From Pseudomonadota bacterium (GTDB taxonomy: Bacteria; Pseudomonadota; Gammaproteobacteria; Steroidobacterales; JBCBZW01): a stretch of DNA of 64,000 bases. Position numbers and translations under genes: made by a program. The DNA is taken from contig JBCBZW010000002.1 of NCBI GenBank assembly GCA_039815145.1, forward strand, positions 1 through 64,000, written 5' to 3'. Under the pieces are notes generated by a model, which worked only from the letters and a program-made list of their open reading frames with translations, did no database searches and was not told where the DNA came from. Of this stretch, positions 1-64,000 are shown one piece after another; position 1 is the stretch's first letter, and every line of letters starts with the position of its first letter.

Positions 1-247
1 GGTTGGGCCCCGGGGGCGGGGCGTTCTGGGGGTCTCCCCACGGCCCGGCGCCTCGGGGGGTCGGCCCCCGGGGGGCCCTCCCCCCCCGGGGGCGTGGGGG
101 GGCGCCGGGCCACCTTTGTCCCGAGCTTCCCGACCGCTCTCCGTGTCGGGATCGCTGGGATTGCAGCTACGGTTGTTGGTTCTCGTGCGCTCGTGCTCTT
201 GGCGTGGGTATCATGCGCGCCTTTGGTTCAGTAGCAGGAGAACCCCT
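1..247. other. G/C-homopolymer-rich left edge and fae upstream region
   Basis: The first ~110 bases are dominated by runs of G and C (several runs of 5–9), unlike the rest of the window, where coding GC is high but balanced. No credible gene starts here: the reading frames through it are by-products of the absence of A/T-rich stops. From about 120 the composition returns to normal and leads into the Fae-like gene, whose Shine-Dalgarno (AGGAG) lies at about 236–241. The G/C runs may be real low-complexity DNA or an assembly/sequencing artefact near a contig edge; the sequence alone cannot decide. Confidence 0.5.
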
Positions 248-796
248 ATGTCCGATCGCATCGTATTTCGTTCCGGCGAAGCCCTGGTGGCCGGTGGGCC
301 GCCGTTCACGGCCGCCGAGCCCGAGGTGGTCATCGGCGAGCTGGATGGGCCCGTCGGGACGGCCCTCGCCACCCTCACGGGCGACCAGGCGATGGGTCAC
401 TCCAAGGTGTTCGCCATCCTGAACACCAATATCCAGGTGCGTCCCGTGACCCTGTGCGTGAGCAAGGTCACGGTCAAGAACACGCGTTACACGAACATCC
501 TGATGGGCACCGTGCAGGGGGCGATCGCCAATGGCGTCCTCGACGCCGTGCGTGAGGGCTACATCCCCAAGGAGAAGGCCAACGACCTCGGCATCATCTG
601 CAGCGTGTGGCTGAACCCGGGCGTGGCGACGGATGACAACCTCGATCACAAGGCTCTGTTCGAGATCCATCGCAAGGCGATGACCGAATCGATCCGTAAG
701 GCGATGCAGAACGAGCCCTCGATCGACTGGTTGCTGGAGAACCAGGAGAGCATCACCCACAAGTACTATCAGATGGGCCTCGACGGCAAGATCTGA
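248..796 (+). CDS. Formaldehyde-activating enzyme (Fae) homologue, catalytic His not conserved
   Basis: A 182-aa protein of the Fae family. True Fae condenses formaldehyde with tetrahydromethanopterin in the cytoplasm of methylotrophs. The N-terminal GEALV motif (residues 10–14), the central VTVKN...MGTVQ block (74–90) and the A-x-D-L-G block (111–115) fit the family. In canonical Fae the segment after GEALV contains an A-H-[IV]-D motif whose His is the proposed general acid (His17 in published numbering). Here the aligned segment reads AAEPEVVIG (22–30), with Glu in its place, so this may be a Fae paralogue with binding or sensing rather than catalytic function. No other H4MPT-pathway gene lies nearby. 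The ATG at 248 was chosen because of an AGGAG just upstream; longer in-frame starts have no ribosome site. A hairpin follows at 807–837. Confidence 0.85.
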   Translation: MSDRIVFRSGEALVAGGPPFTAAEPEVVIGELDGPVGTALATLTGDQAMGHSKVFAILNTNIQVRPVTLCVSKVTVKNTRYTNILMGTVQGAIANGVLDAVREGYIPKEKANDLGIICSVWLNPGVATDDNLDHKALFEIHRKAMTESIRKAMQNEPSIDWLLENQESITHKYYQMGLDGKI

Positions 797-806
797 TGGC
801 AGGCGA

Positions 807-837
807 CTGGCCCCGAGCGCAGGTGCTCCGGGGCCAG
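807..837. terminator. GC-rich hairpin between convergent fae and gpx genes
   Basis: The arms CTGGCCCCGAGC (807–818) and GCTCCGGGGCCAG (825–837) are complementary with one bulged base and a 6-nt loop. There is no T tract on either side. The position between two convergent stop codons suggests a bidirectional transcription-end or RNA-stabilising hairpin. The role is inferred. Confidence 0.5.
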
Positions 838-848
838 CGCTCGGACGG

Positions 849-1397
849 CTAGCCCTCCTGGGCGAGAGCCGTTTCGATCGCCTTGACGATGCGCTTGTCG
901 TAAGGCTTGGTGCGCGGGGCGAACTCGGTGATGAGCTCGCCGTCGCGACCGATCAGGAACTTGTGGAAGTTCCAGGTGGGGAAGGTGCCGGAGGCCTCGG
1001 CGAGTCCTGCGAAGAGGGGGTTGGCGTTCTTACGCTTCACCGTGCTCTTCTCGAACATCGGAAACTCCACGCCGTAGGTGAGGCGGCAGAAGCTCTTGAT
1101 CTCCTCCTCCGTGCCCGGCTCCTGACCGGCGAAGTCGTTAGACGGGAAGCCCAGGATCACCAGGCCCTCCTCACCGAACTCCTTGTACAGCTTCTCGAGG
1201 CCGTCGTACTGCGGCGTGTTACCGCACTTCGAGGCCGTGTTCACGATCATCACGACCTTGCCTGAGTAGGCCTCGCAGAGGTTGACCTGCTCGTCGGAGG
1301 CCAGGCGCTCGAAGGTGTGGTCGAGGAGCGTGCCCTCGCAGGCCAGGGCGGGGGCCGTGGCGATGAGGCTAGCGATCAGGCTGAACAGTTTGTTCAC
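849..1397 (-). CDS. Exported glutathione peroxidase-family peroxidase
   Basis: A 182-aa thioredoxin-fold peroxidase of the GPX/BtuE family, which reduces hydroperoxides with thiols. The peroxidatic Cys is C58 in the NTASKCGNTPQY motif; Gln92 (in FAGQEPG) and Trp142/Asn143 (TWNFHKF) complete the family catalytic tetrad. C104 in SFCRLTYGVEFP sits where thioredoxin-dependent members carry the resolving Cys, so a 2-Cys mechanism is likely. Residues 1–19 form a signal peptide (ending ALA-C), so the enzyme is probably periplasmic or, with Cys20, possibly lipid-anchored. The start is GTG at 1397 with an AGGGAG ribosome site; the longer frame upstream has no signal-peptide logic. Transcribed convergently to the Fae-like gene. 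Confidence 0.9.
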   Translation of the reverse strand: MNKLFSLIASLIATAPALACEGTLLDHTFERLASDEQVNLCEAYSGKVVMIVNTASKCGNTPQYDGLEKLYKEFGEEGLVILGFPSNDFAGQEPGTEEEIKSFCRLTYGVEFPMFEKSTVKRKNANPLFAGLAEASGTFPTWNFHKFLIGRDGELITEFAPRTKPYDKRIVKAIETALAQEG

Positions 1398-1532
1398 GTA
1401 GGGTCTCCCTTGGGAACGGGCGGGTGGATGCCACCTGCATAATCGCAGCCGCCCCCCGTTCGGATTCACAAGCGTTGGCGCGCGTCGGTGGAAGGCCGCC
1501 CCGCCGCAGGTGGCGGGGCAGCCCTCGAGGGC

Positions 1533-1667
1533 CTAGGTGCCGTGCTGCCAGAGCGTGGCACCCAGCGCCAGCCACAGCATTCCCTTGGCGAAAAAGAAAG
1601 CGAAGCCGGCGGCGGTGAGTTTGCGTCCCCACGCGGAGGCGGTGGCCGGCATGCTTCGCCCGCTCAT
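1533..1667 (-). CDS. 44-aa single-span membrane protein coupled to the MddA-like gene
   Basis: A very short gene encoding 44 residues: a basic N-terminus with WGRK (13–16), then a hydrophobic segment (about 19–40) containing FAFFFAKGMLWL. Small proteins with an [R/K]K-x-[GA]-F-x-F-F-x-x-K-G-x-L-W-L pattern recur in proteobacteria and are often misannotated; no function is established as far as I know. Its ATG overlaps the TGA of the upstream methyltransferase gene (ATGA, 1664–1667), so it should be translationally coupled. The overlap and the membrane-like composition argue for a real gene. A role as partner or stabiliser of the membrane methyltransferase is only inference. Confidence 0.7.
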   Translation of the reverse strand: MSGRSMPATASAWGRKLTAAGFAFFFAKGMLWLALGATLWQHGT

Positions 1668-2443
1668 GCCTCGCCCACCGTGGCGGTGGTGACAGGCGCG
1701 CCGTCGACCACCCAGCGCTTGCGCAGGGACGGCACCAGCATCGGCACGCGGCGCTTGTATTCTGCGTACTCCGGATGGGCGCGCTGCAGGTCGCGCTCCT
1801 CAAGCAGCGTGCCGACCAGGATGTAGCCGGTGCAGCCAAGGGCGAACAGGAGGTGGGCGGCGGTCATGGTGGGCGTGGCCCACACGATGGCGAGCCAGCC
1901 CACGTAGATGGGGTGGCGCACGTGGTTGTAGAGCCACGGCGTCTTGAACTGCGCTTCCACAGCGGGCTCGTCCCGCATCGCGTGCCAGGCCTGGCGCAGG
2001 CCGAAGAGCTCGAAGTGATCGAGCATGAAGGTGGCGGCGAGGAGCAGCAGCCAGCCGCCGAGGTAGAGCCCGAGGATCACACCCTCCCAGGGCGCCGCCT
2101 GAACCTGCCAGATCACGCCGCCGATCGGTTGCCATCCCCAGAACAGCAGGATCATGGCGAGGGAGGACATGAGCACGTAGGTGGCGCGTTCGGCGGCCGG
2201 CGGGATCACCTGTGTCCACCAGCGCTTGAAGGCCGGTCGGGCCATCACGCTGTGCTGAAGGGCGAAGACCAGCAGCAGACCGGCGTTCACGGCGATGGCC
2301 TGCCACAGGGGCAGCTCGGGCACGGAATCGATGGCCTTGGGCACGAACAGGTTGCCGATGAAGCCGACGGCGTACAGGAAGGTGGCGAAGAAGACGGCGT
2401 AGCAGAACAGGGACCACGCGAACAGGCTAGAACGTTGCAACAT
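1664..2443 (-). CDS. mddA: MddA-like methanethiol S-methyltransferase / NnrU-ICMT superfamily membrane protein
   Basis: A 259-aa integral membrane protein with about six hydrophobic segments, of the isoprenylcysteine-methyltransferase/NnrU superfamily. The family signatures are LQHSVMARP (about 63–71), YNHVRHPIYVGWL (about 189–201) with the conserved R-H-P SAM-binding motif, and a C-terminal EERDL...EYAEYKRRVPML. The pattern fits MddA, which methylates methanethiol to dimethyl sulfide with SAM. Substrate assignment is by family resemblance only. The ATG at 2443 is preceded by AGGAG at good spacing; the upstream extension to 2566 is not membrane-like and was rejected. It overlaps the 44-aa gene downstream and is divergent from the CadC-like regulator. 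Confidence 0.75.
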   Translation of the reverse strand: MLQRSSLFAWSLFCYAVFFATFLYAVGFIGNLFVPKAIDSVPELPLWQAIAVNAGLLLVFALQHSVMARPAFKRWWTQVIPPAAERATYVLMSSLAMILLFWGWQPIGGVIWQVQAAPWEGVILGLYLGGWLLLLAATFMLDHFELFGLRQAWHAMRDEPAVEAQFKTPWLYNHVRHPIYVGWLAIVWATPTMTAAHLLFALGCTGYILVGTLLEERDLQRAHPEYAEYKRRVPMLVPSLRKRWVVDGAPVTTATVGEA

Positions 2444-2722
2444 GACGGACTCCTCATTGGTTTGGGCAAGGCACCCGAGGGCCCTCGGGGCCGTCAGGGT
2501 GGAAGCGCCAGGGCCGTGACGAGCGCGCCGCGTCCCCTGGTGTGCTCGGCAAGGTAGGCCGTACACTCCTAACGGAAACGACGGTTACCTGACGCTTCCC
2601 TGACCATTGGGCGACGTGAATAAAATCAATCAGTTGCGTGGTTTCCTCGGCCGCCGAAGGGCAGCGCCGGGATGGCGCGAACAGGCGCGTGAGCAGCGCC
2701 CGGGCCGAGGTGCGCGGCGGTC

Positions 2723-5158
2723 ATGCTGAGCGGGCCCGTGCATTTCGAGCAGTACGTGCTCGATCCCGACACGCGCGAGCTGCGTCGCGACGGGGTGCCC
2801 CGGCAGGTGGAGCCCCGCGTCTTCGATCTGCTGGCCTACCTGGTCGAACACCGCGAGCGCGCGGTCACCAAGGACGAGCTTCAGGACGCCGTCTGGCCGG
2901 GCGTGATCGTGTCCGAGACGGCGCTCACCCGCGCCATCATGAAGGCTCGCCGGGCGGTCGACGACGACGCGACAGGCCAACGCCTGATCAAGACGGTGCA
3001 CGGCCACGGCTATCGCTTCCTGGGCGAGATCGCCGACCCGCCGCCGCCCGCGGCGCTCGAGCCGCCGGCGCCGGTCCCTCAGCCCGCGGAGACGGCCGCC
3101 ACCGCACCGGCCCCGTCACCGGCGAGCCGCGCCGCGCCGCTCCCCCCCGTCGCTGATGGCGCCGGCCGCCGGGGCCTACCGCGGTTCATCGTGCCCCTGG
3201 TCGCGGCATCGCTGGTGCTCGCGGTGGCTGCCCTCTGGTGGATGGGCCAGGCCGGCGACCCGTCGGTCCGCCCCGCGGGCTTGCGCGTCGCCGTGCTCCC
3301 GGTGGTCAACGACACGGGTGAGGACACCCTCAACTGGGTCGACCTCGGCCTGATGTCCCTCGCCCGCAACGGCCTCGCCGAGCTGGGCGTCGAGGTGCTG
3401 AGCGACGCCAACGTCGTGCAGCTCGCGCGGAATCTCGGCGCCGGGGGCACGCTGGCCGACAAAGCGGTCGGTGATGCGGTTCGCGAGCGCTTGCGTAGCC
3501 TGTACGGGGTGAGTCACGTGCTCGCCATGCGCCTCACGCAGGATGCCGGCGCGCTGCGCATGGACTTCAGTCTCTACGGTCCCGAGGACACGCCCAGCCG
3601 GTCGACGATGCTGGGGGACGAGACCTTGCGCCTCGCTGAGGCGGTCACCCGCAGCGTGGGTGCACGGTTGGTCGGTCAACGGCGCCTGGACGTCAGCAAC
3701 GCCGGCTCTGGCGATGCGTTCGTCAACGAGGCCTACGCGCGGGGCAAGGGATTGGCCCTGGAGGGGCGGTGTGCGCAGGCGCTGCCCCTGCTGGAGGTGG
3801 CGCGTACCCAGGATCCGGGGTTGTTCCTGCCGCGCTTCGATCAGGCCCTATGCCTGCGTCTGCTGGGTCGGACGGACGAGGCCACGACCTTGCTGCTCGC
3901 CATGGACGAGGAGTACTCGGCAAGCGTGCCCAATGCCGAACTTGCCGACGTGTTGAACCTGCTTGGCATCGTCTACACCCGGACCGACTCGCCGGACCTC
4001 GCCCGCGAAACGCTTACCCGAGGCCTCGCCGTCGCCGAGGCGGTGGAGAGTGCCGAGGTACAGGCGAAGCTCCTCGTTAACTTGGCCATCCTGGAAAAGG
4101 GGAAGCCGGACTTGCCTGCGGCGAAGGCCTATCTGGGGCGCGCCCAGCTCGCCTATCAGGCGGCGGGCTACGATCCGCCGCCCGGCTACATCTACAACAC
4201 GCTCTCGAACATCGCGATGAGCGAAGGCCGCTACGCCGACGCCGAGGGGCATCTCACCCGAGCCCTGGAGTCCTGGCGCAACGTGGGGGATCGCCGCCTC
4301 GAGGCCATGGCGCTCAACAACTACGGTTACCTGCGCCACCAGCAGGCCCGACTGGAGGACGCTGAGCCTTACCACTTGCAGGCCTTGGCGATTCGGGAGG
4401 AGATCGGCGATCGCACGGGTGTGGGTCGCAGCCACAACATGCTGGCGCATCTCTACCAGGAGCGGGGCGATCTCGCCTCCGCCAGGGCATCCGCGCAAGC
4501 CGCTCTGGCGATCGCCCGCGACGCGCGCGATCGCCTCTACCAAGCCACGGCGCTCTCCTTGCTCGGTGAAGTCGAGCTCACCCTCGGCGCCTTGCCGAGC
4601 GCTGAGGAGCATCTGGGCGAGGCGCGCGCACTGTTCGAGGCCATCGACGATGGCTTGCGCATCCTGCAAACCGACGTGCTCGTGGGGCGCGTGCGCATTG
4701 CCCAAGGGGAGTTGACCCAGGCGCGCGCACTCGCCGACGCCGTGGTGCAAGCGTCGGACCAGGATGACGGGCTGGCGCAGGTGCGTGTGGAGGGGCTGGA
4801 GTTGCACGGTGACATCGCCCTGATCGCCAGCGATGCGCAGGGCGCCCTCGAGCACTACTCGGCGGCGCTCGCCCATGTGGAGTCGCTGAGCTGGGGTAAC
4901 AAGGAGGCGGGCTTGCTGGCGAAATTGGCCCAGAGCCAGCTCAGCCTGGGGGATGCGTCAGGCGCTGCACCCTACATCGGACGCTTACTCGACTACCCGC
5001 CCAGCCCCTTAGGTCTCAAGGCGCGTGCTCGATACGCTGAGCTCGAGGGAGATCGACAGCAGGCCCGCCAGCTGATGGAGCAGGCCCGAGCCGCTGCCGG
5101 TGAGGCCTGGGGTGAGGCGGACGAGGCGGAGTTTCAGCGCCTCCTGTCAGCCGGCTAG
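2723..5158 (+). CDS. CadC-like membrane transcriptional regulator with TPR sensor region
   Basis: An 811-aa protein. Residues ~1–100 are an OmpR/PhoB-type winged-helix DNA-binding domain (RVFDLLAYLVEHRERAVTK; terminal hairpin VHGHGYRFLGEI). A Pro/Ala-rich linker (~103–150) leads to one transmembrane segment (~152–172, ending in ALWWMG), so the C-terminal part is periplasmic. After a region resembling other CadC-like sensor domains (~180–320) come multiple tetratricopeptide repeats to about 770. This matches one-component regulators that bind DNA in the cytoplasm and sense outside the inner membrane. It has no receiver domain or kinase neighbour. Candidate targets are the divergent mddA-like operon and the cupin gene; neither is shown. 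Start ATG at 2723; the ribosome site is weak. Confidence 0.85.
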   Translation: MLSGPVHFEQYVLDPDTRELRRDGVPRQVEPRVFDLLAYLVEHRERAVTKDELQDAVWPGVIVSETALTRAIMKARRAVDDDATGQRLIKTVHGHGYRFLGEIADPPPPAALEPPAPVPQPAETAATAPAPSPASRAAPLPPVADGAGRRGLPRFIVPLVAASLVLAVAALWWMGQAGDPSVRPAGLRVAVLPVVNDTGEDTLNWVDLGLMSLARNGLAELGVEVLSDANVVQLARNLGAGGTLADKAVGDAVRERLRSLYGVSHVLAMRLTQDAGALRMDFSLYGPEDTPSRSTMLGDETLRLAEAVTRSVGARLVGQRRLDVSNAGSGDAFVNEAYARGKGLALEGRCAQALPLLEVARTQDPGLFLPRFDQALCLRLLGRTDEATTLLLAMDEEYSASVPNAELADVLNLLGIVYTRTDSPDLARETLTRGLAVAEAVESAEVQAKLLVNLAILEKGKPDLPAAKAYLGRAQLAYQAAGYDPPPGYIYNTLSNIAMSEGRYADAEGHLTRALESWRNVGDRRLEAMALNNYGYLRHQQARLEDAEPYHLQALAIREEIGDRTGVGRSHNMLAHLYQERGDLASARASAQAALAIARDARDRLYQATALSLLGEVELTLGALPSAEEHLGEARALFEAIDDGLRILQTDVLVGRVRIAQGELTQARALADAVVQASDQDDGLAQVRVEGLELHGDIALIASDAQGALEHYSAALAHVESLSWGNKEAGLLAKLAQSQLSLGDASGAAPYIGRLLDYPPSPLGLKARARYAELEGDRQQARQLMEQARAAAGEAWGEADEAEFQRLLSAG

Positions 5159-5174
5159 GCAGACGTGTAGCGAC

Positions 5175-5561
5175 CTAATGGTCGTGTTCGTCCGCTTCGG
5201 CCTCGGCGCGCGTAGCGTGCTCCGTGCCCGCGGGATGCTCCGGTGGCCCGTAGAGGGTGTAGAGCTTGAGCGGCCCCGAGCCCGTGTTGATGAAGTTGTG
5301 ATACGTGCCGGAGGTCACGAAGGCCAGGTCGCCGGCACCCACCTCTCGTTCCTCCTCGCCGAGCACGGCTTTGCCCGTGCCCTGCACGAACACCAACACC
5401 TGGTCATGGCCCTCGTGGGCCTCGGCGCCGATCTCCTCCCCCTCGGGGATGCTCATGAGCACCACCTGCAGCTTGGTGCCCGTCTTGATCACATCGCGGA
5501 ACTGCTCATTAGCGAGGGCGAGGTCGACGATGGGGAAGGTGGGGGTGCTGCGTTCGGCCAT
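5175..5561 (-). CDS. Small cupin-domain protein
   Basis: A 128-aa single-domain cupin. The first cupin motif contributes metal ligands H49 and H52 (AHEGHDQVLVF), followed by a G-x-G turn and AVLGEEEREVGAGDLAFV; the second motif supplies H88 (SGTYHNF). Such proteins bind a divalent metal in a beta-barrel and act as dioxygenases, isomerases or ligand sensors; the substrate cannot be deduced. The C-terminus is Glu/His-rich (EADEHDH). Convergent with the CadC-like regulator and separated from it by only 16 nt. Opposite orientation to the 4.5S RNA gene that begins some 90 bp away. Confidence 0.8.
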   Translation of the reverse strand: MAERSTPTFPIVDLALANEQFRDVIKTGTKLQVVLMSIPEGEEIGAEAHEGHDQVLVFVQGTGKAVLGEEEREVGAGDLAFVTSGTYHNFINTGSGPLKLYTLYGPPEHPAGTEHATRAEAEADEHDH

Positions 5562-5637
5562 TCGGAGCGCTCCGTGACGAGGGCGGACAGGACCCTCAGC
5601 TTACCGTAGGGCGGTGCCCAACGGCGCCCCTGGATGG

Positions 5638-5643
5638 TACTAT
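5638..5643 (+). promoter_or_regulatory. Possible -10 element of the 4.5S RNA promoter
   Basis: TACTAT lies about ten bases before the predicted 5' end of the 4.5S RNA. No clear -35 hexamer is visible at the expected distance, so this is suggested by position only. Confidence 0.35.
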
Positions 5644-5652
5644 TTGCGGCTC

Positions 5653-5777
5653 GCTATGGTGGGCCGCGTCGGTCCCCTCGCGACGGTCAGCCGTAAACCC
5701 CGTCAGGCCCGGAAGGGAGCAGCGGTAGCGGTCATACCGGGCGCCGGGGTGTGACTGGCGCGGGCCGCCTCCATAGC
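5653..5777 (+). ncRNA. ffs: Signal recognition particle 4.5S RNA
   Basis: The region contains the diagnostic SRP apical-domain sequence GTCAGGCCCGGAAGGGAGCAGC split across 5699–5722 (GTCAGG, then the GGAA tetraloop, then AGCAGC). The flanking arms GCTATGG (5653–5659) and CCATAGC (5771–5777) are complementary and close a long hairpin that also pairs GGCCGCG with the CGCGGGCC side, giving an RNA of about 100–125 nt. It binds Ffh to target nascent inner-membrane proteins. Position immediately upstream of dnaX is the usual gammaproteobacterial arrangement. Exact ends are inferred from the outer stem; processing could trim them. Confidence 0.93.
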
Positions 5778-5787
5778 GAATGTTGGA

Positions 5788-5802
5788 GGCGCGGTTCGCG
5801 CC
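5788..5802 (+). terminator. Hairpin downstream of 4.5S RNA
   Basis: GGCGCG–GTT–CGCGCC forms a perfect 6-bp stem eleven bases after the closing stem of the SRP RNA. No T tract follows. It may mark the 3' end or a processing site. Confidence 0.4.
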
Positions 5803-5880
5803 AGCCCAGCGTGCTAAATTCGGGGGCATGATTCAGTTCGCCGCCCAACCCCTCACCCAGCAGCAGGACGATCGCTCGGC

Positions 5881-7839
5881 ATGAGCTACCTCGTGCTGGC
5901 GCGCAAGTGGCGCCCCAAGAACTTCAGCGAAGTGGCGGGCCAGGAACACGTCCTGCGCGCCTTGATCAACGCGCTCGACAACGATCGCCTTCACCACGCC
6001 TTCCTGTTCTCAGGCACCCGCGGGGTGGGCAAGACGACCCTCGCGCGAATCTTCGCCAAGTCGATCAACTGCGAGCGCGGCGTGAGCTCCACGCCCTGCG
6101 GCGAGTGCAGCGCATGCGTGGAGATCGATCAGGGGCGCTACGTCGATCTGCTGGAGGTGGACGCCGCCTCGCGCACGCGCGTGGATGACACGCGCGAACT
6201 GCTCGACAACGTGCAGTACGCACCGACTCGCGGCCGCTACAAGGTGTACCTCATAGATGAGGTGCACATGCTGTCGACGCACTCCTTCAATGCGCTGCTG
6301 AAGACCCTCGAAGAGCCGCCTTCCCACGTGAAGTTCCTGCTGGCGACGACGGATCCACAGAAGCTGCCGGTGACCGTGTTGTCGCGCTGCTTGCAGTTCA
6401 ACTTAAAGCGCCTGCCGCCCACCGTGATCGAAGCGCAGCTCACGCGCATCGCCGAGGCGGAGGGCTACGCCCATGAGGCTCCAGCGCTCGCGCTCATCGC
6501 GAGCGCGGCCGATGGCAGTATGCGCGATGCCTTGAGTCTGCTCGATCAAGCGATCGCCCACGCTGGGGGCAACCTCATGCGCGATGCCGTGGCGGATATG
6601 CTCGGCACCGTCGACCGCACGCACGTCCTGCGCCTACTGCAGGCATTGACCGACGGCGATGGCTCTGCGCTCATGCACGTGGCGAGCGACCTGGCCGAGC
6701 GGGGGCTGGGCGCGGACAGCGTGCTCAGCGAGCTCGCCAGCGGTTGTCAGCAGTTGGCGCTCGCGCAGGTGGTGCCCGATGCCCTGGCGGAGCGGGTACC
6801 GGACGCGGAGGCCATCCAGGGCCTCGCGGGTCGAGCGCCCGCGGATGCCGTGCAGCTCTGGTACCAGATCGCCGTGAATGGACGGCGAGACCTGCCGCTC
6901 GCGCCCACGCCGTGGTTGGGGTTGGAAATGACCCTGCTTCGCATGCTCGCGTTCCAGATGGAAGGCGAGGGTGACGGCGGTTCGGGCGCCGGCGGACAAG
7001 CCGTGGGTGGCGCTGCGAAGAAGCCACGCGACACGTTGGCGCGATCGGGCGCAGGTAAGGCGAGCGGTCCAACCGCATCGGCTCCGAGTGGGGCGGTAGC
7101 GAGTGCGCCCCCGCCGGTGCGCGTACCCGCCGAGTCCCCGCCGACCCCGCCATCGGAACCGCCGCCGCCGGTGAAGACCGAGGCCAAGGCAGCGACGCCC
7201 AAGGTCACCCCACTGCCGCCGCCTGCCGCGCCGGTGGTCGAGGCGCCCGCAACGCCGCCCGTCCCGACGAAGGCTGCGCCCACGCAGGCCGCTGAGAACC
7301 CGCCGACGCCCGTCGCCTCGCGGGTGACCTCCGATCCGCCCACCCAGGCGGACTGGGAACGCTTTGCCCAGTCACTCGGCTCGAGTGGCATGCTCCGCCA
7401 GCTGGCGGACAACAGCGTGGTGACCGGGGTGGAGGGCCAGATCCTGCGCTTGCAGGTGGACGAGGCCCGAGAGCACCTGCTCACGCGCCAGCAGTGTTCG
7501 ACGATGGAACAGTCGTGGCGTGAACACCGCGCCGAAGAGGGCTGGCGCCTGGACTTTTCCGTCGGTCAGCCGCAGACGCAAACCGCTGCCCAGCGGGCCG
7601 AGATCGCACGCTCCGAGCGCCATGCCCAGGCGGTGCGATCGATGCACGAGGATCCTTACGTCAAGGCCTTGCAGCAGACCCTGGGCGCGCAATTGCTGGA
7701 GGAGACGGTGCAAGCGCGCCAGGGCCCCTCGCGTACTGGCGTCAGCGCCGTGGCACCCGGCAAGGAGGGTGCACCCGCGAAAGGAGGGCGAACCGCCGCG
7801 CCGTCGGCACCGCACGTCCGCGAGGCAGGCGGCCGCTAA
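5881..7839 (+). CDS. dnaX: DNA polymerase III subunit gamma/tau
   Basis: A 652-aa clamp-loader ATPase subunit. Walker A is GTRGVGKT (45–52), the four Zn-ligating Cys are 64, 73, 76 and 79, Walker B is LIDEVH (124–129) and the sensor SRC motif is at 168–170. AAA+ and collar domains extend to about 360. A Pro/Ala-rich linker (~375–480) precedes the tau-specific C-terminal domain that contacts DnaB and the polymerase alpha subunit. Length agrees with a full tau. No A-rich slippery heptamer for programmed frameshifting to gamma was noticed. First gene of dnaX–ybaB–recR, downstream of ffs. Confidence 0.97.
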   Translation: MSYLVLARKWRPKNFSEVAGQEHVLRALINALDNDRLHHAFLFSGTRGVGKTTLARIFAKSINCERGVSSTPCGECSACVEIDQGRYVDLLEVDAASRTRVDDTRELLDNVQYAPTRGRYKVYLIDEVHMLSTHSFNALLKTLEEPPSHVKFLLATTDPQKLPVTVLSRCLQFNLKRLPPTVIEAQLTRIAEAEGYAHEAPALALIASAADGSMRDALSLLDQAIAHAGGNLMRDAVADMLGTVDRTHVLRLLQALTDGDGSALMHVASDLAERGLGADSVLSELASGCQQLALAQVVPDALAERVPDAEAIQGLAGRAPADAVQLWYQIAVNGRRDLPLAPTPWLGLEMTLLRMLAFQMEGEGDGGSGAGGQAVGGAAKKPRDTLARSGAGKASGPTASAPSGAVASAPPPVRVPAESPPTPPSEPPPPVKTEAKAATPKVTPLPPPAAPVVEAPATPPVPTKAAPTQAAENPPTPVASRVTSDPPTQADWERFAQSLGSSGMLRQLADNSVVTGVEGQILRLQVDEAREHLLTRQQCSTMEQSWREHRAEEGWRLDFSVGQPQTQTAAQRAEIARSERHAQAVRSMHEDPYVKALQQTLGAQLLEETVQARQGPSRTGVSAVAPGKEGAPAKGGRTAAPSAPHVREAGGR

Positions 7840-7899
7840 CCGTATCTCGGGCGGTGCTCGACATGCCGCTCAACCCAACCTTACGAGAAGAGGACAACC

Positions 7900-8220
7900 A
7901 TGAAGGGCGATATCGGCAAGCTGATGAAGCAGGCCCAGAAGATGCAGGCCGACATGCAACGCGCACAGGACGAGCTGGCCAACGTGGAGGTGACCGGCCA
8001 ATCCGGCGGCGGCATGGTGAGTGTGACCATGACCTGCAAACACGAAGTGAAGTCGGTCACCATCGACGATGCCTCCGCGATGGAAGACAAGGAGATGCTG
8101 GAGGACCTCGTCGCCGCCGCCGTCAACGATGCCCTGCGCAAGGTGGAGGAGACCTCCAAGGAGCGCATGTCCGGTCTGGCGGCCGGTCTGATGCCGCCGG
8201 GCATGAAGCTGCCGTTCTAA
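7900..8220 (+). CDS. ybaB: YbaB/EbfC family nucleoid-associated protein
   Basis: A 106-aa DNA-binding protein, a dimeric nucleoid-associated factor. The N-terminal helix ([16 protein letters not shown]), the [16 protein letters not shown] strand region and the [13 protein letters not shown]-terminus are hallmark segments. The ATG at 7900 follows a GAGG-type ribosome site. Sits 60 nt after dnaX and 16 nt before recR, the standard operon order. Confidence 0.96.
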
Positions 8221-8236
8221 GGCCCATCCTGCGACC

Positions 8237-8833
8237 GTGATCTACTCGCCGCTACTCACCCGCCTCATCGAGGCCCTGCGTTGCTTGCCGGGCGTCGGGC
8301 CGAAGAGCGCTCAGCGCATGGCCTTTCACCTGCTCGACCGCGACCGCGAGGCAGCGCGCACGCTGGCGTCCGTGCTGGCCGACGCCGCGCAACGCATGGG
8401 GCGGTGCCGCGAATGCCGGATGTTGAGTGAGGTGGAGCTGTGCGCCGTCTGCGCCTCGCCGCGTCGCGACGACGGTTTGCTGTGCGTGGTGGAGTCGCCC
8501 GCCGATGTGGTTGCGGTAGAGCAGACCGCGGACTACTCGGGCAAGTACTTCGTTCTCATGGGCCATCTATCACCCCTGGACGGGATTGGCCCCGCTGAAC
8601 TCGGCCTGGACGTGCTGGAACAACGCCTCAGCGAGCGCACGCCGCGCGAGCTCATCCTGGCCACCAACCCCACGGTGGAGGGCGAAGCCACCGCGCACTA
8701 CGTGGGCGAGTTGGCCCGCGAAGCCGGGGTGCAAGTCACCCGCATCGCCCACGGCGTGCCGCTGGGGGGCGAGCTGGAGTACGTCGATGCGGGCACACTC
8801 TCTCACGCCCTGTCGGGTCGCCAGCGCTTCTAA
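8237..8833 (+). CDS. recR: Recombination mediator protein RecR
   Basis: A 198-aa RecR of the RecFOR pathway, which loads RecA at gaps. Helix-hairpin-helix ([17 protein letters not shown], 17–33), a Cys4 zinc module (C57, C60, C69, C72) and a Toprim domain starting with LCVVES (~82–87) and containing [15 protein letters not shown] are present. The start is GTG at 8237, 16 nt after ybaB, and no earlier in-frame start gives a better N-terminus. Convergent with rsgA. Confidence 0.96.
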
Positions 8834-8855
8834 GGGCCCCTTTCGGGACGGGGCG

Positions 8856-9860
8856 TCAGTGGTGACCGCGACCCAGCGTTTCCATTAGGCGAACCAGGCG
8901 CCGATAGCTCTCGTAGCGGCGTGGGGCCAAGGTGCCGGGGCCATCCCCCGCCAGCGCCGCGCGCACCGCGCAGTCCGGTTCCTGCATGTGCAGGCAGTTG
9001 TGGAACCGGCACCCCTCCGCCAGGGCACGGATATCCCGAAAGCCCTTGGCGACTTCCGCCTCACCCACACGCCCCGGTGCGTAGTCGCGCACGCCCGGGG
9101 AGTCGATGACCTGGCCGCCATCGGGCAGGTGATGGAGGTGGGCGGCGGTGGTCGTGTGTCGTCCCTCGCCGGAGCTCTCCGAGAGTTCACCGGTCGCAAG
9201 GTCCAGGTCCGGCACCAGGGCGTTCAGGAGGGATGATTTGCCGACGCCCGACTGGCCCACGAGGATCGATGTGTCCTGGCGTAGGGCGTGGGCGAGGGCC
9301 TCGATGGTGTCCGGTGCGGAGATGGCGACGCGCAGGGTGTCGTAGCCGGCGTCGCGCCATTCCGCGAAGGCCTGCTCCAGCAGGTCCTCATCGTCGTCGA
9401 GGGAGGGCAGATCCCCTTTGCTGCGCACGATGAGCGCTTCGCATCCCATGAGTTCCGCCTGGGCGAGGTAGCGATCGACCATGAAGGGATCGGGAGCCGG
9501 GGCGGGCGCCACCACCACCACGAGGCGGGTGACGTTTGCCGCCAGCACTTCGTTGAAGCCTCGAAGGTTGGGGCGCTCCAGGGCGTTGCGGCGAGGTTCG
9601 ATGGCGAGGACCTGGCCGTCGCGGGCGCCGGCGGCGGCGCGCTGCCAACGCACGTGGTCACCGCAGACGATGCGCAGGCCGCGCCCGCGGGGCACGCAAC
9701 GGTGGCGTTTGCGAGGCGGGTCGCCGGTGTCCTCCACGAGGCAGCGGCGGCCGAAGCTTGCCACCACGAGTCCCGCCTCGGCAGCCTCGGCGTCAGCCGG
9801 GCGCGACCCACCTCGTCGGCCCGGCCCACTCCGCTCGCGACGACGGCCCCCGCCTGGCAC
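8856..9860 (-). CDS. rsgA: Ribosome small-subunit maturation GTPase RsgA
   Basis: A 334-aa circularly permuted GTPase that acts late in 30S assembly. An N-terminal OB fold (~30–90) precedes G motifs in the permuted order: G4 at ~147–150, G1 GQSGVGKS (202–209), the G2 region GRHTTT and G3 DSPG. The C-terminal zinc ligands are in CRFHNCLHMQEPDC (Cys, Cys, His, Cys). The G4 box reads SKGD rather than the usual NKxD, which could alter guanine affinity. The GTG start at 9860 is accepted from the frame; the first ~25 residues are Arg/Gly-rich and a later start is possible. Lies 15 nt downstream of the M48 protease gene, so co-transcription is likely. Confidence 0.93.
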   Translation of the reverse strand: MPGGGRRRERSGPGRRGGSRPADAEAAEAGLVVASFGRRCLVEDTGDPPRKRHRCVPRGRGLRIVCGDHVRWQRAAAGARDGQVLAIEPRRNALERPNLRGFNEVLAANVTRLVVVVAPAPAPDPFMVDRYLAQAELMGCEALIVRSKGDLPSLDDDEDLLEQAFAEWRDAGYDTLRVAISAPDTIEALAHALRQDTSILVGQSGVGKSSLLNALVPDLDLATGELSESSGEGRHTTTAAHLHHLPDGGQVIDSPGVRDYAPGRVGEAEVAKGFRDIRALAEGCRFHNCLHMQEPDCAVRAALAGDGPGTLAPRRYESYRRLVRLMETLGRGHH

Positions 9861-9875
9861 AGGCGCCGTACCGGC

Positions 9876-11126
9876 TCAGCGGCTGCTGGCGAGTTGGTGC
9901 AAGCGGGCGATGCGGATCGGAGCCGGAGGGTGTGAGTCGTAGAAGCGCGAGTGGGTCTCGTCCGGGGTGAGCGTGTTCGAGTTATCCCGGTAGAGCTTCA
10001 CCAGCGCCTCGATCAGCGCCGTGGGATTGGACTGCTCGGCCGCGTACTCATCCGCCTCGAACTCGTCCTTGCGCGAGAGCGCCGCGGTGATCGGCGTCAT
10101 CGGGAAGGTGAAGACGGGGGAGACCACCAAGGCCAGGAGCAGGGCGAGGGCGTCGGTGGGCACGGTGACACCGAGCGCTGCCATGGCATCCGGCGAGGCG
10201 CGCAGCCAACCGATCAGGGCCAGGCCCACTAAGGTCAAAGCGAAGCTCGTCATTAGGCGCTTGCGCACATGCTGGCGACGGAAATGGCCGAGCTCGTGGG
10301 CCAGCACTGCCTCGATCTCCTCACCGTTCAGCGACTCGAGGAGCGTGTCGAAGAACACGATGCGCTTGTTGTTCCCCATCCCGGTGAAGTAGGCGTTGCC
10401 GTGGCTGGAACGTCGCGAACCATCCATCACGAAGACGCCCTGGCTCTTGAAGCCACAGCGCTGCAGCAGCGACTCGATCTGCGCCTTCAAGCCGTCGTCC
10501 GTGAGTTCCGTGAAGCGATTGAACATGGGCGCGATGAAGGCGGGGTAGAGGTAAAAGAGGGCGAGGCTGAAGGCCACCCACACGCCCCACGCGTACAACC
10601 ACCACAGGCTCCCGGCGGCCGCCATCAGCCACAGGACGACGGCGATCAGCGGGGTGCCGATCACGGCCATCAGGACCAGCGTCTTGATCTGGTCGGAGAT
10701 GAACAGCGCGGGAGTCATGCGGTTGAAGCCGAAGCGCGCCTCGATGCGGAAGGTGCGCCAGATCGACAGGGGCAGCTCCAGGGTCGACATCGCGATGAAG
10801 GTGATCAGGGTGACCAGCGTGCCGGTGAGCAGCGGACCGAGCTGAAGCGAGGACACGAGCGAGTGGACCAGCATCAGGCCGCCGCCCAGGGTCCAGAATA
10901 GCAGCAGCGCGGCGTCCACCACCGTGCCGATGCGGCTCAAGCCGGTCGTGGCCATGGTGTAGTCCGCGGCCTTGTGATGCTGCTCCAGGGAGATGGTGTC
11001 GTCGAAGGGCGCCGGCACTCGGTCACGACCGCGGCGCACGGCGGCGATCTGTCGACTGCTCAGCCACAGGCGCACGATGGTGGTCGCTGCCAGCAGGGCC
11101 AGGAAGAGGGGCGTCATCCAGTGCAT
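9876..11126 (-). CDS. M48 family membrane metalloprotease (Ste24/CAAX protease 1-like)
   Basis: A 416-aa integral membrane zinc protease. It has an N-terminal M48_N-type membrane domain (several hydrophobic segments, ~1–200), then the catalytic HELGH motif in [13 protein letters not shown] (~278–290) and a third zinc ligand in the downstream [11 protein letters not shown] helix (~354–364). Length and layout match bacterial Ste24-like enzymes rather than the shorter HtpX. Bacterial members are thought to work in membrane-protein quality control; the substrate is unknown. Upstream of and close to rsgA on the same strand, divergent from orn. Confidence 0.9.
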
Positions 11127-11328
11127 CGTTGAGTTGTGTCCTAGCTCGTTGATTAGCTTCGCGTTCGAGGCTGCCGCGGGGCGCGACTCGGCGCTGATGG
11201 TAGTGGTATTCCCGTACCGCGCTCAAGATTCCAGCGCTCGACAGGGGGAATTGTGGGCGGCGACACGCATTTACAAGTGCGTCACAGGCATAGGCGCACG
11301 GGTCGCTGCGCTGCTAGACTCCCGGCCT

Positions 11329-11883
11329 ATGGTAGCAAGCCCCGAAAACCTGATCTGGATCGACCTGGAAATGACCGGTCTCGATACCGTGAATGACCAG
11401 ATCATCGAAATCGCCACTGTCGTGACGGATAAGCACCTCGGCCTGATCGCCGAGGGTCCGGTCCTCGCGATCCACCAGCCGGACGAAGTGCTGGAAGGGA
11501 TGGACGATTGGAACAAGCGCACGCATGGGGAGTCGGGTCTCGTCGATCGCGTGCGTGCTAGTACGGTTACCCCGGAGGAAGCCCAGACCCAGACCCTGGA
11601 GTTCCTCCGCCAACTCGTGCCCCCGCGCAACTCGCCCATGTGCGGCAGTAGCATCTGCCAGGACCGTCGTTTCATGGCCCGGTTAATGCCGGACCTCGAG
11701 CGGTTTTTCCACTACCGAAACCTCGATGTGAGCACGCTGAAGGAACTCGCCAAGCGCTGGGCGCCGGGCATGGCGGAGCGCTTTGAGAAGCGCGCGCCTC
11801 ACGTGGCGTTGGACGACATTCACGAGTCCATCCGTGAGCTGCGCTACTACCGCGAGCATTTCATTTCCCTTCCCAGCGAGTAA
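11329..11883 (+). CDS. orn: Oligoribonuclease (DEDDh 3'-5' exonuclease)
   Basis: A 184-aa Orn, which degrades 2–5-nt RNAs and pGpG and thus finishes both RNA decay and c-di-GMP turnover. Exo[10 protein letters not shown] holds D12 and E14; ExoII lies around CQDRRF; Exo[17 protein letters not shown] supplies His and Asp. The start is the ATG at 11329: it gives the normal length, while the frame extended to 10993 runs through the non-coding divergent promoter region of the M48 gene. A PilZ protein elsewhere in the window (38,073) is consistent with c-di-GMP signalling in this organism. Confidence 0.96.
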
Positions 11884-11914
11884 CGCGGCGCGGCCTTGCC
11901 GTGAGGTCAGGTGA

Positions 11915-12526
11915 ATGAAACCGTTCGCTCCTGCTTGCGAGCGAAACCGCGAGCCGATCCTGCAGGTGTTGCGACCCACGCTCGCGCAGTGGGCACGTCC
12001 ACGGGTACTCGAGATCGGATCCGGGACCGGTCAGCACGGGGTCTTCTTCGCCGCCGCACTACCCCACCTCACCTGGATAATGAGTGACCGGCCCGGGAAC
12101 CACGCGGGCATCGAAGCCTGGTGCGACGAGGCCGCGCTCGCGAACGTCGAGGGCCCGCACGTGCTCGATGTGGCCCAGGCCGAGGGCGGGTTCGTGCCCG
12201 CGGTCGAGGTGGTCTACAGCGCGAACACCGCACACATCATGAGCTGGCCGGAGGTCATGCGGATGATGGCGATCGCGTCGGGCAGTCTCTTACCCGGTGG
12301 CTGCTTGTTGCTGTACGGACCCTTCAAGCGAGGCGGTGAACACACCAGTGAGGGCAATGAGCGCTTCGACCGATCCTTGCGCGAGTCTGCGCCGCATATG
12401 GGGATTCGCGACCTGGAGGCTGTGGATGGCTTGGCGGCAGCCAACGGTCTCACGTGCGAGGAGGTGCACGAGATGCCCGCCAACAATCTGACGGTGCGCT
12501 GGCGGCGCGAAGCGGGCGGCGTCTAG
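11915..12526 (+). CDS. DUF938 family SAM-dependent methyltransferase
   Basis: A 203-aa class I methyltransferase of the DUF938 group. The N-terminal FAPACERNREPIL is characteristic. Motif I is VLEIGSGTGQHGVFFA (~30–45). The central NTAHIMSWPEV and the later LLLYGPFKRGGEHTS are strongly conserved in this family. The substrate is unknown in bacteria. It lies 31 nt after orn and may be co-transcribed. Convergent with the RND adaptor gene, the two stops being about 10 bp apart. Confidence 0.9.
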   Translation: MKPFAPACERNREPILQVLRPTLAQWARPRVLEIGSGTGQHGVFFAAALPHLTWIMSDRPGNHAGIEAWCDEAALANVEGPHVLDVAQAEGGFVPAVEVVYSANTAHIMSWPEVMRMMAIASGSLLPGGCLLLYGPFKRGGEHTSEGNERFDRSLRESAPHMGIRDLEAVDGLAAANGLTCEEVHEMPANNLTVRWRREAGGV

Positions 12527-12536
12527 GGACCGGACA

Positions 12537-13673
12537 CTAGCCGTCTTCGCTCACTTCTGCGGCGGCGGGGCCGAGGGGCTCGGGCGCCGCGAGCACTCGC
12601 ACCTTGGTGCCCGGCATGAGGCGTTCCGCGCCGCGCACCACCACCCGATCACCGGGCTGCAGATCGCCCGTGACGGCGATGAGCGCGCCGGCCGAAAGTC
12701 CCGTGGCGACGTCTACCCGCTCCGCCTCGTCATCGCCGTTGATGCGCATCACGTAGGTGTCCTCCTGGCGCAGTACCAGGGCGTCGCGCGGCACGGCCAG
12801 GACTTCCTCCGGCACCGAGACGGGCACCTGCAGGACCACCGCTTGCGCGATCAACCAGTCTTCGGCCGGCACGTCGATACGCATCTCGTACATGTGCCGG
12901 GTGGAGTCGCCGAAGGGCACGATCGTGCGCACGAGGCCGACGCCCTGGCGACCGGTCTCATCGGCGACCGTGACGTTGCCCCCCACGTAGAGATAGCGGG
13001 CGGCGGTGACCGTGGTTTGGGAGATGATCTCGATGCGCTCATTGCCCACCACGCGCAGCACCTGATCGCCGATGGCTACGCGCTCGCCCGGATTGACGAA
13101 GCGTTGGGTGATCATGCCGTTGAAGGGCGCGCGCAGGCTTGCCCGATCGAGGTTGATCTGGTTCTGGGCCAGGCGAGCGTCGATGACGTCGCGGTCGCGC
13201 GCGGCGACGTCGCGCTGCGAGCGCGTGTCGTCGAGCTCTCGCTCGGCGGCCACGTTGGTCGCCGCCAACTTCGTGAGGCGCGACACTTCACGTTCCAGGA
13301 ACGCCAGCTGACTCGCCGCGCGCGCCCGCTCGGCGTCGATCTGGGCGCGCTCCTGGCGCAGGAGGGCGTCGTCGACCTGGGCGATGATGTCGCCGGCAGC
13401 CACGCGATCGCCCACTTCGGCCAGGGCGACCAAGCGACCTGCCGCCTCGGCGGCGAGGCGCGTATCGTCGCGGCTGAGCACCGATCCGGGCACGGGGATC
13501 GTCGGCGCCAGGGAGGTGATCTGGGCGCGTTCCACCCGCACCGGCGGCGCCGGGAATCCGCCCGGCGGGCCGCCTTGGGCGAGCAGCGTCGGCGCGGCTA
13601 GCAGCAGCAGTGACGACAGGGCACCGCTCGCCATCCAAGCGCGGCGGTCGGTGCGTAGGGGGGCTTCGGTCAT
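12537..13673 (-). CDS. RND efflux periplasmic adaptor (membrane fusion protein)
   Basis: A 378-aa MexA/HlyD-type adaptor. It has a signal peptide (residues ~12–33, ending LLAQ), then a barrel-sandwich/lipoyl domain (AGRLVALAEVGDRVAAGDIIAQVDDALL), an alpha-helical hairpin (~110–175), a second lipoyl half (LRAPFNGMITQRFVNPGERV), a beta-barrel and a membrane-proximal domain. No lipobox Cys is seen, so it is probably anchored only by contacts or a retained signal. Its ATG overlaps the TGA of the pump gene (ATGA, 13670–13673), giving translational coupling. The gene order pump then adaptor is the reverse of the common order. Confidence 0.93.
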   Translation of the reverse strand: MTEAPLRTDRRAWMASGALSSLLLLAAPTLLAQGGPPGGFPAPPVRVERAQITSLAPTIPVPGSVLSRDDTRLAAEAAGRLVALAEVGDRVAAGDIIAQVDDALLRQERAQIDAERARAASQLAFLEREVSRLTKLAATNVAAERELDDTRSQRDVAARDRDVIDARLAQNQINLDRASLRAPFNGMITQRFVNPGERVAIGDQVLRVVGNERIEIISQTTVTAARYLYVGGNVTVADETGRQGVGLVRTIVPFGDSTRHMYEMRIDVPAEDWLIAQAVVLQVPVSVPEEVLAVPRDALVLRQEDTYVMRINGDDEAERVDVATGLSAGALIAVTGDLQPGDRVVVRGAERLMPGTKVRVLAAPEPLGPAAAEVSEDG

Positions 13674-16600
13674 AGGGAGGAGTGCCTCTCAGCGTAGGAC
13701 TCGCGCAGGGGGCCGCCGCTCGTGCTGCTGCCCGTGGGGGCTGCGTCGTGGGCCGTTCGCGCTTCGCCGATGCGCAGGAGGCTCGGCAGGAGAATCAGGG
13801 TGAAGACGGTGGAGACGGTCATGCCACCGACGATCACCGCGGCCAGGCCGCGGTAGAGCTCGGTGCCCGGGCCAGGCACCAACAGCAACGGCAGCATACC
13901 GAACAAACTGGTTAGGGTGCTCATGAGGATCGGGAGCAGGCGCAGGCGCACCGCCTGGGCCACGGAGTCGCGCCGGCTCATGCCCTCGCGCTCGGACATG
14001 CGCGTTTGATGCACCAGCAGAATCGCATTGTTCACCACCAGGCCGAGCAGGGTGATGAAGCCGATCATCGTCATCAGGTCCATGGGCTGGAACACCAGCG
14101 CGTCGGTCAGGCGCAGGGCGACGACACCGCCCACGGTGGCTAGAGGCAGGGCCAGGATCACCAGCAGACTGTCGCGGAAGGACCGGAAGAGGGCCGCCAT
14201 CAGCAGGAACAGGATGGCCACGGCCAGCGCGAAGCTGCGCGCCATGTTGCTGAGGGCGATGGCGAGCTCGTCGGCGCTGCCGTAGTAGGTCACCTCGCCG
14301 TCATCGGGCAGCTGGCTGCGAATCACCGGATCCACCTCCGTCTGCAGTACGGCCAGGGCCTCTTCGAGGGAGATATCCGGGGGACTCACGGAGAGGGTGA
14401 CCGAGCGCCGGCGGTCGACCCGTCGGATCTGACTCGGCCCAGACGTGCGCTCGATGTTCACCACCTCGTTGAGCGCCGTCACGCCGGCCGTGGGCGTCAT
14501 CAAGGGGGTGGCGGCGAGGGTCTCGGGCGTCTCCCAGTCCGTGCCCCGCAGCACGATGTCGTAGCTCTTGTCACCGTCGAAGTAGTCGCCGACGAAGAGC
14601 CCATCCCCGAGGGCGCGGACCACGCTGGCGATGTCCTTGCGGTCCCAGCCGACCTCCGCGATACGCCGGTCGTTCGGCGCCATGCGCAGCTCGGGCTCGG
14701 CGAACTCGAGGCCGGGAATCGGGCGCACCTGAGATCCCGGCAGGGCCTGCTGGATCGCACCGAGGCCCGCACCGGCGGCGGCGAAGGTGGCTTCGATATC
14801 GCGCGACTGGATGTTCACCTCGATCTCACGGCCGCCCCCGAGGCGAGAGAAGATGGACGAGCGCTGGGCGAAGGCGATCGTGTCCGGGATGTCCGCGAAG
14901 ACCGTGGCGTTGACCGCATCGATGAGCGCATCGGAGTCGTCCGGGTCCTCCGCGCGCATGCCGAAGAACCCGAAGTTACCGAACAGCCCTAAGAAGTAGT
15001 TCTGCATCGGCGGGTCGGCTTCGCCGTTCAGAAAGCGACTCATGCGTTCGTTGACCACATCGACGAACTCGGTCTCTGCGGTGTCGATGCTCTGTCCCGG
15101 GGGCGGCAGGATGAAGCCGAAGGCGAAGTTCATCTGACCCTCGGGTAGGTAGTCTGCTTCGGGCTTCAGCAATACGGTCAGACCGACGGCGAGGCTCACC
15201 AGCGTCCCGATCCAGAAGTAGCGTCGGCGCGGCGTGTCCGTGAGCGCCATCACCGTGCGCGACCCGCGATCCCACCAGCTGGCGTGGGGATCGGTGAGTT
15301 CGACGTTGCGCAGCCACGTGGTGGCCGCGGTGGGGATGATGGTGATGGCGATGATCAGGGACGTCACCACCGCCACGGCCAGGGTGAAGGCAAGGTCCGC
15401 GAACAGCTGGCCGGCGACGTCGCGCAGGAACAGGATGGGCAGGAAGATGGCCACGGTGGTCGCGGTGGAGGCGACCAGTGCGGCCCACACCTGCGAAGCG
15501 CCGTCGTGGGCCGCCTCCGCACTAGACTTGCCCTGCTCGCGCAGGCGCACGATGTTCTCCAACACCACGATGGCGGCGTCGAGCACCATGCCCATGGCGA
15601 AGGCGAGGCCGGCCAGGGAGATGATGTTGAGCGTGCGGCCGGAGAACTGCAGGGCGGTGAAGGCGAAGAACAGGGAGACCGGGATGGCCAGGGCCACGAT
15701 CACCGTGGCGCGCAGCTTGCGCATGAACCACCACAGGATCACCACGGCGAGGGTGATGCCGAGGAGGAGGTTGGTGCGCAGCATGCCGATGGAGGACTCG
15801 ATGTAGACGGTCTCGTCGTACACCTGGCGGATGAACATGCCGCGGCGTCCGACGACGCCATCGTTCAGCGACGCTACCGTCTCCTTCAGGCCCGCCATCA
15901 CTTCGAGCACGTTCACGCCGGTCTGCGGCTGCGCGTTGAAGGCGATGGAGGGGCCGCCGTTCTGGCTGAGGATGCCGCTGCGGTCGACCAGCGTCTTCTC
16001 GACGGTGGCGATGTCGCGCAGGCGCACGGGCGACCCGTCAGCCCAATCGAGGACCAGCTCGCCGAACTCCTCCAGGCTCGGTTTACCGGCGAAGCGCATC
16101 GTGTACTGGCGCCGGAACACTTCGTTGAAGCCGCCGGATGTGTCGTTGTTGCCGCCGGTGGTGGCGGCGAGGGCGGGGATCTCGATGCCGTAGGCTGCCG
16201 CCTTGTAGGGATCGAAGGTGATGCGTACCTCCGACGCGCGTCCGCCGAACGCGGATGCGCTCGAGATGCCAGGCACGCGCTCGATAGCGGTCACGATCAC
16301 ATCGTCGACGAAGTCCTGCTGGGCGGCCATGTCGATGGCCTGCCCGGGCAGGGGGCGCACGGCGAACCAGGCGATGGCGCTGCGGTTCTCGTCCTGACCG
16401 ATGTTAATGATGGGCTCGTCCACATCGGCCGGGTAGCTAGGCACTCGGTTGAGGCGGTTCATGACCTCGATCAAGGCGCGGTCGATCTCGACGTCGATAT
16501 CGAAGGTGAGGTCGATGTTCGCGCTGCCGCGGCTGGCAGAAGAGGTCATGCGCTTCAGGCCCGGCAGGCCCCGCATAGCATCTTCCTGCGGCTCGATGAT

Positions 16601-16786
16601 CTCCGACTCCACCTCCTCGGGCGCGGCGGCACGCCAGAAGGTCTGGATCTGGATACGTGGGGTCTCCACGCTCGGAATCATCTGGATGGGCAAGCCGAAC
16701 AGACTGATGCTGCCGAAGAGCAGCACCATCAGAACGGCCACCACGACCGCGACGGGATTGGAGAGGGCCTGGCGGGTGATGACCAT
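13670..16786 (-). CDS. RND family efflux permease
   Basis: A 1038-aa inner-membrane proton-driven transporter of the AcrB/HAE superfamily. An N-terminal TM (about 12–30) and two large periplasmic loops, each followed by a TM bundle, show the duplicated RND architecture. TM4 reads GMVLDAAIVVLEN: one of the two TM4 acidic residues found in AcrB (Asp407/Asp408) is Ala here. The second half contains GLVVNNAILLVHQT in the position equivalent to TM10. The ATG at 16786 has GAGG seven bases upstream. No outer-membrane factor lies nearby, so a TolC-type partner must be encoded elsewhere. Substrate unknown. Confidence 0.94.
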   Translation of the reverse strand: MVITRQALSNPVAVVVAVLMVLLFGSISLFGLPIQMIPSVETPRIQIQTFWRAAAPEEVESEIIEPQEDAMRGLPGLKRMTSSASRGSANIDLTFDIDVEIDRALIEVMNRLNRVPSYPADVDEPIINIGQDENRSAIAWFAVRPLPGQAIDMAAQQDFVDDVIVTAIERVPGISSASAFGGRASEVRITFDPYKAAAYGIEIPALAATTGGNNDTSGGFNEVFRRQYTMRFAGKPSLEEFGELVLDWADGSPVRLRDIATVEKTLVDRSGILSQNGGPSIAFNAQPQTGVNVLEVMAGLKETVASLNDGVVGRRGMFIRQVYDETVYIESSIGMLRTNLLLGITLAVVILWWFMRKLRATVIVALAIPVSLFFAFTALQFSGRTLNIISLAGLAFAMGMVLDAAIVVLENIVRLREQGKSSAEAAHDGASQVWAALVASTATTVAIFLPILFLRDVAGQLFADLAFTLAVAVVTSLIIAITIIPTAATTWLRNVELTDPHASWWDRGSRTVMALTDTPRRRYFWIGTLVSLAVGLTVLLKPEADYLPEGQMNFAFGFILPPPGQSIDTAETEFVDVVNERMSRFLNGEADPPMQNYFLGLFGNFGFFGMRAEDPDDSDALIDAVNATVFADIPDTIAFAQRSSIFSRLGGGREIEVNIQSRDIEATFAAAGAGLGAIQQALPGSQVRPIPGLEFAEPELRMAPNDRRIAEVGWDRKDIASVVRALGDGLFVGDYFDGDKSYDIVLRGTDWETPETLAATPLMTPTAGVTALNEVVNIERTSGPSQIRRVDRRRSVTLSVSPPDISLEEALAVLQTEVDPVIRSQLPDDGEVTYYGSADELAIALSNMARSFALAVAILFLLMAALFRSFRDSLLVILALPLATVGGVVALRLTDALVFQPMDLMTMIGFITLLGLVVNNAILLVHQTRMSEREGMSRRDSVAQAVRLRLLPILMSTLTSLFGMLPLLLVPGPGTELYRGLAAVIVGGMTVSTVFTLILLPSLLRIGEARTAHDAAPTGSSTSGGPLRESYAERHSSL

Positions 16787-16993
16787 GAAATAACCTCGCG
16801 CGCAGAACGCCTATTCTAGCGCGAGCGGTGGGCCTACGCCTGAGAGTCAGCACTAGTTGCGGCTAAGGAGATGCCGGATCGGGGTGGACGGTCGCGCTGA
16901 CCGTTGGCCGAGGATGATCTTGTGGCTGGGGCCTGGCACCCTGGCGACCCGCGTCCGGCAGAGGTTGCCGGACCAGCTTACGGAGATTCGCCC

Positions 16994-18013
16994 ATGCCCC
17001 ACCACCACGATACCCGCCAGCCCGCCGTTCGCGAGGGGGTAGGCCCGATGATGCTCGTCGTCACCTGGTGGGCGCTGGTGCTGAGCCCGGTGAACGCATC
17101 CGCCCAGGAGGAAGAGGAAGCCCCCTCGGCCGTGGCGGCCGTGTCCGCGGGCGCGCCGCGTACGGACATCTACCTGGCGACGCTCGGCGGCACGGGGGAG
17201 TACGTGCTCCTCGGTCGCCCTCGCAACGTGACGCCACGGGTGGGCTATGACAATCAACCCGCCTTCTCGGCCGACGGTCAGGCGCTTTTCTACACGTCGA
17301 TTCGCGGCGACGGTCAGGCCGACATCTACCGCCTTTCCTTGCACGACGAGCAGGCCGCGCCGGTGCGCCTCACGGCGACGGCCACCATGAGCGAGTACTC
17401 GCCGACCCCGATGCCAGGGGGCGGCCTCTCCACGGTTCGGGTCGAACCGGACGGTGCGCAACACCTGTGGCGTCTGACCGGTGTCGGCACCGACGTGACC
17501 CGCCTGCTGCCGAGCCTCGATAACGTCGGCTATCACCTGTGGACGTCCGACACCCATCTCGCCCTGTTCCTCGTCGGCGAGCCGCTATCGCTGGTGCTTG
17601 CCGAGCGCGCAGACCGCACACCGCCCGGTGAGGCGTCAGCACCCAAACCCATCGCCGAAGGTATCGGGCGTGCCCTGGCACGCTCGGCCGATGGTCGCTA
17701 CGTAGTTTTCGTGCAGTCCCTGGATGAGAATAACCGCGAGCTGCGGCGCTACGAGGTGGCCACGGGCGAGGTATCGACCTGGGCACCCATGGTGCCCGGG
17801 GGCGCGGGGGATTTCGCGATCGACCCCACCAGCGGGGCGGCCTTCACGGTGCTAGGCCGGACGCTCCTGCGCTTGCCGGCGGACCAATCGCGCTGGTTGG
17901 CCGTGGGCGATCTGATCGTGCCGGGGGGCGAGGTATCGCGCTTGGCGATTTCCCCCCAGGGCGATCGCCTGGCGATCGTCGTCGCCGAAGCGGCGGCGGA
18001 AGGGGAAGGCTAG
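16994..18013 (+). CDS. Exported TolB-like beta-propeller (PD40/WD40-like) protein
   Basis: A 339-aa protein with TolB-type propeller strands: an NQPAFSADGQALFYTS repeat (~87–102), YSPTPMPGGG, and C-terminal RLAISPQGDRLAIVVAE. The N-terminus has a long polar stretch (His-rich, HHHD) followed by a hydrophobic signal (MMLVVTWWALVLS...ASA, ~19–37). The ATG at 16994 is preceded by CGGAGA at 16981–16986; an alternative ATG at 17048 would give a more typical signal peptide. Probably periplasmic; ligand or partner unknown. Divergent from the RND operon and convergent with the ppsA-linked unknown gene. Confidence 0.75.
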   Translation: MPHHHDTRQPAVREGVGPMMLVVTWWALVLSPVNASAQEEEEAPSAVAAVSAGAPRTDIYLATLGGTGEYVLLGRPRNVTPRVGYDNQPAFSADGQALFYTSIRGDGQADIYRLSLHDEQAAPVRLTATATMSEYSPTPMPGGGLSTVRVEPDGAQHLWRLTGVGTDVTRLLPSLDNVGYHLWTSDTHLALFLVGEPLSLVLAERADRTPPGEASAPKPIAEGIGRALARSADGRYVVFVQSLDENNRELRRYEVATGEVSTWAPMVPGGAGDFAIDPTSGAAFTVLGRTLLRLPADQSRWLAVGDLIVPGGEVSRLAISPQGDRLAIVVAEAAAEGEG

Positions 18014-18015
18014 GG

Positions 18016-18043
18016 CGCGCGCTGACCTCGGCCGTGGCGCGCG
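18016..18043. terminator. GC hairpin between convergent genes
   Basis: CGCGCGC (18016–18022) pairs with GCGCGCG (18037–18043) around a 14-nt loop. It fills the short gap between the propeller gene and the convergent 254-aa gene. No U tract. Confidence 0.4.
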
Positions 18044-18044
18044 T

Positions 18045-18805
18045 TCAGTTGTCGGAACTCGGCGGCGTTCGCTGGCCCTCGCGGTAGCGCTTCTCGACCG
18101 CGTCGAGCATGCGGTCGATCGTGTGCTTCGCGCGCGCCGTCACGCCTCCGCGGCGGTACTGTTCCTGCAGGCGCGTCTCGAGAGCCTGGATCAGGTCATC
18201 GATGGATTCGCTCTCGGCGCCTGGCTGATCCGCCTCACTCCAGCGGGAGTCGCTATACCACGTCCGCGGCTTGGCGGGGAGCTGCGGGGGCTCGGGGGGT
18301 GCCTGGGAGGCGCTGGTGTCTCGCTCCTGCGCATCTGCTGATCGGGTCGATCGCCGGTAGTAGCGTGGACGCTCAGCCTCACGCGTCTGTTCGGTAGCGT
18401 TCGTGGGTTCGGCCTGGCCGACGCGCCGCGCCGCGCTGAAGAGGTCGATCCACTTCTCCGAGCGGCGCCCGAGGTGCAGGACGTCGTAGAACCAATCGTG
18501 GCGGCCGAGGGCCAGCCCGGCGATGGCGGCGATCAGTGACACGGGACTGAGCAGGACATCGCGCAGGCCGTCCACCACCAGTTTCACCTGAAAGGCGGCG
18601 GCATCGCGCAGCAGGCCCCAGCGCCCTGGTAGGGTGCCGTAGCTGGGGGCATGCTCATCTCCTCGACGATCGCCCGCGCCGGGGGCATCGGTGGGCAGCG
18701 GCGTCGGCAGGGCAGCGTCGCGGGTTACCTGCGCTGGGTCCTCCGGTGCTGCCCGCTCCGCTTCGTCCTCCGGTGCACGGTCTTCGCCGTCACCGGTGGG
18801 ACGGC

Positions 18806-18809
<4 letters not shown>
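18045..18809 (-). CDS. Unknown protein translationally coupled to ppsA, one hydrophobic segment
   Basis: A 254-aa protein I do not recognise. Residues 1–60 are acidic/Pro-rich and look disordered. Residues ~63–125 form the only ordered-looking core, with a hydrophobic stretch (~84–102, [17 protein letters not shown]) followed by [23 protein letters not shown]. The rest is polar and Arg/Glu-rich with a short C-terminal helical region (~205–245, [26 protein letters not shown]). Its ATG overlaps the ppsA TGA (ATGA, 18806–18809), so it is co-translated with PEP synthase; the upstream extension to 18950 lies inside ppsA and was rejected. Likely a single-pass or peripheral membrane protein. No function proposed. 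Confidence 0.75.
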
Positions 18810-21184
<2,375 letters not shown>

Positions 21185-21250
21185 GGCCTTGGTTTTCTCC
21201 GCTCAGCGACGCAAAATCGATCGGGCATTTTAGCTCAGGAACGTGCAGCG

Positions 21251-22096
21251 GTGGCGGTAGCGGCAAAAAAGCGCACGGTCTTCTTCGTGTCGGATCAGAC
21301 GGGCATCACCGCCGAGACCATGGGGCGGAGCCTGCTGACCCAGTTCGAAGACATCGAATTTCGGATGATCACGATGCCCTTCGTCTCCGACGACGAGGCG
21401 GCCCGCGAGGCCATCCGGCGGATCAACCTGACCGCAGAGCTCGAAGGGGAGCGACCGCTGGTCTGCGCCACCTTCGTGGACGATCGCATCCGCGGCGTGC
21501 TGCAGACCGCGGAAGCGTATTTTCTGGACTTCTTCGACGCCTTTATCGGCCCCCTCGAAGAGGAGCTCGGGGTGGCCTCCACCCACACCACCGGTCGCGC
21601 CCACGGGCAGGCGGACGACGCCGTCTATCGGGCGCGCATCGACGCCATCAACTTCTCCCTCGCCTACGACGACGGCCTGCAGCCGAAGAGCTACGAGGAT
21701 GCGGACGTGATCCTGGTGGGGGTGTCGCGCTCGGGCAAGACGCCCACGTCCCTGTACCTGGCCCTGCACTACGGCGTGTTCGCCGCCAACTTCCCGCTGA
21801 CGGAGGAACACTTCGATCGGGACGGGCGAGGCCTGCCGTCACCGATTCGCCCCTACCAGCGCAAGCTCTACGGGCTGACCATCGAGCCGCAGGTGCTCGT
21901 GCAGATCCGTGAGGATCGCAAGCCCAACAGCCGCTACGCCTCCCCCCAGCAGATTCGCTTCGAAGTGCGCGAGGCGGAAGCCCTCTACAAGCGCCATGCG
22001 GTGCCCTACACCAACACCACGCGCTCCTCGGTGGAAGAGGTGGCGGCGCGCATCGTCAGCCGCATGCGCCTGCCGGTTCGGGCTCGACGCGACTAG
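21251..22096 (+). CDS. ppsR: PEP synthase regulatory protein (bifunctional kinase/pyrophosphorylase)
   Basis: A 281-aa DUF299 protein. Bacterial PSRP phosphorylates PEP synthase with ADP and reverses this by a Pi-dependent pyrophosphorylase reaction. Signatures: N-terminal VFFVSDQTGITAETMGRSLL, ST-HTTGRAHG, and the P-loop-like GVSRSGKTPTSLYLA (~157–171) followed by ANFPL and the C-terminal NTTRSSVEEVA. Transcribed divergently from ppsA. Its TAG shares a CTAG tetramer with the stop codon of the convergent phosphoglucomutase gene (22093–22096). The initiation codon is the GTG at 21251 in a very short divergent region. Confidence 0.94.
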   Translation: MAVAAKKRTVFFVSDQTGITAETMGRSLLTQFEDIEFRMITMPFVSDDEAAREAIRRINLTAELEGERPLVCATFVDDRIRGVLQTAEAYFLDFFDAFIGPLEEELGVASTHTTGRAHGQADDAVYRARIDAINFSLAYDDGLQPKSYEDADVILVGVSRSGKTPTSLYLALHYGVFAANFPLTEEHFDRDGRGLPSPIRPYQRKLYGLTIEPQVLVQIREDRKPNSRYASPQQIRFEVREAEALYKRHAVPYTNTTRSSVEEVAARIVSRMRLPVRARRD

Positions 22097-23721
22097 ATCA
22101 CCGCGCTGGGTTCGGCGAGGCCCGTGATGCGCGGGATCTCCGCCAGGGCGGCCGCCGCGGCCATCGTCTGGGCTAGCATCGCGTGGCGATCGCGGTCGAC
22201 ATCGGCGGGATCGGTGACGTGACGGTCGGCGTACAGCCGCAGGGTGGCCCCTCCCGTGCCGGTGCCCGACAGGCGAAACACCGCACGGGCGCCATCGGTG
22301 AAGTGGACGATGAGGCCCTGGTTGGCGGCGACCTCACCCGACACGGGATCCGTGTAGTCAAAGCGTAGGGCGTCGGCCACCGTGAGCTCGCCGGCGCGTT
22401 GTCCAGGCAGCGTCCCCAGGCGCTGCTCCAGGGAGCTCATCACGTCCGTGGCGCGGTCGCGCTCGGCGATGTGGTAGTCGTGGCGGGCGAAGAAGTCGCG
22501 CCCGAAGCGCGCCCAATGCTCGTGCACGAGCTGATCCACGGACCTCCCGGTCACCGCGATGATGTTCAGCCAGAACAACACGGCCCACAGCCCATCCTTC
22601 TCGCGCACGTGGCTGGAACCTGTACCGAAGCTCTCCTCACCGCACAGGCTGATCCGCTCGTTCTGCAGCAGGGAGGCGAAGAAGCGCCATCCCGTCGGCG
22701 TCTCGTAGCAGGGGACGTTGAGCGCCTCGGCGACGCGATCCGCGGCCCGCGCCGTGGGCATGGATCTGGCGATGCCGCGCAAGCCATCACGGTAGCCCGG
22801 TGCGCACGTGGCGTGCGCCGCAAGCAAGGCCAGGCTGTCACCCGGCGAGACGACGAGGCCGGGACCCAAGATCATGTTGCGATCGCCGTCGCCGTCGGAG
22901 GCCGCGGCAAAGTCGACCGCCTGGTCGCCGTACATGAAATCGACCAGGGCGGCGGCATCGACGGGGTTGGGGTCGGCGTGGCCGCCGCCGAAGTCTTCCT
23001 TCGGGGTGGCGTTCACCACCGAGCCCGCCGGCGCACCGAGCGTGTCCTCGAGAAGGCGCTTGGCGTAGGGACCCGTGATTGCGTGCATCGCGTCGAAGCG
23101 CATGCGAAATCCACTACCGATCAACTCTCGTAGGCGATCGAGATCGAAGAGTCCTTCGAGCAACGTGCAGTAGTCGTCGAGCGGGTCGACGACCTCGATC
23201 TGCATGCCGTGATAGTCGTGTTCGGCGAGGCGATCGAGATCCACCTCCTCGGCGCCCAGTTGGCGGTAGGCTTGAAGTGTCTTGGTGTGCGCCCATATCT
23301 GATCGGCGAGGGCGGCGCTGGCCTGGCCACCGCCATGCACATTGATCTTGATGCCGAAGTCACCGTCCGGGCCGCCGGGGTTGTGACTGGCCGTGAGGAT
23401 CAAGCCCCCGTCCGCGTTGCGCTCGGCGATGAGGTTGGCGGCGGCCGGGGTGGAGAGCCAGCCGTGACGTCCGATGATCATGCGCGCGACGCCGTGGGCA
23501 GCTCCAAGGCGGATGATGGACTGGATCGCGCGATCGTTGAAGTAGCGACCATCGCCACCGATCACCAACGTGCAGCCTTTGCTGAAGCAGGCGTCGAGTG
23601 TCGCCTGAACGAAGTTCTCCAGATAGTGGGGTTGCCTGAACACCTCGACGCGCCTGCGCAAGCCCGCCGTGCCCGGCCGTTGGTCGTCGAAAGGTGTCGT
23701 GGTGACTGTGATCAGATCCAT
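22093..23721 (-). CDS. pgm: Alpha-D-phosphohexomutase, phosphoglucomutase type
   Basis: A 542-aa enzyme interconverting glucose-1-phosphate and glucose-6-phosphate. The N-terminal TTPFDDQRPGTAGLRRRV and the phosphoserine loop LTASHNPGGPDGDFGIK are those of the glucose-specific eukaryote-like subgroup. The Mg-binding loop is SDGDGDRNM; the sugar-specificity loop is CGEESFGTGSSHVREKDG; the C-terminal phosphate loop is FRLSGTGTGGATLR. Full length for this subgroup. Shares the CTAG stop tetramer with convergent ppsR. Probably feeds glycogen or surface-polysaccharide synthesis from the PEP-synthase-driven gluconeogenic flux; the link is contextual. Confidence 0.94.
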   Translation of the reverse strand: MDLITVTTTPFDDQRPGTAGLRRRVEVFRQPHYLENFVQATLDACFSKGCTLVIGGDGRYFNDRAIQSIIRLGAAHGVARMIIGRHGWLSTPAAANLIAERNADGGLILTASHNPGGPDGDFGIKINVHGGGQASAALADQIWAHTKTLQAYRQLGAEEVDLDRLAEHDYHGMQIEVVDPLDDYCTLLEGLFDLDRLRELIGSGFRMRFDAMHAITGPYAKRLLEDTLGAPAGSVVNATPKEDFGGGHADPNPVDAAALVDFMYGDQAVDFAAASDGDGDRNMILGPGLVVSPGDSLALLAAHATCAPGYRDGLRGIARSMPTARAADRVAEALNVPCYETPTGWRFFASLLQNERISLCGEESFGTGSSHVREKDGLWAVLFWLNIIAVTGRSVDQLVHEHWARFGRDFFARHDYHIAERDRATDVMSSLEQRLGTLPGQRAGELTVADALRFDYTDPVSGEVAANQGLIVHFTDGARAVFRLSGTGTGGATLRLYADRHVTDPADVDRDRHAMLAQTMAAAAALAEIPRITGLAEPSAVI

Positions 23722-23967
23722 AAACTAGTGCTCTTTGGCAACGGTATGGGGCGAAGGCGTAACACCCGCATCCGAGCTGCTTCCGGAATGAGAACTGTAG
23801 CGCAGAACCCCTACACGAAGTCGAAGTCCCAGGCAAGGGTCGAGCGCGCGTAAACCCGTCGGATGCACGGTCAGTGACCCGGGTCTCGTCGTGCTTTACT
23901 CACCCTGGCAGTGGCGCTGGACCCCTATGCTATAGTCCAGCGAGTTGCTTTCAGGAGACAGTAATTC

Positions 23968-24447
23968 GTGGTCGCAGACAGCGCCATACTCACGCCCACG
24001 CTGGCGCCGCCGAAGAGTTTCGCGGCGCTCATGTCGTTGTACGAGAGTAACTATCTGCGCCTGTCTTGGATCATCGATCCGCTCGACGCACTCGATGAGA
24101 TCGGGCGCGAGTACCGCTCTGACGTGGAGGGCGATTGCCCCCTCTTCATGCGCCTCACGGAGGTCAGCTCCTACACCACGACGCTGCACCTCACCTATCG
24201 CTTCGAGGAGGAGGGCGAGGAGATCGCCGATCCCGACCTCAGCGTGCGCGTCTACCGTGACGCGCGTCTGGCGGAGGCCATGGCGTGCGGTGGGCGCAGA
24301 TTCCATCCAGCCCTGAGTCAGTTCGATACGCACACGGGCGCGGAGTTGCGTCGTCGGTGGACTCGGAACATCATGCTCAACAAATGGCTGGAATACTGCG
24401 CCGACCGTGGGCATCGCTTCACGGTGAGTCAGGGGCGACAGGACTAG
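23968..24447 (+). CDS. DUF1249 family protein (YqiB-like)
   Basis: A 159-aa soluble protein of the DUF1249 family, widespread in Gammaproteobacteria and of unknown function. Recognisable segments are LMSLYESNYLRL (~21–32), the YTTTLHLTYRF strand pair, DPDLSVRVYRDARLAEAMAC and the C-terminal NKWLEYCADRGHRF. The GTG start at 23968 is preceded by AGGAG at 23953–23957. In E. coli the homologue lies beside nudF and cpdA; here the neighbours are different. Confidence 0.9.
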   Translation: MVADSAILTPTLAPPKSFAALMSLYESNYLRLSWIIDPLDALDEIGREYRSDVEGDCPLFMRLTEVSSYTTTLHLTYRFEEEGEEIADPDLSVRVYRDARLAEAMACGGRRFHPALSQFDTHTGAELRRRWTRNIMLNKWLEYCADRGHRFTVSQGRQD

Positions 24448-24468
24448 AACGATCGCTGCCGTTGTGTG

Positions 24469-24488
24469 ACCCGTGTGCCCACACGGGT
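24469..24488. terminator. Perfect hairpin after DUF1249 gene
   Basis: ACCCGTGT (24469–24476) and ACACGGGT (24481–24488) are exact inverted repeats around a 4-nt GCCC loop, between the DUF1249 stop and the next start. It could end or attenuate transcription; only weak T content follows. Confidence 0.4.
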
Positions 24489-24558
24489 GTATGTCAGCCA
24501 TTACACTTTCGGGTTTGCCCTGGTGGGCGCAGGGACGTCTTAGCGGCCTGTCGCAGTC

Positions 24559-25665
24559 ATGTCGGATTTGCTCTCAAAACTCGTGCGTAAGCGTGGCGGG
24601 TCCTCCGGGGCCGAGGCCGTTGCGATCACATCCGAGGACACACCGACTGGGTTCGATCCGATACCCGCGAGCGGGGACGCCGACGATCGCCTGGTGGCCC
24701 TGTTCAAGAACCGCGCCGAGTTGAAGAAGGCGTTCTCCGAACTGCGCGCCGAGTGCGACCACCTTCGCGACCGATTGGCGGCGGTGGAGGGGGACCCCGG
24801 GCAGAGCAACCAACGCCTCGCCGCCCTCGAGCAGCGCCTCAGCGAGCGCGAGACGGCTTATCCTGCGCTGGTCTATTTCCAGCTCCGCGGCCTGTGGCGC
24901 TTCTGTCATAACCAGCTTATCGAATTCTCCGAGCAGCTCCAGGAGCAACACCTCGGCCGCGAACGTATGGATCAAGAGAAGGGGTTCCGCGCCCAGCAAC
25001 AGCACAGCGTGGCGTCCTTCGACGAGCGTCTCGCCCGCATCGGGCAGGAGTACGCGCGGGAGCGCCAGACCATCATCGACCAGCAGGCGCGGATCGCCGC
25101 CCTGAAGGGATTTTGGAACCACTTCAAACGGCGTGCGATCCGTGAGGAGATCTCGCACCAGGAGGCGGTGGTCGCGGAAGTGCGCGGGCGCGTGGAGCAG
25201 CTGCGGCAGGAGCGCCAGGCACAGTTAGACCGCGAGCCCCCCGGTTTCTCGGGCTTGAGCGTCGAGGCGCGACGCAAGATCAACCTCGCCGTACTCGCCT
25301 TCGCGCAGTACCTGTTCGTGGAGTTCTCCGAAAACTCCCTGGCCGCGTTCAGCCGCAAGGCGATGACCTCCTCCATCACCGAGGTAGCCTACGGCTCGCA
25401 GCGCGACTGTGAAGCCCTCATGGAGATCATCGAGCGCTCGATGCAGCAGATGGCGAACAAGCGTGGGTACGCCGATGAGCTCAAGCTGCGCGCCCGCCAC
25501 CTCAAGGTGAAGGCGCAGTTCCAGGGCGAACAGGCCACCGTGCCGACGGCCGAGTCGATGATGACCTTCCCGCTCGAGTTCCACCAAGGCCAGGCCGGTG
25601 TGCAGGTGGACGTCAACATCCTCGCTGACGATTACTGGTCCGTGAGCGAGGCGCTCATCACCTAA
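24559..25665 (+). CDS. Unknown coiled-coil protein
   Basis: A 368-aa soluble protein with no family I can name. Residues ~48–105 and ~125–220 are heptad-rich and charged (e.g. ELRAECDHLRDRLAAVE; EVRGRVEQLRQERQAQLD), predicting two coiled coils separated by a W/F-rich piece (YFQLRGLWRFCHNQLIEF, ~97–114). A helical domain follows (~230–330, including AVLAFAQYLFVEFSENS) and a final beta-like segment (~335–365). No signal peptide or transmembrane span. The basic N-terminus (KLVRKRGG) could bind membrane or nucleic acid. Stands between DUF1249 and the convergent RND operon. Confidence 0.7.
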   Translation: MSDLLSKLVRKRGGSSGAEAVAITSEDTPTGFDPIPASGDADDRLVALFKNRAELKKAFSELRAECDHLRDRLAAVEGDPGQSNQRLAALEQRLSERETAYPALVYFQLRGLWRFCHNQLIEFSEQLQEQHLGRERMDQEKGFRAQQQHSVASFDERLARIGQEYARERQTIIDQQARIAALKGFWNHFKRRAIREEISHQEAVVAEVRGRVEQLRQERQAQLDREPPGFSGLSVEARRKINLAVLAFAQYLFVEFSENSLAAFSRKAMTSSITEVAYGSQRDCEALMEIIERSMQQMANKRGYADELKLRARHLKVKAQFQGEQATVPTAESMMTFPLEFHQGQAGVQVDVNILADDYWSVSEALIT

Positions 25666-25696
25666 CGCACCCTATCGGTTGGCCTAGCCAGGGCCA

Positions 25697-28600
25697 TCAC
25701 GCAGCCTTCGCGGTGCGGAAAGCCGTCCGTACGACCATCCGCCACCAGTTGTCCAGCTGGTCGAACCAGACGTATACGCGGGGCACGATGAGCAGCGAGG
25801 TGATGGTGGAGAACACCAGTCCGCCGATAATCGCCCGTGCCATCGGGTAGTAGGGCGGGCCGTCGCCGCCCACCTGGGTGTCACCCACCGCCAGCGGCAG
25901 CAGCCCCAACACGGTCGTCGCCACCGTCATCAGGATAGGTCGCAGGCGATCGCGCCCGGCCTCGAGGATCGCCTGTTTTCGTGGTACGCCCTCGAGGCGC
26001 AAATTGTTGATGTGGTCGACGAGTACGATCCCGTTGTTCACCACGATACCGATGAGGATCAGGATACCGATGGTGGCCATGAAGGAGAACGCGGTGCCCG
26101 TGAGCATGAAGAACCAGAACACGCCGATGATCGAGAACACGATCGAGGTGATGATGGACATGGGCAGCAGGGTGGACTCGAACAGCGCCGCCATCACGAG
26201 GAAGATCGATGCGATGCCCAACAGGGTGTTCACCAGCATGATCTGACCGGTCTCCTCGTTCTGGTCGAAGCCGCGGCCGAACTTCCACTGATAGCCCGGG
26301 GGCAGTTCGAACTGCGCCATGATCGCCTCGATGGTCGGCTTGATCTCATCGAGGGACACGTAGGGTAGGTCCGCCGTGACGATGGCGGCGGTGGCCCGGT
26401 CGACCCGCTTGATCTGCCTCGCCCCACGCACCACCTGTAGCTCCGCCACCGCGCCTAAGGGCAGCTGTTGTCCATCGGCGGCGAACAACGGCAGGCGGCG
26501 CAGGCTCTCGAGGTCCGACTTGTCCGAGTCGCGGAAGGCGAGGCGCATGTCGATCTCGCCGTCGTTGCTACGGAATTCGCGCAGGTTTTCACCGCGCATG
26601 GCCGTGGCCACGGCACCCGCCACGGTCTGCGGCGAGAGGCCGAATTTCATCGCGCGTTCGCGGTCGACCACGATCTGCACTTCTTCGTCGCCGCTGCGGG
26701 CATCGGAGCGAACGTTGCGCAGGCCCTCGACGGTGCCGAGGATGCGCACCAGCTCCGTACTCAAGGGCGCCAGCACGTCCATGGAGTCGCCGCTGAGTTG
26801 CAGGCTGAAGCCCTCGTTGCCGCCCTGGCGTTCCCATTCGAAGCTCGGGTCGGCGATGGCCAGTTCCGGCAGCCCCTCCTCGATCTTCTTCATGATCTCG
26901 CCAGCGGAGAGCACCGCATCCTTCTTCGGCGTCAGCAGCAGGGTGGACTGCGCCGTTCGGGTGTCGAAGTAGCTGTAGATGTCACGGATCTCGAATTCCT
27001 CGAGATGCTCGTTGAAGTAGGCCTCCACCGTGTTGACCAGTTCTTCCGTGCGCTCCACGGGGTAGGTGCCGTCCAGGTGGTAGAACAGGTTTAGGCGGCG
27101 CCGACCCTCTTCCGGCCACATGTCGAAGTTCACGAAGTTGGCGGGGATGAGCACGCTGGCGATGATCAGCACGATGGCGCATAGGGACAGCCATGGCTTG
27201 GCCAGGGACATGTCCAGGAATCCAACGTAGGCGTCGGTGAGACGACGCATGAGGCCGCCCTGGGTCGACTCGGGCGGCGGTGCCACGCGGGCCGCCAGCA
27301 TGGGCACCAGGGTCTGGGCGATGACCAGGGAAGCGATGAGGGACACCACGATGGTGATCGCTACGTGGGAGAGGAAGATCGTGATGTCCGCCTTGACGCC
27401 GAACACGATCGGCAGGAAGACGATGATCGAGGTGGCAGTGCCCGCGAGCACGGCGATGCCCACTTCGCGCACACCCTTGAGGGTCGCGCCCTTCGGGTCA
27501 TCGGGGTGCATCTGGCGGTATCGGAACACGCTCTCGGTGACCACCACGGCGTTGTCCACCAACATGCCGACGGCGAGCATCAAGCCCATCATGGTCAGGA
27601 TGTTGAGCGTAAGGCCGAAGAAGTACATCGCGCCCAGGGTGATCAGCAGCGAGAACGGCACCGACAGGGTGACGATCAAGGTGGTGGTGAGCTGGCGCAG
27701 GAAGAGGTAGAGCACGGCGATCGCGAGCAGGGCACCGATCAGGCCGGATCGCAGTACATCGGACAGGGAGGTCTTCACGCCGTCCGCCTGGTTCTCCAGT
27801 TCGAACAGCTGGATCCCGCGCATGAGCGGCTTCTCACTGATGCGCTCCACCTCGTCGACCACGCGCTGAGCCACCTCGACCATATTCGCCTCGGTGCTCT
27901 TGAAGACGGCGAGGCCGATGGCGTACTCGCCGTTCAGGTGCCGGCCGTAGTCGCGGTCCGGCGCGGTGAGCTCCACCTGCGCGATGTCGCCGAGGCGAAC
28001 GCTGCCGTTAACCGGTATGCTGCGGATCTCCTCTAGCGAGCGGAATTCGCCCTGGGGACGAAGGCTGAGGCGCTGACCACCGTCGGTGATGCGACCGGCG
28101 CTCACGGCGAAGTTGCTCTTGCGCAGGAGTTCGACGAGGGCGGCGAGGTCGATGCCGTAGGCGGCGACGCGATCCGCATCGAGGAGGATGCGCACCTCGC
28201 GGGGCTCGACCCCCTGCAGCTCCACCTTGGAGACGCCGGGGATGCGCTCGATCGGCCGCTTGAGCTCGCGTTCGAGGAGCGTGTATGCGTCGGACAGGTT
28301 GCGCTCGGAGGAGATGCGCAGCTGCATGATGGGCTGATCGCCGAGGGACCCGGTGAAGACCAGGATGCGCTGCAGGTCCGACGGCAACTCGTCGCGTATC
28401 GCGTCGATCTTGCTGCGCGCCTCGATGCCCTTGGCCGACGCATCGGTCTCCCAGTCGAAGCCGACCCAGATCTCGACCTGCTCCTGGGTGGTGGTCGACT
28501 GCATACGCTCGATACCGCTCAAGGTGGCCAAGGCCTCCTCGACCGGACGGGTGATGCGCTCCTCGATCTCCTCCGGCGTGGAGCCGGGGTAGGGGATCTG

Positions 28601-28741
28601 CACGAAGATGCCCGGCCACTGGATGTCGGGCATGTACTCCAGCGGCAGCTGGCGAGCCGAGATGAGCCCGACCAGGCCGAGGGCCACGAAGATCATCACC
28701 GTGCCGACGGGGCGGGCCAGGGCGAGGCGCGTGTGCTTCAT
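25697..28741 (-). CDS. RND efflux permease, second permease of the operon
   Basis: A 1014-aa RND transporter, last gene of an adaptor–permease–permease operon. It has duplicated six-TM bundles and periplasmic porter loops. TM4 has GMLVDNAVVVTES, with a single Asp where AcrB has two, and the TM10 region has GIVVNNGIVLVDH. The ATG at 28741 has AAGGAG eight bases upstream, so it is translated independently of the preceding permease, 21 nt away. By analogy with MdtB/MdtC, two non-identical permeases may form a heterotrimer in which only one needs proton relay. Confidence 0.93.
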   Translation of the reverse strand: MKHTRLALARPVGTVMIFVALGLVGLISARQLPLEYMPDIQWPGIFVQIPYPGSTPEEIEERITRPVEEALATLSGIERMQSTTTQEQVEIWVGFDWETDASAKGIEARSKIDAIRDELPSDLQRILVFTGSLGDQPIMQLRISSERNLSDAYTLLERELKRPIERIPGVSKVELQGVEPREVRILLDADRVAAYGIDLAALVELLRKSNFAVSAGRITDGGQRLSLRPQGEFRSLEEIRSIPVNGSVRLGDIAQVELTAPDRDYGRHLNGEYAIGLAVFKSTEANMVEVAQRVVDEVERISEKPLMRGIQLFELENQADGVKTSLSDVLRSGLIGALLAIAVLYLFLRQLTTTLIVTLSVPFSLLITLGAMYFFGLTLNILTMMGLMLAVGMLVDNAVVVTESVFRYRQMHPDDPKGATLKGVREVGIAVLAGTATSIIVFLPIVFGVKADITIFLSHVAITIVVSLIASLVIAQTLVPMLAARVAPPPESTQGGLMRRLTDAYVGFLDMSLAKPWLSLCAIVLIIASVLIPANFVNFDMWPEEGRRRLNLFYHLDGTYPVERTEELVNTVEAYFNEHLEEFEIRDIYSYFDTRTAQSTLLLTPKKDAVLSAGEIMKKIEEGLPELAIADPSFEWERQGGNEGFSLQLSGDSMDVLAPLSTELVRILGTVEGLRNVRSDARSGDEEVQIVVDRERAMKFGLSPQTVAGAVATAMRGENLREFRSNDGEIDMRLAFRDSDKSDLESLRRLPLFAADGQQLPLGAVAELQVVRGARQIKRVDRATAAIVTADLPYVSLDEIKPTIEAIMAQFELPPGYQWKFGRGFDQNEETGQIMLVNTLLGIASIFLVMAALFESTLLPMSIITSIVFSIIGVFWFFMLTGTAFSFMATIGILILIGIVVNNGIVLVDHINNLRLEGVPRKQAILEAGRDRLRPILMTVATTVLGLLPLAVGDTQVGGDGPPYYPMARAIIGGLVFSTITSLLIVPRVYVWFDQLDNWWRMVVRTAFRTAKAA

Positions 28742-28762
28742 CGCTCGATCTCCTTGAAGGCC

Positions 28763-31700
28763 TTAGGCCTGGGTCGTAGCCAGAGCGGGGTTGCTGACCG
28801 GGGCGGCGTACTGTTTGCGGTCGAGCAGCGAATACACCACCGGGATCACCACCAGGGTGAGGACCGTCGCCACCAGCAGGCCGCCGATCACCGTGATCGC
28901 CATGGGGGCGCGGATCTCCGCCCCCTCACCGATGCCGAGGGCCATCGGCAGCAGGCCGAGGGCGGTGGTCGCGGTGGTCATCAGGATTGGGCGCAGGCGG
29001 GCCTGGCCTGCCTCCATGATCGCCTGTTCGCGTTGCATGCCGCGGGCGCGGGCTTGGTTGATGTAGTCAACGAGTACGATGGCGTTGTTGACCACGATGC
29101 CCACCAACATGATCACCCCGATCAGAGCGACCACGTTGATGCTGGTGCCCGTGACCGTGAGGCCAAGCACGGCCCCGACCAGGGCCAAGGGCACGGTGAG
29201 CAGAATCACGAAGGGGTGGATCAGGGACTCGAACTGCGAGGCCATCACGAGGTAGACGAGGAACACGGCCATGAGCAGAGCGAAGCGCATGGACTCGAAG
29301 GAGGCGTCCATCTCCTCGTTCTGGCCGCCGACCTCGGCGCTGATGCCGCCGGGGAGGGCGACCTCGCCGAGCAGCGCATCGAGTTCGGCCACGGCCTCGC
29401 CGAGGTCACCGTAGGCGAGGTTCGCTTGCACCAGCGCCACGCGCTCCTGATTGGCGCGGCGAATCTCAGCCGGCCCGGCCGCGATGCGAATGTCGGCCAC
29501 CGCCTCGAGGGTGACGGGGCGATCGGACAAGGGGTTGACGATCAGTTCGCGCACTTCCTGCACGGAGGCTTGTTCCGTGTCCAGGGAGCGCACGAGGACG
29601 TCGATCTTGCGATCGCGCAGGGTGTAGCGCGTGGCCAGCTCGCCCCGCACCTTGGCCACCACTTCGTCGGCGATGTCACGCACGGCAAGGCCGAGGCGGG
29701 CGGCACGCTCGTGATCGAAGAGGATCTGGATTTCCGGCTGGCCCGACTGCATGGTGGTGCGCACGTCCGCGAAGCGCTCGCCGGCGCGCAGGCGTTCGGC
29801 GATGCGCTCGCTGGTGGTCTGCAGCTTGTCGAGATCGTAGCCACGGACAACGACCTCCAGGGGAGTACTGAAGGAGAAGAGCGACGGACGGCTGAACTCG
29901 TACTCGACCCCCGCCTGCTGGTTGAGGTGGTCGCGGAGCACGCGCATGGCCTCGATCTCCGTGGCCCGTGTGGCGCCGTCGGTCAGCTTCACGCTCAGCT
30001 GCGCCGTGTTCTCACCGGCATCCACCGGGCTCGCATCGAGGCGGTTGCCGGTGCCGGCCACGGAGAAGGAGCGCTCGTAACCATCGATCCCTTGCGCCGC
30101 GAGTTGCACCTCACGCGCGGCGCGGTCGGTGCTCGCCAGGGGCGCGCCGGGGGCCAGGCGCAGGTCCACGTTGAACTCGCCCTGGCTGAGCTGGGGGATC
30201 AGCTCCGTGCCGAGGCGAGGCACGAGGGTCATCGCGCCTGCGAAGATACCGATCGCCACGGCCACGATCAGCAGGCGATGGCGTAGGGCGCCGGCCAGGA
30301 TCGGGCGATACAGGTGGGCGATCGCGTCGTAGGACTTCTGGAACAGCCACGTGAAGGGGCGCAGGAGCACGCTGAAGATCACCCACACGATGGCGCCGAA
30401 GATGCGGGCGATCCAACGCAGCACGAAGGAGAAGCCACGGGTGAGCAGGCCCGGGCGCTCGTCGGAGCTCGCCTCTTGGAAGCGTTCGCCACCGCCGATG
30501 GAGGCCAGCATGGGGATCAGGGTCACCGCCACCAAGAGGGAGAAGGCGAGGGCGAAGGTGACCGTCAAGGCCTGGTCGCGGAAGAGCTGGCCGGCGATCC
30601 CCGAGACGAACACCATGGGGAAGAAGACGGCGATGGTGGTGAGCGTGGCGGCGGTGATCGCCGTGCCCACCTCGTTGGTGCCGCGCTGGGCGGCCGACAC
30701 CACATCCTCGCCTTGCTCGCGCCGTCGGAAGATGCTCTCCAGCACCACGATCGAGTTATCCACCAGCAACCCCACGGCCAGGGCGATGCCGCCGAGGGAC
30801 ATGATGTTGAGCGTGAGGTCGAAGCCGTACATGGCGATGAAGGTGCCGATCACCGAGACCGGGATCGTCATGCCGATGATCAGCGTCGAGCGCAGGTCGC
30901 GCAGGAAGAAGTAGAGCACCAGCACGGCCAGCAGGCCGCCGAAGAGGGCGGCGTTGCGCACCTGGGAGATCGCCGCATTGATGAAGCGCGATTGATCGTA
31001 TAGGCCGCGCAGCTCGAGGCCGTCGGGCAAGGTCTCGCGCAGGTCGTCCAGGCGCGCCTGCAGGCGAGCGGCGATCTGCACGGTGTTGCCGTCGCCCTCC
31101 TTGTAGATGGCGAGCTCCACCGACTCGCGCCCGTCCACGCGGGTGACCGCCTCACGTTCCTTGTAGCCACGGACAACGCGCGCCACGTCGTCGAGGTAGA
31201 CCGTGCGTCCGTCGGGCGTGGCGATGATGGTGCGGGCGATATCGTCCACGCTGGTGAACTCGTTCAGGGTGCGGACCAGAAAGCGCTGCGACCCTTGTTC
31301 GAGGCGACCGCCGGACAGATTGACGTTCTCGGCGCGGATGCGTTGGGCGATCGTGTCGATGGAGTAGCCGAGGGCTGCCACCTTGTCCTCGTCCACCAGG
31401 ATCTGGATCTCATCCTCGAGGCCACCGCTCACCTTCACCGCGGCCGTGCCTTCCACGCCCTCGAGATCAGTCTTGAGATTGTCTTCCGCGAAGCGACGCA
31501 GCCACTTCAGGCGCGCTTCGCTGGACTCGCCGAGGCTCTCCTCGGCGGTCGCGTCCATCAGGGCCAGGCGGATGATCGGCTCGGAGGAGGGATCGAAGCG
31601 CAGGAGCAGGGGGCGCTTGGCCTCCAGCGGCAGCTGCAGCGTGTCCAGCTTCTCGCGCACGTCGACCGCGGCCAGATCCATGTTGGTGCCCCAGAGGAAC

Positions 31701-31981
31701 TCCAGGATCACATCGGACTGGCCTGAGCGGGAGACCGATCGTACCTGGCGAACGTTCTTGATAACCCCGACGGACTCCTCGATGGGCTTGGTCAGCAGGT
31801 TCTCGATTTCCTGCGGCGCCGCGCCGGTGAGCTCCGTGCGCACCGTGAGCGTGGGGTAGGCGATATCGGGTAGCAGGTTGACGTTGAGCCGGCCCAAGGA
31901 CACGAGACCGAAGAGGATCACGGCCGTGGTGAACATGATGACGGTGACGCGCCGCTTGGTGGCAAGTTCGGCGAAGGTCAT
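28763..31981 (-). CDS. RND efflux permease, first permease of the operon
   Basis: A 1072-aa RND transporter. N-terminal TM1 (MFTTAVILFGLVSLGRLNVN) is followed by the porter loop with GAAPQEIENLLTKPIEE; TM4 carries GLLVDNSIVVLESIFRRRE. Before the second TM bundle there is an extra aromatic/hydrophobic segment (~497–540, containing IFGAIVWVIFSVLLRPF), longer than in AcrB, which could form an extra membrane-surface helix. The second half ends with GIVVNNAIVLVDYINQARARG and a polar tail. Middle gene of the operon, 124 nt after the adaptor, the gap holding a strong hairpin (32068–32095). Substrate unknown. Confidence 0.93.
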   Translation of the reverse strand: MTFAELATKRRVTVIMFTTAVILFGLVSLGRLNVNLLPDIAYPTLTVRTELTGAAPQEIENLLTKPIEESVGVIKNVRQVRSVSRSGQSDVILEFLWGTNMDLAAVDVREKLDTLQLPLEAKRPLLLRFDPSSEPIIRLALMDATAEESLGESSEARLKWLRRFAEDNLKTDLEGVEGTAAVKVSGGLEDEIQILVDEDKVAALGYSIDTIAQRIRAENVNLSGGRLEQGSQRFLVRTLNEFTSVDDIARTIIATPDGRTVYLDDVARVVRGYKEREAVTRVDGRESVELAIYKEGDGNTVQIAARLQARLDDLRETLPDGLELRGLYDQSRFINAAISQVRNAALFGGLLAVLVLYFFLRDLRSTLIIGMTIPVSVIGTFIAMYGFDLTLNIMSLGGIALAVGLLVDNSIVVLESIFRRREQGEDVVSAAQRGTNEVGTAITAATLTTIAVFFPMVFVSGIAGQLFRDQALTVTFALAFSLLVAVTLIPMLASIGGGERFQEASSDERPGLLTRGFSFVLRWIARIFGAIVWVIFSVLLRPFTWLFQKSYDAIAHLYRPILAGALRHRLLIVAVAIGIFAGAMTLVPRLGTELIPQLSQGEFNVDLRLAPGAPLASTDRAAREVQLAAQGIDGYERSFSVAGTGNRLDASPVDAGENTAQLSVKLTDGATRATEIEAMRVLRDHLNQQAGVEYEFSRPSLFSFSTPLEVVVRGYDLDKLQTTSERIAERLRAGERFADVRTTMQSGQPEIQILFDHERAARLGLAVRDIADEVVAKVRGELATRYTLRDRKIDVLVRSLDTEQASVQEVRELIVNPLSDRPVTLEAVADIRIAAGPAEIRRANQERVALVQANLAYGDLGEAVAELDALLGEVALPGGISAEVGGQNEEMDASFESMRFALLMAVFLVYLVMASQFESLIHPFVILLTVPLALVGAVLGLTVTGTSINVVALIGVIMLVGIVVNNAIVLVDYINQARARGMQREQAIMEAGQARLRPILMTTATTALGLLPMALGIGEGAEIRAPMAITVIGGLLVATVLTLVVIPVVYSLLDRKQYAAPVSNPALATTQA

Positions 31982-32067
31982 GCGCGTATCTCCCGTGGAC
32001 GAGGGACTCGGAAAGGACTAGAGACCTGCGGCGAGGGAGAGACCCTGCCGGTCGGATGCGGTCATCA

Positions 32068-32095
32068 CGCGGGGCGAGGGCAAGCCCGCCCCGCG
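32068..32095. terminator. Strong hairpin between adaptor and first RND permease
   Basis: CGCGGGGCG (32068–32076) and CGCCCCGCG (32087–32095) are exact inverted repeats around a 10-nt loop that can itself pair (GGC–GCC). It lies inside the operon rather than at its end, with no U tract, so it may attenuate transcription or protect the adaptor mRNA end, giving more adaptor than permease. Confidence 0.45.
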
Positions 32096-32105
32096 CGGAG
32101 TTCGC

Positions 32106-33269
32106 CTAGGGTTGGAAGAGGTCGCCCGCGAAGGCCTCGGTGATCGGTTCCGCGCGGCGGTTCACGACGTTCACCTGGCCTCCGTCACGCAGGCTCGATT
32201 GGCCGACGACGACCACCTCGTCCCCGTCGTTGAGTCCGTCCAGAATCTCCACCCGCCCGCCGTTGTCGAGCCCGGTGGTGACCGTGCGGCGTTGCGCCGT
32301 GTTCTCCTCGTTCACCACGAAGACCGCCTGGTCGCCAACGCCGTCGACCAGGGCGTCGCGCGGTACCTGCAGGGCGTTCGGATGCACGTCGTAGACCACG
32401 TTGATGCGAGCGAACATGCCGGGGCTCAGGCGGCCGGCGGCGTCGGTCGTCTCCACGGTGACCTTGAAGGTGGCGGTGGTGGGATCGATCACCGGTGCGA
32501 TGCGGGCAATGCGACCGGCGAAGCTGACATCACCAAGGGCATCCACCGTCACCTCGGCCTGTTGGCCGGCGGCCAGCTTGCGGTACTCACGCTCGGGCAC
32601 GAACAGCTCGGTGATCAGCGGTTCGAGGTCGGTCACGCGGAAGGTGGGGGTGTTGGCGGTGATCGTGTTGCCTACCTTCACCATGCGCTCGCTCACCACA
32701 CCGTCGATCGGAGCACGGATCTCCGTGTACCCCAGGCGCAAGGCGGAGAGCTCTGCGTCGGCGCGGCTGGCGCGGACGTCGAAGTGGATGGTGTCGTAGG
32801 CTTCCTTGGTCACCAGGCCCTTGTTGTGTAGGTGCTTGTTGCGCCCGTACTCCGCTTCCAGCTTCTCCAGGGACGCGCGAGCGCGAGCGAGTTCCAGGCG
32901 CAACTGATCGCCGTCGAGGCGGGCCAGTACGTCGCCAGCCTTCACGATGTCGCCTTCCTCTACCAGGATCTGGGTGATCTGGCCTTCCACCTTGGCGACC
33001 ACCTCGGCGTCGCGCTCGGCTTCGAGGGACCCGGTGGCGGAGTACACGGCGAGGATGTCTCCACGCTGGGCGGCGGCGACCTCGACCGGAATGGCCACCT
33101 CCTCTTCCTCCTCCTTATTGTCCGCGACCTCTGCTTTCTCGCCGCCGACGCTGCAGCCGGTGAGGAGAGCCGTGAGGGAGAAGCCGAGGAGAAGGGCCAC
33201 CGGGATCAGACGCAGGGTCCGATGGTGGGGGAGTGCTTGGGGAAGTCGTTGCAGCTTGGGGTCAGTCAT
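32106..33269 (-). CDS. RND efflux adaptor lipoprotein
   Basis: A 387-aa membrane-fusion protein, first gene of the adaptor–permease–permease operon. The signal sequence ends in a lipobox LLTGC with Cys39, so it should be an inner-membrane-anchored lipoprotein. An acidic linker (~48–60, KEEEEEV) precedes the lipoyl domain (VEGQITQILVEEGDIVKAGDVLARLDG), an alpha hairpin (~115–165), the second lipoyl half (IRAPIDGVVSERMVKVGNTI) and beta-barrel. It bridges the permeases to a TolC-type channel not encoded nearby. A promoter and overlapping inverted repeat are at 33348–33387. Confidence 0.93.
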   Translation of the reverse strand: MTDPKLQRLPQALPHHRTLRLIPVALLLGFSLTALLTGCSVGGEKAEVADNKEEEEEVAIPVEVAAAQRGDILAVYSATGSLEAERDAEVVAKVEGQITQILVEEGDIVKAGDVLARLDGDQLRLELARARASLEKLEAEYGRNKHLHNKGLVTKEAYDTIHFDVRASRADAELSALRLGYTEIRAPIDGVVSERMVKVGNTITANTPTFRVTDLEPLITELFVPEREYRKLAAGQQAEVTVDALGDVSFAGRIARIAPVIDPTTATFKVTVETTDAAGRLSPGMFARINVVYDVHPNALQVPRDALVDGVGDQAVFVVNEENTAQRRTVTTGLDNGGRVEILDGLNDGDEVVVVGQSSLRDGGQVNVVNRRAEPITEAFAGDLFQP

Positions 33270-33347
33270 GGGGGGTGCCTCGCCGTGCAGGTCAGTCCGC
33301 AGCTACTGGAGTCGACCGTGTTACCGGTTTGCCGTAGTGGTTGATTA

Positions 33348-33369
33348 GTGTTGTACAGGAGTATAACAC
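33348..33369. promoter_or_regulatory. Inverted repeat (candidate operator) over the RND operon promoter
   Basis: GTGTTGTA (33348–33355) and TATAACAC (33362–33369) are inverted repeats matching at 7 of 8 positions around a 6-nt spacer. The repeat covers the -10 element of the minus-strand promoter, the usual place for a TetR/MarR-type repressor site. No regulator gene is adjacent, so the binding protein is unknown. Confidence 0.55.
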
Positions 33370-33387
33370 CAAACTACACATCTGCAA
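33360..33387 (-). promoter_or_regulatory. Sigma70-type promoter of the RND adaptor–permease operon
   Basis: Reading the minus strand, TTGCAG (33387–33382) and TATACT (33365–33360) are spaced by 16 nt and lie about 90 bp upstream of the adaptor ATG at 33269. Both hexamers are close to the TTGACA/TATAAT consensus, the best promoter match I saw in the window. Confidence 0.6.
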
Positions 33388-33510
33388 GTCCCCTACGGCC
33401 GCGGGCATCCTGCTGTCTTCGACGTTTCGATGCCGCGATTGGTTGCGCACATCCCGACAGGACGTAATCGCCCGAGCGGCGTTTGGTGACGGGGTTCGCG
33501 GAGTACCACG

Positions 33511-33544
33511 AAAAAAGGGGAGCGGCGCCGCGGCACCGCTCCCC
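33511..33544 (-). terminator. Intrinsic terminator downstream of the Prc protease gene
   Basis: On the minus strand GGGGAGCGG and CCGCTCCCC form a perfect 9-bp stem with a 10-nt loop (33544–33517), followed at once by six T (complement of A6 at 33511–33516). This is a textbook rho-independent terminator, about 65 bp after the prc stop codon, and it insulates prc from the RND operon promoter. Confidence 0.9.
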
Positions 33545-33607
33545 CTTCCGGGTCCGAGGGGTGCCGGCGAACCTAAGGATTCGTCCGGCCCCCAAGTACC
33601 AGTCGGC

Positions 33608-35809
33608 TTAGTTCACCACCGCCTCGCTCTCGATAGGGGCGGGAGTGCTGGCGGCCGTGCGCTGGGGTAGCAGGCCGGCCAGGCTCGAGTAGTCGGTGAT
33701 GATCTCCGCCGCTTCGTGCAGCATCACATCCACCGGCTCCACGTCTTCGAGGGCCTCGACGTCCTTCAGCGCCTCCATGCCGAGGGCTTCACGCCGCTCG
33801 TTCTCCAGTGCGAGGCGGCGCTGCTGGCGGGCATCCCGCTCGGCTTTGCGGGCGTCGTAGTTCAGGGAGACGGACGTTCGGGAGCTGAACTCCTCCAGGT
33901 CTTCGATCTCCGTCTGCCACAGGCGGAAGTCGGGGTCATCGGCGACACGCTTGCCGTGGTAGCGCTCGAGGCTGACGATCTGCGTGTCGAGCGGCGTGCC
34001 CTGGCGGAAGCGGGTGGCGTCGATCTGGTCCCAGTTCAACGCGGTCTCGCGGGTCGACTCGCCGACCAGGTCCTCATCGACCGGCGAGGGCAGGTGGATG
34101 TCCGGCGCCACGCCACGCAGCTGGGTGCTGCCTCCGGTCACCCTGTAGTACTTGCCGATCGTGAGCGTCAGCTGCCCCATGTCGCCGGTGGAACGCTTGG
34201 TGCTCCAGCGGTTGAGATCGTAGAGGTTCTGCACCGAGCCCTTGCCGAAGGTGTTCTGGCCGATCACCACACCGCGTTCGTAGTCCTGAATGGCGGCCGC
34301 GAAGATTTCCGAGGCCGACGCGCTGTAGCGATCCACCAACACGGCGAGGGGGCCGTCGTAGGCGACGCCGGGTTCGATGTCGCTGAGCTGGCGAACGCGA
34401 CCATTGGTCTCGCGGAACTGCACCACCGGGCCATCGATGAACAGGCCGGTCATGGCGCGAGCCTCCCACAGATGTCCGCCGCCGTTGTTGCGCAGGTCGA
34501 CGATGAGCGCGTCCATCCCTTCTTCCTTCAGCTCGCCGATGAGACGGCGCACGTCGCGGGTGGTGCTCGTGTAGTCCTTGCGGCCGGCCTGGCGCGCCGC
34601 GTAGTCCTGGTAGAAGCTCGGCACCTTGATGACGCCGACCTTGTAGGCGTTGTCGCCGCGTTCGATCTCGAGGGTTTCACGCTGGGCGGCCTGGGCTTCG
34701 AGTCGGACCTCGTCGCGCACCAGGGCGACGATCTTCTCGGCGGAGCCCGGTGCAGCACCGGCCGGGAGGATCTGCAGGCGGACCGTCGTACCGCCCGGGC
34801 CGCGAATGAGTTCGACTACGTCGTCGAGGCGCCAACCGATCACGTCCACGAACGATCCCTCATCTCCCTGACCGACCGCGGTGATGCGATCCTTCTGCTC
34901 CATCGAGCCATCGATGGCGGCGGGACCGCCGGGGATGATGTTCATGATGGTGACGTAGTCTTCGCGCAATTGCAGCGAGGCACCGATGCCCTCGTAGGAG
35001 AGGCTCATCTGAATGCGGTACTCCTCCGTGTTGCGCGGGGAGAAGTAGTTCGAGTGAGGGTCGAGCGTGTCCGCGTAGGCGTTCATGAAGCTCTCGAACA
35101 CCTCATCAGCGGTGAGCTGACTGGTACGGCGCAGGACGCGCTCGTAGCGCTTGCGCAGGGTGGAGGCGACGCCGTCATCGCCGCCCCATTCTTTACCTGT
35201 GAGCATTAGGCTAAGAGAGTCGTTCTTTACGCGCTGGCGCCAGATCTCATCCAGCTCGGACGCGGTGCGCGCCCAGGGCTGGTCTTCGCGATCGAAGTAG
35301 TAGGCCTCGTCAATCGTGAAGTCAGGCTCGGTATCGAGGAGCGAGATGGCGTGCACGATGCGCTCGTGTACGCGCTTGCGGTAGCGGTTGAAGATGTCGA
35401 AGGCCGGGGCCACGTTTCCCGCGCGCACGGAGTCGTCCAAGGTGGTTCGGTAGCGCTCGAAGCGCTGCACGTCCTGGGCGAGGAAGTAGAACTTGTTGCC
35501 ATCCAGGGCGTCGATGTAGCCGTCAAGAATTTGACTGGAGAGGGCGTTGTCGATGTCCGTGCCGGCGTAGTGGAACTGATCCATGAGGTCCGTGACCACT
35601 TGCACGATCTTCTTGTGCTGTTGTGCCGGCTGCAGCGCTTCCAGTGGTTCGTCGAGAACATTATCCTCCGCCGCCGGCATCGCCTTGTCATCCGCGTCCG
35701 CCTCGGCCGCCCATGTGGGCGCCGCGGCGAGGGCGCCGATGAACAAGAGCAGGGTGAACAGGGCAAGCGCCTTGTGTAGCGCCGGTGCGGGCAATGCGAT
35801 ACTTCTCAT
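33608..35809 (-). CDS. prc: Carboxy-terminal (tail-specific) protease Prc/Tsp
   Basis: A 733-aa periplasmic S41 serine protease. It has a signal peptide (~10–35, ending PTWAA), an N-terminal helical domain (~55–240), a PDZ domain (YEGIGASLQLREDYVTIMNIIPGGPA) and the S41 core. The catalytic Ser/Lys dyad is in the DRYSASASEIFAAAI and GQNTFGKGSVQ motifs, the Lys about 25 residues after the Ser. A DUF3340-like C-terminal part follows. It cuts proteins with non-polar C-termini and processes envelope proteins. The ATG at 35809 is used, with AGGTGA upstream; GTG at 35821 is an alternative, and the frame up to 35986 lacks signal-peptide logic. An intrinsic terminator follows. Confidence 0.94.
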   Translation of the reverse strand: MRSIALPAPALHKALALFTLLLFIGALAAAPTWAAEADADDKAMPAAEDNVLDEPLEALQPAQQHKKIVQVVTDLMDQFHYAGTDIDNALSSQILDGYIDALDGNKFYFLAQDVQRFERYRTTLDDSVRAGNVAPAFDIFNRYRKRVHERIVHAISLLDTEPDFTIDEAYYFDREDQPWARTASELDEIWRQRVKNDSLSLMLTGKEWGGDDGVASTLRKRYERVLRRTSQLTADEVFESFMNAYADTLDPHSNYFSPRNTEEYRIQMSLSYEGIGASLQLREDYVTIMNIIPGGPAAIDGSMEQKDRITAVGQGDEGSFVDVIGWRLDDVVELIRGPGGTTVRLQILPAGAAPGSAEKIVALVRDEVRLEAQAAQRETLEIERGDNAYKVGVIKVPSFYQDYAARQAGRKDYTSTTRDVRRLIGELKEEGMDALIVDLRNNGGGHLWEARAMTGLFIDGPVVQFRETNGRVRQLSDIEPGVAYDGPLAVLVDRYSASASEIFAAAIQDYERGVVIGQNTFGKGSVQNLYDLNRWSTKRSTGDMGQLTLTIGKYYRVTGGSTQLRGVAPDIHLPSPVDEDLVGESTRETALNWDQIDATRFRQGTPLDTQIVSLERYHGKRVADDPDFRLWQTEIEDLEEFSSRTSVSLNYDARKAERDARQQRRLALENERREALGMEALKDVEALEDVEPVDVMLHEAAEIITDYSSLAGLLPQRTAASTPAPIESEAVVN

Positions 35810-35980
35810 CTGTTCATTCACCTGGGGGATTAGCGTGGTGTTGAGGCCAAGACCGCCCGAGCATGGGCGCTGCGGATATATCGAGGGCGAGTGCGGTGTA
35901 TTGCAAACAACACTAGACCTGGCTCCGCGCCCGATCAAGGGCGCCGATTGCGCCTTCGCGCGCTTACGGAAAGTGTCGTC

Positions 35981-36283
35981 GTGCATCCGCTGACGTTTCT
36001 CACGGGGATCGTGTTCGGCTCATCGGGGCTCATCCTTCTTGTGCTGCTGCTGGTCATGTTGATCAAGGGCGTACTGCTCTTTTCCGGTGACCTGGAGCCT
36101 GCGCGGGCAGAGCTTGATGGTCAGTTGCTCTGGCTCGCGGTCTTTACCGGTCTGACCGTGGTGAGTACGGCGAGTTTCGTCTCCCTGCTTCGTCGCCTGC
36201 CCTGGCGCTGGGCTGCACAGGCAGTCCTTTGGAGTAGCCTGGCATTACTTATTGCCAACTTGGGCACCCTGCGCGGCGGATGA
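35981..36283 (+). CDS. Small three-helix membrane protein, unknown
   Basis: A 100-aa protein with three predicted transmembrane segments (~5–30, ~47–66, ~74–93) and short loops (FSGDLEPARAELDG; RRLPWRW). The GTG at 35981 is preceded by GGAAAG. No family is recognised. Divergent from prc across a 171-bp promoter gap and 47 nt upstream of the amidohydrolase, with which it may share a transcript. Confidence 0.7.
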   Translation: MHPLTFLTGIVFGSSGLILLVLLLVMLIKGVLLFSGDLEPARAELDGQLLWLAVFTGLTVVSTASFVSLLRRLPWRWAAQAVLWSSLALLIANLGTLRGG

Positions 36284-36330
36284 GGCAAGCTTGTCGCGTG
36301 AAGGATTTCTCAGGACATCGAGGTCCACCC

Positions 36331-38019
36331 ATGATTCGAATTCCACCGTTATCTGTTCGCACCTTCGCGGCGTGCGTCGTTGCCGCCAGCCTCGCCTGGC
36401 CTGCCCACGCGCAGGTCTTGGTGCACAACATCAACGGATACAGCTGCGACGCGAACGGTCGCTTGAGCCGCTTTGCTGGCCTGCAGGTGGACGCCCAGGG
36501 CCGCGTGGCCCAGCGCTGGGCGAGCGCCGAGCAGGCATCGCAGGCGAGCCAGCAAGCGCCCGTCGGAATGGCGATCGTGGACGGTGCCGGGCAGACCCTG
36601 CTGCCCGGACTGATCGATGCTCACGGACACGTGCGCGCCCTCGGCGAAGCGCGCGGCCGGGTCAACCTGGTGGGCACGCGATCGCTGGAGGAAGCGCTGG
36701 CGCGGGTCGCGGCTTACGCCGAAGCGAACCCGCAAGCGCCGTGGGTGGTGGGGCGTGGGTGGAACCAGGAGCAGTGGCCTGGTGGCGCGTTCCCCACCGC
36801 CAGCGATCTGGATCAGGTGGTTGATGACCGGCCGGTGTACCTCGGTCGCATCGACGGCCACGCGGCGTGGGTGAACTCGCGGGCCCTGGCGGTGGCCGAG
36901 ATCACGGCGGCCGACGACGCTCCGGTGGGCGGCCGCGTCGAGGTCGATGAACGCGGCAAGCCCACAGGGGTGTTGATCGATGCGGCCGGCGACCTGGTCG
37001 AGCGGCTGGTGCCCGCGCCATCGCGAGATGACGATCGGGCGGCGATCCTGACGGCGCTGAACGAGCTGGCCAGCCTTGGCATTACCGGCGTCCACGACGC
37101 GGGCATCACCCCGCAGGACCTCGCCATCTACCGCGAACTGGCCCAGGCCGGTGAACTGCCGATTCGCGTCTACGGCATGCTCGCCGAATCGGCACGGGAG
37201 GCGCTCGCGGCGCCGCTGGTGGGAGAGGGCAACGACTTCCTCACGGTGAGCAGCGTGAAGGTCTACGCCGACGGCGCCCTCGGCAGCCGAGGGGCAGCGC
37301 TCCTGGCGCCCTACGCGGATGAGGCGGGCAATCAGGGCCTCGCGTTCAAGGCGGATACGGCGCTGGCGGCGCTGGTGCGAGAGACCTCGGCACGGGGGTT
37401 CCAGGTGAACGTTCACGCGATCGGAGACGCAGCCAATCGCATGGTGTTGGACGCCTTCGCCCAGGTGCCGCCACAGGAACGTGTCGCCCGCCGACACCGG
37501 GTGGAGCACGCCCAGATCATCCACCCGGCAGACATTCCCCGCTTCTCCGCCCTCGATGTAATCGCCAGCATGCAGCCGACCCACGCCACCAGCGACATGT
37601 TCATGGCCATGAAGCGTCTGGACGCTCAGCGCCTGGTCGGCGCCTACGCCTGGCGTCACCTGATCGAGAGCGGTGCACGCATCGCATCGGGATCGGACTT
37701 CCCCGTGGAACCTGCCAACCCGTTCTTCGGGCTGCACGCGGCGGTGACGCGGAGCAATCGGTCAGGGCAGCCGCCCACGGGGTGGATCGTGGAAGAGGCC
37801 ATGACCCGTACCGAGGCCTTGTGCTCGTTCACCGTCGAAGGGGCCTTCGCCGCCCACGCGGACGATCGTCAGGGTCGCCTCGATCAGGGCTACTGGGCCG
37901 ACTTCATTCTCGTCGACGCAGATCCGTTCCAGGTGCCCGCGCAGGACATCTGGAAGATCGGCGTGAACGCGACGTGGGTGTCAGGAAAGGCGGTGTATGA
38001 GGTGAAGGTGGCCCGCTAG
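36331..38019 (+). CDS. Exported amidohydrolase (YtcJ-like amidohydrolase 3 family)
   Basis: A 562-aa metal-dependent hydrolase. A signal peptide (~10–27, ending AHA) precedes the beta-sandwich start. The TIM-barrel metal motif is H98-G-H100 in GLIDAHGH; later ligands lie in VNVHAIGDAANR, RHRVEHAQIIHP and the Asp of SGSDFPVEPANPF. Family members hydrolyse N-acyl or cyclic amides; the substrate is unknown. Export to the periplasm or outer envelope is unusual for housekeeping amidohydrolases but common among this subfamily in marine and soil bacteria. The ATG at 36331 follows GAGG. Convergent with the PilZ gene; a hairpin lies between them. Confidence 0.9.
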   Translation: MIRIPPLSVRTFAACVVAASLAWPAHAQVLVHNINGYSCDANGRLSRFAGLQVDAQGRVAQRWASAEQASQASQQAPVGMAIVDGAGQTLLPGLIDAHGHVRALGEARGRVNLVGTRSLEEALARVAAYAEANPQAPWVVGRGWNQEQWPGGAFPTASDLDQVVDDRPVYLGRIDGHAAWVNSRALAVAEITAADDAPVGGRVEVDERGKPTGVLIDAAGDLVERLVPAPSRDDDRAAILTALNELASLGITGVHDAGITPQDLAIYRELAQAGELPIRVYGMLAESAREALAAPLVGEGNDFLTVSSVKVYADGALGSRGAALLAPYADEAGNQGLAFKADTALAALVRETSARGFQVNVHAIGDAANRMVLDAFAQVPPQERVARRHRVEHAQIIHPADIPRFSALDVIASMQPTHATSDMFMAMKRLDAQRLVGAYAWRHLIESGARIASGSDFPVEPANPFFGLHAAVTRSNRSGQPPTGWIVEEAMTRTEALCSFTVEGAFAAHADDRQGRLDQGYWADFILVDADPFQVPAQDIWKIGVNATWVSGKAVYEVKVAR

Positions 38020-38033
38020 GCATCGCGGGCGTT

Positions 38034-38063
38034 GGCTGCCGGCGCAGGGTTGCGTCGGCAGCC
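38034..38063. terminator. GC hairpin between convergent amidohydrolase and PilZ genes
   Basis: GGCTGCCG (38034–38041) pairs perfectly with CGGCAGCC (38056–38063); the loop can extend the stem (GCGCA/TGCGT). No U tract. Likely shared 3'-end hairpin. Confidence 0.45.
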
Positions 38064-38072
38064 TGCGCTCCC

Positions 38073-38378
38073 TCAGGAGTGCATGCGCAGGGACGGTTCG
38101 ACGCCCTGGCGAATGGTCCGATGGAGAAGCAGACCCATGCCTTCGCGGGAGCGATGTGCGACCACTGCCTTTCGATGGTAGAGCTTGGTGACGCTGCCAA
38201 GGTTGACCACGAACACCAGGTCGACAGCCGTATCGAGCGGCAAGGCGTAGCCGCTGGAGCGGACGAACACGCCGCGAGCGCTCAGGTTCCCGATCGGGAG
38301 CTTGCGCCGCGTCTGACCGTTGGTGCAGACGTAGACGAATCCGCTGCCCTTGTACCGTTTGTTAAGACGACGTTCCAT
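38073..38378 (-). CDS. PilZ domain protein (candidate c-di-GMP receptor)
   Basis: A 101-aa stand-alone PilZ domain. The two c-di-GMP-binding elements are present: RxxxR at 4–8 (RLNKR) and [D/N]xSxxG at 31–36 (NLSARG). The beta-barrel strands follow (VDLVFVVNLG, KAVVAHRSREGMGLLL). Such small PilZ proteins act as adaptors for motility, pili or exopolysaccharide machinery. No diguanylate cyclase lies in the window, though orn (pGpG removal) does. Upstream is a 377-bp intergenic region. Confidence 0.85.
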   Translation of the reverse strand: MERRLNKRYKGSGFVYVCTNGQTRRKLPIGNLSARGVFVRSSGYALPLDTAVDLVFVVNLGSVTKLYHRKAVVAHRSREGMGLLLHRTIRQGVEPSLRMHS

Positions 38379-38755
38379 AACTAGTGCTGCCGTACTTCGT
38401 TGCTGATCCTGGCGAGGTGCAATGCAACGGCCGTGCCTTGCCCCCGTAAACTTTTGATTCTGCGTCGCGCAACGATCTGCCTTCCGGCTGCCGACTCAAC
38501 GTCCTTGTAAAGATCACCGACGACGTCGACTAACGTAATCTTCTGACCACGAACTGGTATACGTCATAAGCGGTGGGTCTGCAACGCTTTGCGAACCAAG
38601 TGGCCTAATCATCGCGCCGTACGGTGCGATGTCATCCTGTTCCCGAAAGGCTACATACCGTCTTCGTGAGCCCGCTTTCGGGCCCCGTGAACCGTCACTG
38701 CACTGCTTCAGGCCCAATGGTATCCTCGGCCGCACTTTTTTGGTTGGAGCCAGTC
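38379..38755. promoter_or_regulatory. 377-bp divergent intergenic region (PilZ / acyl-CoA dehydrogenase)
   Basis: No gene is seen here. The composition is lower in GC than flanking genes. On the plus strand TGG-TATCCT (38718–38726) resembles an extended -10 about 30 bp before the dehydrogenase ATG. GTATAC at ~38558–38563 is another -10-like element. A short GCCCG–CTTT–CGGGC hairpin lies near 38670–38684. Both genes probably have their promoters here. Confidence 0.4.
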
Positions 38756-39919
<1,164 letters not shown>

Positions 39920-39922
39920 GCG

Positions 39923-40504
39923 TTGGCGAGGAGGGCGCCGACCGAGGGCACAGCCCCCTCGTGTTGGGTCTTCGGCTACGGCTCGCTGGTGTGGCGGCCC
40001 GACTTCCCCTTCGAGGAGCGGCGTAGCGGTTGGATCGAGGGCTGGGCGAGGCGCTTCTGGCAGGGGTCGACGGACCACCGCGGAGTGCCTGGACGCCCCG
40101 GGCGAGTGGTGACCCTCATCCCGTCACCGGGCGATCGTTGTTGGGGCGTCGCTTACCGCATCAGCGACGACGTCCGCCACGCCGTCTTCGATCGCCTGGA
40201 CTACCGGGAGAAGGGAGGCTACGAGCGGGACGAGGTAATCGTCCACGTCTCCTCGCCGGGCCAGGGGGGAGAGTTGTTGCGCGCCGTCGTGTATCACGCC
40301 GCAGCGGACAACCCCGAGTATCTCGGTCACGCGCCGACGCCCGAGATCGCCCGACAGATCTTGCTCGCCGAGGGCCCCAGCGGAAGCAACCGCGATTACC
40401 TCTTCCAGATGGCTGAGGCCTTACGTAGCGCCGAGGAGGAAGATACGCACGTGTTCGCGCTGGAGCGCGCCGTCCGCGCGATGCTGGACGAACGTGACCG
40501 TTAG
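39923..40504 (+). CDS. ChaC-type gamma-glutamylcyclotransferase
   Basis: A 193-aa protein of the ChaC family, which releases 5-oxoproline from glutathione. The GYGSL substrate loop is at 18–22, followed by the WRPDF segment; the catalytic Glu is in the LDYREKGGY motif (~93–101). The C-terminal GPSGSNRDYLFQMAEALR block is typical. It starts at TTG (39923), only 3 nt after the acyl-CoA dehydrogenase stop, implying translational coupling. A strong hairpin follows at 40512–40540. Confidence 0.88.
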   Translation: MARRAPTEGTAPSCWVFGYGSLVWRPDFPFEERRSGWIEGWARRFWQGSTDHRGVPGRPGRVVTLIPSPGDRCWGVAYRISDDVRHAVFDRLDYREKGGYERDEVIVHVSSPGQGGELLRAVVYHAAADNPEYLGHAPTPEIARQILLAEGPSGSNRDYLFQMAEALRSAEEEDTHVFALERAVRAMLDERDR

Positions 40505-40511
40505 GTAATCG

Positions 40512-40540
40512 GGCCGGGCCGCTCGACGAGCAGCCCGGCC
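40512..40540. terminator. Extended hairpin between convergent chaC-like and DUF465 genes
   Basis: GGCCGGGC (40512–40519) and GCCCGGCC (40533–40540) pair perfectly, and the interior GCTCG–A–CGAGC adds five more pairs, leaving a near-continuous 13-bp stem. There is no U tract. Likely bidirectional 3'-end structure. Confidence 0.5.
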
Positions 40541-40567
40541 GGGGTTGGGAGAGGGTGTCGCTAGCTC

Positions 40568-40804
40568 TTAGGCTTTGAGCATCGCGTAGAGCTGATCCAG
40601 ATGCAGCAGGCGCATTCGCTTCAGCTCAGTGGTGTAGACGTCTGAGTGCACAGTGCGGCGGAGGCCTGTTCGCACAACTTCCTTGTTGACCCGCTGGTAG
40701 TCGTTGTAGAGCTCAGCGAACTCGCTGCTCGACTCCCTCAGCGTTGCGATCCGATCCCGATACTCCGGGAAATCCTCAGCCAGGTCGTGACTTTCTCCAA
40801 TCAT
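40568..40804 (-). CDS. DUF465/YdcH family small protein
   Basis: A 78-aa helical protein. It resembles the DUF465 (YdcH) family: ESHDLAEDFPEYRDRIATL near the N-terminus, then an EFAELYNDYQRVNKEV helix and a C-terminal helix (KRMRLLHLDQLYAML). Family function is unknown. The ATG at 40804 is chosen because AGGAGG (40815–40810 on the minus strand) sits five bases upstream; the GTG two codons earlier overlaps that site. Confidence 0.82.
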   Translation of the reverse strand: MIGESHDLAEDFPEYRDRIATLRESSSEFAELYNDYQRVNKEVVRTGLRRTVHSDVYTTELKRMRLLHLDQLYAMLKA

Positions 40805-41055
40805 GCGCACCTCCTGATGGGGCGGTGGGTGGACGGATAAGTCGAAGTTGACTCGAATCTAGCGCACCTGTGGCGGGGTGTCACGCGTGTGCGCGAGACG
40901 GCTGGAACTGATGCGACGCGAGGTCGCGTTATGACTCAGGCGTAGTAGACTGGGGGATTCCGGGCGCGAACATGACCCCGTGGCATCGTCTGCCGCGGGC
41001 AGCGCCTTGTCGACCCTCCGCGGCTGGCCCACGGGAGGGCGGCCCCACCACCTTC

Positions 41056-41071
41056 AGGAGACCCCGCTCTG
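41056..41071 (+). promoter_or_regulatory. Shine-Dalgarno and CTG initiation codon of ppk1
   Basis: AGGAG (41056–41060) is followed after 8 nt by CTG (41069–41071), in frame with the conserved PPK1 N-terminus. In this frame there is a stop at 40973–40975 and no ATG, GTG or TTG until GTG at 41195, which lies after the conserved LYLNRELTWLDFN segment. Confidence 0.7.
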
Positions 41072-43300
41072 AGCGCTGCTACCCGCCAACCGCCCACTCG
41101 CACGCGCGCGAAATCCGCCGCCGCAGCGATCGATCTGAACGATCCGTCGCTGTACCTAAACCGCGAGCTGACCTGGCTCGACTTCAACCTCCGGGTGCTC
41201 CACGAGGCCCGCGACTCGCGCACTCCGCTGCTCGAGCGGGTGAAGTTCTTAGCCATCGTGAGCGGCAATTTAGACGAGTTCTTCATGAAGCGGATCGGGG
41301 GCCTGCGCAACCTGGTGATGGCAGGCATCGCCGATCGGGGACCGGACGGCCGCACGCCCAGCGAGCTGATCGAAGCATGCCGCACGAAGATTACTGCGGT
41401 GCAGCGTCAGCGCGAGGCGATTTTTGAGGAGGTGGTGTCGGACCTGGACGCCGCGGGCATCGGCATCTGTCGCTGGCAAGATCTGTCGCCGGGGGCGCGG
41501 ACCAAGCTGCGCGACCACTTCATCCGCAACGTCTATCCTTTGATCACGCCGCTGGGGATGGACCCGGGCCACCCGTTCCCGTTCATCTCCAACCTCGCCT
41601 TGAACCTGTTGGTCACCATGTACTACCCCGCGGAGCGGGAGCAGCGCATCGCACGGGTCAAGGTGCCGGTCACCGACGAGGTGGTACCGCGCCTGCAGCG
41701 GGTGGAGGACAGCAACCGCTTCGTCCTCCTCGAGGATGTGATGGCGAACAACCTCGATCTCCTGTTCCCAGGGATGCAGGTGGAGAGTTGCAGCCTCTTC
41801 CGGGTGACCCGCAACGCACGCTTGGACCTGCCCCAGGTCGATAGCGGGGACCTGCTGGAACTGATCGAAAGCGGTCTGGAGGAACAGCCCTTCAAGCCCA
41901 TCGTGCGCCTTCAGGTGGATGCGCAGATGCGCCCACAGCTGCGCACTACCTTGATGACTCGCCTCGGCCTGCAACCCGAAGACGTGTATCCCGTCCGCGG
42001 CATGATCGCGATGCGAAGCCTGTTCGAGATCGCGGCGCTGGACATCCCGTCCCTGAAAGCCCCGCCCCATCACCCGGTGGACCACCCGCGCCTCGCCCAC
42101 GACTCGCGCAACATGTTCCAGCTGATTCGCTCGGGTGGACCGATGTTGGTGCAACATCCTTACGAGTCCTTCACCTCCTCGGTGGAACGCTTCCTGCGCA
42201 CAGCGTCACTCGACCCCGACGTGCTCGCCATCAAGATGACCCTCTACCGCACCTCCCACGAGGGCAAGGTCATCCAATACCTGGTGGACGCTGCGCGCAA
42301 TCGCAAGCACGTGGCGGTGCTGGTGGAGTTGCAGGCGCGTTTTGACGAGGCTGCCAACATCCGTTGGGCGAAGCGTTTGGAAGAGGCGGGCGTGCACGTG
42401 ACCTACGGTGTTTTGGGACTAAAGACCCACACCAAGTTGATCCACGTGGTCCGCCGCGATCACGACGGTCTGCGCCGTTACATGCATATCGGCACCGGTA
42501 ACTATCACTCGGGCACGGCGAGGTTGTACTCCGATCTCGGCCTGTTCACCTGCGATGAGAGCATAGGCGAAGACGTTACAGAGCTTTTCAATTACCTGAC
42601 GGGATATCCCACTCCGCGACGCTATGGGAAAGTGCTGTGTGCACCGGAAACACTCAAGGCCGGACTGATTTCACGCATCGAGCGCGAAATTGAGCTGCAT
42701 AGCGACACTCACCCTGGGCGCATTCAATTCAAGTGCAATGCGCTCGAAGATGTGGATGTGGTGCGGGCCCTGTATCGCGCGTCGATGGCAGGCGTTACGA
42801 TTGACCTCATCATTCGAGACACGTGCCGGTTACGGCCGGGGCTCGCTGGGGTCAGCGACAACATCCGAGTGATCAGTATTGTTGGCCGCTTTCTTGAGCA
42901 CGCCAGAGTTTTTTACTTCAACAACGGCGGGGATGAGGAATACTGGATAGGATCGGCTGACATCATGCGTCGTAACCTCGAATCGCGGGTGGAAGTAATC
43001 GCCCCGATCGAGGACACGGATTTGCGGGCACAGCTGCGGCTGATGCTCAACGTGCAGCTCGCAGACGCGAGAAGCGCGTGGGACATGAGGTCAGACGGCA
43101 CGTACGTACAACGGCAACCGGCAACTCATCGAGAAAAGCAGGGAAGCCAGGAAACGCTGATCGCGATCGCCGCAAGACGCGCGTCCGCAGCGTTGAAGCG
43201 CAGGGAAAAAAGCCTGAACGACAGGCTGGCCAAACAGTTCAGTCGGCGCCTCGAGCGTCGCTCCGCCCGGGGATCTCGCAGCGATGATGGATCGCGCTGA
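41069..43300 (+). CDS. ppk1: Polyphosphate kinase 1
   Basis: A 743-aa PPK1, which polymerises the gamma-phosphate of ATP into polyphosphate. The N domain begins with LYLNRELTWLDFN (~28–40). The autophosphorylated His is in YMHIGTGNYHSGTARLYSD, and the second catalytic His in GRFLEHARVFYF, followed by GSADIMRRNLESRVE. The C-terminal ~50 residues are unusually basic (RRASAALKRREKS...RLERRSARGSRS), longer than in E. coli PPK1, and could bind polyphosphate or nucleoid. Start is inferred to be CTG at 41069 (see finding). GC content falls to about 55% around 42,540–43,000. A CYTH–CHAD gene follows after 91 nt. Confidence 0.93.
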   Translation: MSAATRQPPTRTRAKSAAAAIDLNDPSLYLNRELTWLDFNLRVLHEARDSRTPLLERVKFLAIVSGNLDEFFMKRIGGLRNLVMAGIADRGPDGRTPSELIEACRTKITAVQRQREAIFEEVVSDLDAAGIGICRWQDLSPGARTKLRDHFIRNVYPLITPLGMDPGHPFPFISNLALNLLVTMYYPAEREQRIARVKVPVTDEVVPRLQRVEDSNRFVLLEDVMANNLDLLFPGMQVESCSLFRVTRNARLDLPQVDSGDLLELIESGLEEQPFKPIVRLQVDAQMRPQLRTTLMTRLGLQPEDVYPVRGMIAMRSLFEIAALDIPSLKAPPHHPVDHPRLAHDSRNMFQLIRSGGPMLVQHPYESFTSSVERFLRTASLDPDVLAIKMTLYRTSHEGKVIQYLVDAARNRKHVAVLVELQARFDEAANIRWAKRLEEAGVHVTYGVLGLKTHTKLIHVVRRDHDGLRRYMHIGTGNYHSGTARLYSDLGLFTCDESIGEDVTELFNYLTGYPTPRRYGKVLCAPETLKAGLISRIEREIELHSDTHPGRIQFKCNALEDVDVVRALYRASMAGVTIDLIIRDTCRLRPGLAGVSDNIRVISIVGRFLEHARVFYFNNGGDEEYWIGSADIMRRNLESRVEVIAPIEDTDLRAQLRLMLNVQLADARSAWDMRSDGTYVQRQPATHREKQGSQETLIAIAARRASAALKRREKSLNDRLAKQFSRRLERRSARGSRSDDGSR

Positions 43301-43391
43301 CGGGAAGCGGCGGCACGGCGTCGAGCAAGCGGCGCCGGGGAGCTGAGCGGCTGCGGTTGCAGACGCCCCGCGCGTCTGGACGCGGGGATTA

Positions 43392-44954
43392 ATGAGACAC
43401 GAATACGCGCTGCCCGAGGATTTCGCGGCGGCAGACATCGCCGACACTCTGTGTCAGCGCTTTGCGCTGCGGGATCTTGGCGCCCAGCGATGGGTGGTCT
43501 GCTACTTCGACACCTTCGATTGGCGGCTCTTCAATCAGGGCTACGTGCTGGAAGAGCATCGCAACGGCTCGTCCAATCACCTGCATTGGCGGTGCCTGGA
43601 GAACGGCGCCCCCGACCGCGTGCTGCCCAACGCACGCATGCCCCACTTCGCCCACGAGCTGCCGGTAGGGGCATTTCGTGAGCGCCTGTCTGGATTCACC
43701 GAGCCGCGCGCATTGTTGCCCCAGGTGATCGTGCACACCCAGGCCCACACGCTGAATTTCGAGAACGACGACGGCAAGACCCTGGCCCGGCTCACCTTCG
43801 AGACTGGCAGCCTGGCGGATGCCGATCACACCAAGGCGGCTCCCGTGGTGGCTCGGCGCCTTCGCCTGCAGCCCCTGCGTGGCTACGAGGCTAGCTGCAA
43901 GGCGTTGAGTCGCGAGGTAAAGCGCCTGGGCCTGCGTCTCGCCGAGCATGACCTGATGGTGGAGGCGCTCGCGTTCAGCGGGCGTCGGCCCGCTTGCTAC
44001 GTGGTCCGGCCTCGAGTTCACCTCGCGCCTGAAGCGCGAACGGACGAGGCGGCGCGCCAGCTGCTGTCGGCCTTCTTCGGGGTCATGCAATGCAATCTGC
44101 CCGGCGTGCGGGCGCGCACGGACCCAGAGTTTCTCCATGACTTTCGCACGTCCCTGCGGCGCGCCCGCGCCCTGTTGAGCGAGCTGGACGGGGTGTTCCC
44201 CAAGCGCACCCTCGAGCGCTACCGGCGAGATCTCAAGTGGCTGGGCGAAATCACCGGGGATGCGCGCGACCTGGATGTGCTGGTGCTGTCGCTGGACGAC
44301 TACGCGAGCCTGCTCGAGGAGGAGGGGGAGGTACGCGAGGCCTTCTCGACCCACTGTCAGAGCTTTGTCGCGCGAGAGCTGGAGCAGGCCTACGAGCGCC
44401 TGCACGAGCGTCTGGCATCGGTACGCTTCGAGCGCTTGGTGAGCTCCCTAAAGGAATTCGTAGCATCGCCGGCGCCGCGGCGTACGCCGCTGGAGCACGC
44501 GATGGCGCCGATCGACGGTTACGCCCGGGCGCGCCTGCGTCGACGCTTTCGCAAGTTGCGCAAGGCGGCCGTCGGCGCTGGCGACGGTCAGGACGCGCAG
44601 GTGCTGCACGACGCGCGCATCGTCGCCAAGCGGTGCCGTTACCTGCTCGATGCCTTCGCGACCCTGCTACCGAAGGACCGTGTGCGGGCGTTGCGCCGCG
44701 AGCTCAAGGCGTTGCAGGACCAGCTGGGTACGCACCATGACTGTTACGTGCACGAGCAAGCCTTGATCACCCTCTCCGAGCGGATGCGCTTGCAAGACGC
44801 CCTGACTCCCGCGGTGGCCAGCGCCATCGAACAGCTCCGCGTGGGCCTGCAGGCCAAGCAACGTGACCTCGGCGTCGAAGCGGCAGCCTCCCTGCGCACC
44901 TTTGCCAGCAAGGACATGCGAGTGCTCTGCAAAGCCCTGTTCGCCGCCCCATGA
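43392..44954 (+). CDS. CYTH–CHAD domain protein, candidate polyphosphate-granule protein
   Basis: A 520-aa two-domain protein. Residues ~1–200 resemble a divergent CYTH/triphosphate-tunnel fold (YFDTFDWRLFNQGYVLEEH; LTFETGSLAD), although the strict ExExK motif is not evident, so catalytic competence is doubtful. Residues ~215–515 form a CHAD domain, a helical bundle with conserved His and basic residues (EFLHDFRTSLRRARALLSELDG; VLHDARIVAKRCRYLLDAFA). CHAD domains bind polyphosphate and localise to its granules in other bacteria. Position directly after ppk1 fits. The stop overlaps the start of the ParA-like gene (ATGA, 44951–44954). Confidence 0.85.
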   Translation: MRHEYALPEDFAAADIADTLCQRFALRDLGAQRWVVCYFDTFDWRLFNQGYVLEEHRNGSSNHLHWRCLENGAPDRVLPNARMPHFAHELPVGAFRERLSGFTEPRALLPQVIVHTQAHTLNFENDDGKTLARLTFETGSLADADHTKAAPVVARRLRLQPLRGYEASCKALSREVKRLGLRLAEHDLMVEALAFSGRRPACYVVRPRVHLAPEARTDEAARQLLSAFFGVMQCNLPGVRARTDPEFLHDFRTSLRRARALLSELDGVFPKRTLERYRRDLKWLGEITGDARDLDVLVLSLDDYASLLEEEGEVREAFSTHCQSFVARELEQAYERLHERLASVRFERLVSSLKEFVASPAPRRTPLEHAMAPIDGYARARLRRRFRKLRKAAVGAGDGQDAQVLHDARIVAKRCRYLLDAFATLLPKDRVRALRRELKALQDQLGTHHDCYVHEQALITLSERMRLQDALTPAVASAIEQLRVGLQAKQRDLGVEAAASLRTFASKDMRVLCKALFAAP

Positions 44955-45712
44955 CGGCAGTGATCGGTAGCTTCGCCATCAAGGGCGGTGTGGGCAAGAC
45001 GGCCACGGTGGTCAACCTGGCTTACCTCGCAGCGTGCGAGGGCGCCCGGACCCTGGTCTGGGATCTCGACCCGCAGGGGGCCGTGAGCTTCTACTACCGC
45101 ATGCAGCCGGCCCCTGGCGGCGGCGTGAAGAGCTTGCTGCGCGAGCGCGGCAGGCTGGCGCAGGCCGTGCGCAGCACCGACTACGCGAATCTCGACCTGA
45201 TTCCAGCGGACCCGAAGCACCGCAAGCTCGAGCGCCTGGTGCACCAGATCACCAAGCCCCACCAGCTACTCGCAGCGCGCCTGAAGTCGCTGCAACGCGA
45301 CTACGACTTTGTGTTTCTTGATTGCCCCGCGGGCTACACGCGCTTCACGCAAAGCGTGCTGCGTTGCCTGGATGCACTCCTGGTGCCCATCGTGCCGACG
45401 ACCCTGTCCGTGCGTACCTGGGAGCAGCTGCTCGCCGAACTCGACGACAAGCAGACCAAGTCGCTGCAGCTCTTACCGTTCTTCTCGATGTGCGATCGGC
45501 GCAAGCAGCTGCACCGCGACATCATGGACGGACAACTACCGGGCAAGAAGCTCGCCCGCCCCCTGACCCACAGTGTTCCGTACGCGGTCGACGTGGAGCG
45601 CATGGGCGTGAAGCGCCAGCCCGTGGATCGCTTCGCAAGCACCAGTGATGCGGCGATGGCGTACCGAGGCATGTGGGACGAGATCAAGCTGCGCCTGGCA
45701 TCCGCGCGCTAG
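44951..45712 (+). CDS. ParA/MinD-family ATPase coupled to CYTH–CHAD gene
   Basis: A 253-aa P-loop ATPase of the ParA/Soj/MinD superfamily. The deviant Walker A is KGGVGKT (11–17) with the signature Lys11; the A' region is LVWDLDPQGA (~35–44) and Walker B is FVFLDCPAGY. A later PIVPTTLSVRTWEQL follows the usual ParA fold. Length fits orphan cargo-positioning ParAs; no parB or parS is nearby. Overlap with the CYTH–CHAD gene and proximity to ppk1 suggest a role in placing or segregating polyphosphate granules (inference). No HTH domain, so not a plasmid type Ia ParA. Confidence 0.88.
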   Translation: MTAVIGSFAIKGGVGKTATVVNLAYLAACEGARTLVWDLDPQGAVSFYYRMQPAPGGGVKSLLRERGRLAQAVRSTDYANLDLIPADPKHRKLERLVHQITKPHQLLAARLKSLQRDYDFVFLDCPAGYTRFTQSVLRCLDALLVPIVPTTLSVRTWEQLLAELDDKQTKSLQLLPFFSMCDRRKQLHRDIMDGQLPGKKLARPLTHSVPYAVDVERMGVKRQPVDRFASTSDAAMAYRGMWDEIKLRLASAR

Positions 45713-46021
45713 CGCCAGCCCCCACCTGCGTCCTGCCCTGGGCGCCCAGCACCGTCGAAGGCCCCTCTCGGGCACCACACACGCAGCGGCTGATGCGAAA
45801 TATCTGTCGCCTGTGGCGCCGGATTGCGCTAGAGTTCCGGCAGTTCGAGAAGTTTCGCGTCACCGAGATAACAAGACGCCTCACCGCGATCGAGCGATGT
45901 GCTTCGCAGCAACGCAGTACACGCCGACGACGAGTGGGCATCACCCTCGATCCACACCCCGGTGGGCTGGGCTGGCTGGATCGCGCTCTTCGCTCCCCAG
46001 CCAGACTCAAGGAGGGTCGAC
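45713..46021 (+). promoter_or_regulatory. 309-bp gap upstream of exported unknown protein
   Basis: No gene or RNA is recognised. The only clear signal is a strong AGGAGG ribosome site at its 3' end (~46011–46016) serving the ATG at 46022. GC falls somewhat in the middle (around 45,790–45,880). A promoter for the downstream gene is expected here but no convincing hexamer pair was found. Confidence 0.3.
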
Positions 46022-46756
46022 ATGACCTCACGCAACCTTACGCGCGCCTTCGTACTCATCGGCGCCCTGGTCCTCGCCGGCCAAGGGGCCCTGGCCGACC
46101 ATCACGACGATCCTGGCTTCAGCCGCGCGATCACCGTGTGGTGGGTGATCTTCAACAACCCCGATGCGTGCACGGAGAATCCGGGCGCTGCGGAGCAGTG
46201 CGGTCCCACGGACATCTTCGGCGCGGCCTACGTGGAGTCGCTGGAGAACGGCACACCGGATCCAGCCCTGATCGATCCCAACCTGGCGGCGGAGATCGCC
46301 GTGGTGTTCGCCACCGGTGGCACCACCACCACGCGTGGGGGCATTCGCTTGGTGGGGGCGATCTACCGCTCCGCGGCCGGTGGCGGCTTGGATCTTGGGA
46401 GCGGCAACATCGTCGATCCCATGGGCTTCGGTCGTGGCTACGAGAATCCTGAGGCCGAGGTGCACCTGGTGGTGCGAGATCATGGCAAGGCGCACCCCGT
46501 GCGTACCGAGTTGCGGCTGCAGATCCTGAACTTCCTGGAGCCCTACTGTTCCGACCCGAACCTGGATTACTTCGCTGGTCCGAACCTCTGCCGCGACGCC
46601 CAGTTTGCCCAGTTCGCTCCCGGTGAGACCGGCGCTGATCCGATATTCGAGTTTCACGATCCGTCCCACGCCGTGCACGGCGCGCGCGCTTACCTCGAGC
46701 GCAACGGTGACATGATGCAGTTCATCATCGAGACCCGCGTCACCCCCGCGCCGTAG
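46022..46756 (+). CDS. Exported protein of unknown function
   Basis: A 244-aa protein with a signal peptide (~1–25, ending GALA-D). The mature part starts with HHDDPGFSRAITVWWVIFNNPDACTENPG and has four Cys in two clusters (about positions 48/59 and 178/191 by eye), suggesting disulfides. It contains beta-rich segments (RGGIRLVGAIYRS; AEVHLVVRDHGKAHP; LRLQILNFLEPYC). A similar secreted family exists in marine proteobacteria, but I know no function. The strong AGGAGG ribosome site implies good expression. Separated from convergent CYTH gene by a large hairpin. Confidence 0.75.
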   Translation: MTSRNLTRAFVLIGALVLAGQGALADHHDDPGFSRAITVWWVIFNNPDACTENPGAAEQCGPTDIFGAAYVESLENGTPDPALIDPNLAAEIAVVFATGGTTTTRGGIRLVGAIYRSAAGGGLDLGSGNIVDPMGFGRGYENPEAEVHLVVRDHGKAHPVRTELRLQILNFLEPYCSDPNLDYFAGPNLCRDAQFAQFAPGETGADPIFEFHDPSHAVHGARAYLERNGDMMQFIIETRVTPAP

Positions 46757-46765
46757 GCGCTCGTC

Positions 46766-46798
46766 GAGCGCAGGCAAGGCGATGGCCTGCCTGCGCTC
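46766..46798. terminator. 11-bp perfect hairpin between convergent genes
   Basis: GAGCGCAGGCA (46766–46776) and TGCCTGCGCTC (46788–46798) are exact inverted repeats, with an 11-nt loop. It lies ten bases after the stop of the exported protein gene. No U tract, so rho-independent termination of the standard type is not assured. Confidence 0.5.
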
Positions 46799-46843
46799 AC
46801 ATCGGAGCGAGCGAGAACGTTAGGATCAGTCGGAATCGACCGG

Positions 46844-47335
46844 TCAGGACGTGACGTCGGGCGGCGAATCGCCCCAGTTGCCGTAGGGGTGTTTGGCGAG
46901 GTAGACGTTGTAGTAGCGCTTATCCAAGGACACCTCCTCACCCAGCCAGTCGGGGGTGGGGTGTACCTGATCGGGAGAGGCGAGCTCGATCTCGGCGACG
47001 ATCAGGCCGGCGTTGGCGCCTTCGAACTCATCGATCTCCCAGGTGAACTCCCCGTCCGGCACGTAGTGGCGCACCTTCTCGACCGGATGATCGGCGCACA
47101 GGGGAAAGAGGCCCAGGGCTTCGCTCAAGGGGATCGGAAACTCGAACTCCTGGCGCTCGATCGAGAGCGTGCTGCTCTTGATGTTGAGGTTGGCCTGCTC
47201 ACCTTCCACGCGCACCCTGACCGAGGCGCGACCGGCCTCGCTCAGGTAGGCCTGGCGCATCGTGACGGAGCGACTCACCAGGGGGCGCCAGCCCGCGTTG
47301 CGCAGGAGAAACTTGCGCTCGATTTCCTGCCCCAC
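46844..47335 (-). CDS. CYTH domain protein (triphosphate tunnel metalloenzyme)
   Basis: A 163-aa stand-alone CYTH protein. The diagnostic ExExK motif is E4-I-E6-R-K8 in QEIERKFL, followed by the strand motifs RVRVEGEQANLNIKS, TWEIDEFEG and IVAEIEL. Small bacterial TTMs of this kind hydrolyse inorganic triphosphate, while others are class IV adenylate cyclases; the size and lack of further domains favour triphosphatase. Its closeness to ppk1 and the CYTH–CHAD gene may reflect polyphosphate/triphosphate metabolism. Lies 5 nt upstream of gpmA on the same strand, so probably one transcript. Confidence 0.88.
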   Translation of the reverse strand: MGQEIERKFLLRNAGWRPLVSRSVTMRQAYLSEAGRASVRVRVEGEQANLNIKSSTLSIERQEFEFPIPLSEALGLFPLCADHPVEKVRHYVPDGEFTWEIDEFEGANAGLIVAEIELASPDQVHPTPDWLGEEVSLDKRYYNVYLAKHPYGNWGDSPPDVTS

Positions 47336-47340
47336 GGTGG

Positions 47341-48093
47341 CTAGTCCTGCGCCTGACCCTGGGCGGCGACAGCCGCGGCCGCTGCCTTGATGGCCTCCGG
47401 GTCGCCGAGGTAGGCGCGGGAAATCTCTTTAAGATCGTCGTCGAGCTCGTAGACGAGGGGCACGCCCGTGGGGATGTTCAGGCCCGTGATCTCATCGTCG
47501 GAGATGCCGCTGAGCATCTTCACCAGCGCCCGGAGGCTGTTGCCGTGGGCGGCGATGAGCACCCGCTCGCCACTGCGCACTCGGGGCGCGATCTCGCGCT
47601 CCCAGAAGGGCTGCACGCGCGCCAAGGTGTCCTTGAGGGATTCCGTGCCGGGGAGGTGCGCCGGATCGACGCCGGCGTAGCGCCGGTCATGGCGAGGGTG
47701 GCGCTCGTCGCCGTCCTCCATGGCGGGCGGCGGGATGTCGTAGCTGCGACGCCATATGTGAACTTGCTCATCGCCGTGCTTGGCCGCCGTCTCGGCCTTG
47801 TTGAGGCCCTGCAGCGCACCGTAGTGCCGCTCGTTCAGTTCCCACTGCCGATGCACGGGCAGCCAGAGCAGGTCGAGCTCGTCGAGAATGCTCCACAGGG
47901 TGCGAATGGCGCGGGTCAACACCGATGTGTAGGCGACGTCGAAGGTGAGGCCGGCTTCGCGGATGAGTTTCCCCGCGGCGATCGCCTCCCCACGGCCTTG
48001 CTCCGTCAGGTCGACGTCCTTCCAGCCGGTGAAGCGATTGTCGAGGTTCCACGTGCTCTGACCGTGGCGGACGAGGACGAGCGTGTAGGGCAT
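47341..48093 (-). CDS. gpmA: 2,3-bisphosphoglycerate-dependent phosphoglycerate mutase
   Basis: A 250-aa dPGM interconverting 3- and 2-phosphoglycerate in glycolysis and gluconeogenesis. The phospho-His motif is [10 protein letters not shown] with H10; [19 protein letters not shown] supplies the catalytic Glu, and [16 protein letters not shown] the second His. The insert [11 protein letters not shown] is typical of full-length GpmA rather than the short phosphatase relatives. Upstream of, and probably co-transcribed with, the small CYTH gene. Confidence 0.95.
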
Positions 48094-48222
48094 GGCACGA
48101 AGCTCCGCGGTGATGAGAGTGGCGCCAGAGCATACACCGCCGATGCCCGCACTTCGCTGGGAGCCGGTATGATGGTGTGACCGGAAGCGGCCGTGTGCCG
48201 TGCAGCCAAGGATCGCTGATCG

Positions 48223-48468
48223 ATGGACGAGAGCCTCTGGAGCCTCTTCGATGCGTGGGAACGCGTACTCGAACAGACCTACGCGGCGCAGCGCTTACAC
48301 GCGCCGGGGCCACAGCGCAGCGCGCGCACGGGGCGTCCCCTGGCTGTGCCCACGTCGTTGATCACGCTCGAGTCCTTGATGGGTAACGTCACCCGCTCAG
48401 GAGTGGGGGGGCCGGCCAGGCGCGCCGTCCTGGATCTGCCCGCCACCGATGAGTGGGATCTCGACTGA
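48223..48468 (+). CDS. Short protein of unknown function
   Basis: An 81-aa protein beginning [20 protein letters not shown], a clearly helical, amphipathic N-terminus, followed by a basic, probably flexible middle and an acidic C-terminus ([11 protein letters not shown]). The ATG at 48223 has AAGGA nine bases upstream. It is divergent from gpmA and 57 nt before the hydrolase gene. No family recognised; it may be real on the basis of start signal and coding-like composition, but support is limited. Confidence 0.5.
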
Positions 48469-48525
48469 GGGTGACGCGCCGATCCCAGCCTCCATCATTC
48501 CGCGCCGCCTGATGAAGAAGATCTT

Positions 48526-49542
48526 ATGCCTCCCGAACGTTTCCGCATGCCCGCTCGCGCACAGGCGGGGCGCATGGCCTGGGTGCTGTTGCCTTGGCTC
48601 GTGCTCTGCGCGGCCGGCACGACGGCGGCCCCGGAGATGAGCGGGGCAGGATCCGCAGTGCCCGCTGACCTCGCGCAACTTGACCCATGGCTCGCCGCGC
48701 GCGAGGCGGCCGTCGGCGATGTGCGCGAAGGCACGGAGAAGCAGATCGTCTGGCACGGCGGGGAGGTGCGACGCCGTCCCCTGGCCGTGGTGTATCTGCA
48801 CGGGTTCTCCGCGACGCGCCAGGAGACCCGCCCTATGGCCGATCTGCTGGCCGACGCCCTGGGCGCGAATCTCTTCTACACCCGGTTGAGTGGTCATGGA
48901 CGCAGCGGCGCCGCCATGGCGCAGGCGAGCGTCGACGACTGGCTCGAGGATGGCCGCGAGGCGCTCGCCATCGCCAGCCAACTCGGTGATGAGGTGATCG
49001 TCGTCGGTTGTTCGACCGGCGCCACCCTGGCGACGGCCCTCGCGATGGGGGAGGAGCTGAACCGGTCGGCCGTCAAGGCGATGGTGTTCGTGTCGCCGAA
49101 CTTCGGCGTAGCCAATCGCAGCGCACGGGTATTCCTGTGGCCGCTCGGCGATCTGATCGCGCGCGTCGTGGGGGGCGAGCAACGTGAGTTCACCCCGGAG
49201 AACGAGGCCCACGCGCGCTACTGGACCACCCGCTACCCCACCGCTGCGGTCGGCACCATGATGCGACTCCTGCAACGGGTGGAGCGCGGTGACCCCGCCG
49301 CCATGGCCATGCCCGTGTTGAGCTTTTACTCGCCGGCGGATCAGGTGTTGAACGTCGCGGCGGTGATCGCGCTGCACGAGCGCTTCCCCAATCCCCGCAA
49401 TCGCCTCCAGGCCGTGGAGGGAGCGGGCGATAAGAGCCAACACGTGCTCGCCGGCGACGCCTTGTCGCCGCAGACCAGTGCGCCGCTGGCCGAGCAGGCC
49501 TACCAGTTTGTGCTGTCCCTGGACCGACCGGGACCGGGCTAG
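48526..49542 (+). CDS. Exported alpha/beta hydrolase
   Basis: A 338-aa serine hydrolase. An N-terminal hydrophobic segment (MAWVLLPWLVLCAAG, ~17–31) gives a signal peptide or anchor. The oxyanion strand is VVYLHGFSATRQET; the nucleophile elbow is G-C-S-T-G (in VVGCSTGATLATALAMG); the acid is probably the Asp of FYSPADQVLN, and the base His is in DKSQHVLAG. It resembles carboxylesterase/monoglyceride-lipase-like enzymes (lysophospholipase family). Substrate unknown. ATG at 48526; a start at 48547 is possible. Confidence 0.85.
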   Translation: MPPERFRMPARAQAGRMAWVLLPWLVLCAAGTTAAPEMSGAGSAVPADLAQLDPWLAAREAAVGDVREGTEKQIVWHGGEVRRRPLAVVYLHGFSATRQETRPMADLLADALGANLFYTRLSGHGRSGAAMAQASVDDWLEDGREALAIASQLGDEVIVVGCSTGATLATALAMGEELNRSAVKAMVFVSPNFGVANRSARVFLWPLGDLIARVVGGEQREFTPENEAHARYWTTRYPTAAVGTMMRLLQRVERGDPAAMAMPVLSFYSPADQVLNVAAVIALHERFPNPRNRLQAVEGAGDKSQHVLAGDALSPQTSAPLAEQAYQFVLSLDRPGPG

Positions 49543-49600
49543 CACTTACCTATCCTGAACGTTAGTCATCGCTCGGCACCGGGCAGAGGGATTCGCACCC

Positions 49601-51067
49601 TTGGATCGTAAGTGGGTTGTCTTTGTCGTCGTCGTTTTCGGCGTGTTCGTCTCCGTCGTCGACAACAGCGCCACGGTGGTCGCCTTGCCGACGTTGGCGC
49701 AGCTGTTCGGCACCGATCTGCCAACGGTGCAGTGGGTCACGGTGGGCAACGGGCTCACGATCGCCGCCTTGCTCGTGCCCATGGGGCGGCTCGGTGACCT
49801 GATCGGGCGCAAACTCGTCTACCTCATCGGCTTTGCCACCTTCGTGGCGGGATCCCTGGTGGCCTGGTCGGCCACCTCCATCGAGATGCTGATCCTGGCC
49901 CGCGTGGTGACGGGGGTCGGCGCTGCTGCTGCCCAGGGTAACTCCGTGGCGATTCTTGCCAACGCGTTCGAGAGTCGTGAGCGCGGTCGCGTGCTGGGCA
50001 TGCAGATGGGTGTCGTCGGCGTCGGGGCGATCGTGGGGCCAGCGCTCGGCGGGTGGGTGATCGGCACGCTCGGCTGGCGTCAGGTGTTTCTCGGCGTCGC
50101 CGTGGCCGGCATCGCAGTGTTGATCTGTGCCCAGGCCGTGCTGCGTCGGCGCAAGGTGCGGCCCGTCGAGCAGGCACTTCGCTTCGATTGGCTGGGCGCC
50201 GCGCTCTCCGCCATGTTCCTGGTGGCGTTCCTGGTCAGCCTGTCGAGTGGCGCGCGGGTGGGCTGGTCATCGCCCCACCTGTGGGCGGGGCTGGCGCTCG
50301 CCTCGGTGTTGCTCGTGTTGTTCATCTGGCGCGAGCGGGTGGCCGCGGAGCCGATGCTGGATCTGCGCCTGTTTGCCATTCCCATCGTCGCCATGGGTGT
50401 GCTCGGCACCCTGACCACCTTCATGGGATTGGCCGCGATGCGCTACCTGGTGCCGTTTCACGTGCAGTCCGTGCTCGCCCTCGATGCCACCGCGACGGGG
50501 CTGGTGCTGGTGCCTGCCGCCATCGTGACGGCGATCGCCTCGCCGATCACAGGGGGCCTATCGGATCGCCTCGGCGCGCGTCGCTTCGCGCACCTCGGCC
50601 TCGCGGTGTGCGTCGTGGGCTTGATCGCGCTGGGCCTGGTGGGGCCGACGTCTTCTGTCACGTTCGTGATCATCGCCATGATGGTCACGAGCTTTGGCGC
50701 TGCCGCCTTCCATGCGCCGAACACCAGCTCGGTGATCAACGCCGTGCCCCGTGAGCACTACGGGGTGGTGTCGGGGTTCACCAACCTGGCGCGCAATGCC
50801 GGCAACGTGGTGGGTATCGCCCTCGCCACGGCGGCGGTGAGTGTGGTGATGGCGGGTGCAGGATTCGCCCCCACGCTCGATCCGGCGGCGGTACCGGCCG
50901 CCGAGGAGGCACGGGCCGCCGTGGTCGCGAGCTTCGATGGCGGAGCGCGTGCCGCCTTCTGGTTGCTGGCGGCGATCGTGTGCGCAGTGCTGGTGTGCTC
51001 CCTGCGCTTCGCGCGGGATCCGGTGTCGACGGAGGACGCCGAGCCACCTGCTGCCAGCGCTAGCTAG
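49601..51067 (+). CDS. MFS drug/proton antiporter, DHA2 (14-TM) type
   Basis: A 488-aa major-facilitator transporter similar to EmrB/QacA. The motif after TM1 is VDNSATVVALPTLAQLF, close to the DHA2 D1-type signature (LD.TIVNVALP); motif A is GRLGDLIGRKLVYLIG; motif C lies in GVGAIVGPALGGWV. About 14 hydrophobic segments are visible. No EmrA-like adaptor or regulator lies nearby. The TTG at 49601 is the accepted start; there is no stronger alternative. Convergent with the BLUF gene, whose stop is 12 bp away. Confidence 0.88.
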   Translation: MDRKWVVFVVVVFGVFVSVVDNSATVVALPTLAQLFGTDLPTVQWVTVGNGLTIAALLVPMGRLGDLIGRKLVYLIGFATFVAGSLVAWSATSIEMLILARVVTGVGAAAAQGNSVAILANAFESRERGRVLGMQMGVVGVGAIVGPALGGWVIGTLGWRQVFLGVAVAGIAVLICAQAVLRRRKVRPVEQALRFDWLGAALSAMFLVAFLVSLSSGARVGWSSPHLWAGLALASVLLVLFIWRERVAAEPMLDLRLFAIPIVAMGVLGTLTTFMGLAAMRYLVPFHVQSVLALDATATGLVLVPAAIVTAIASPITGGLSDRLGARRFAHLGLAVCVVGLIALGLVGPTSSVTFVIIAMMVTSFGAAAFHAPNTSSVINAVPREHYGVVSGFTNLARNAGNVVGIALATAAVSVVMAGAGFAPTLDPAAVPAAEEARAAVVASFDGGARAAFWLLAAIVCAVLVCSLRFARDPVSTEDAEPPAASAS

Positions 51068-51078
51068 CGCGAGGCCGT

Positions 51079-51555
51079 CTACCTGGCCAGGGTCACCGGG
51101 CGCAACCCCACGGCGGCCGCGTCCGGAAGCTGGCAGATCGCTTTGGCGTCGAGGAGCAAGGCGTACACCTCGTGCAGGCGGTCGGGGATGCGAATCTGGC
51201 CGTCGTTGGACTCGTACTTGCTCATGAGGAGCCGACGCGGTTCCAAAGGCAAGTTGTACAGATCCAGCATCACCATGTCCCACTCGGGGAAGTAGGCGGG
51301 TCCCAGCGGTTCGTAGGTCAACAGGGTGACGTTCTCGTGGCGCGGGTCGTTCATGATGTTGCCGTACAGCTGATTGACGGCGCGCACGGGGCCTTCCAGC
51401 ACCTGCAGGAACTTCTCGCCCGAGAGCAAGAGCATGCCGGTGATGTTTCGTGCGGCGTTTTTTTCTGCACTCTCCTTAGCGAGTTGCTGGAGAGCGGCTT
51501 CGGAGAGCATCTCGTCGATGCTGTTGCTGCGGTAGATCAGTCTGCAACGCGACAT
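51079..51555 (-). CDS. BLUF-domain blue-light photoreceptor
   Basis: A 158-aa protein with an FAD-binding BLUF domain at residues ~1–100. Key residues are in place: Y8 (LIYRS), N37 (NITGMLL), Q51 (FLQVLEG), W92 and M94 (PEWDMVM), corresponding to AppA Y21/N45/Q63/W104/M106. The ~55-residue tail is helical, as in short BLUF proteins (PixD/BlrB-like), which signal by protein–protein contact instead of an attached enzyme. No EAL or GGDEF partner is adjacent. ATG at 51555; the frame beyond it runs into the divergent TPMT promoter. Light-dependent output is unknown. Confidence 0.9.
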   Translation of the reverse strand: MSRCRLIYRSNSIDEMLSEAALQQLAKESAEKNAARNITGMLLLSGEKFLQVLEGPVRAVNQLYGNIMNDPRHENVTLLTYEPLGPAYFPEWDMVMLDLYNLPLEPRRLLMSKYESNDGQIRIPDRLHEVYALLLDAKAICQLPDAAAVGLRPVTLAR

Positions 51556-51707
51556 GGGCCTTCGCCGTGGGTCTGAACCTGACCTTGAGATTACCGGAAT
51601 CACCGGGGCCTGGGGTAGGGCGGATGGGCCGGATGCGGCGACGCTAGCTCGCGTCGCCGAGGAGGCTACAATGGCCTTCTCATCAGTCGATTGTGCGGAG
51701 GCCACCG

Positions 51708-52370
51708 GTGCCCGATGCAGAGTTCTGGTTGGCGCGTTGGCGCGACGGCGCCATCGGTTTTCACCAAGGTCATACCAACCAGACGCTCGAGCGATTCATC
51801 GATCGCCTGGGGCTCGACGAGCGCCCGGGGGCGGTGTTTCTCCCCCTCTGCGGTAAGGCCTTCGACATGGCCTGGCTCGCCGATCGCGGGCACCCGGTGA
51901 TCGGTATCGACCTGAGCGATATCGCGGCCCGGGAGTTCTTCGATGAGTACGGCCAGACGCCCAAGATCACTCAGGAGAGCCCCGAGCTCACCCGCTACGT
52001 GGCCGGCAACGTCACCTTCTTCGTCGGCGATGTATTCGCCCTCGAGCAGTCGCACCTGGCGGACGTCACGGCCGTGTTCGATCGCGGTGCCCTGGTCGCC
52101 CTCAACGATGCTGACCGGGCGCGCTACGTCGATCACCTGGCGCGCGTGCTGCCCGGCGCCTGCAACACCCTGCTGGTGGTGGTGGAGTACGACGAGAGCG
52201 TGATGCAAGGCCCGCCCTTCTCCGTGCGGGAGGAGGAAGTGCAAGCCCTGTTTGAGGCCAGGCACGAGATCGACCTGTTGATGCGCCGTGATGTGCTCGA
52301 CGAGGAACCGAAGTTTCGCGAGCGAGGGCTCACGGCCATGGCTGAAACCGCTTATCTCCTGCGAAGCTAA
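51708..52370 (+). CDS. tpm: Thiopurine S-methyltransferase family protein
   Basis: A 220-aa SAM methyltransferase of the TPMT family. The N-terminal DAEFWLARWRDGAIGFHQ is highly diagnostic; FLPLCGKAFDMAWLADRGHPVIGIDLS is the SAM-binding region; VFDRGALVALNDADRARY and YDESVMQGPPFSV follow. Bacterial TPMTs also methylate selenium and tellurium oxyanions. The start is GTG at 51708, six bases after GGAGG (51697–51701), giving the normal MPDAEFW N-terminus; a GTG five codons earlier overlaps the ribosome site. The next gene, also a methyltransferase, begins 43 nt downstream. Confidence 0.92.
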   Translation: MPDAEFWLARWRDGAIGFHQGHTNQTLERFIDRLGLDERPGAVFLPLCGKAFDMAWLADRGHPVIGIDLSDIAAREFFDEYGQTPKITQESPELTRYVAGNVTFFVGDVFALEQSHLADVTAVFDRGALVALNDADRARYVDHLARVLPGACNTLLVVVEYDESVMQGPPFSVREEEVQALFEARHEIDLLMRRDVLDEEPKFRERGLTAMAETAYLLRS

Positions 52371-52412
52371 CGTGAGTCTTGGGCAACGCACGCGCCCGCG
52401 GGGGCAGAGGCG

Positions 52413-53777
52413 GTGAGTGCCCTCGAGGGGCTGTTGGCGTGCCCGAGTAGCCACGGCGCCCTGGCGTTCGTCGATGGGGAGTGGCGCAGCGACACAGCCA
52501 AGTACCCGGTGCGCGCTGATCTGCCTTGCCTCTACGCGGCGCCCGAGGCAGCCCTCGGCGAATGGCGCTTGCGGTTCCAGCGTGAAGTGGCGCTCGCCAA
52601 GCGGGAAGCTGGCGATCTGCGCAAGCACCTGGCCAGCGCCGGCAAGCGCCTGCCCGCGGCCAGTCGCGAGCGCATGGCGAAGGTGGCGGAGGGCCGTGCG
52701 CGCTACGCTCAGGAAGTGGCGCAGGTGCTGGGCCCGTTCTCGCAGGGGCCCGTCGACGAGGCTGCTCTTCAGGCCGACCTTGCTACGCTGATTGCCTTGC
52801 GTACGCGCCTTCCGCCCACCCAGGGGGTGCTGACCTACACGGCCAACATCTTCCGCGATTGGGTGTGGGGCGAGGCGGAGAACCAGGCGTCGCTCGAGGC
52901 GGTGCGCGCCGTGCTGCCCGCCGAGACCCACCACCGGCTGGTGCTCGGCAGCGGGGCAGGTCGCTTGAGCTACGACCTCCATCAGCACCTCGCCGACGGC
53001 CTCACCCTGGCCCTCGACATCAATCCGTTTCTCGGCCGCATCGGGCAGCTGCTGAGCGCCGGCGGAGAGATAGTGCTGCACGAGTTTCCCCTGGCGCCCA
53101 AGGGGCTCGCGGACGTGGCGGTCGCTCACCGACTCAAGGCCCCAGCGGCGGCTCACGAGGGACTGCACTTCCTGTTGGGCGATGTGCATCGTCCGCCCGT
53201 CTTGTGGGGCAGCATGGATCTGGTGCTGACCCCATGGGTGGTCGACATCGTGGATGAGGACTTCGCGCGGCAGGCACGTCGGATCAACCGCCTGCTCAAG
53301 CCCGGCGGGCGCTGGATCTCCTTCGGATCGCTCAGTTTCTCAGGCGCAGAGCTAGCGACACGCTATTGCCTGGAAGAGGTGATGGCGCTGGTGGAAGAGG
53401 CGGGCTTCGCTACGCCCGAGGTGGTCGAACACGAATTGCCGTACCTGCGCTCGCCGCACAGTCGCCATGGGCGGGTGGAACAAGTGGTGGTACTCGCCGC
53501 CGACAAGACGCGCGATGCCCGCGCCGACGCGGACCACGTCAGCCTGCCGGACTGGATCACCGTGGGGGAGAGTCCCGTGCCCCTCAGCGAGTCCTTCAAG
53601 TTGCAGGCGGCGTCGACGCGCATCCATGCCTTCCTGATGTCCATGATCGACGGCCAGCGCTCGATCGCCGACATGGCGGCCCTGATGGAAGCGCAGAAGC
53701 TGATGCCGCAGGCGGATGCGCGGGAGGCGATCCGGGGTTTCCTGATCCGCATGTATGAAGAGAGTCGACAGAGCTAG
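52413..53777 (+). CDS. Methyltransferase-like fusion: Trm112-like, SAM-binding and PqqD-like domains
   Basis: A 454-aa protein. Residues ~1–50 resemble a Trm112/YcaR-like small domain (LLACPSSHGALAF...YPVRADLPCLY). Residues ~150–370 show a Rossmann methyltransferase with LVLGSGAGRLSYDLHQHL (motif I), LALDINPF (motif II) and a late DLVLTPWVVDIV...RINRLLKPGGRWI; the NPF and the overall pattern recall N2227/carnosine-methyltransferase relatives. Residues ~385–450 look like a PqqD-type winged-helix peptide-binding domain (IHAFLMSMIDGQRSIADMAALM). This suggests a peptide or small-protein substrate. Follows tpm by 43 nt, likely the same transcript. Substrate unknown. Confidence 0.7.
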   Translation: MSALEGLLACPSSHGALAFVDGEWRSDTAKYPVRADLPCLYAAPEAALGEWRLRFQREVALAKREAGDLRKHLASAGKRLPAASRERMAKVAEGRARYAQEVAQVLGPFSQGPVDEAALQADLATLIALRTRLPPTQGVLTYTANIFRDWVWGEAENQASLEAVRAVLPAETHHRLVLGSGAGRLSYDLHQHLADGLTLALDINPFLGRIGQLLSAGGEIVLHEFPLAPKGLADVAVAHRLKAPAAAHEGLHFLLGDVHRPPVLWGSMDLVLTPWVVDIVDEDFARQARRINRLLKPGGRWISFGSLSFSGAELATRYCLEEVMALVEEAGFATPEVVEHELPYLRSPHSRHGRVEQVVVLAADKTRDARADADHVSLPDWITVGESPVPLSESFKLQAASTRIHAFLMSMIDGQRSIADMAALMEAQKLMPQADAREAIRGFLIRMYEESRQS

Positions 53778-53797
53778 CGAATTCTCTAGGTTATCGC

Positions 53798-54904
53798 TCA
53801 GTCACCCGGTCGATCGAAGCTCACGGACTTGATGAGCGCGTAGAGCGCGAGGTCCTCTCGCAACGACAGCTCCTCGCTGGCGGAGCGGGTGACGCGCGAG
53901 CGCAGCTGTTGCTGTCCCAGGGCCAGGGACACCTCGACGAAGGGCGAATCAGGAGCCGCGGGCTGGCAGCGGGTGACGCGCGCGCGCAGCACGTTGCGGA
54001 TGCTGATGGCGGGCGGCGGCTCGAGGGCCAGGGACACGTCCCGGGCGAGGACCCGAAGGCGCAGGGCCTGGCCGGCGGCGACGGGCGCCGACGTCGGGAT
54101 CACCAGCGTATGCTCATCCACCTGCACGCTCATCAGCCGATGGTGCTCATCGTAGGGCCCGGCCTCGCCAAGCAACAACACGCCGGCGTCGTAGCGCCCG
54201 GTGATGGCCTCAAGGTCGGCCCGCGCCAGCACCTCACTCACCGGTCCCAGCAGGCGTTGCCGCCCCCCGTCGAGCACCAGCACGCGATCCGCCAGGCGCG
54301 TCACCTCATCGAGGGCGTGGGTTACGTAGAGCACGGGCAGGGAGAAGCGTGCCGTGAGCTCGTCGAGGTAGGGCAGTATGTCGCCCTTGCGAGTCGCGTC
54401 CAGGGCGGACAGGGGCTCGTCCAGCAACAGCAGCTGCGGTCTTGCGAGCAAGGTGCGGGCGAGGGCGACCCGCTGTCGCTCACCGCCCGATAGCCCATCC
54501 ACGCTCCGCGTTAACAGCCCGCTGAGTTCGAAGGCCTCGATCGCCTCGTCGAAGTAGTTCTGTTCGCGCGCGTGCTTGGGCACCTGTCGCCAGGCGAAGT
54601 GCAAATTGCCGCGCACATCGAGATGGGGGAACAGACGGCCATCCTGAAAGGCCAACCCGACGGGGCGATCGTGGGCCGGGACATCGATGCCTCGGTTGCT
54701 GTCGAGCAGGCATTGGTCGGCGAGCTGGATGTGACCCTCGGCGCGGTCGAGACCGGCGATAGCGCGCAGGAGGGTGCTCTTGCCGCCGCCGCTGGGGCCG
54801 AACACGGCGGTGATGCCCCGCAGAGGCAGGCGCTCCGCCAGGGTCAGGGTGAAGGTGCCGCGGTCGACCCGCAGTTCGAGGTCGAGCGTATCGGACTCGC
54901 TCAT
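53798..54904 (-). CDS. modC: Molybdate ABC transporter ATP-binding protein
   Basis: A 368-aa ABC ATPase. Walker A is GPSGGGKST, signature LSGGERQRVALAR and Walker B LLLLDEPLSALD. After the nucleotide-binding domain (~1–230) comes a C-terminal TOBE/molybdate-binding region (~285–355, with LRLRVLARDVSLALE). Long ModC proteins carry this regulatory domain. Its start overlaps the ModB stop (ATGA, 54901–54904). Convergent with the methyltransferase fusion gene. Confidence 0.93.
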   Translation of the reverse strand: MSESDTLDLELRVDRGTFTLTLAERLPLRGITAVFGPSGGGKSTLLRAIAGLDRAEGHIQLADQCLLDSNRGIDVPAHDRPVGLAFQDGRLFPHLDVRGNLHFAWRQVPKHAREQNYFDEAIEAFELSGLLTRSVDGLSGGERQRVALARTLLARPQLLLLDEPLSALDATRKGDILPYLDELTARFSLPVLYVTHALDEVTRLADRVLVLDGGRQRLLGPVSEVLARADLEAITGRYDAGVLLLGEAGPYDEHHRLMSVQVDEHTLVIPTSAPVAAGQALRLRVLARDVSLALEPPPAISIRNVLRARVTRCQPAAPDSPFVEVSLALGQQQLRSRVTRSASEELSLREDLALYALIKSVSFDRPGD

Positions 54905-55578
54905 CGGGCACCTCGCGATCTGGGGTGCCGAGCGTTGCCGGTGTAGACCAGCAGCAACACCAGGAAGGAGAACAGCAGCAGTCCGAGGGACAGGGCGTGG
55001 GCCTGGGCGTAGCGCAAGGTCTCCACGTGTTCATAGATGGCGATGGAGATCACGCGGGTTTCGCCAGGAATCGCCCCGCCCACCATGAGGACGACGCCGA
55101 ACTCCCCCACCGTGTGAGCGAACGCCAACACGGCCGCCGTGAGATACCCCCGGCGGGCGAGGGGCAGGGCGATCCGTACGAATCGCTCGGTAGGTTTGGC
55201 TCCCAATGTGGCGGCGGCTTCCAGTAGACCATGATCGACGCCCTCGAAGGCACGCTGCAGCGGTTGCACCGCGAAGGGGAGCGAGTACAGCACGGAGGCG
55301 ACCACCAGGCCGCTGAAGGAGAAGGTGAGCGCATCGCCGGTAAGCTCCACCCACAGGCGTCCGAGCGGGGCGTTGGGGCTGAGTAGCGTGAGTAGGTAGA
55401 AGCCGAGCACGGTGGGCGGCAGCACCAGGGGCAGGGCGGTGATGGCCTCCACCGCGGGACGCAGGGCGGAGCGAGAGCGCGCAAGCCACCAGGCCAGGGG
55501 CGTCGCGAGGGCGAGCAGGATGAGGGTGGTGACGGCCGCCAGGCGCGCCGTCAGCCAGACGGGACCCAAATCGAGCAT
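54901..55578 (-). CDS. modB: Molybdate ABC transporter permease
   Basis: A 225-aa integral membrane permease with about five hydrophobic segments. The start MLDLGPVWLTARLAAVTTL, then ALPLVLPPTVLGFYLL and the EAA loop (LEAAATLGAKPTERFVRIALPLARRG) are typical of ModB. The ATG at 55578 is chosen; extensions to 55677 run into the divergent promoter. No modA binding-protein gene lies upstream, where a divergent TIGR03032 gene begins about 110 bp away. Molybdate is inferred; a related tungstate transporter is possible. Confidence 0.92.
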   Translation of the reverse strand: MLDLGPVWLTARLAAVTTLILLALATPLAWWLARSRSALRPAVEAITALPLVLPPTVLGFYLLTLLSPNAPLGRLWVELTGDALTFSFSGLVVASVLYSLPFAVQPLQRAFEGVDHGLLEAAATLGAKPTERFVRIALPLARRGYLTAAVLAFAHTVGEFGVVLMVGGAIPGETRVISIAIYEHVETLRYAQAHALSLGLLLFSFLVLLLVYTGNARHPRSRGAR

Positions 55579-55689
55579 CAGGCGTGGTCTTCGAAGGTCA
55601 TCACTCGTCAGTATAGCGTCCGACCCATGCCCTCGCTGGCGGCGATGCGCTGATACACTGGGGTTCGCGTGTTCCACCCGGGAAGACCA

Positions 55690-56775
55690 ATGAGCGATAA
55701 GGCGTCAGATGGGCCCGCCGCCGCTGCCAAGGCGCCGCCGTTTGAAATCTCCGTGTCCCGCCAATTCGTGCCGTGGCTGGTGGAAGTGGGTGCCAGCCTG
55801 GCCTTTACGACCTATCAGGTAGGTAAGGTGTTCTGGATCGGCCTCAAGCCCGACGGTCGCCTCGAACTCTTCAACCGCACCTTCAATCGCTCGATGGGGA
55901 TGTACTGCTCCTCGCAGACCCTGTACCTGAGCACGCTCTACCAGCTGTGGCGCTTCGAGAATGCCTTGGGCCCCGAGGAACGCCATCAGGGCTACGACCG
56001 AATGTACGTACCGCAATGCGCGTGGACCACCGGCGATATCGATATCCACGACATCGCCCTCGACAGCGCCGGGGGGCCCATCTTCGTCAGCACGCTCTTC
56101 AGCTGCCTGGCGCGGCCCAGCGAGACGCACAGCTTTGCTCCGGTGTGGAAACCGCCCTTTATTTCCCGCTTGGCGGCGGAAGATCGTTGCCACATGAACG
56201 GCCTTGCGATGGTCGACGGGCGTCCCGGCTACGTCACCGCCGTCAGTCGCAGTGATGTGGCCGACGGTTGGCGCGAGCGTCGCGAAGGCGGTGGGGTGAT
56301 GATCGATGTGGCGTCGGGTGAGGTGGTAATGGATGGCCTCTCCATGCCCCACTCGCCCCGATGGCACGACGGCAAGCTCTGGGTGCTGGACTCGGGCAAC
56401 GGCCGCTTCGGTTGGGTCGATACGCAGGCGGGGCGCTTCGAGGAGGTTGCCTTCTGCCCGGGCTATGCACGCGGGCTGGCCTTCGTTGGGTCGTACGCGG
56501 TCATCGGCCTGTCACGGCCGCGCGGTGAGCGCAACACCTTCGCGGGGCTGGCTTTGGATAAGGCGCTGCGCAAGCGCGACGTCGAGGCGCGCTGCGGTCT
56601 CATGATCGTAGACTTGAGGACGGGCGACGCGCCGCACTGGCTACGCATCAGCGGGGTGGTGGAGGAACTCTACGACGTGGGGGTGTTGGCGAGCGTGATA
56701 CGCCCTATGGCCATCGGTCTGCAATCCGATGAGATCCGGCGCACGCTGAGCGTGGCGCCTGCGGCCGACTTGTAG
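55690..56775 (+). CDS. TIGR03032 family protein
   Basis: A 361-aa protein of the TIGR03032 (DUF4915-like) family, which is linked in other bacteria to TPR and sulfotransferase-type genes but has no known activity. Recognisable segments: SRQFVPWLVEVGASLAFTTYQ, FNRTFNRSMGM, VPQCAWTTGDIDIHDIAL, HMNGLAMVDGRPGYVTAVSRSD, GKLWVLDSGNG and FCPGYARGLAFVG. The repeated strand pattern implies a beta-propeller. No signal peptide, so cytoplasmic. ATG at 55690 follows GGGAAGACC. Confidence 0.85.
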   Translation: MSDKASDGPAAAAKAPPFEISVSRQFVPWLVEVGASLAFTTYQVGKVFWIGLKPDGRLELFNRTFNRSMGMYCSSQTLYLSTLYQLWRFENALGPEERHQGYDRMYVPQCAWTTGDIDIHDIALDSAGGPIFVSTLFSCLARPSETHSFAPVWKPPFISRLAAEDRCHMNGLAMVDGRPGYVTAVSRSDVADGWRERREGGGVMIDVASGEVVMDGLSMPHSPRWHDGKLWVLDSGNGRFGWVDTQAGRFEEVAFCPGYARGLAFVGSYAVIGLSRPRGERNTFAGLALDKALRKRDVEARCGLMIVDLRTGDAPHWLRISGVVEELYDVGVLASVIRPMAIGLQSDEIRRTLSVAPAADL

Positions 56776-56789
56776 CCGGCACGGGCTGC

Positions 56790-57167
56790 TCAGGCCAGGG
56801 CGGAGTCGTTAGCGTTTGCGATGGCATCAGCCACCGTCGCTAGCAGTAGCGATGCGTCGAAGGGCTTGCTGAGCAGGGCGAAGGCGCCGCACTCGTGCGC
56901 TCGTTGGTTGAGGCTAGGGTCTCGGTTAGCCGTGGCCAGGACCACCTCGATGGCCAGGCGCTCGCGCAGGCGCGAGGTGAGCTCGAACCCGTTGCCGCCG
57001 GGCAAGCAGACGTCGACGATCGCGGCCTTCGGAGGCGATTCCAGCGCCTTGGCAAATGCCTCTTCCACGTGGGAAGCCGTGATGACAGCGTAGCCGGAGT
57101 GCTCCAGGCGCATGGTGAACGCCCTATTCAGGTTCTTGCTGTCTTCGACCAGCAGGATCCGTGTCAT
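56790..57167 (-). CDS. Stand-alone response-regulator receiver
   Basis: A 125-aa CheY-like REC domain without output. Acidic pair E8–D9 (LLVEDS), phospho-acceptor D52 (IVDVCLPGGNGFEL), T79 (ATA) and K101 (LSKPFD) are all present. It must act by protein contact or as part of a phosphorelay; no histidine kinase is in the window. The ATG at 57167 is used; the extension to 57230 has no ribosome site. Convergent with the TIGR03032 gene. Confidence 0.9.
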   Translation of the reverse strand: MTRILLVEDSKNLNRAFTMRLEHSGYAVITASHVEEAFAKALESPPKAAIVDVCLPGGNGFELTSRLRERLAIEVVLATANRDPSLNQRAHECGAFALLSKPFDASLLLATVADAIANANDSALA

Positions 57168-57478
57168 GTACCTTTTCTCTTCCCCGCATCCCGTTGGAAT
57201 GCACGCGGACGCGCGTCCGCCCCGGGGCAATGCATCAGCGCTCTAGCGTGGGGCGAGGCGCTCGGGATGTCTAAGCGATCTGGCGCTGTCCGCAGATCCC
57301 TGTGATGGTGGTCACAAGGGGGGTGTCAACGACCTGACAATAGTGCGCCGAGCGCTTGCTTGCGAGCCATCCGATGAGGCTCATGTGCGTCATTGGCGCG
57401 TCATAAGAGGCCGTCCATCGAGTAAACAATAGTCCAGCTACTGCGTTATGGACTGAGTTCAGACTAAAATGGTCGCCC
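57168..57478. promoter_or_regulatory. 311-bp divergent intergenic region
   Basis: It separates the receiver gene (minus) from the exported DUF6777-like gene (plus). The middle is less GC-rich. TAAAAT at about 57463–57468 may be a -10 element but lies only some 10 bp before the accepted GTG start, which would give a leaderless or nearly leaderless message. No RNA or repeat of note, apart from two GCGTCAT copies near 57388–57403. Confidence 0.35.
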
Positions 57479-58756
57479 GTGAAGCACTCGTCGACATTTC
57501 AGCCTTTCGTCAAACACGACAACGACGACCTCGCGCCGCGCCCTGTAGTCGGTAGGCGACAGGCTGGGCCAGGGCGTTGGCGCCAGCTGTTGGTGCCGTG
57601 GCTGCTGTTTGCCACCGCCGCTACGCACATGGCCACCGTGAGCGCCGCCGAGCAGCCGCGAGAGGTTGCCCCTGACAGTCGTGGCGCCGCCTCCTTCTTC
57701 GTGCTCCCGGTCGGTGAGCCTTACATCGATGTGCCCGAACGTGGCAGTGGCGCCTTCGATCCGGAGCTCATCACCCTCGGGGGCCTTTGGGCCCGCTACG
57801 GTGACCGCGAGTGGTACATACGCCTCGACCCGCAAGCTTGCGACCTCGCCGGTTTGCAAGCCGGCTTGACGAGGGATGCCTCGCGACGGGACGCATTCGC
57901 CGCCATCCTGGGCTGGCCCCGCAACGAAGTGGTGGGGCGCTTGGGTGCGCTGCGGGGGGGCTACCTGCAGTCGCACCTCGACGTGATCAACCACGGATTC
58001 AGCAATGGGGAGGCCTTCGGTAGCCCGAGAAGGCTCGCAGAAGGTACGGCGGTGCTGATCGACAATCGCGGCATCCCCGTGGTGCGTTGCGCCTGCGGCA
58101 ATCCGCTGCTGTCCCTTCCCCCGCAAGACGAACCCCCGTTGCCCGCACAGCTGGCCGATGGGGGACAGCTGACCGAAGCACCGAAGCTCGGCGACATCGA
58201 TGAGACGCCACTGAACCAATCGCAGACGGATGAGGGTGGCAACGATCCGGTCGGTACGACGCCTGAGGTGGATCCCGAGCGGTCAGCCCCCGTGGTGGTG
58301 GACCAGGAGGAGCAGGCCCCGCCGGAGGAAGCCGATCCCGCAGAGGTGCTCGAGGACATCCTGAGCGAAGACGAGCCCGATCCGATCCAGGTGGCCCAAG
58401 AGGAGCCGCTGGGCCCCGATGATCCCCTCGCTGATCTGCGCGCACCCCCGGTGCCGACGGGCGGGATGATCGGTGAGTTCCCAGAGGAGGAGCTGCCCCT
58501 CCCGCTGAGCGTCGTGGTGGTGGCTCTGCTGCCCATCGCCGACGAACTCGGTGACGATGTGGTGGGTGACGAGGCCGATGAGGTGGGCGGAGGCCTCGGT
58601 GGCGGCGGTGGTGAGATGCCGCCCGAGGATGAGGTGACCCTGCCGCCTCCTACCAGCGCCCCGGTGCCCGCGGCGGGTTGGCTGTTCGCCGGCGCCTTGG
58701 CGTGGCTGAGCGTCTCTCGAACGCGCCGCCGGCGCGAGGATTCCCTGGCCGCCTAG
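57479..58756 (+). CDS. Exported DUF6777-like protein with acidic repeat region and PEP-CTERM-like tail
   Basis: A 425-aa protein. The N-terminus is polar, then a hydrophobic segment (~38–55, LLVPWLLFATAATHMATVSA) acts as signal or anchor. Residues ~95–215 resemble the DUF6777 domain, otherwise familiar from actinobacteria, ending in GTAVLIDNRGIPVVRCACGNPLL with a C-x-C pair. Residues ~225–375 are Asp/Glu/Pro-rich and probably disordered. The tail (~393–425) has a VPAAGWLFAGALAW segment followed by RTRRRRE, matching the plan of PEP-CTERM/VPLPA sorting signals (motif, TM helix, basic end). No exosortase gene is in the window. GTG start without a clear ribosome site. Confidence 0.65.
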   Translation: MKHSSTFQPFVKHDNDDLAPRPVVGRRQAGPGRWRQLLVPWLLFATAATHMATVSAAEQPREVAPDSRGAASFFVLPVGEPYIDVPERGSGAFDPELITLGGLWARYGDREWYIRLDPQACDLAGLQAGLTRDASRRDAFAAILGWPRNEVVGRLGALRGGYLQSHLDVINHGFSNGEAFGSPRRLAEGTAVLIDNRGIPVVRCACGNPLLSLPPQDEPPLPAQLADGGQLTEAPKLGDIDETPLNQSQTDEGGNDPVGTTPEVDPERSAPVVVDQEEQAPPEEADPAEVLEDILSEDEPDPIQVAQEEPLGPDDPLADLRAPPVPTGGMIGEFPEEELPLPLSVVVVALLPIADELGDDVVGDEADEVGGGLGGGGGEMPPEDEVTLPPPTSAPVPAAGWLFAGALAWLSVSRTRRRREDSLAA

Positions 58757-58772
58757 TCGGCCCGGCGTCCGG

Positions 58773-60716
58773 TCAAGGCTGCTCGACGGGCGCCGCTAGC
58801 ACGTTGCTCACGATCGAATCCGACCCCTGTGCGCCCCGGCGAACCACCGCTTGAGCGAACAGCTCCTTTAGCTGCGGGTTCGCGCCCACGGTGATCTCGA
58901 GCGCGGCTTCGCCGGTGGCGTCCGCCACCGCGCTGCCGCGGTAGCTCCCGCCCTGCAGTTCCAGGCAAGCGCCGCCGAAGACGGGATAGCATGGCCCGCT
59001 CCCCACACCTTGCACCGAGGTGAAGAAGTGCGCCCGTTGCCCCGGGGCGATGCCGTCGAGGCGTAGCTCCGCCGTCTGCGCGGCCACCAGAGGGGAAGCG
59101 CTCAGCGGCGGCAACACTGTAATCGTCAGCCGTTGGTTGGTGCTCACGCCACGCAGGCTCGTGAGAAACCCGTCGGGGCCGATCGCCGTGACCTGCTGGG
59201 CCAGGGTGTGCGCTCCCATCCCGAAGTGGGCGAGTAGTTCGTGGCCGCCGAGGTAGCTGGCACCGCCGGCGATCATGCGCTGAAGGGTCTCACCGTTGGC
59301 GGAGAGGCGGATCTCGTAGCCTTGACCATCCGGGGCGACGTCGGGATGGGCGCTCGTGTCGACGAGCACTTCCAGCCAGTTGGCGTCCTCACCGGCGATG
59401 TCGTTGCGGTAGAGGCGCAGGGCGCCGCCGTGGGTGGAGATCACCAGGTCCATGTCACCGTCATGGTCGTAGTCCAGGAGGCCGAGGCTCCGGCCCTCGC
59501 CCGTGTGATCGAGGCCGATCGCCTGGCCCATCTCGGTGAAGGTGAGATCGGCGTTGTTGCGGAACAGGTAGGTGGGCTCGTTGCGCCAGTCCTCCCCGTG
59601 TACCGGATCGACGTGGGGCCAGCCGTTGGTCATGACGATGTCTTCCCAGCCGTCGTGGTCCAGGTCCAGGGGCGCGGTGCCCCAGCCGAAGCCGCCGTCG
59701 TTGACGCCGCCGCTCTCGGGCAGCTCCGTGAATTGATGGTTGCCCTCGCCGAGGTAGAGGCGATTGCCCGGGGGGCCCAGAAACTGCATGGAGGGGTAGG
59801 CCGCTGTCACGAACCAGTCGTAGTGACCGTTGCGGTCGAAGTCGGCGATGGTGGCTCCCATGCCGTGCCACACCTTGTTCTCACCGAAGATATCGACCTG
59901 GGTGAAGGTGCCGTCGCGGTCGTTGGCGTAGTACTGGGTGCCCCCACCGTCGTTGGCGATCATCAGCTCCGGATAGCGGTCGCCGTTCATGTCCGCGAAG
60001 ATCGCACCGAAGGCACCCGTTCGGTTGCGATTGCTGTGTACCACGCCCGCGGTCTGGGTGACGTCGGTGAAGGTGCCGTCGCCGTCGTTGCGGTAGAGGC
60101 GCGAGCGCGGTAGTTGCTGTTCCGCGTCGAACCACCAGCCGGAGACCCACAGATCGAGATCTCCATCGAGGTCGTAGTCACCGAAGGCGGGGCCGAAACC
60201 GTCAGGCTGATCGCCCAGGGCCTTGACGCCAGCCTGCTGGGCCACCTCCTCGAAGCCGGTGCCGGTATTGCGGTAGAGGCGGTGCACGCCGGGGGTAGGC
60301 ACCTCACCGGCATCCCCATGACTGGTGACGAAGAGGTCGATGTCGCCGTCCTTGTCGTAGTCGCCGGCCGCCGCGCCGTTACCCCGGTAGAGATCCGTAA
60401 GGCCCCACTCGGCGGCTCGATCGGTGAAGGTGCCGTCGCCGTTGTTGAGGTAGAGCACGTCCGCCGTGCCGCCGCCGCCCACGGCGAAGATGTCCGGCCA
60501 GCCGTCGCCGTTGAAGTCAGCGATCGTGGCGCCGCCGTGCATCTCACCGCCCACCTCGATATCGGCGATCGGGCTATGGACGAAATCGAGTCCGGCCGCG
60601 CTGGTTTGCTCCGAGAACGCCGGAGTGGCGCCCTGGGCGGGCATCGAGCTACCGAATAACAGGATTAGGGCGGCGGTGGCGTAGGCGGTGCCGAAGGAAG
60701 CGTGGTCGTGGGTCAC
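58773..60716 (-). CDS. Exported FG-GAP/VCBS repeat protein with ASPIC/UnbV domain
   Basis: A 647-aa protein with a signal peptide (~10–30). Repeated calcium-binding FG-GAP motifs of D-[FY]-[DN]-x-D-G type recur (e.g. IADFNGDGWPDIF, AGDYDKDGDIDLF, FGDYDLDGDLDLW, IADFDRNGHYDWF, LLDYDHDGDMDLV), building a seven-bladed integrin-like propeller (~45–440). An ASPIC/UnbV domain follows (~445–530, NWLEVLVD...GGASYLGGHELLAHFGMG), then a final beta domain. CRTAC1-like proteins of this type are extracellular; the bacterial role is unknown. Calcium-bound and surface or periplasmic by inference. Confidence 0.9.
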   Translation of the reverse strand: MTHDHASFGTAYATAALILLFGSSMPAQGATPAFSEQTSAAGLDFVHSPIADIEVGGEMHGGATIADFNGDGWPDIFAVGGGGTADVLYLNNGDGTFTDRAAEWGLTDLYRGNGAAAGDYDKDGDIDLFVTSHGDAGEVPTPGVHRLYRNTGTGFEEVAQQAGVKALGDQPDGFGPAFGDYDLDGDLDLWVSGWWFDAEQQLPRSRLYRNDGDGTFTDVTQTAGVVHSNRNRTGAFGAIFADMNGDRYPELMIANDGGGTQYYANDRDGTFTQVDIFGENKVWHGMGATIADFDRNGHYDWFVTAAYPSMQFLGPPGNRLYLGEGNHQFTELPESGGVNDGGFGWGTAPLDLDHDGWEDIVMTNGWPHVDPVHGEDWRNEPTYLFRNNADLTFTEMGQAIGLDHTGEGRSLGLLDYDHDGDMDLVISTHGGALRLYRNDIAGEDANWLEVLVDTSAHPDVAPDGQGYEIRLSANGETLQRMIAGGASYLGGHELLAHFGMGAHTLAQQVTAIGPDGFLTSLRGVSTNQRLTITVLPPLSASPLVAAQTAELRLDGIAPGQRAHFFTSVQGVGSGPCYPVFGGACLELQGGSYRGSAVADATGEAALEITVGANPQLKELFAQAVVRRGAQGSDSIVSNVLAAPVEQP

Positions 60717-60895
60717 GGTAGATACCTCGAGCGTCCTTGCAGGTGGTTCTGGGGCGTGTCGTTTTAGTTATCGTGGCACGGAGCGGGCAGAGCGCGCCCG
60801 GTCCCGGCGAGTTCGATCGTAGCACACGCGCTCGGCCCGTTTGGCGAGGTGGTGGGTAGCAAACGGCTGCGTTAGTAGCTGCGATGCAGCAAGGC

Positions 60896-61201
60896 CTAGG
60901 GAGGGTCCGTGTCGGTGAGGCGCTGGCGTTCCAACGCCTCTGCCGCGTCCCGGGCCCAGGGGGTGGAGAGGCCGAGTCGACGAAGCCAATCGCGCACGTT
61001 CTCCCGATGCCATAGGAGCCGGCGCCCAACCCGCACGTAGTGCACGCCGCTGGCCAGCCCTGCACTGGCAGACCGCCCGCGCCAAAGCTGCTCGCGGGTC
61101 AAGCCGGAGGCGTCCACCAGCTGCTCGGTGGTGAGGAACCGCCGATCGGGATCTGCGGCCTCGGGCAGGCGTCGGCGGCGATGATGGCGCTTACGGGGCA
61201 T
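60896..61201 (-). CDS. Helix-turn-helix (excisionase-like) DNA-binding protein
   Basis: A 101-aa protein. A basic N-terminus (MPRKRHHRRRR) precedes a MerR/excisionase-type winged HTH: FLTTEQLVDASGLTREQLWR, then the wing VHYVRVGRRLLWHRENVRDWLRRLG. This is the HTH_17/AlpA-like pattern. No integrase, phage or restriction gene is near, so it need not be a mobile element remnant. The ATG at 61201 gives the compact form; the frame continues to 61294 without better evidence. Upstream of the FG-GAP gene on the same strand. Confidence 0.65.
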   Translation of the reverse strand: MPRKRHHRRRRLPEAADPDRRFLTTEQLVDASGLTREQLWRGRSASAGLASGVHYVRVGRRLLWHRENVRDWLRRLGLSTPWARDAAEALERQRLTDTDPP

Positions 61202-61305
61202 GCGGGGATTGTCGCAGCTTGTGTCGGCGCGCGTCGTCGGCTGGAGCTGGGTCGCCATTGTGCCTACAGTGATCCCTCTCGCGCGCGACATCATGGAGAA
61301 GAGCC

Positions 61306-62091
61306 TTGCGAACCCCCCTGTACCGAGGAGCCGGCCAGACCCTCTTGCTCACCGTCCTGTGCCTGAGTGTGACGCTGCAGAGCGCCCACGCGGGTTGGTT
61401 GGACCGCCTGAAGGGGGTCTTCACGGGGGACGAGGAGACGAGCGAGACCGCCGAAGGTGGCGTCGCCTCCCTGGGCACGGATCAGATCACCAATGCCCTG
61501 CGCGAAGCCCTGCGCGTCGGCGCTGGCAACGTGGTGGGGCAGCTCGGCGCCCAGGATGGCTTCAACCTCGATCCCACCGTGCACATCCCCTTACCGGACC
61601 AGCTGGACCAGGCCCGTTCGGTGCTCGCTCGGGTTGGGCTGGAGGCATCCCTGACCGATCTCGAAGTGCAGCTGAACCGGGCGGCGGAGGTAGCCACGTC
61701 CAATGCGGGGGAGCTCTTCGTCGATGCGATCTCGCAGATGACCCTGCAAGATGTGCGCGACATTCTCCAGGGCCCGGACGATGCGGCCACGCGTTACTTT
61801 CGCAACACGATGGGCGTCGAGCTGTCCGAGCGCATGACGCCTGTGGTCTCCGAGAGCCTCGACCAGGTGGGCGCGGCGCGCCTCTACGAGCAGACCGTGG
61901 GCCGCTACAACTCCCTGCCGCTCGTGCCACCGATCGAGTCGGACCTCACCTCCCACGTGGTCAACCTCGGGATTGACGGCATCTTCCACTACCTCGCTGA
62001 GGAAGAGGCAGCCATCCGAGCGGATCCGGCCGCACGAACGACGGATCTCCTGCGCACTGTGTTCTCCGCGGCCGCGGGGGGTAACGATTAG
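61306..62091 (+). CDS. DUF4197 family exported protein
   Basis: A 261-aa protein with a signal peptide (~8–29, ending AHA). DUF4197 signatures: ITNALREALRVGAGNVVGQLGAQDGFNLDPTVHIPLP, then a helical domain with LQDVRDILQGPDDAATRYFR and a C-terminal VNLGIDGIFHYLAEEEAAIR. Function unknown; probably periplasmic. The start is TTG at 61306, seven bases after GGAG; no ATG exists in frame near the signal peptide. The ATG at 61293 is in another frame. Confidence 0.87.
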   Translation: MRTPLYRGAGQTLLLTVLCLSVTLQSAHAGWLDRLKGVFTGDEETSETAEGGVASLGTDQITNALREALRVGAGNVVGQLGAQDGFNLDPTVHIPLPDQLDQARSVLARVGLEASLTDLEVQLNRAAEVATSNAGELFVDAISQMTLQDVRDILQGPDDAATRYFRNTMGVELSERMTPVVSESLDQVGAARLYEQTVGRYNSLPLVPPIESDLTSHVVNLGIDGIFHYLAEEEAAIRADPAARTTDLLRTVFSAAAGGND

Positions 62092-62097
62092 GGCACC

Positions 62098-62745
62098 TCA
62101 GGGCGAGACCTGAGCGTAGGCACCCGCCGCTGGCGCTGTCGGGAGTGCGCTCTCGCCTAGCGCCGGTGGGTTGTCCTGTTGCACCCAGATCAGCGTCTCT
62201 ACGTCGAATTCCAGCTCGCGCGCTTTGGCGACCAGGGCGTCCTTGACCGACGCTGGCAGCTCGGGATCACGGGCCAGGATCCACAGGTAGTCGCGGTTGG
62301 GACCGCAGACCAGGGCGTACGCGTACGCTTCGCGATCGAGAGCGATCACGTTGTAGCCGCCGAAGAAGGGCCCGAAGAAGGACACCTTGATCTCGGCCAC
62401 GTCCCGCTCGCCCACGAACAAGGCCCTGCCCTCGACCGACTTCCATTCCTGACGCTTGGTGGAGTAGCCGCTGTTCACGACGCCGACGCTGCCGTCTTCG
62501 CGCAGCGTGTACTCGGCGCGAACGTGGGTGAGGCCGCGTTCGAAGCGATGATCCAGGCGAGCGATCTCGTACCAGCGGCCGAGGTAACGCTCGAGTTCGA
62601 AGTCGTCGACCGCTTGCACGCCGTCCGGCACACCCACACATCCCGTTAGCCAGAGGGTGCACAGGGTGATCAGTATCGTGGCGGCATGCCGCCGGCTGCC
62701 GTGCACCGTGGGCACGCCCTCGATCGCGTCGCTTCTCTGCCTCAT
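62098..62745 (-). CDS. blc: Bacterial lipocalin (Blc-like) lipoprotein
   Basis: A 215-aa outer-membrane lipocalin. The lipobox LTGC gives Cys36 as the acylation site. The G-x-W lipocalin signature is YLGRWYEIARLDHRFERGL; strands VRAEYTLREDGSVGVVNSGY and YLWILARDPELP match Blc. It binds fatty acids or lysophospholipids for membrane maintenance. The C-terminus is longer than E. coli Blc, with a Pro/Ala-rich end. Convergent with DUF4197 (6-nt gap). Confidence 0.92.
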   Translation of the reverse strand: MRQRSDAIEGVPTVHGSRRHAATILITLCTLWLTGCVGVPDGVQAVDDFELERYLGRWYEIARLDHRFERGLTHVRAEYTLREDGSVGVVNSGYSTKRQEWKSVEGRALFVGERDVAEIKVSFFGPFFGGYNVIALDREAYAYALVCGPNRDYLWILARDPELPASVKDALVAKARELEFDVETLIWVQQDNPPALGESALPTAPAAGAYAQVSP

Positions 62746-62868
62746 GGACAGGTTCTCCTGAGTATGCGTCCAGGCGAATTGTACTAAGTCCTGGCGTCCC
62801 CCGTTGCGCTTACACCATGGTGCCCCGAGCCACTCGAGCAGCGTCCGGGCGGGTCGGGCGGGTGGCTA

Positions 62869-62892
62869 CCGGGGCAAACGCCTTCGCCCCGG
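62869..62892. other. Hairpin in leader region of the last gene
   Basis: CCGGGGC (62869–62875) and GCCCCGG (62886–62892) form a 7-bp stem. A second CCCCGG about 45 nt further downstream could compete for the 5' arm, giving alternative structures. The 285-bp gap 62746–63030 otherwise shows no gene. I could not match it to a known riboswitch. Confidence 0.3.
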
Positions 62893-63030
62893 ACTCCTGT
62901 TCTCCCGGGCCCTTGTAACCGAAGGCTGGCTATCCCCGGCTACGCACCCGTACGTGTCGTTTCGGGGGTGTCGCAACAGGCAATCAAGGTCCGTACGTCC
63001 AGTGCACAGAAGAACTCGGGAGACTCATGG

Positions 63031-64000
63031 ATGACTCGCCTCACTCGACACCTCGCCTGGCTGCTGCTTGCCAGCCTCTCGCTGCCCGCCCTCGCACAGG
63101 ACCGGGAGTTCGTCTACTTCCTGAACTTCGTCGGTACCGGCGGCAATACCAACGCTGATGACATCGGCGTCTTCGACGTTCGAGATCGCCGCCTGGACCA
63201 ACCACTGAGCGCGGTCGCGGAGCGCCTGTTCGATCTGGAGCATCTGCCCGGCAGTGAGGTGATTTGGTTCGCGGAAGAGGGCGCGGTGCGGGCGATCGAC
63301 ATCCGCCAGGGCGAGGTGCTGCAGACGATAGCCGTGGCAGGCCCGGAGCCGCAGATCGCCCTCAGTCCGGACGGTGCGATGCTGTACGTACTCACGCGCG
63401 ACGGCCAGCTCCTGGCCTACGACATCGCGACGGGGCAACAGACCGCGGCGGAACCGGCGCAGCGCGGCGCCCAGCTCTCCGTCGATCCAAGCGGGCGTCG
63501 GGTCTTCTGGACCGCCCGCTGCTGCAGTGATGAGACGGTGCACGTGGTGGACCCGGTCAGTTTGGAGGAGATCGACCGCATCGTCCTCCCGTCCTCCTCG
63601 ACGAGCAGGATCGCCGTCTCCCCCGACTCGACCACGTTGGCGGTGACCAGCTCCACCTTGTCCACCCTGATGGTGGTGGATCTGGCGAGCAACGCCGTCA
63701 CCACGATCTCCCTCGGTGCGCAACCGAGCCTCGACCTGGCGCTCTCGGCGGATGGCGGGACGGCCTACGTGCAGACGGAGTTCAACGGCGTCCGGGTGAT
63801 CGATACGGGCGCAGAGGCAGCGGTCGCGCAACTCGGGCAATTCTCGTCGGCGTTGGCCCTGAGCCGTGATGGGTCACAGCTCTACCTGGTCGACAACAGT
63901 GAGCTTGCGGTGGCCGATACGACGAGCAATACGATCCTCTCACGTACGCCCATCAATGGTGCGGTGGACAAGCTGCTCGTCGGGCAGGTGCCTCGAAACC
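63031..64000 (+). CDS. Exported YVTN-type beta-propeller protein, cut by the right edge
   Basis: The frame starts at ATG 63031, eight bases after GGGAG, and is open to the last base of the window (323 codons), so the C-terminus is missing. A signal peptide (~5–22, ending PALA) precedes repeats of the YVTN/lactonase-like propeller: QIALSPDGAMLYVLTRDGQ, QLSVDPSGRRVFW, RIAVSPDSTTLAVTSS, DLALSADGGTAYVQT and ALALSRDGSQLYLVDN. A Cys-Cys pair (ARCCSD) lies in the third blade. Probably periplasmic or extracellular; binding partner unknown. Confidence 0.85.
   Translation, partial: MTRLTRHLAWLLLASLSLPALAQDREFVYFLNFVGTGGNTNADDIGVFDVRDRRLDQPLSAVAERLFDLEHLPGSEVIWFAEEGAVRAIDIRQGEVLQTIAVAGPEPQIALSPDGAMLYVLTRDGQLLAYDIATGQQTAAEPAQRGAQLSVDPSGRRVFWTARCCSDETVHVVDPVSLEEIDRIVLPSSSTSRIAVSPDSTTLAVTSSTLSTLMVVDLASNAVTTISLGAQPSLDLALSADGGTAYVQTEFNGVRVIDTGAEAAVAQLGQFSSALALSRDGSQLYLVDNSELAVADTTSNTILSRTPINGAVDKLLVGQVPRN

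Follow-up and report, generated by a model that had tools for sequence, protein, structure and literature searches.

A DUF6777 domain joined to an acidic stalk and an exosortase-type C-terminal tail in a proteobacterium

The window, the whole stretch of 64,000 nucleotides that we analyzed, is the start of one contig (C2) of the source genome (G000), an assembly of 6.0 Mb in 295 contigs that is 99.51% complete. It contains a gene for a protein of 425 residues; this gene stands by itself, flanked by one divergent and one convergent neighbor, and a GTG start codon was assigned to it from the sequence. The gene, its parts and the region ahead of it are as follows.

57168 to 57478, no strand: gene-free stretch of 311 bp upstream, between the divergent response regulator gene (start taken as the ATG at 57167) and the DUF6777 gene.
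57479 to 58756, forward strand: whole ORF, 425 aa, an exported DUF6777 protein with an acidic stalk and a VPLPA-type tail (Pfam; syntenic 416-aa orthologue).
57479 to 57646, forward strand: putative N-terminal export signal, aa 1 to 56 (read by eye; start codon and cleavage site putative).
57647 to 57832, forward strand: N-terminal part of the mature protein, aa 57 to 118 (aa 57 to 113 identical to the orthologue at 50 of 57 positions).
57833 to 58114, forward strand: DUF6777 core domain, aa 119 to 212 (Pfam E 9.2e-21; three conserved Cys in CD...RCxCGNPL, and an NHG motif).
58115 to 58648, forward strand: D/E/P-rich stalk, aa 213 to 390 (composition and orthologue alignment).
58649 to 58753, forward strand: VPLPA-CTERM-type tail with a PVPAAGWLF motif, a hydrophobic segment and an RTRRRR basic cluster (tail profile from the same genome).

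The divergent gene (56790-57167, reverse strand) encodes a stand-alone response-regulator receiver domain, upstream of which lies a gene for a TIGR03032/DUF4915 protein (55669-56775, forward strand; 474 bits). The convergent gene (58773-60716, reverse strand) encodes a 647-aa FG-GAP repeat/UnbV_ASPIC protein, at the C-terminus of which we saw no sorting tail by eye. A second genome of the same genus (G001, locus L004) has an orthologue of the window protein, 416 aa in length, and the same neighbors are kept there, as judged by reading the ORFs: the TIGR03032/DUF4915 protein and the response regulator upstream and the FG-GAP/UnbV protein downstream. The stand-alone response regulator might be linked to regulation of the DUF6777 gene. 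PEP-CTERM genes are described as mostly single-gene operons that follow large intergenic regions (PMC1569441), and the lone gene with its 311-bp upstream stretch agrees with that pattern. The upstream motif reported for PEP-CTERM genes in that paper includes a sigma-54 promoter (PMC1569441). Such a promoter was considered for the DUF6777 gene and rejected: just two matches, each with two mismatches and both on the other strand (57152-57166 and 57314-57328), lie near the gene, and the whole window holds 55 sigma-54-type matches where 67 are expected by chance. A search for a sigma-70-type site upstream of the gene found none.

The putative export signal, as read by eye, consists of a long basic n-region, the hydrophobic stretch LLVPWLLFATAATHMATVSA and an A-x-A-type end ahead of AEQP. 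The stalk (178 residues) contains 47 D/E and 3 K/R, with P its commonest residue (30), which bears out the earlier note on this DNA in its description of a D/E/P-rich stretch joined to the domain. The final 35 residues of the protein are PTSAPVPAAGWLFAGALAWLSVSRTRRRREDSLAA; their motif is APVPA and not V-P-x-P-A, the usual first V being replaced by A. Alignment with the orthologue revealed identities of 19/52 in the signal, 89/99 in the domain (42 of its 52 changed codons being silent), 79/114 and then 47/60 in the stalk, and 24/34 in the tail, where PAAGWLFAGALAWL is unchanged. The orthologue tail carries the motif APAPA and a thin basic cluster (RLRGRPEAMAAA), and in both proteins another hydrophobic stretch, conserved between them, precedes the tail (LPLPLSVVVVALLPIADEL). 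The DUF6777 domain is under selection, the tail core is kept and the signal is drifting. An NCBIfam search of the protein listed no family, and no solved structure matched its sequence at E values up to 1.

Pfam found a single family in the ORF, DUF6777 (PF20568), at aa 119 to 212, scoring 74.7 bits (cut-off 27) with the E value given above, so that the DUF6777-like domain recognized earlier by eye is indeed present. The match covers positions 18 to 111 of the 163-position PF20568 profile, the C-terminal third of which is unmatched. For comparison with actinobacteria we assembled 87 frames, comprising 81 from the 79 of 80 loci in which the motif was found and 6 from plasmid loci; the one other locus of the 80 (L096) fell outside the motif search match and is not in the frame sets. 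After redundancy removal 46 of the 81 actinobacterial frames were left, 45 of which served as profile rows (L116 was left out). The resulting profile matches the window protein with 98.3 bits at aa 119 to 217 only and, run with filters off, within positions 71 to 167 of its 215 positions. Thus, a core is common to the window and actinobacterial proteins and neither flank matches. We also considered the LPLPLSVVVVALLPIADEL stretch (about aa 339 to 357) as a displaced W-G-Y...VVVV part of DUF6777, and rejected it because the actinobacterial profile with filters off matches the protein once only.

In model numbering, C66, C149, G152, N153 and P154 are invariant in the DUF6777 alignments and Cys151 and His117 almost invariant; in one plasmid row (L056) the last Cys is replaced by G. 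The three Cys and one His could conceivably form a metal site, an idea that comes from the residue pattern. AlphaFold2 modeled the window domain with a mean pLDDT of 75.4, exceeding 90 in the core and low before about aa 90, as three helices followed by a mostly strand half; the domain of an Antrihabitans protein (L064) was modeled with a mean pLDDT of 91.0 and a pTM of 0.88. Neither model matched the PDB at a Foldseek E of 0.001 or below or at a VIA-align Z of 2 or above, which does not by itself make the fold a new one. A literature search covering few subscription papers found no mention of DUF6777 or PF20568, and thus no published function on which to build.

Reading of the tails in the source genome distinguished two types, VP[LVI]PA..WL and PEP. 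The curated VPLPA-CTERM model (TIGR03370) gave the window tail 13.3 bits, under its cut-off of 25.35. We therefore scored it with a profile of 19 VPLPA-type tails from its own genome, namely the 23 VPLPA matches minus the window tail, L020, L021 and L025, a set that takes in tails under the curated cut-off; L025 joined the PEP-type tails, two partial matches (L020 and L021) and a match that is no tail (L050) were discarded, and L047 and L049 are in neither profile. With this profile the window tail scored 34.3 bits, inside the range of the 19 real tails when each was left out in turn (18.2 to 54.2), and the orthologue tail scored 27.1 bits. The maximum was 7.9 among 266 scored window-frame ends used as decoys, and two kinds of shuffle (1855 and 1985 scored), including ones in which the hydrophobic part stays separate from the basic part, reached at best 14.1 and 13.7. 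A genome-wide search with the 19-tail alignment gave 33.5 bits (E 3.3e-7) for the window tail and 24.2 bits (E 3.3e-4) for the orthologue. An 11-tail PEP-type profile gave the window tail 2.5 bits, a score reached by 5 of 261 scored window decoys. Furthermore, the window tail has a PAAGWLF core in common with the tail VPLPAAGWLF of another protein of the genome (L006) that scores over the curated cut-off. The match of the window tail to the genome's own VPLPA-type tails is beyond chance, and its resemblance to an exosortase sorting signal, first noticed from the letters alone, is real. A profile built from the tails of one genome can thus pick up an exosortase-type tail to which the curated model gives a score under its cut-off.

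The source genome encodes two exosortases. One is XrtD, the VPLPA-CTERM-specific family of NCBIfam, which scores 597.5 bits against a cut-off of 400; the other is XrtA, at 327.9 bits against 208, and it is adjoined by a FemAB-family XrtA-associated protein (476 bits). Further tails are many: 7 of 23 VPLPA-CTERM matches and 16 of 25 PEP-CTERM matches score over the curated cut-offs, some places being common to the two lists, and in 14 control genomes no VPLPA-CTERM or PEP-CTERM match exceeds its cut-off. The same-genus genome likewise encodes XrtD (601.5 bits). LptD was found in both genomes of the genus and therefore points to an outer membrane; together with the exosortases it is consistent with the source genome being proteobacterial. 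A search of the assembly for a 16S gene found none. Four VPLPA-type tail genes (L007, L049, L010 and L013) lie within 5.4 kb of another contig of the source genome (C15, 55162-60585) and three tail matches on a contig of the same-genus genome (C23, 48328-52936); these genes may form a tandem family whose products are sorted.

We also searched with the 19-tail alignment, at E values up to 10, ten further genomes of the same order alongside the two of the genus. The source genome gave 33 matches, its same-genus relative 39 and two other genomes 34 (G028) and 31 (G069), these last two also encoding an XrtD over cut-off. Hence, the four XrtD-over-cut-off genomes of the 12 have 31 to 39 tail matches, and the other eight have 2, 2, 3, 3, 3, 7, 15 and 27. 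Five of the eight (G047, G059, G079, G007 and G010) gave 2 or 3 matches each, with a best E of 0.0019, and two (G089 and G064) gave 15 and 7, with a best E of about 1.5e-6 and exosortase-like matches under the XrtD cut-off. The 27 matches belong to G087, a single contig that is 95% complete, where the best E was 2.4e-11 and where neither PF09721 nor TIGR04152 found an exosortase; another genome of its genus (G093) has one exosortase. Either G087 carries an exosortase in its missing stretch or a different enzyme handles its tails. VPLPA-type tails are thus no proof of processing by XrtD, because G087 has such tails with no exosortase found.

Taken together, these data suggest that the window protein is exported, sorted by its C-terminus and displayed on the cell surface as a binding protein, its tail most likely being cut by XrtD; we consider this explanation as a whole probable. 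The protein would cross the inner membrane by Sec export, as its by-eye signal sequence suggests, and the C-terminal hydrophobic segment and RTRRRR cluster would hold the precursor in that membrane. XrtD, encoded elsewhere in the genome, would most likely cleave at the PVPA motif and deliver the protein either to the surface of the cell or into the exopolysaccharide matrix, where the acidic, proline-rich stretch could act as an extended stalk that keeps the small DUF6777 domain off the envelope. This scheme follows the sorting model proposed for PEP-CTERM/EpsH, which combines a signal peptide, a C-terminal tag and a sortase-like enzyme encoded beside exopolysaccharide genes (PMC1569441). Overexpression of a PEP-CTERM protein in flocs is reported to raise bound exopolysaccharide and lower the released form (PMC9850573). 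By titles and abstract openings we found no literature on VPLPA-CTERM sorting, and XrtD did not occur among the literature matches listed. The earlier note would have been contradicted by a genome with neither an exosortase nor further PEP-CTERM-type proteins, and both turned out to be present, so that the sorting signal is well supported. Surface display, which the note had suggested, would follow from established knowledge of the system.

The tail might instead be an ordinary single-pass anchor, with the protein left unprocessed in the inner membrane and its domain in the periplasm. The unmet curated VPLPA cut-off, the first motif residue altered in both species and the further conserved hydrophobic stretch ahead of the tail fit such an anchor. 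A plain anchor is, however, hard to reconcile with a score on the genome's own tail set far over the decoys and shuffles, those separating hydrophobic and basic parts included, with the PAAGWLF core common to an over-cut-off tail, or with two exosortases in the genome, and we judge it distinctly unlikely. Processing by XrtA in place of XrtD could draw on the presence of XrtA with its FemAB partner and on the 11 PEP-type tails of the genome, but the PEP-type score lies in the decoy range whereas the VPLPA-type score is high, making XrtA a very improbable processing enzyme. XrtD is the likely enzyme since the VPLPA-type profile finds the tail and the PEP-type profile does not.

DUF6777 was found in 2 of 97 relatives, the source genome and its same-genus partner, and in 1 of 398 genomes sampled from the phylum, the source genome itself. 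A scan in which each species was represented by one genome returned at least 570 confirmed matches, the best 80 of which are all from Actinomycetota by title and 37 to 50% identical, in keeping with the earlier note's recognition of the domain as familiar from actinobacteria. Seven records of a plasmid collection carry DUF6777 (Streptomyces 4, Rhodococcus 2, Embleya 1), and a search of phages found none. In a tree of 89 rows, rooted at the midpoint and built on few columns, the window protein and its orthologue group together (100/100); their branch, 4.07 changes per column in length, lies outside the 87 actinobacterial rows. The GC content of the gene is 0.683 and its GC3 0.777, compared with 0.80 to 0.86 in nine neighboring genes, which is slightly low and not foreign-looking.

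Because the distribution is so patchy, being confined to one genus among the relatives, lateral movement is the economical reading, and lateral transfer of DUF6777 is likely. The possible transfer raised in the earlier note gains from this distribution, but the midpoint-rooted phylogeny shows neither donor nor direction. A recent transfer from Streptomyces was rejected, given a best identity of 50% over 90 residues (among the best 80 of at least 570 matches), the long branch and a GC3 near that of the neighbors. As to origin, which is separate from role, DUF6777 could also be old, vertically inherited and lost in most lineages outside Actinomycetota, as would suit a pair placed on a long branch outside the actinobacterial rows, a base composition close to that of the neighbors and a gene that both genomes of the genus retain between the same neighbors. 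Vertical descent would nevertheless need very many losses, the domain not being found in 95 of the 97 relatives and 397 of the 398 phylum genomes, and we regard it as unlikely.

A simple rule assigned an N-terminal TM segment to 51 of the 87 frames and a lipobox to 34, with 2 cut or having neither; the tail after the domain has a median length of 137 aa and a median D/E/P/S/T/Q share of 0.68. In Geodermatophilus telluris (L062), Pfam places a protein kinase domain ahead of DUF6777. Two neighboring frames of that locus (6657-11660) each run from kinase through membrane segment and DUF6777 to an acidic or low-complexity tail, the first by Pfam and its tandem neighbor by reading, and they read as putative receptor-type kinases with a DUF6777 ectodomain. 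In Rhodococcus (L051), Pfam finds DUF6777 followed by LCCL, and we found no literature joining the LCCL domain and Rhodococcus. Long acidic, Cys-bearing frames of 1421 and 1211 aa in actinobacterial MAGs (L063:1930-6192 and L089:1189-4821) have DUF6777 near the N-terminus and no further Pfam domain at E 0.001. With the kinase part of the Geodermatophilus locus as tblastn query, kinase-like matches were present in 36 of 86 actinobacterial loci, mostly upstream on the same strand, the species being related and the count standing without a random-locus control; an association of DUF6777 with kinase genes is weakly supported.

Judged by its context, DUF6777 would most likely bind a ligand or polymer rather than act as an enzyme, because the actinobacterial domain is placed outside the membrane on N-terminal anchors, the receptor-type Ser/Thr kinase of Geodermatophilus included. 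The union of a DUF6777 domain with an exosortase-type tail is a new arrangement of two known kinds. It provides a natural experiment on a domain of which little is known: actinobacteria hold it on N-terminal anchors, and a bacterium with an outer membrane holds it on a sorting tail at the C-terminus. The same core on opposite tethers would mark out the minimal functional unit (about aa 119 to 212) and speaks for an extracellular role. Our broadest proposal, which we put forward tentatively and at somewhat less than even confidence, is that DUF6777 may be an unrecognized extracytoplasmic ligand-binding fold with no relative of solved structure, the sensor head of receptor kinases and lipoproteins in actinobacteria, which this outer-membrane genus has moved from an N-terminal to a C-terminal, exosortase-processed tether. 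If true, the swap of tether and envelope type would imply that function resides entirely in the core of ∼97 residues.

Similar to VPLPA-CTERM and PEP-CTERM proteins (TIGR03370, PF07589; XrtD, TIGR04152), the window protein has a putative signal peptide (read by eye), a PxPA motif and a hydrophobic segment with a basic cluster at its C-terminal end, and XrtD is encoded in its genome; unlike VPLPA-CTERM proteins, its tail scores under the TIGR03370 cut-off and the first V of its motif is A. With the PF20568 proteins of Actinomycetota it shares the ∼97-residue core with its CD, NHG and GTAVLxDxxGxPxVRCxCGNPL motifs, export, and an acidic or proline-rich low-complexity stretch after the domain. 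The Actinomycetota frames, however, carry an N-terminal tether (TM segment or lipobox) in 85 of 87 cases, whereas the putative signal of the window protein is of the cleavable type and its tether is C-terminal, and many Actinomycetota proteins have a further C-terminal domain part (W-x-G-[YF]...VVVV) that is undetectable in the window protein. Finally, although Pfam finds neither the kinase of the Geodermatophilus protein nor the LCCL domain of the Rhodococcus protein in it, the window protein resembles both in carrying an extracytoplasmic DUF6777 domain at the tip of a tether.
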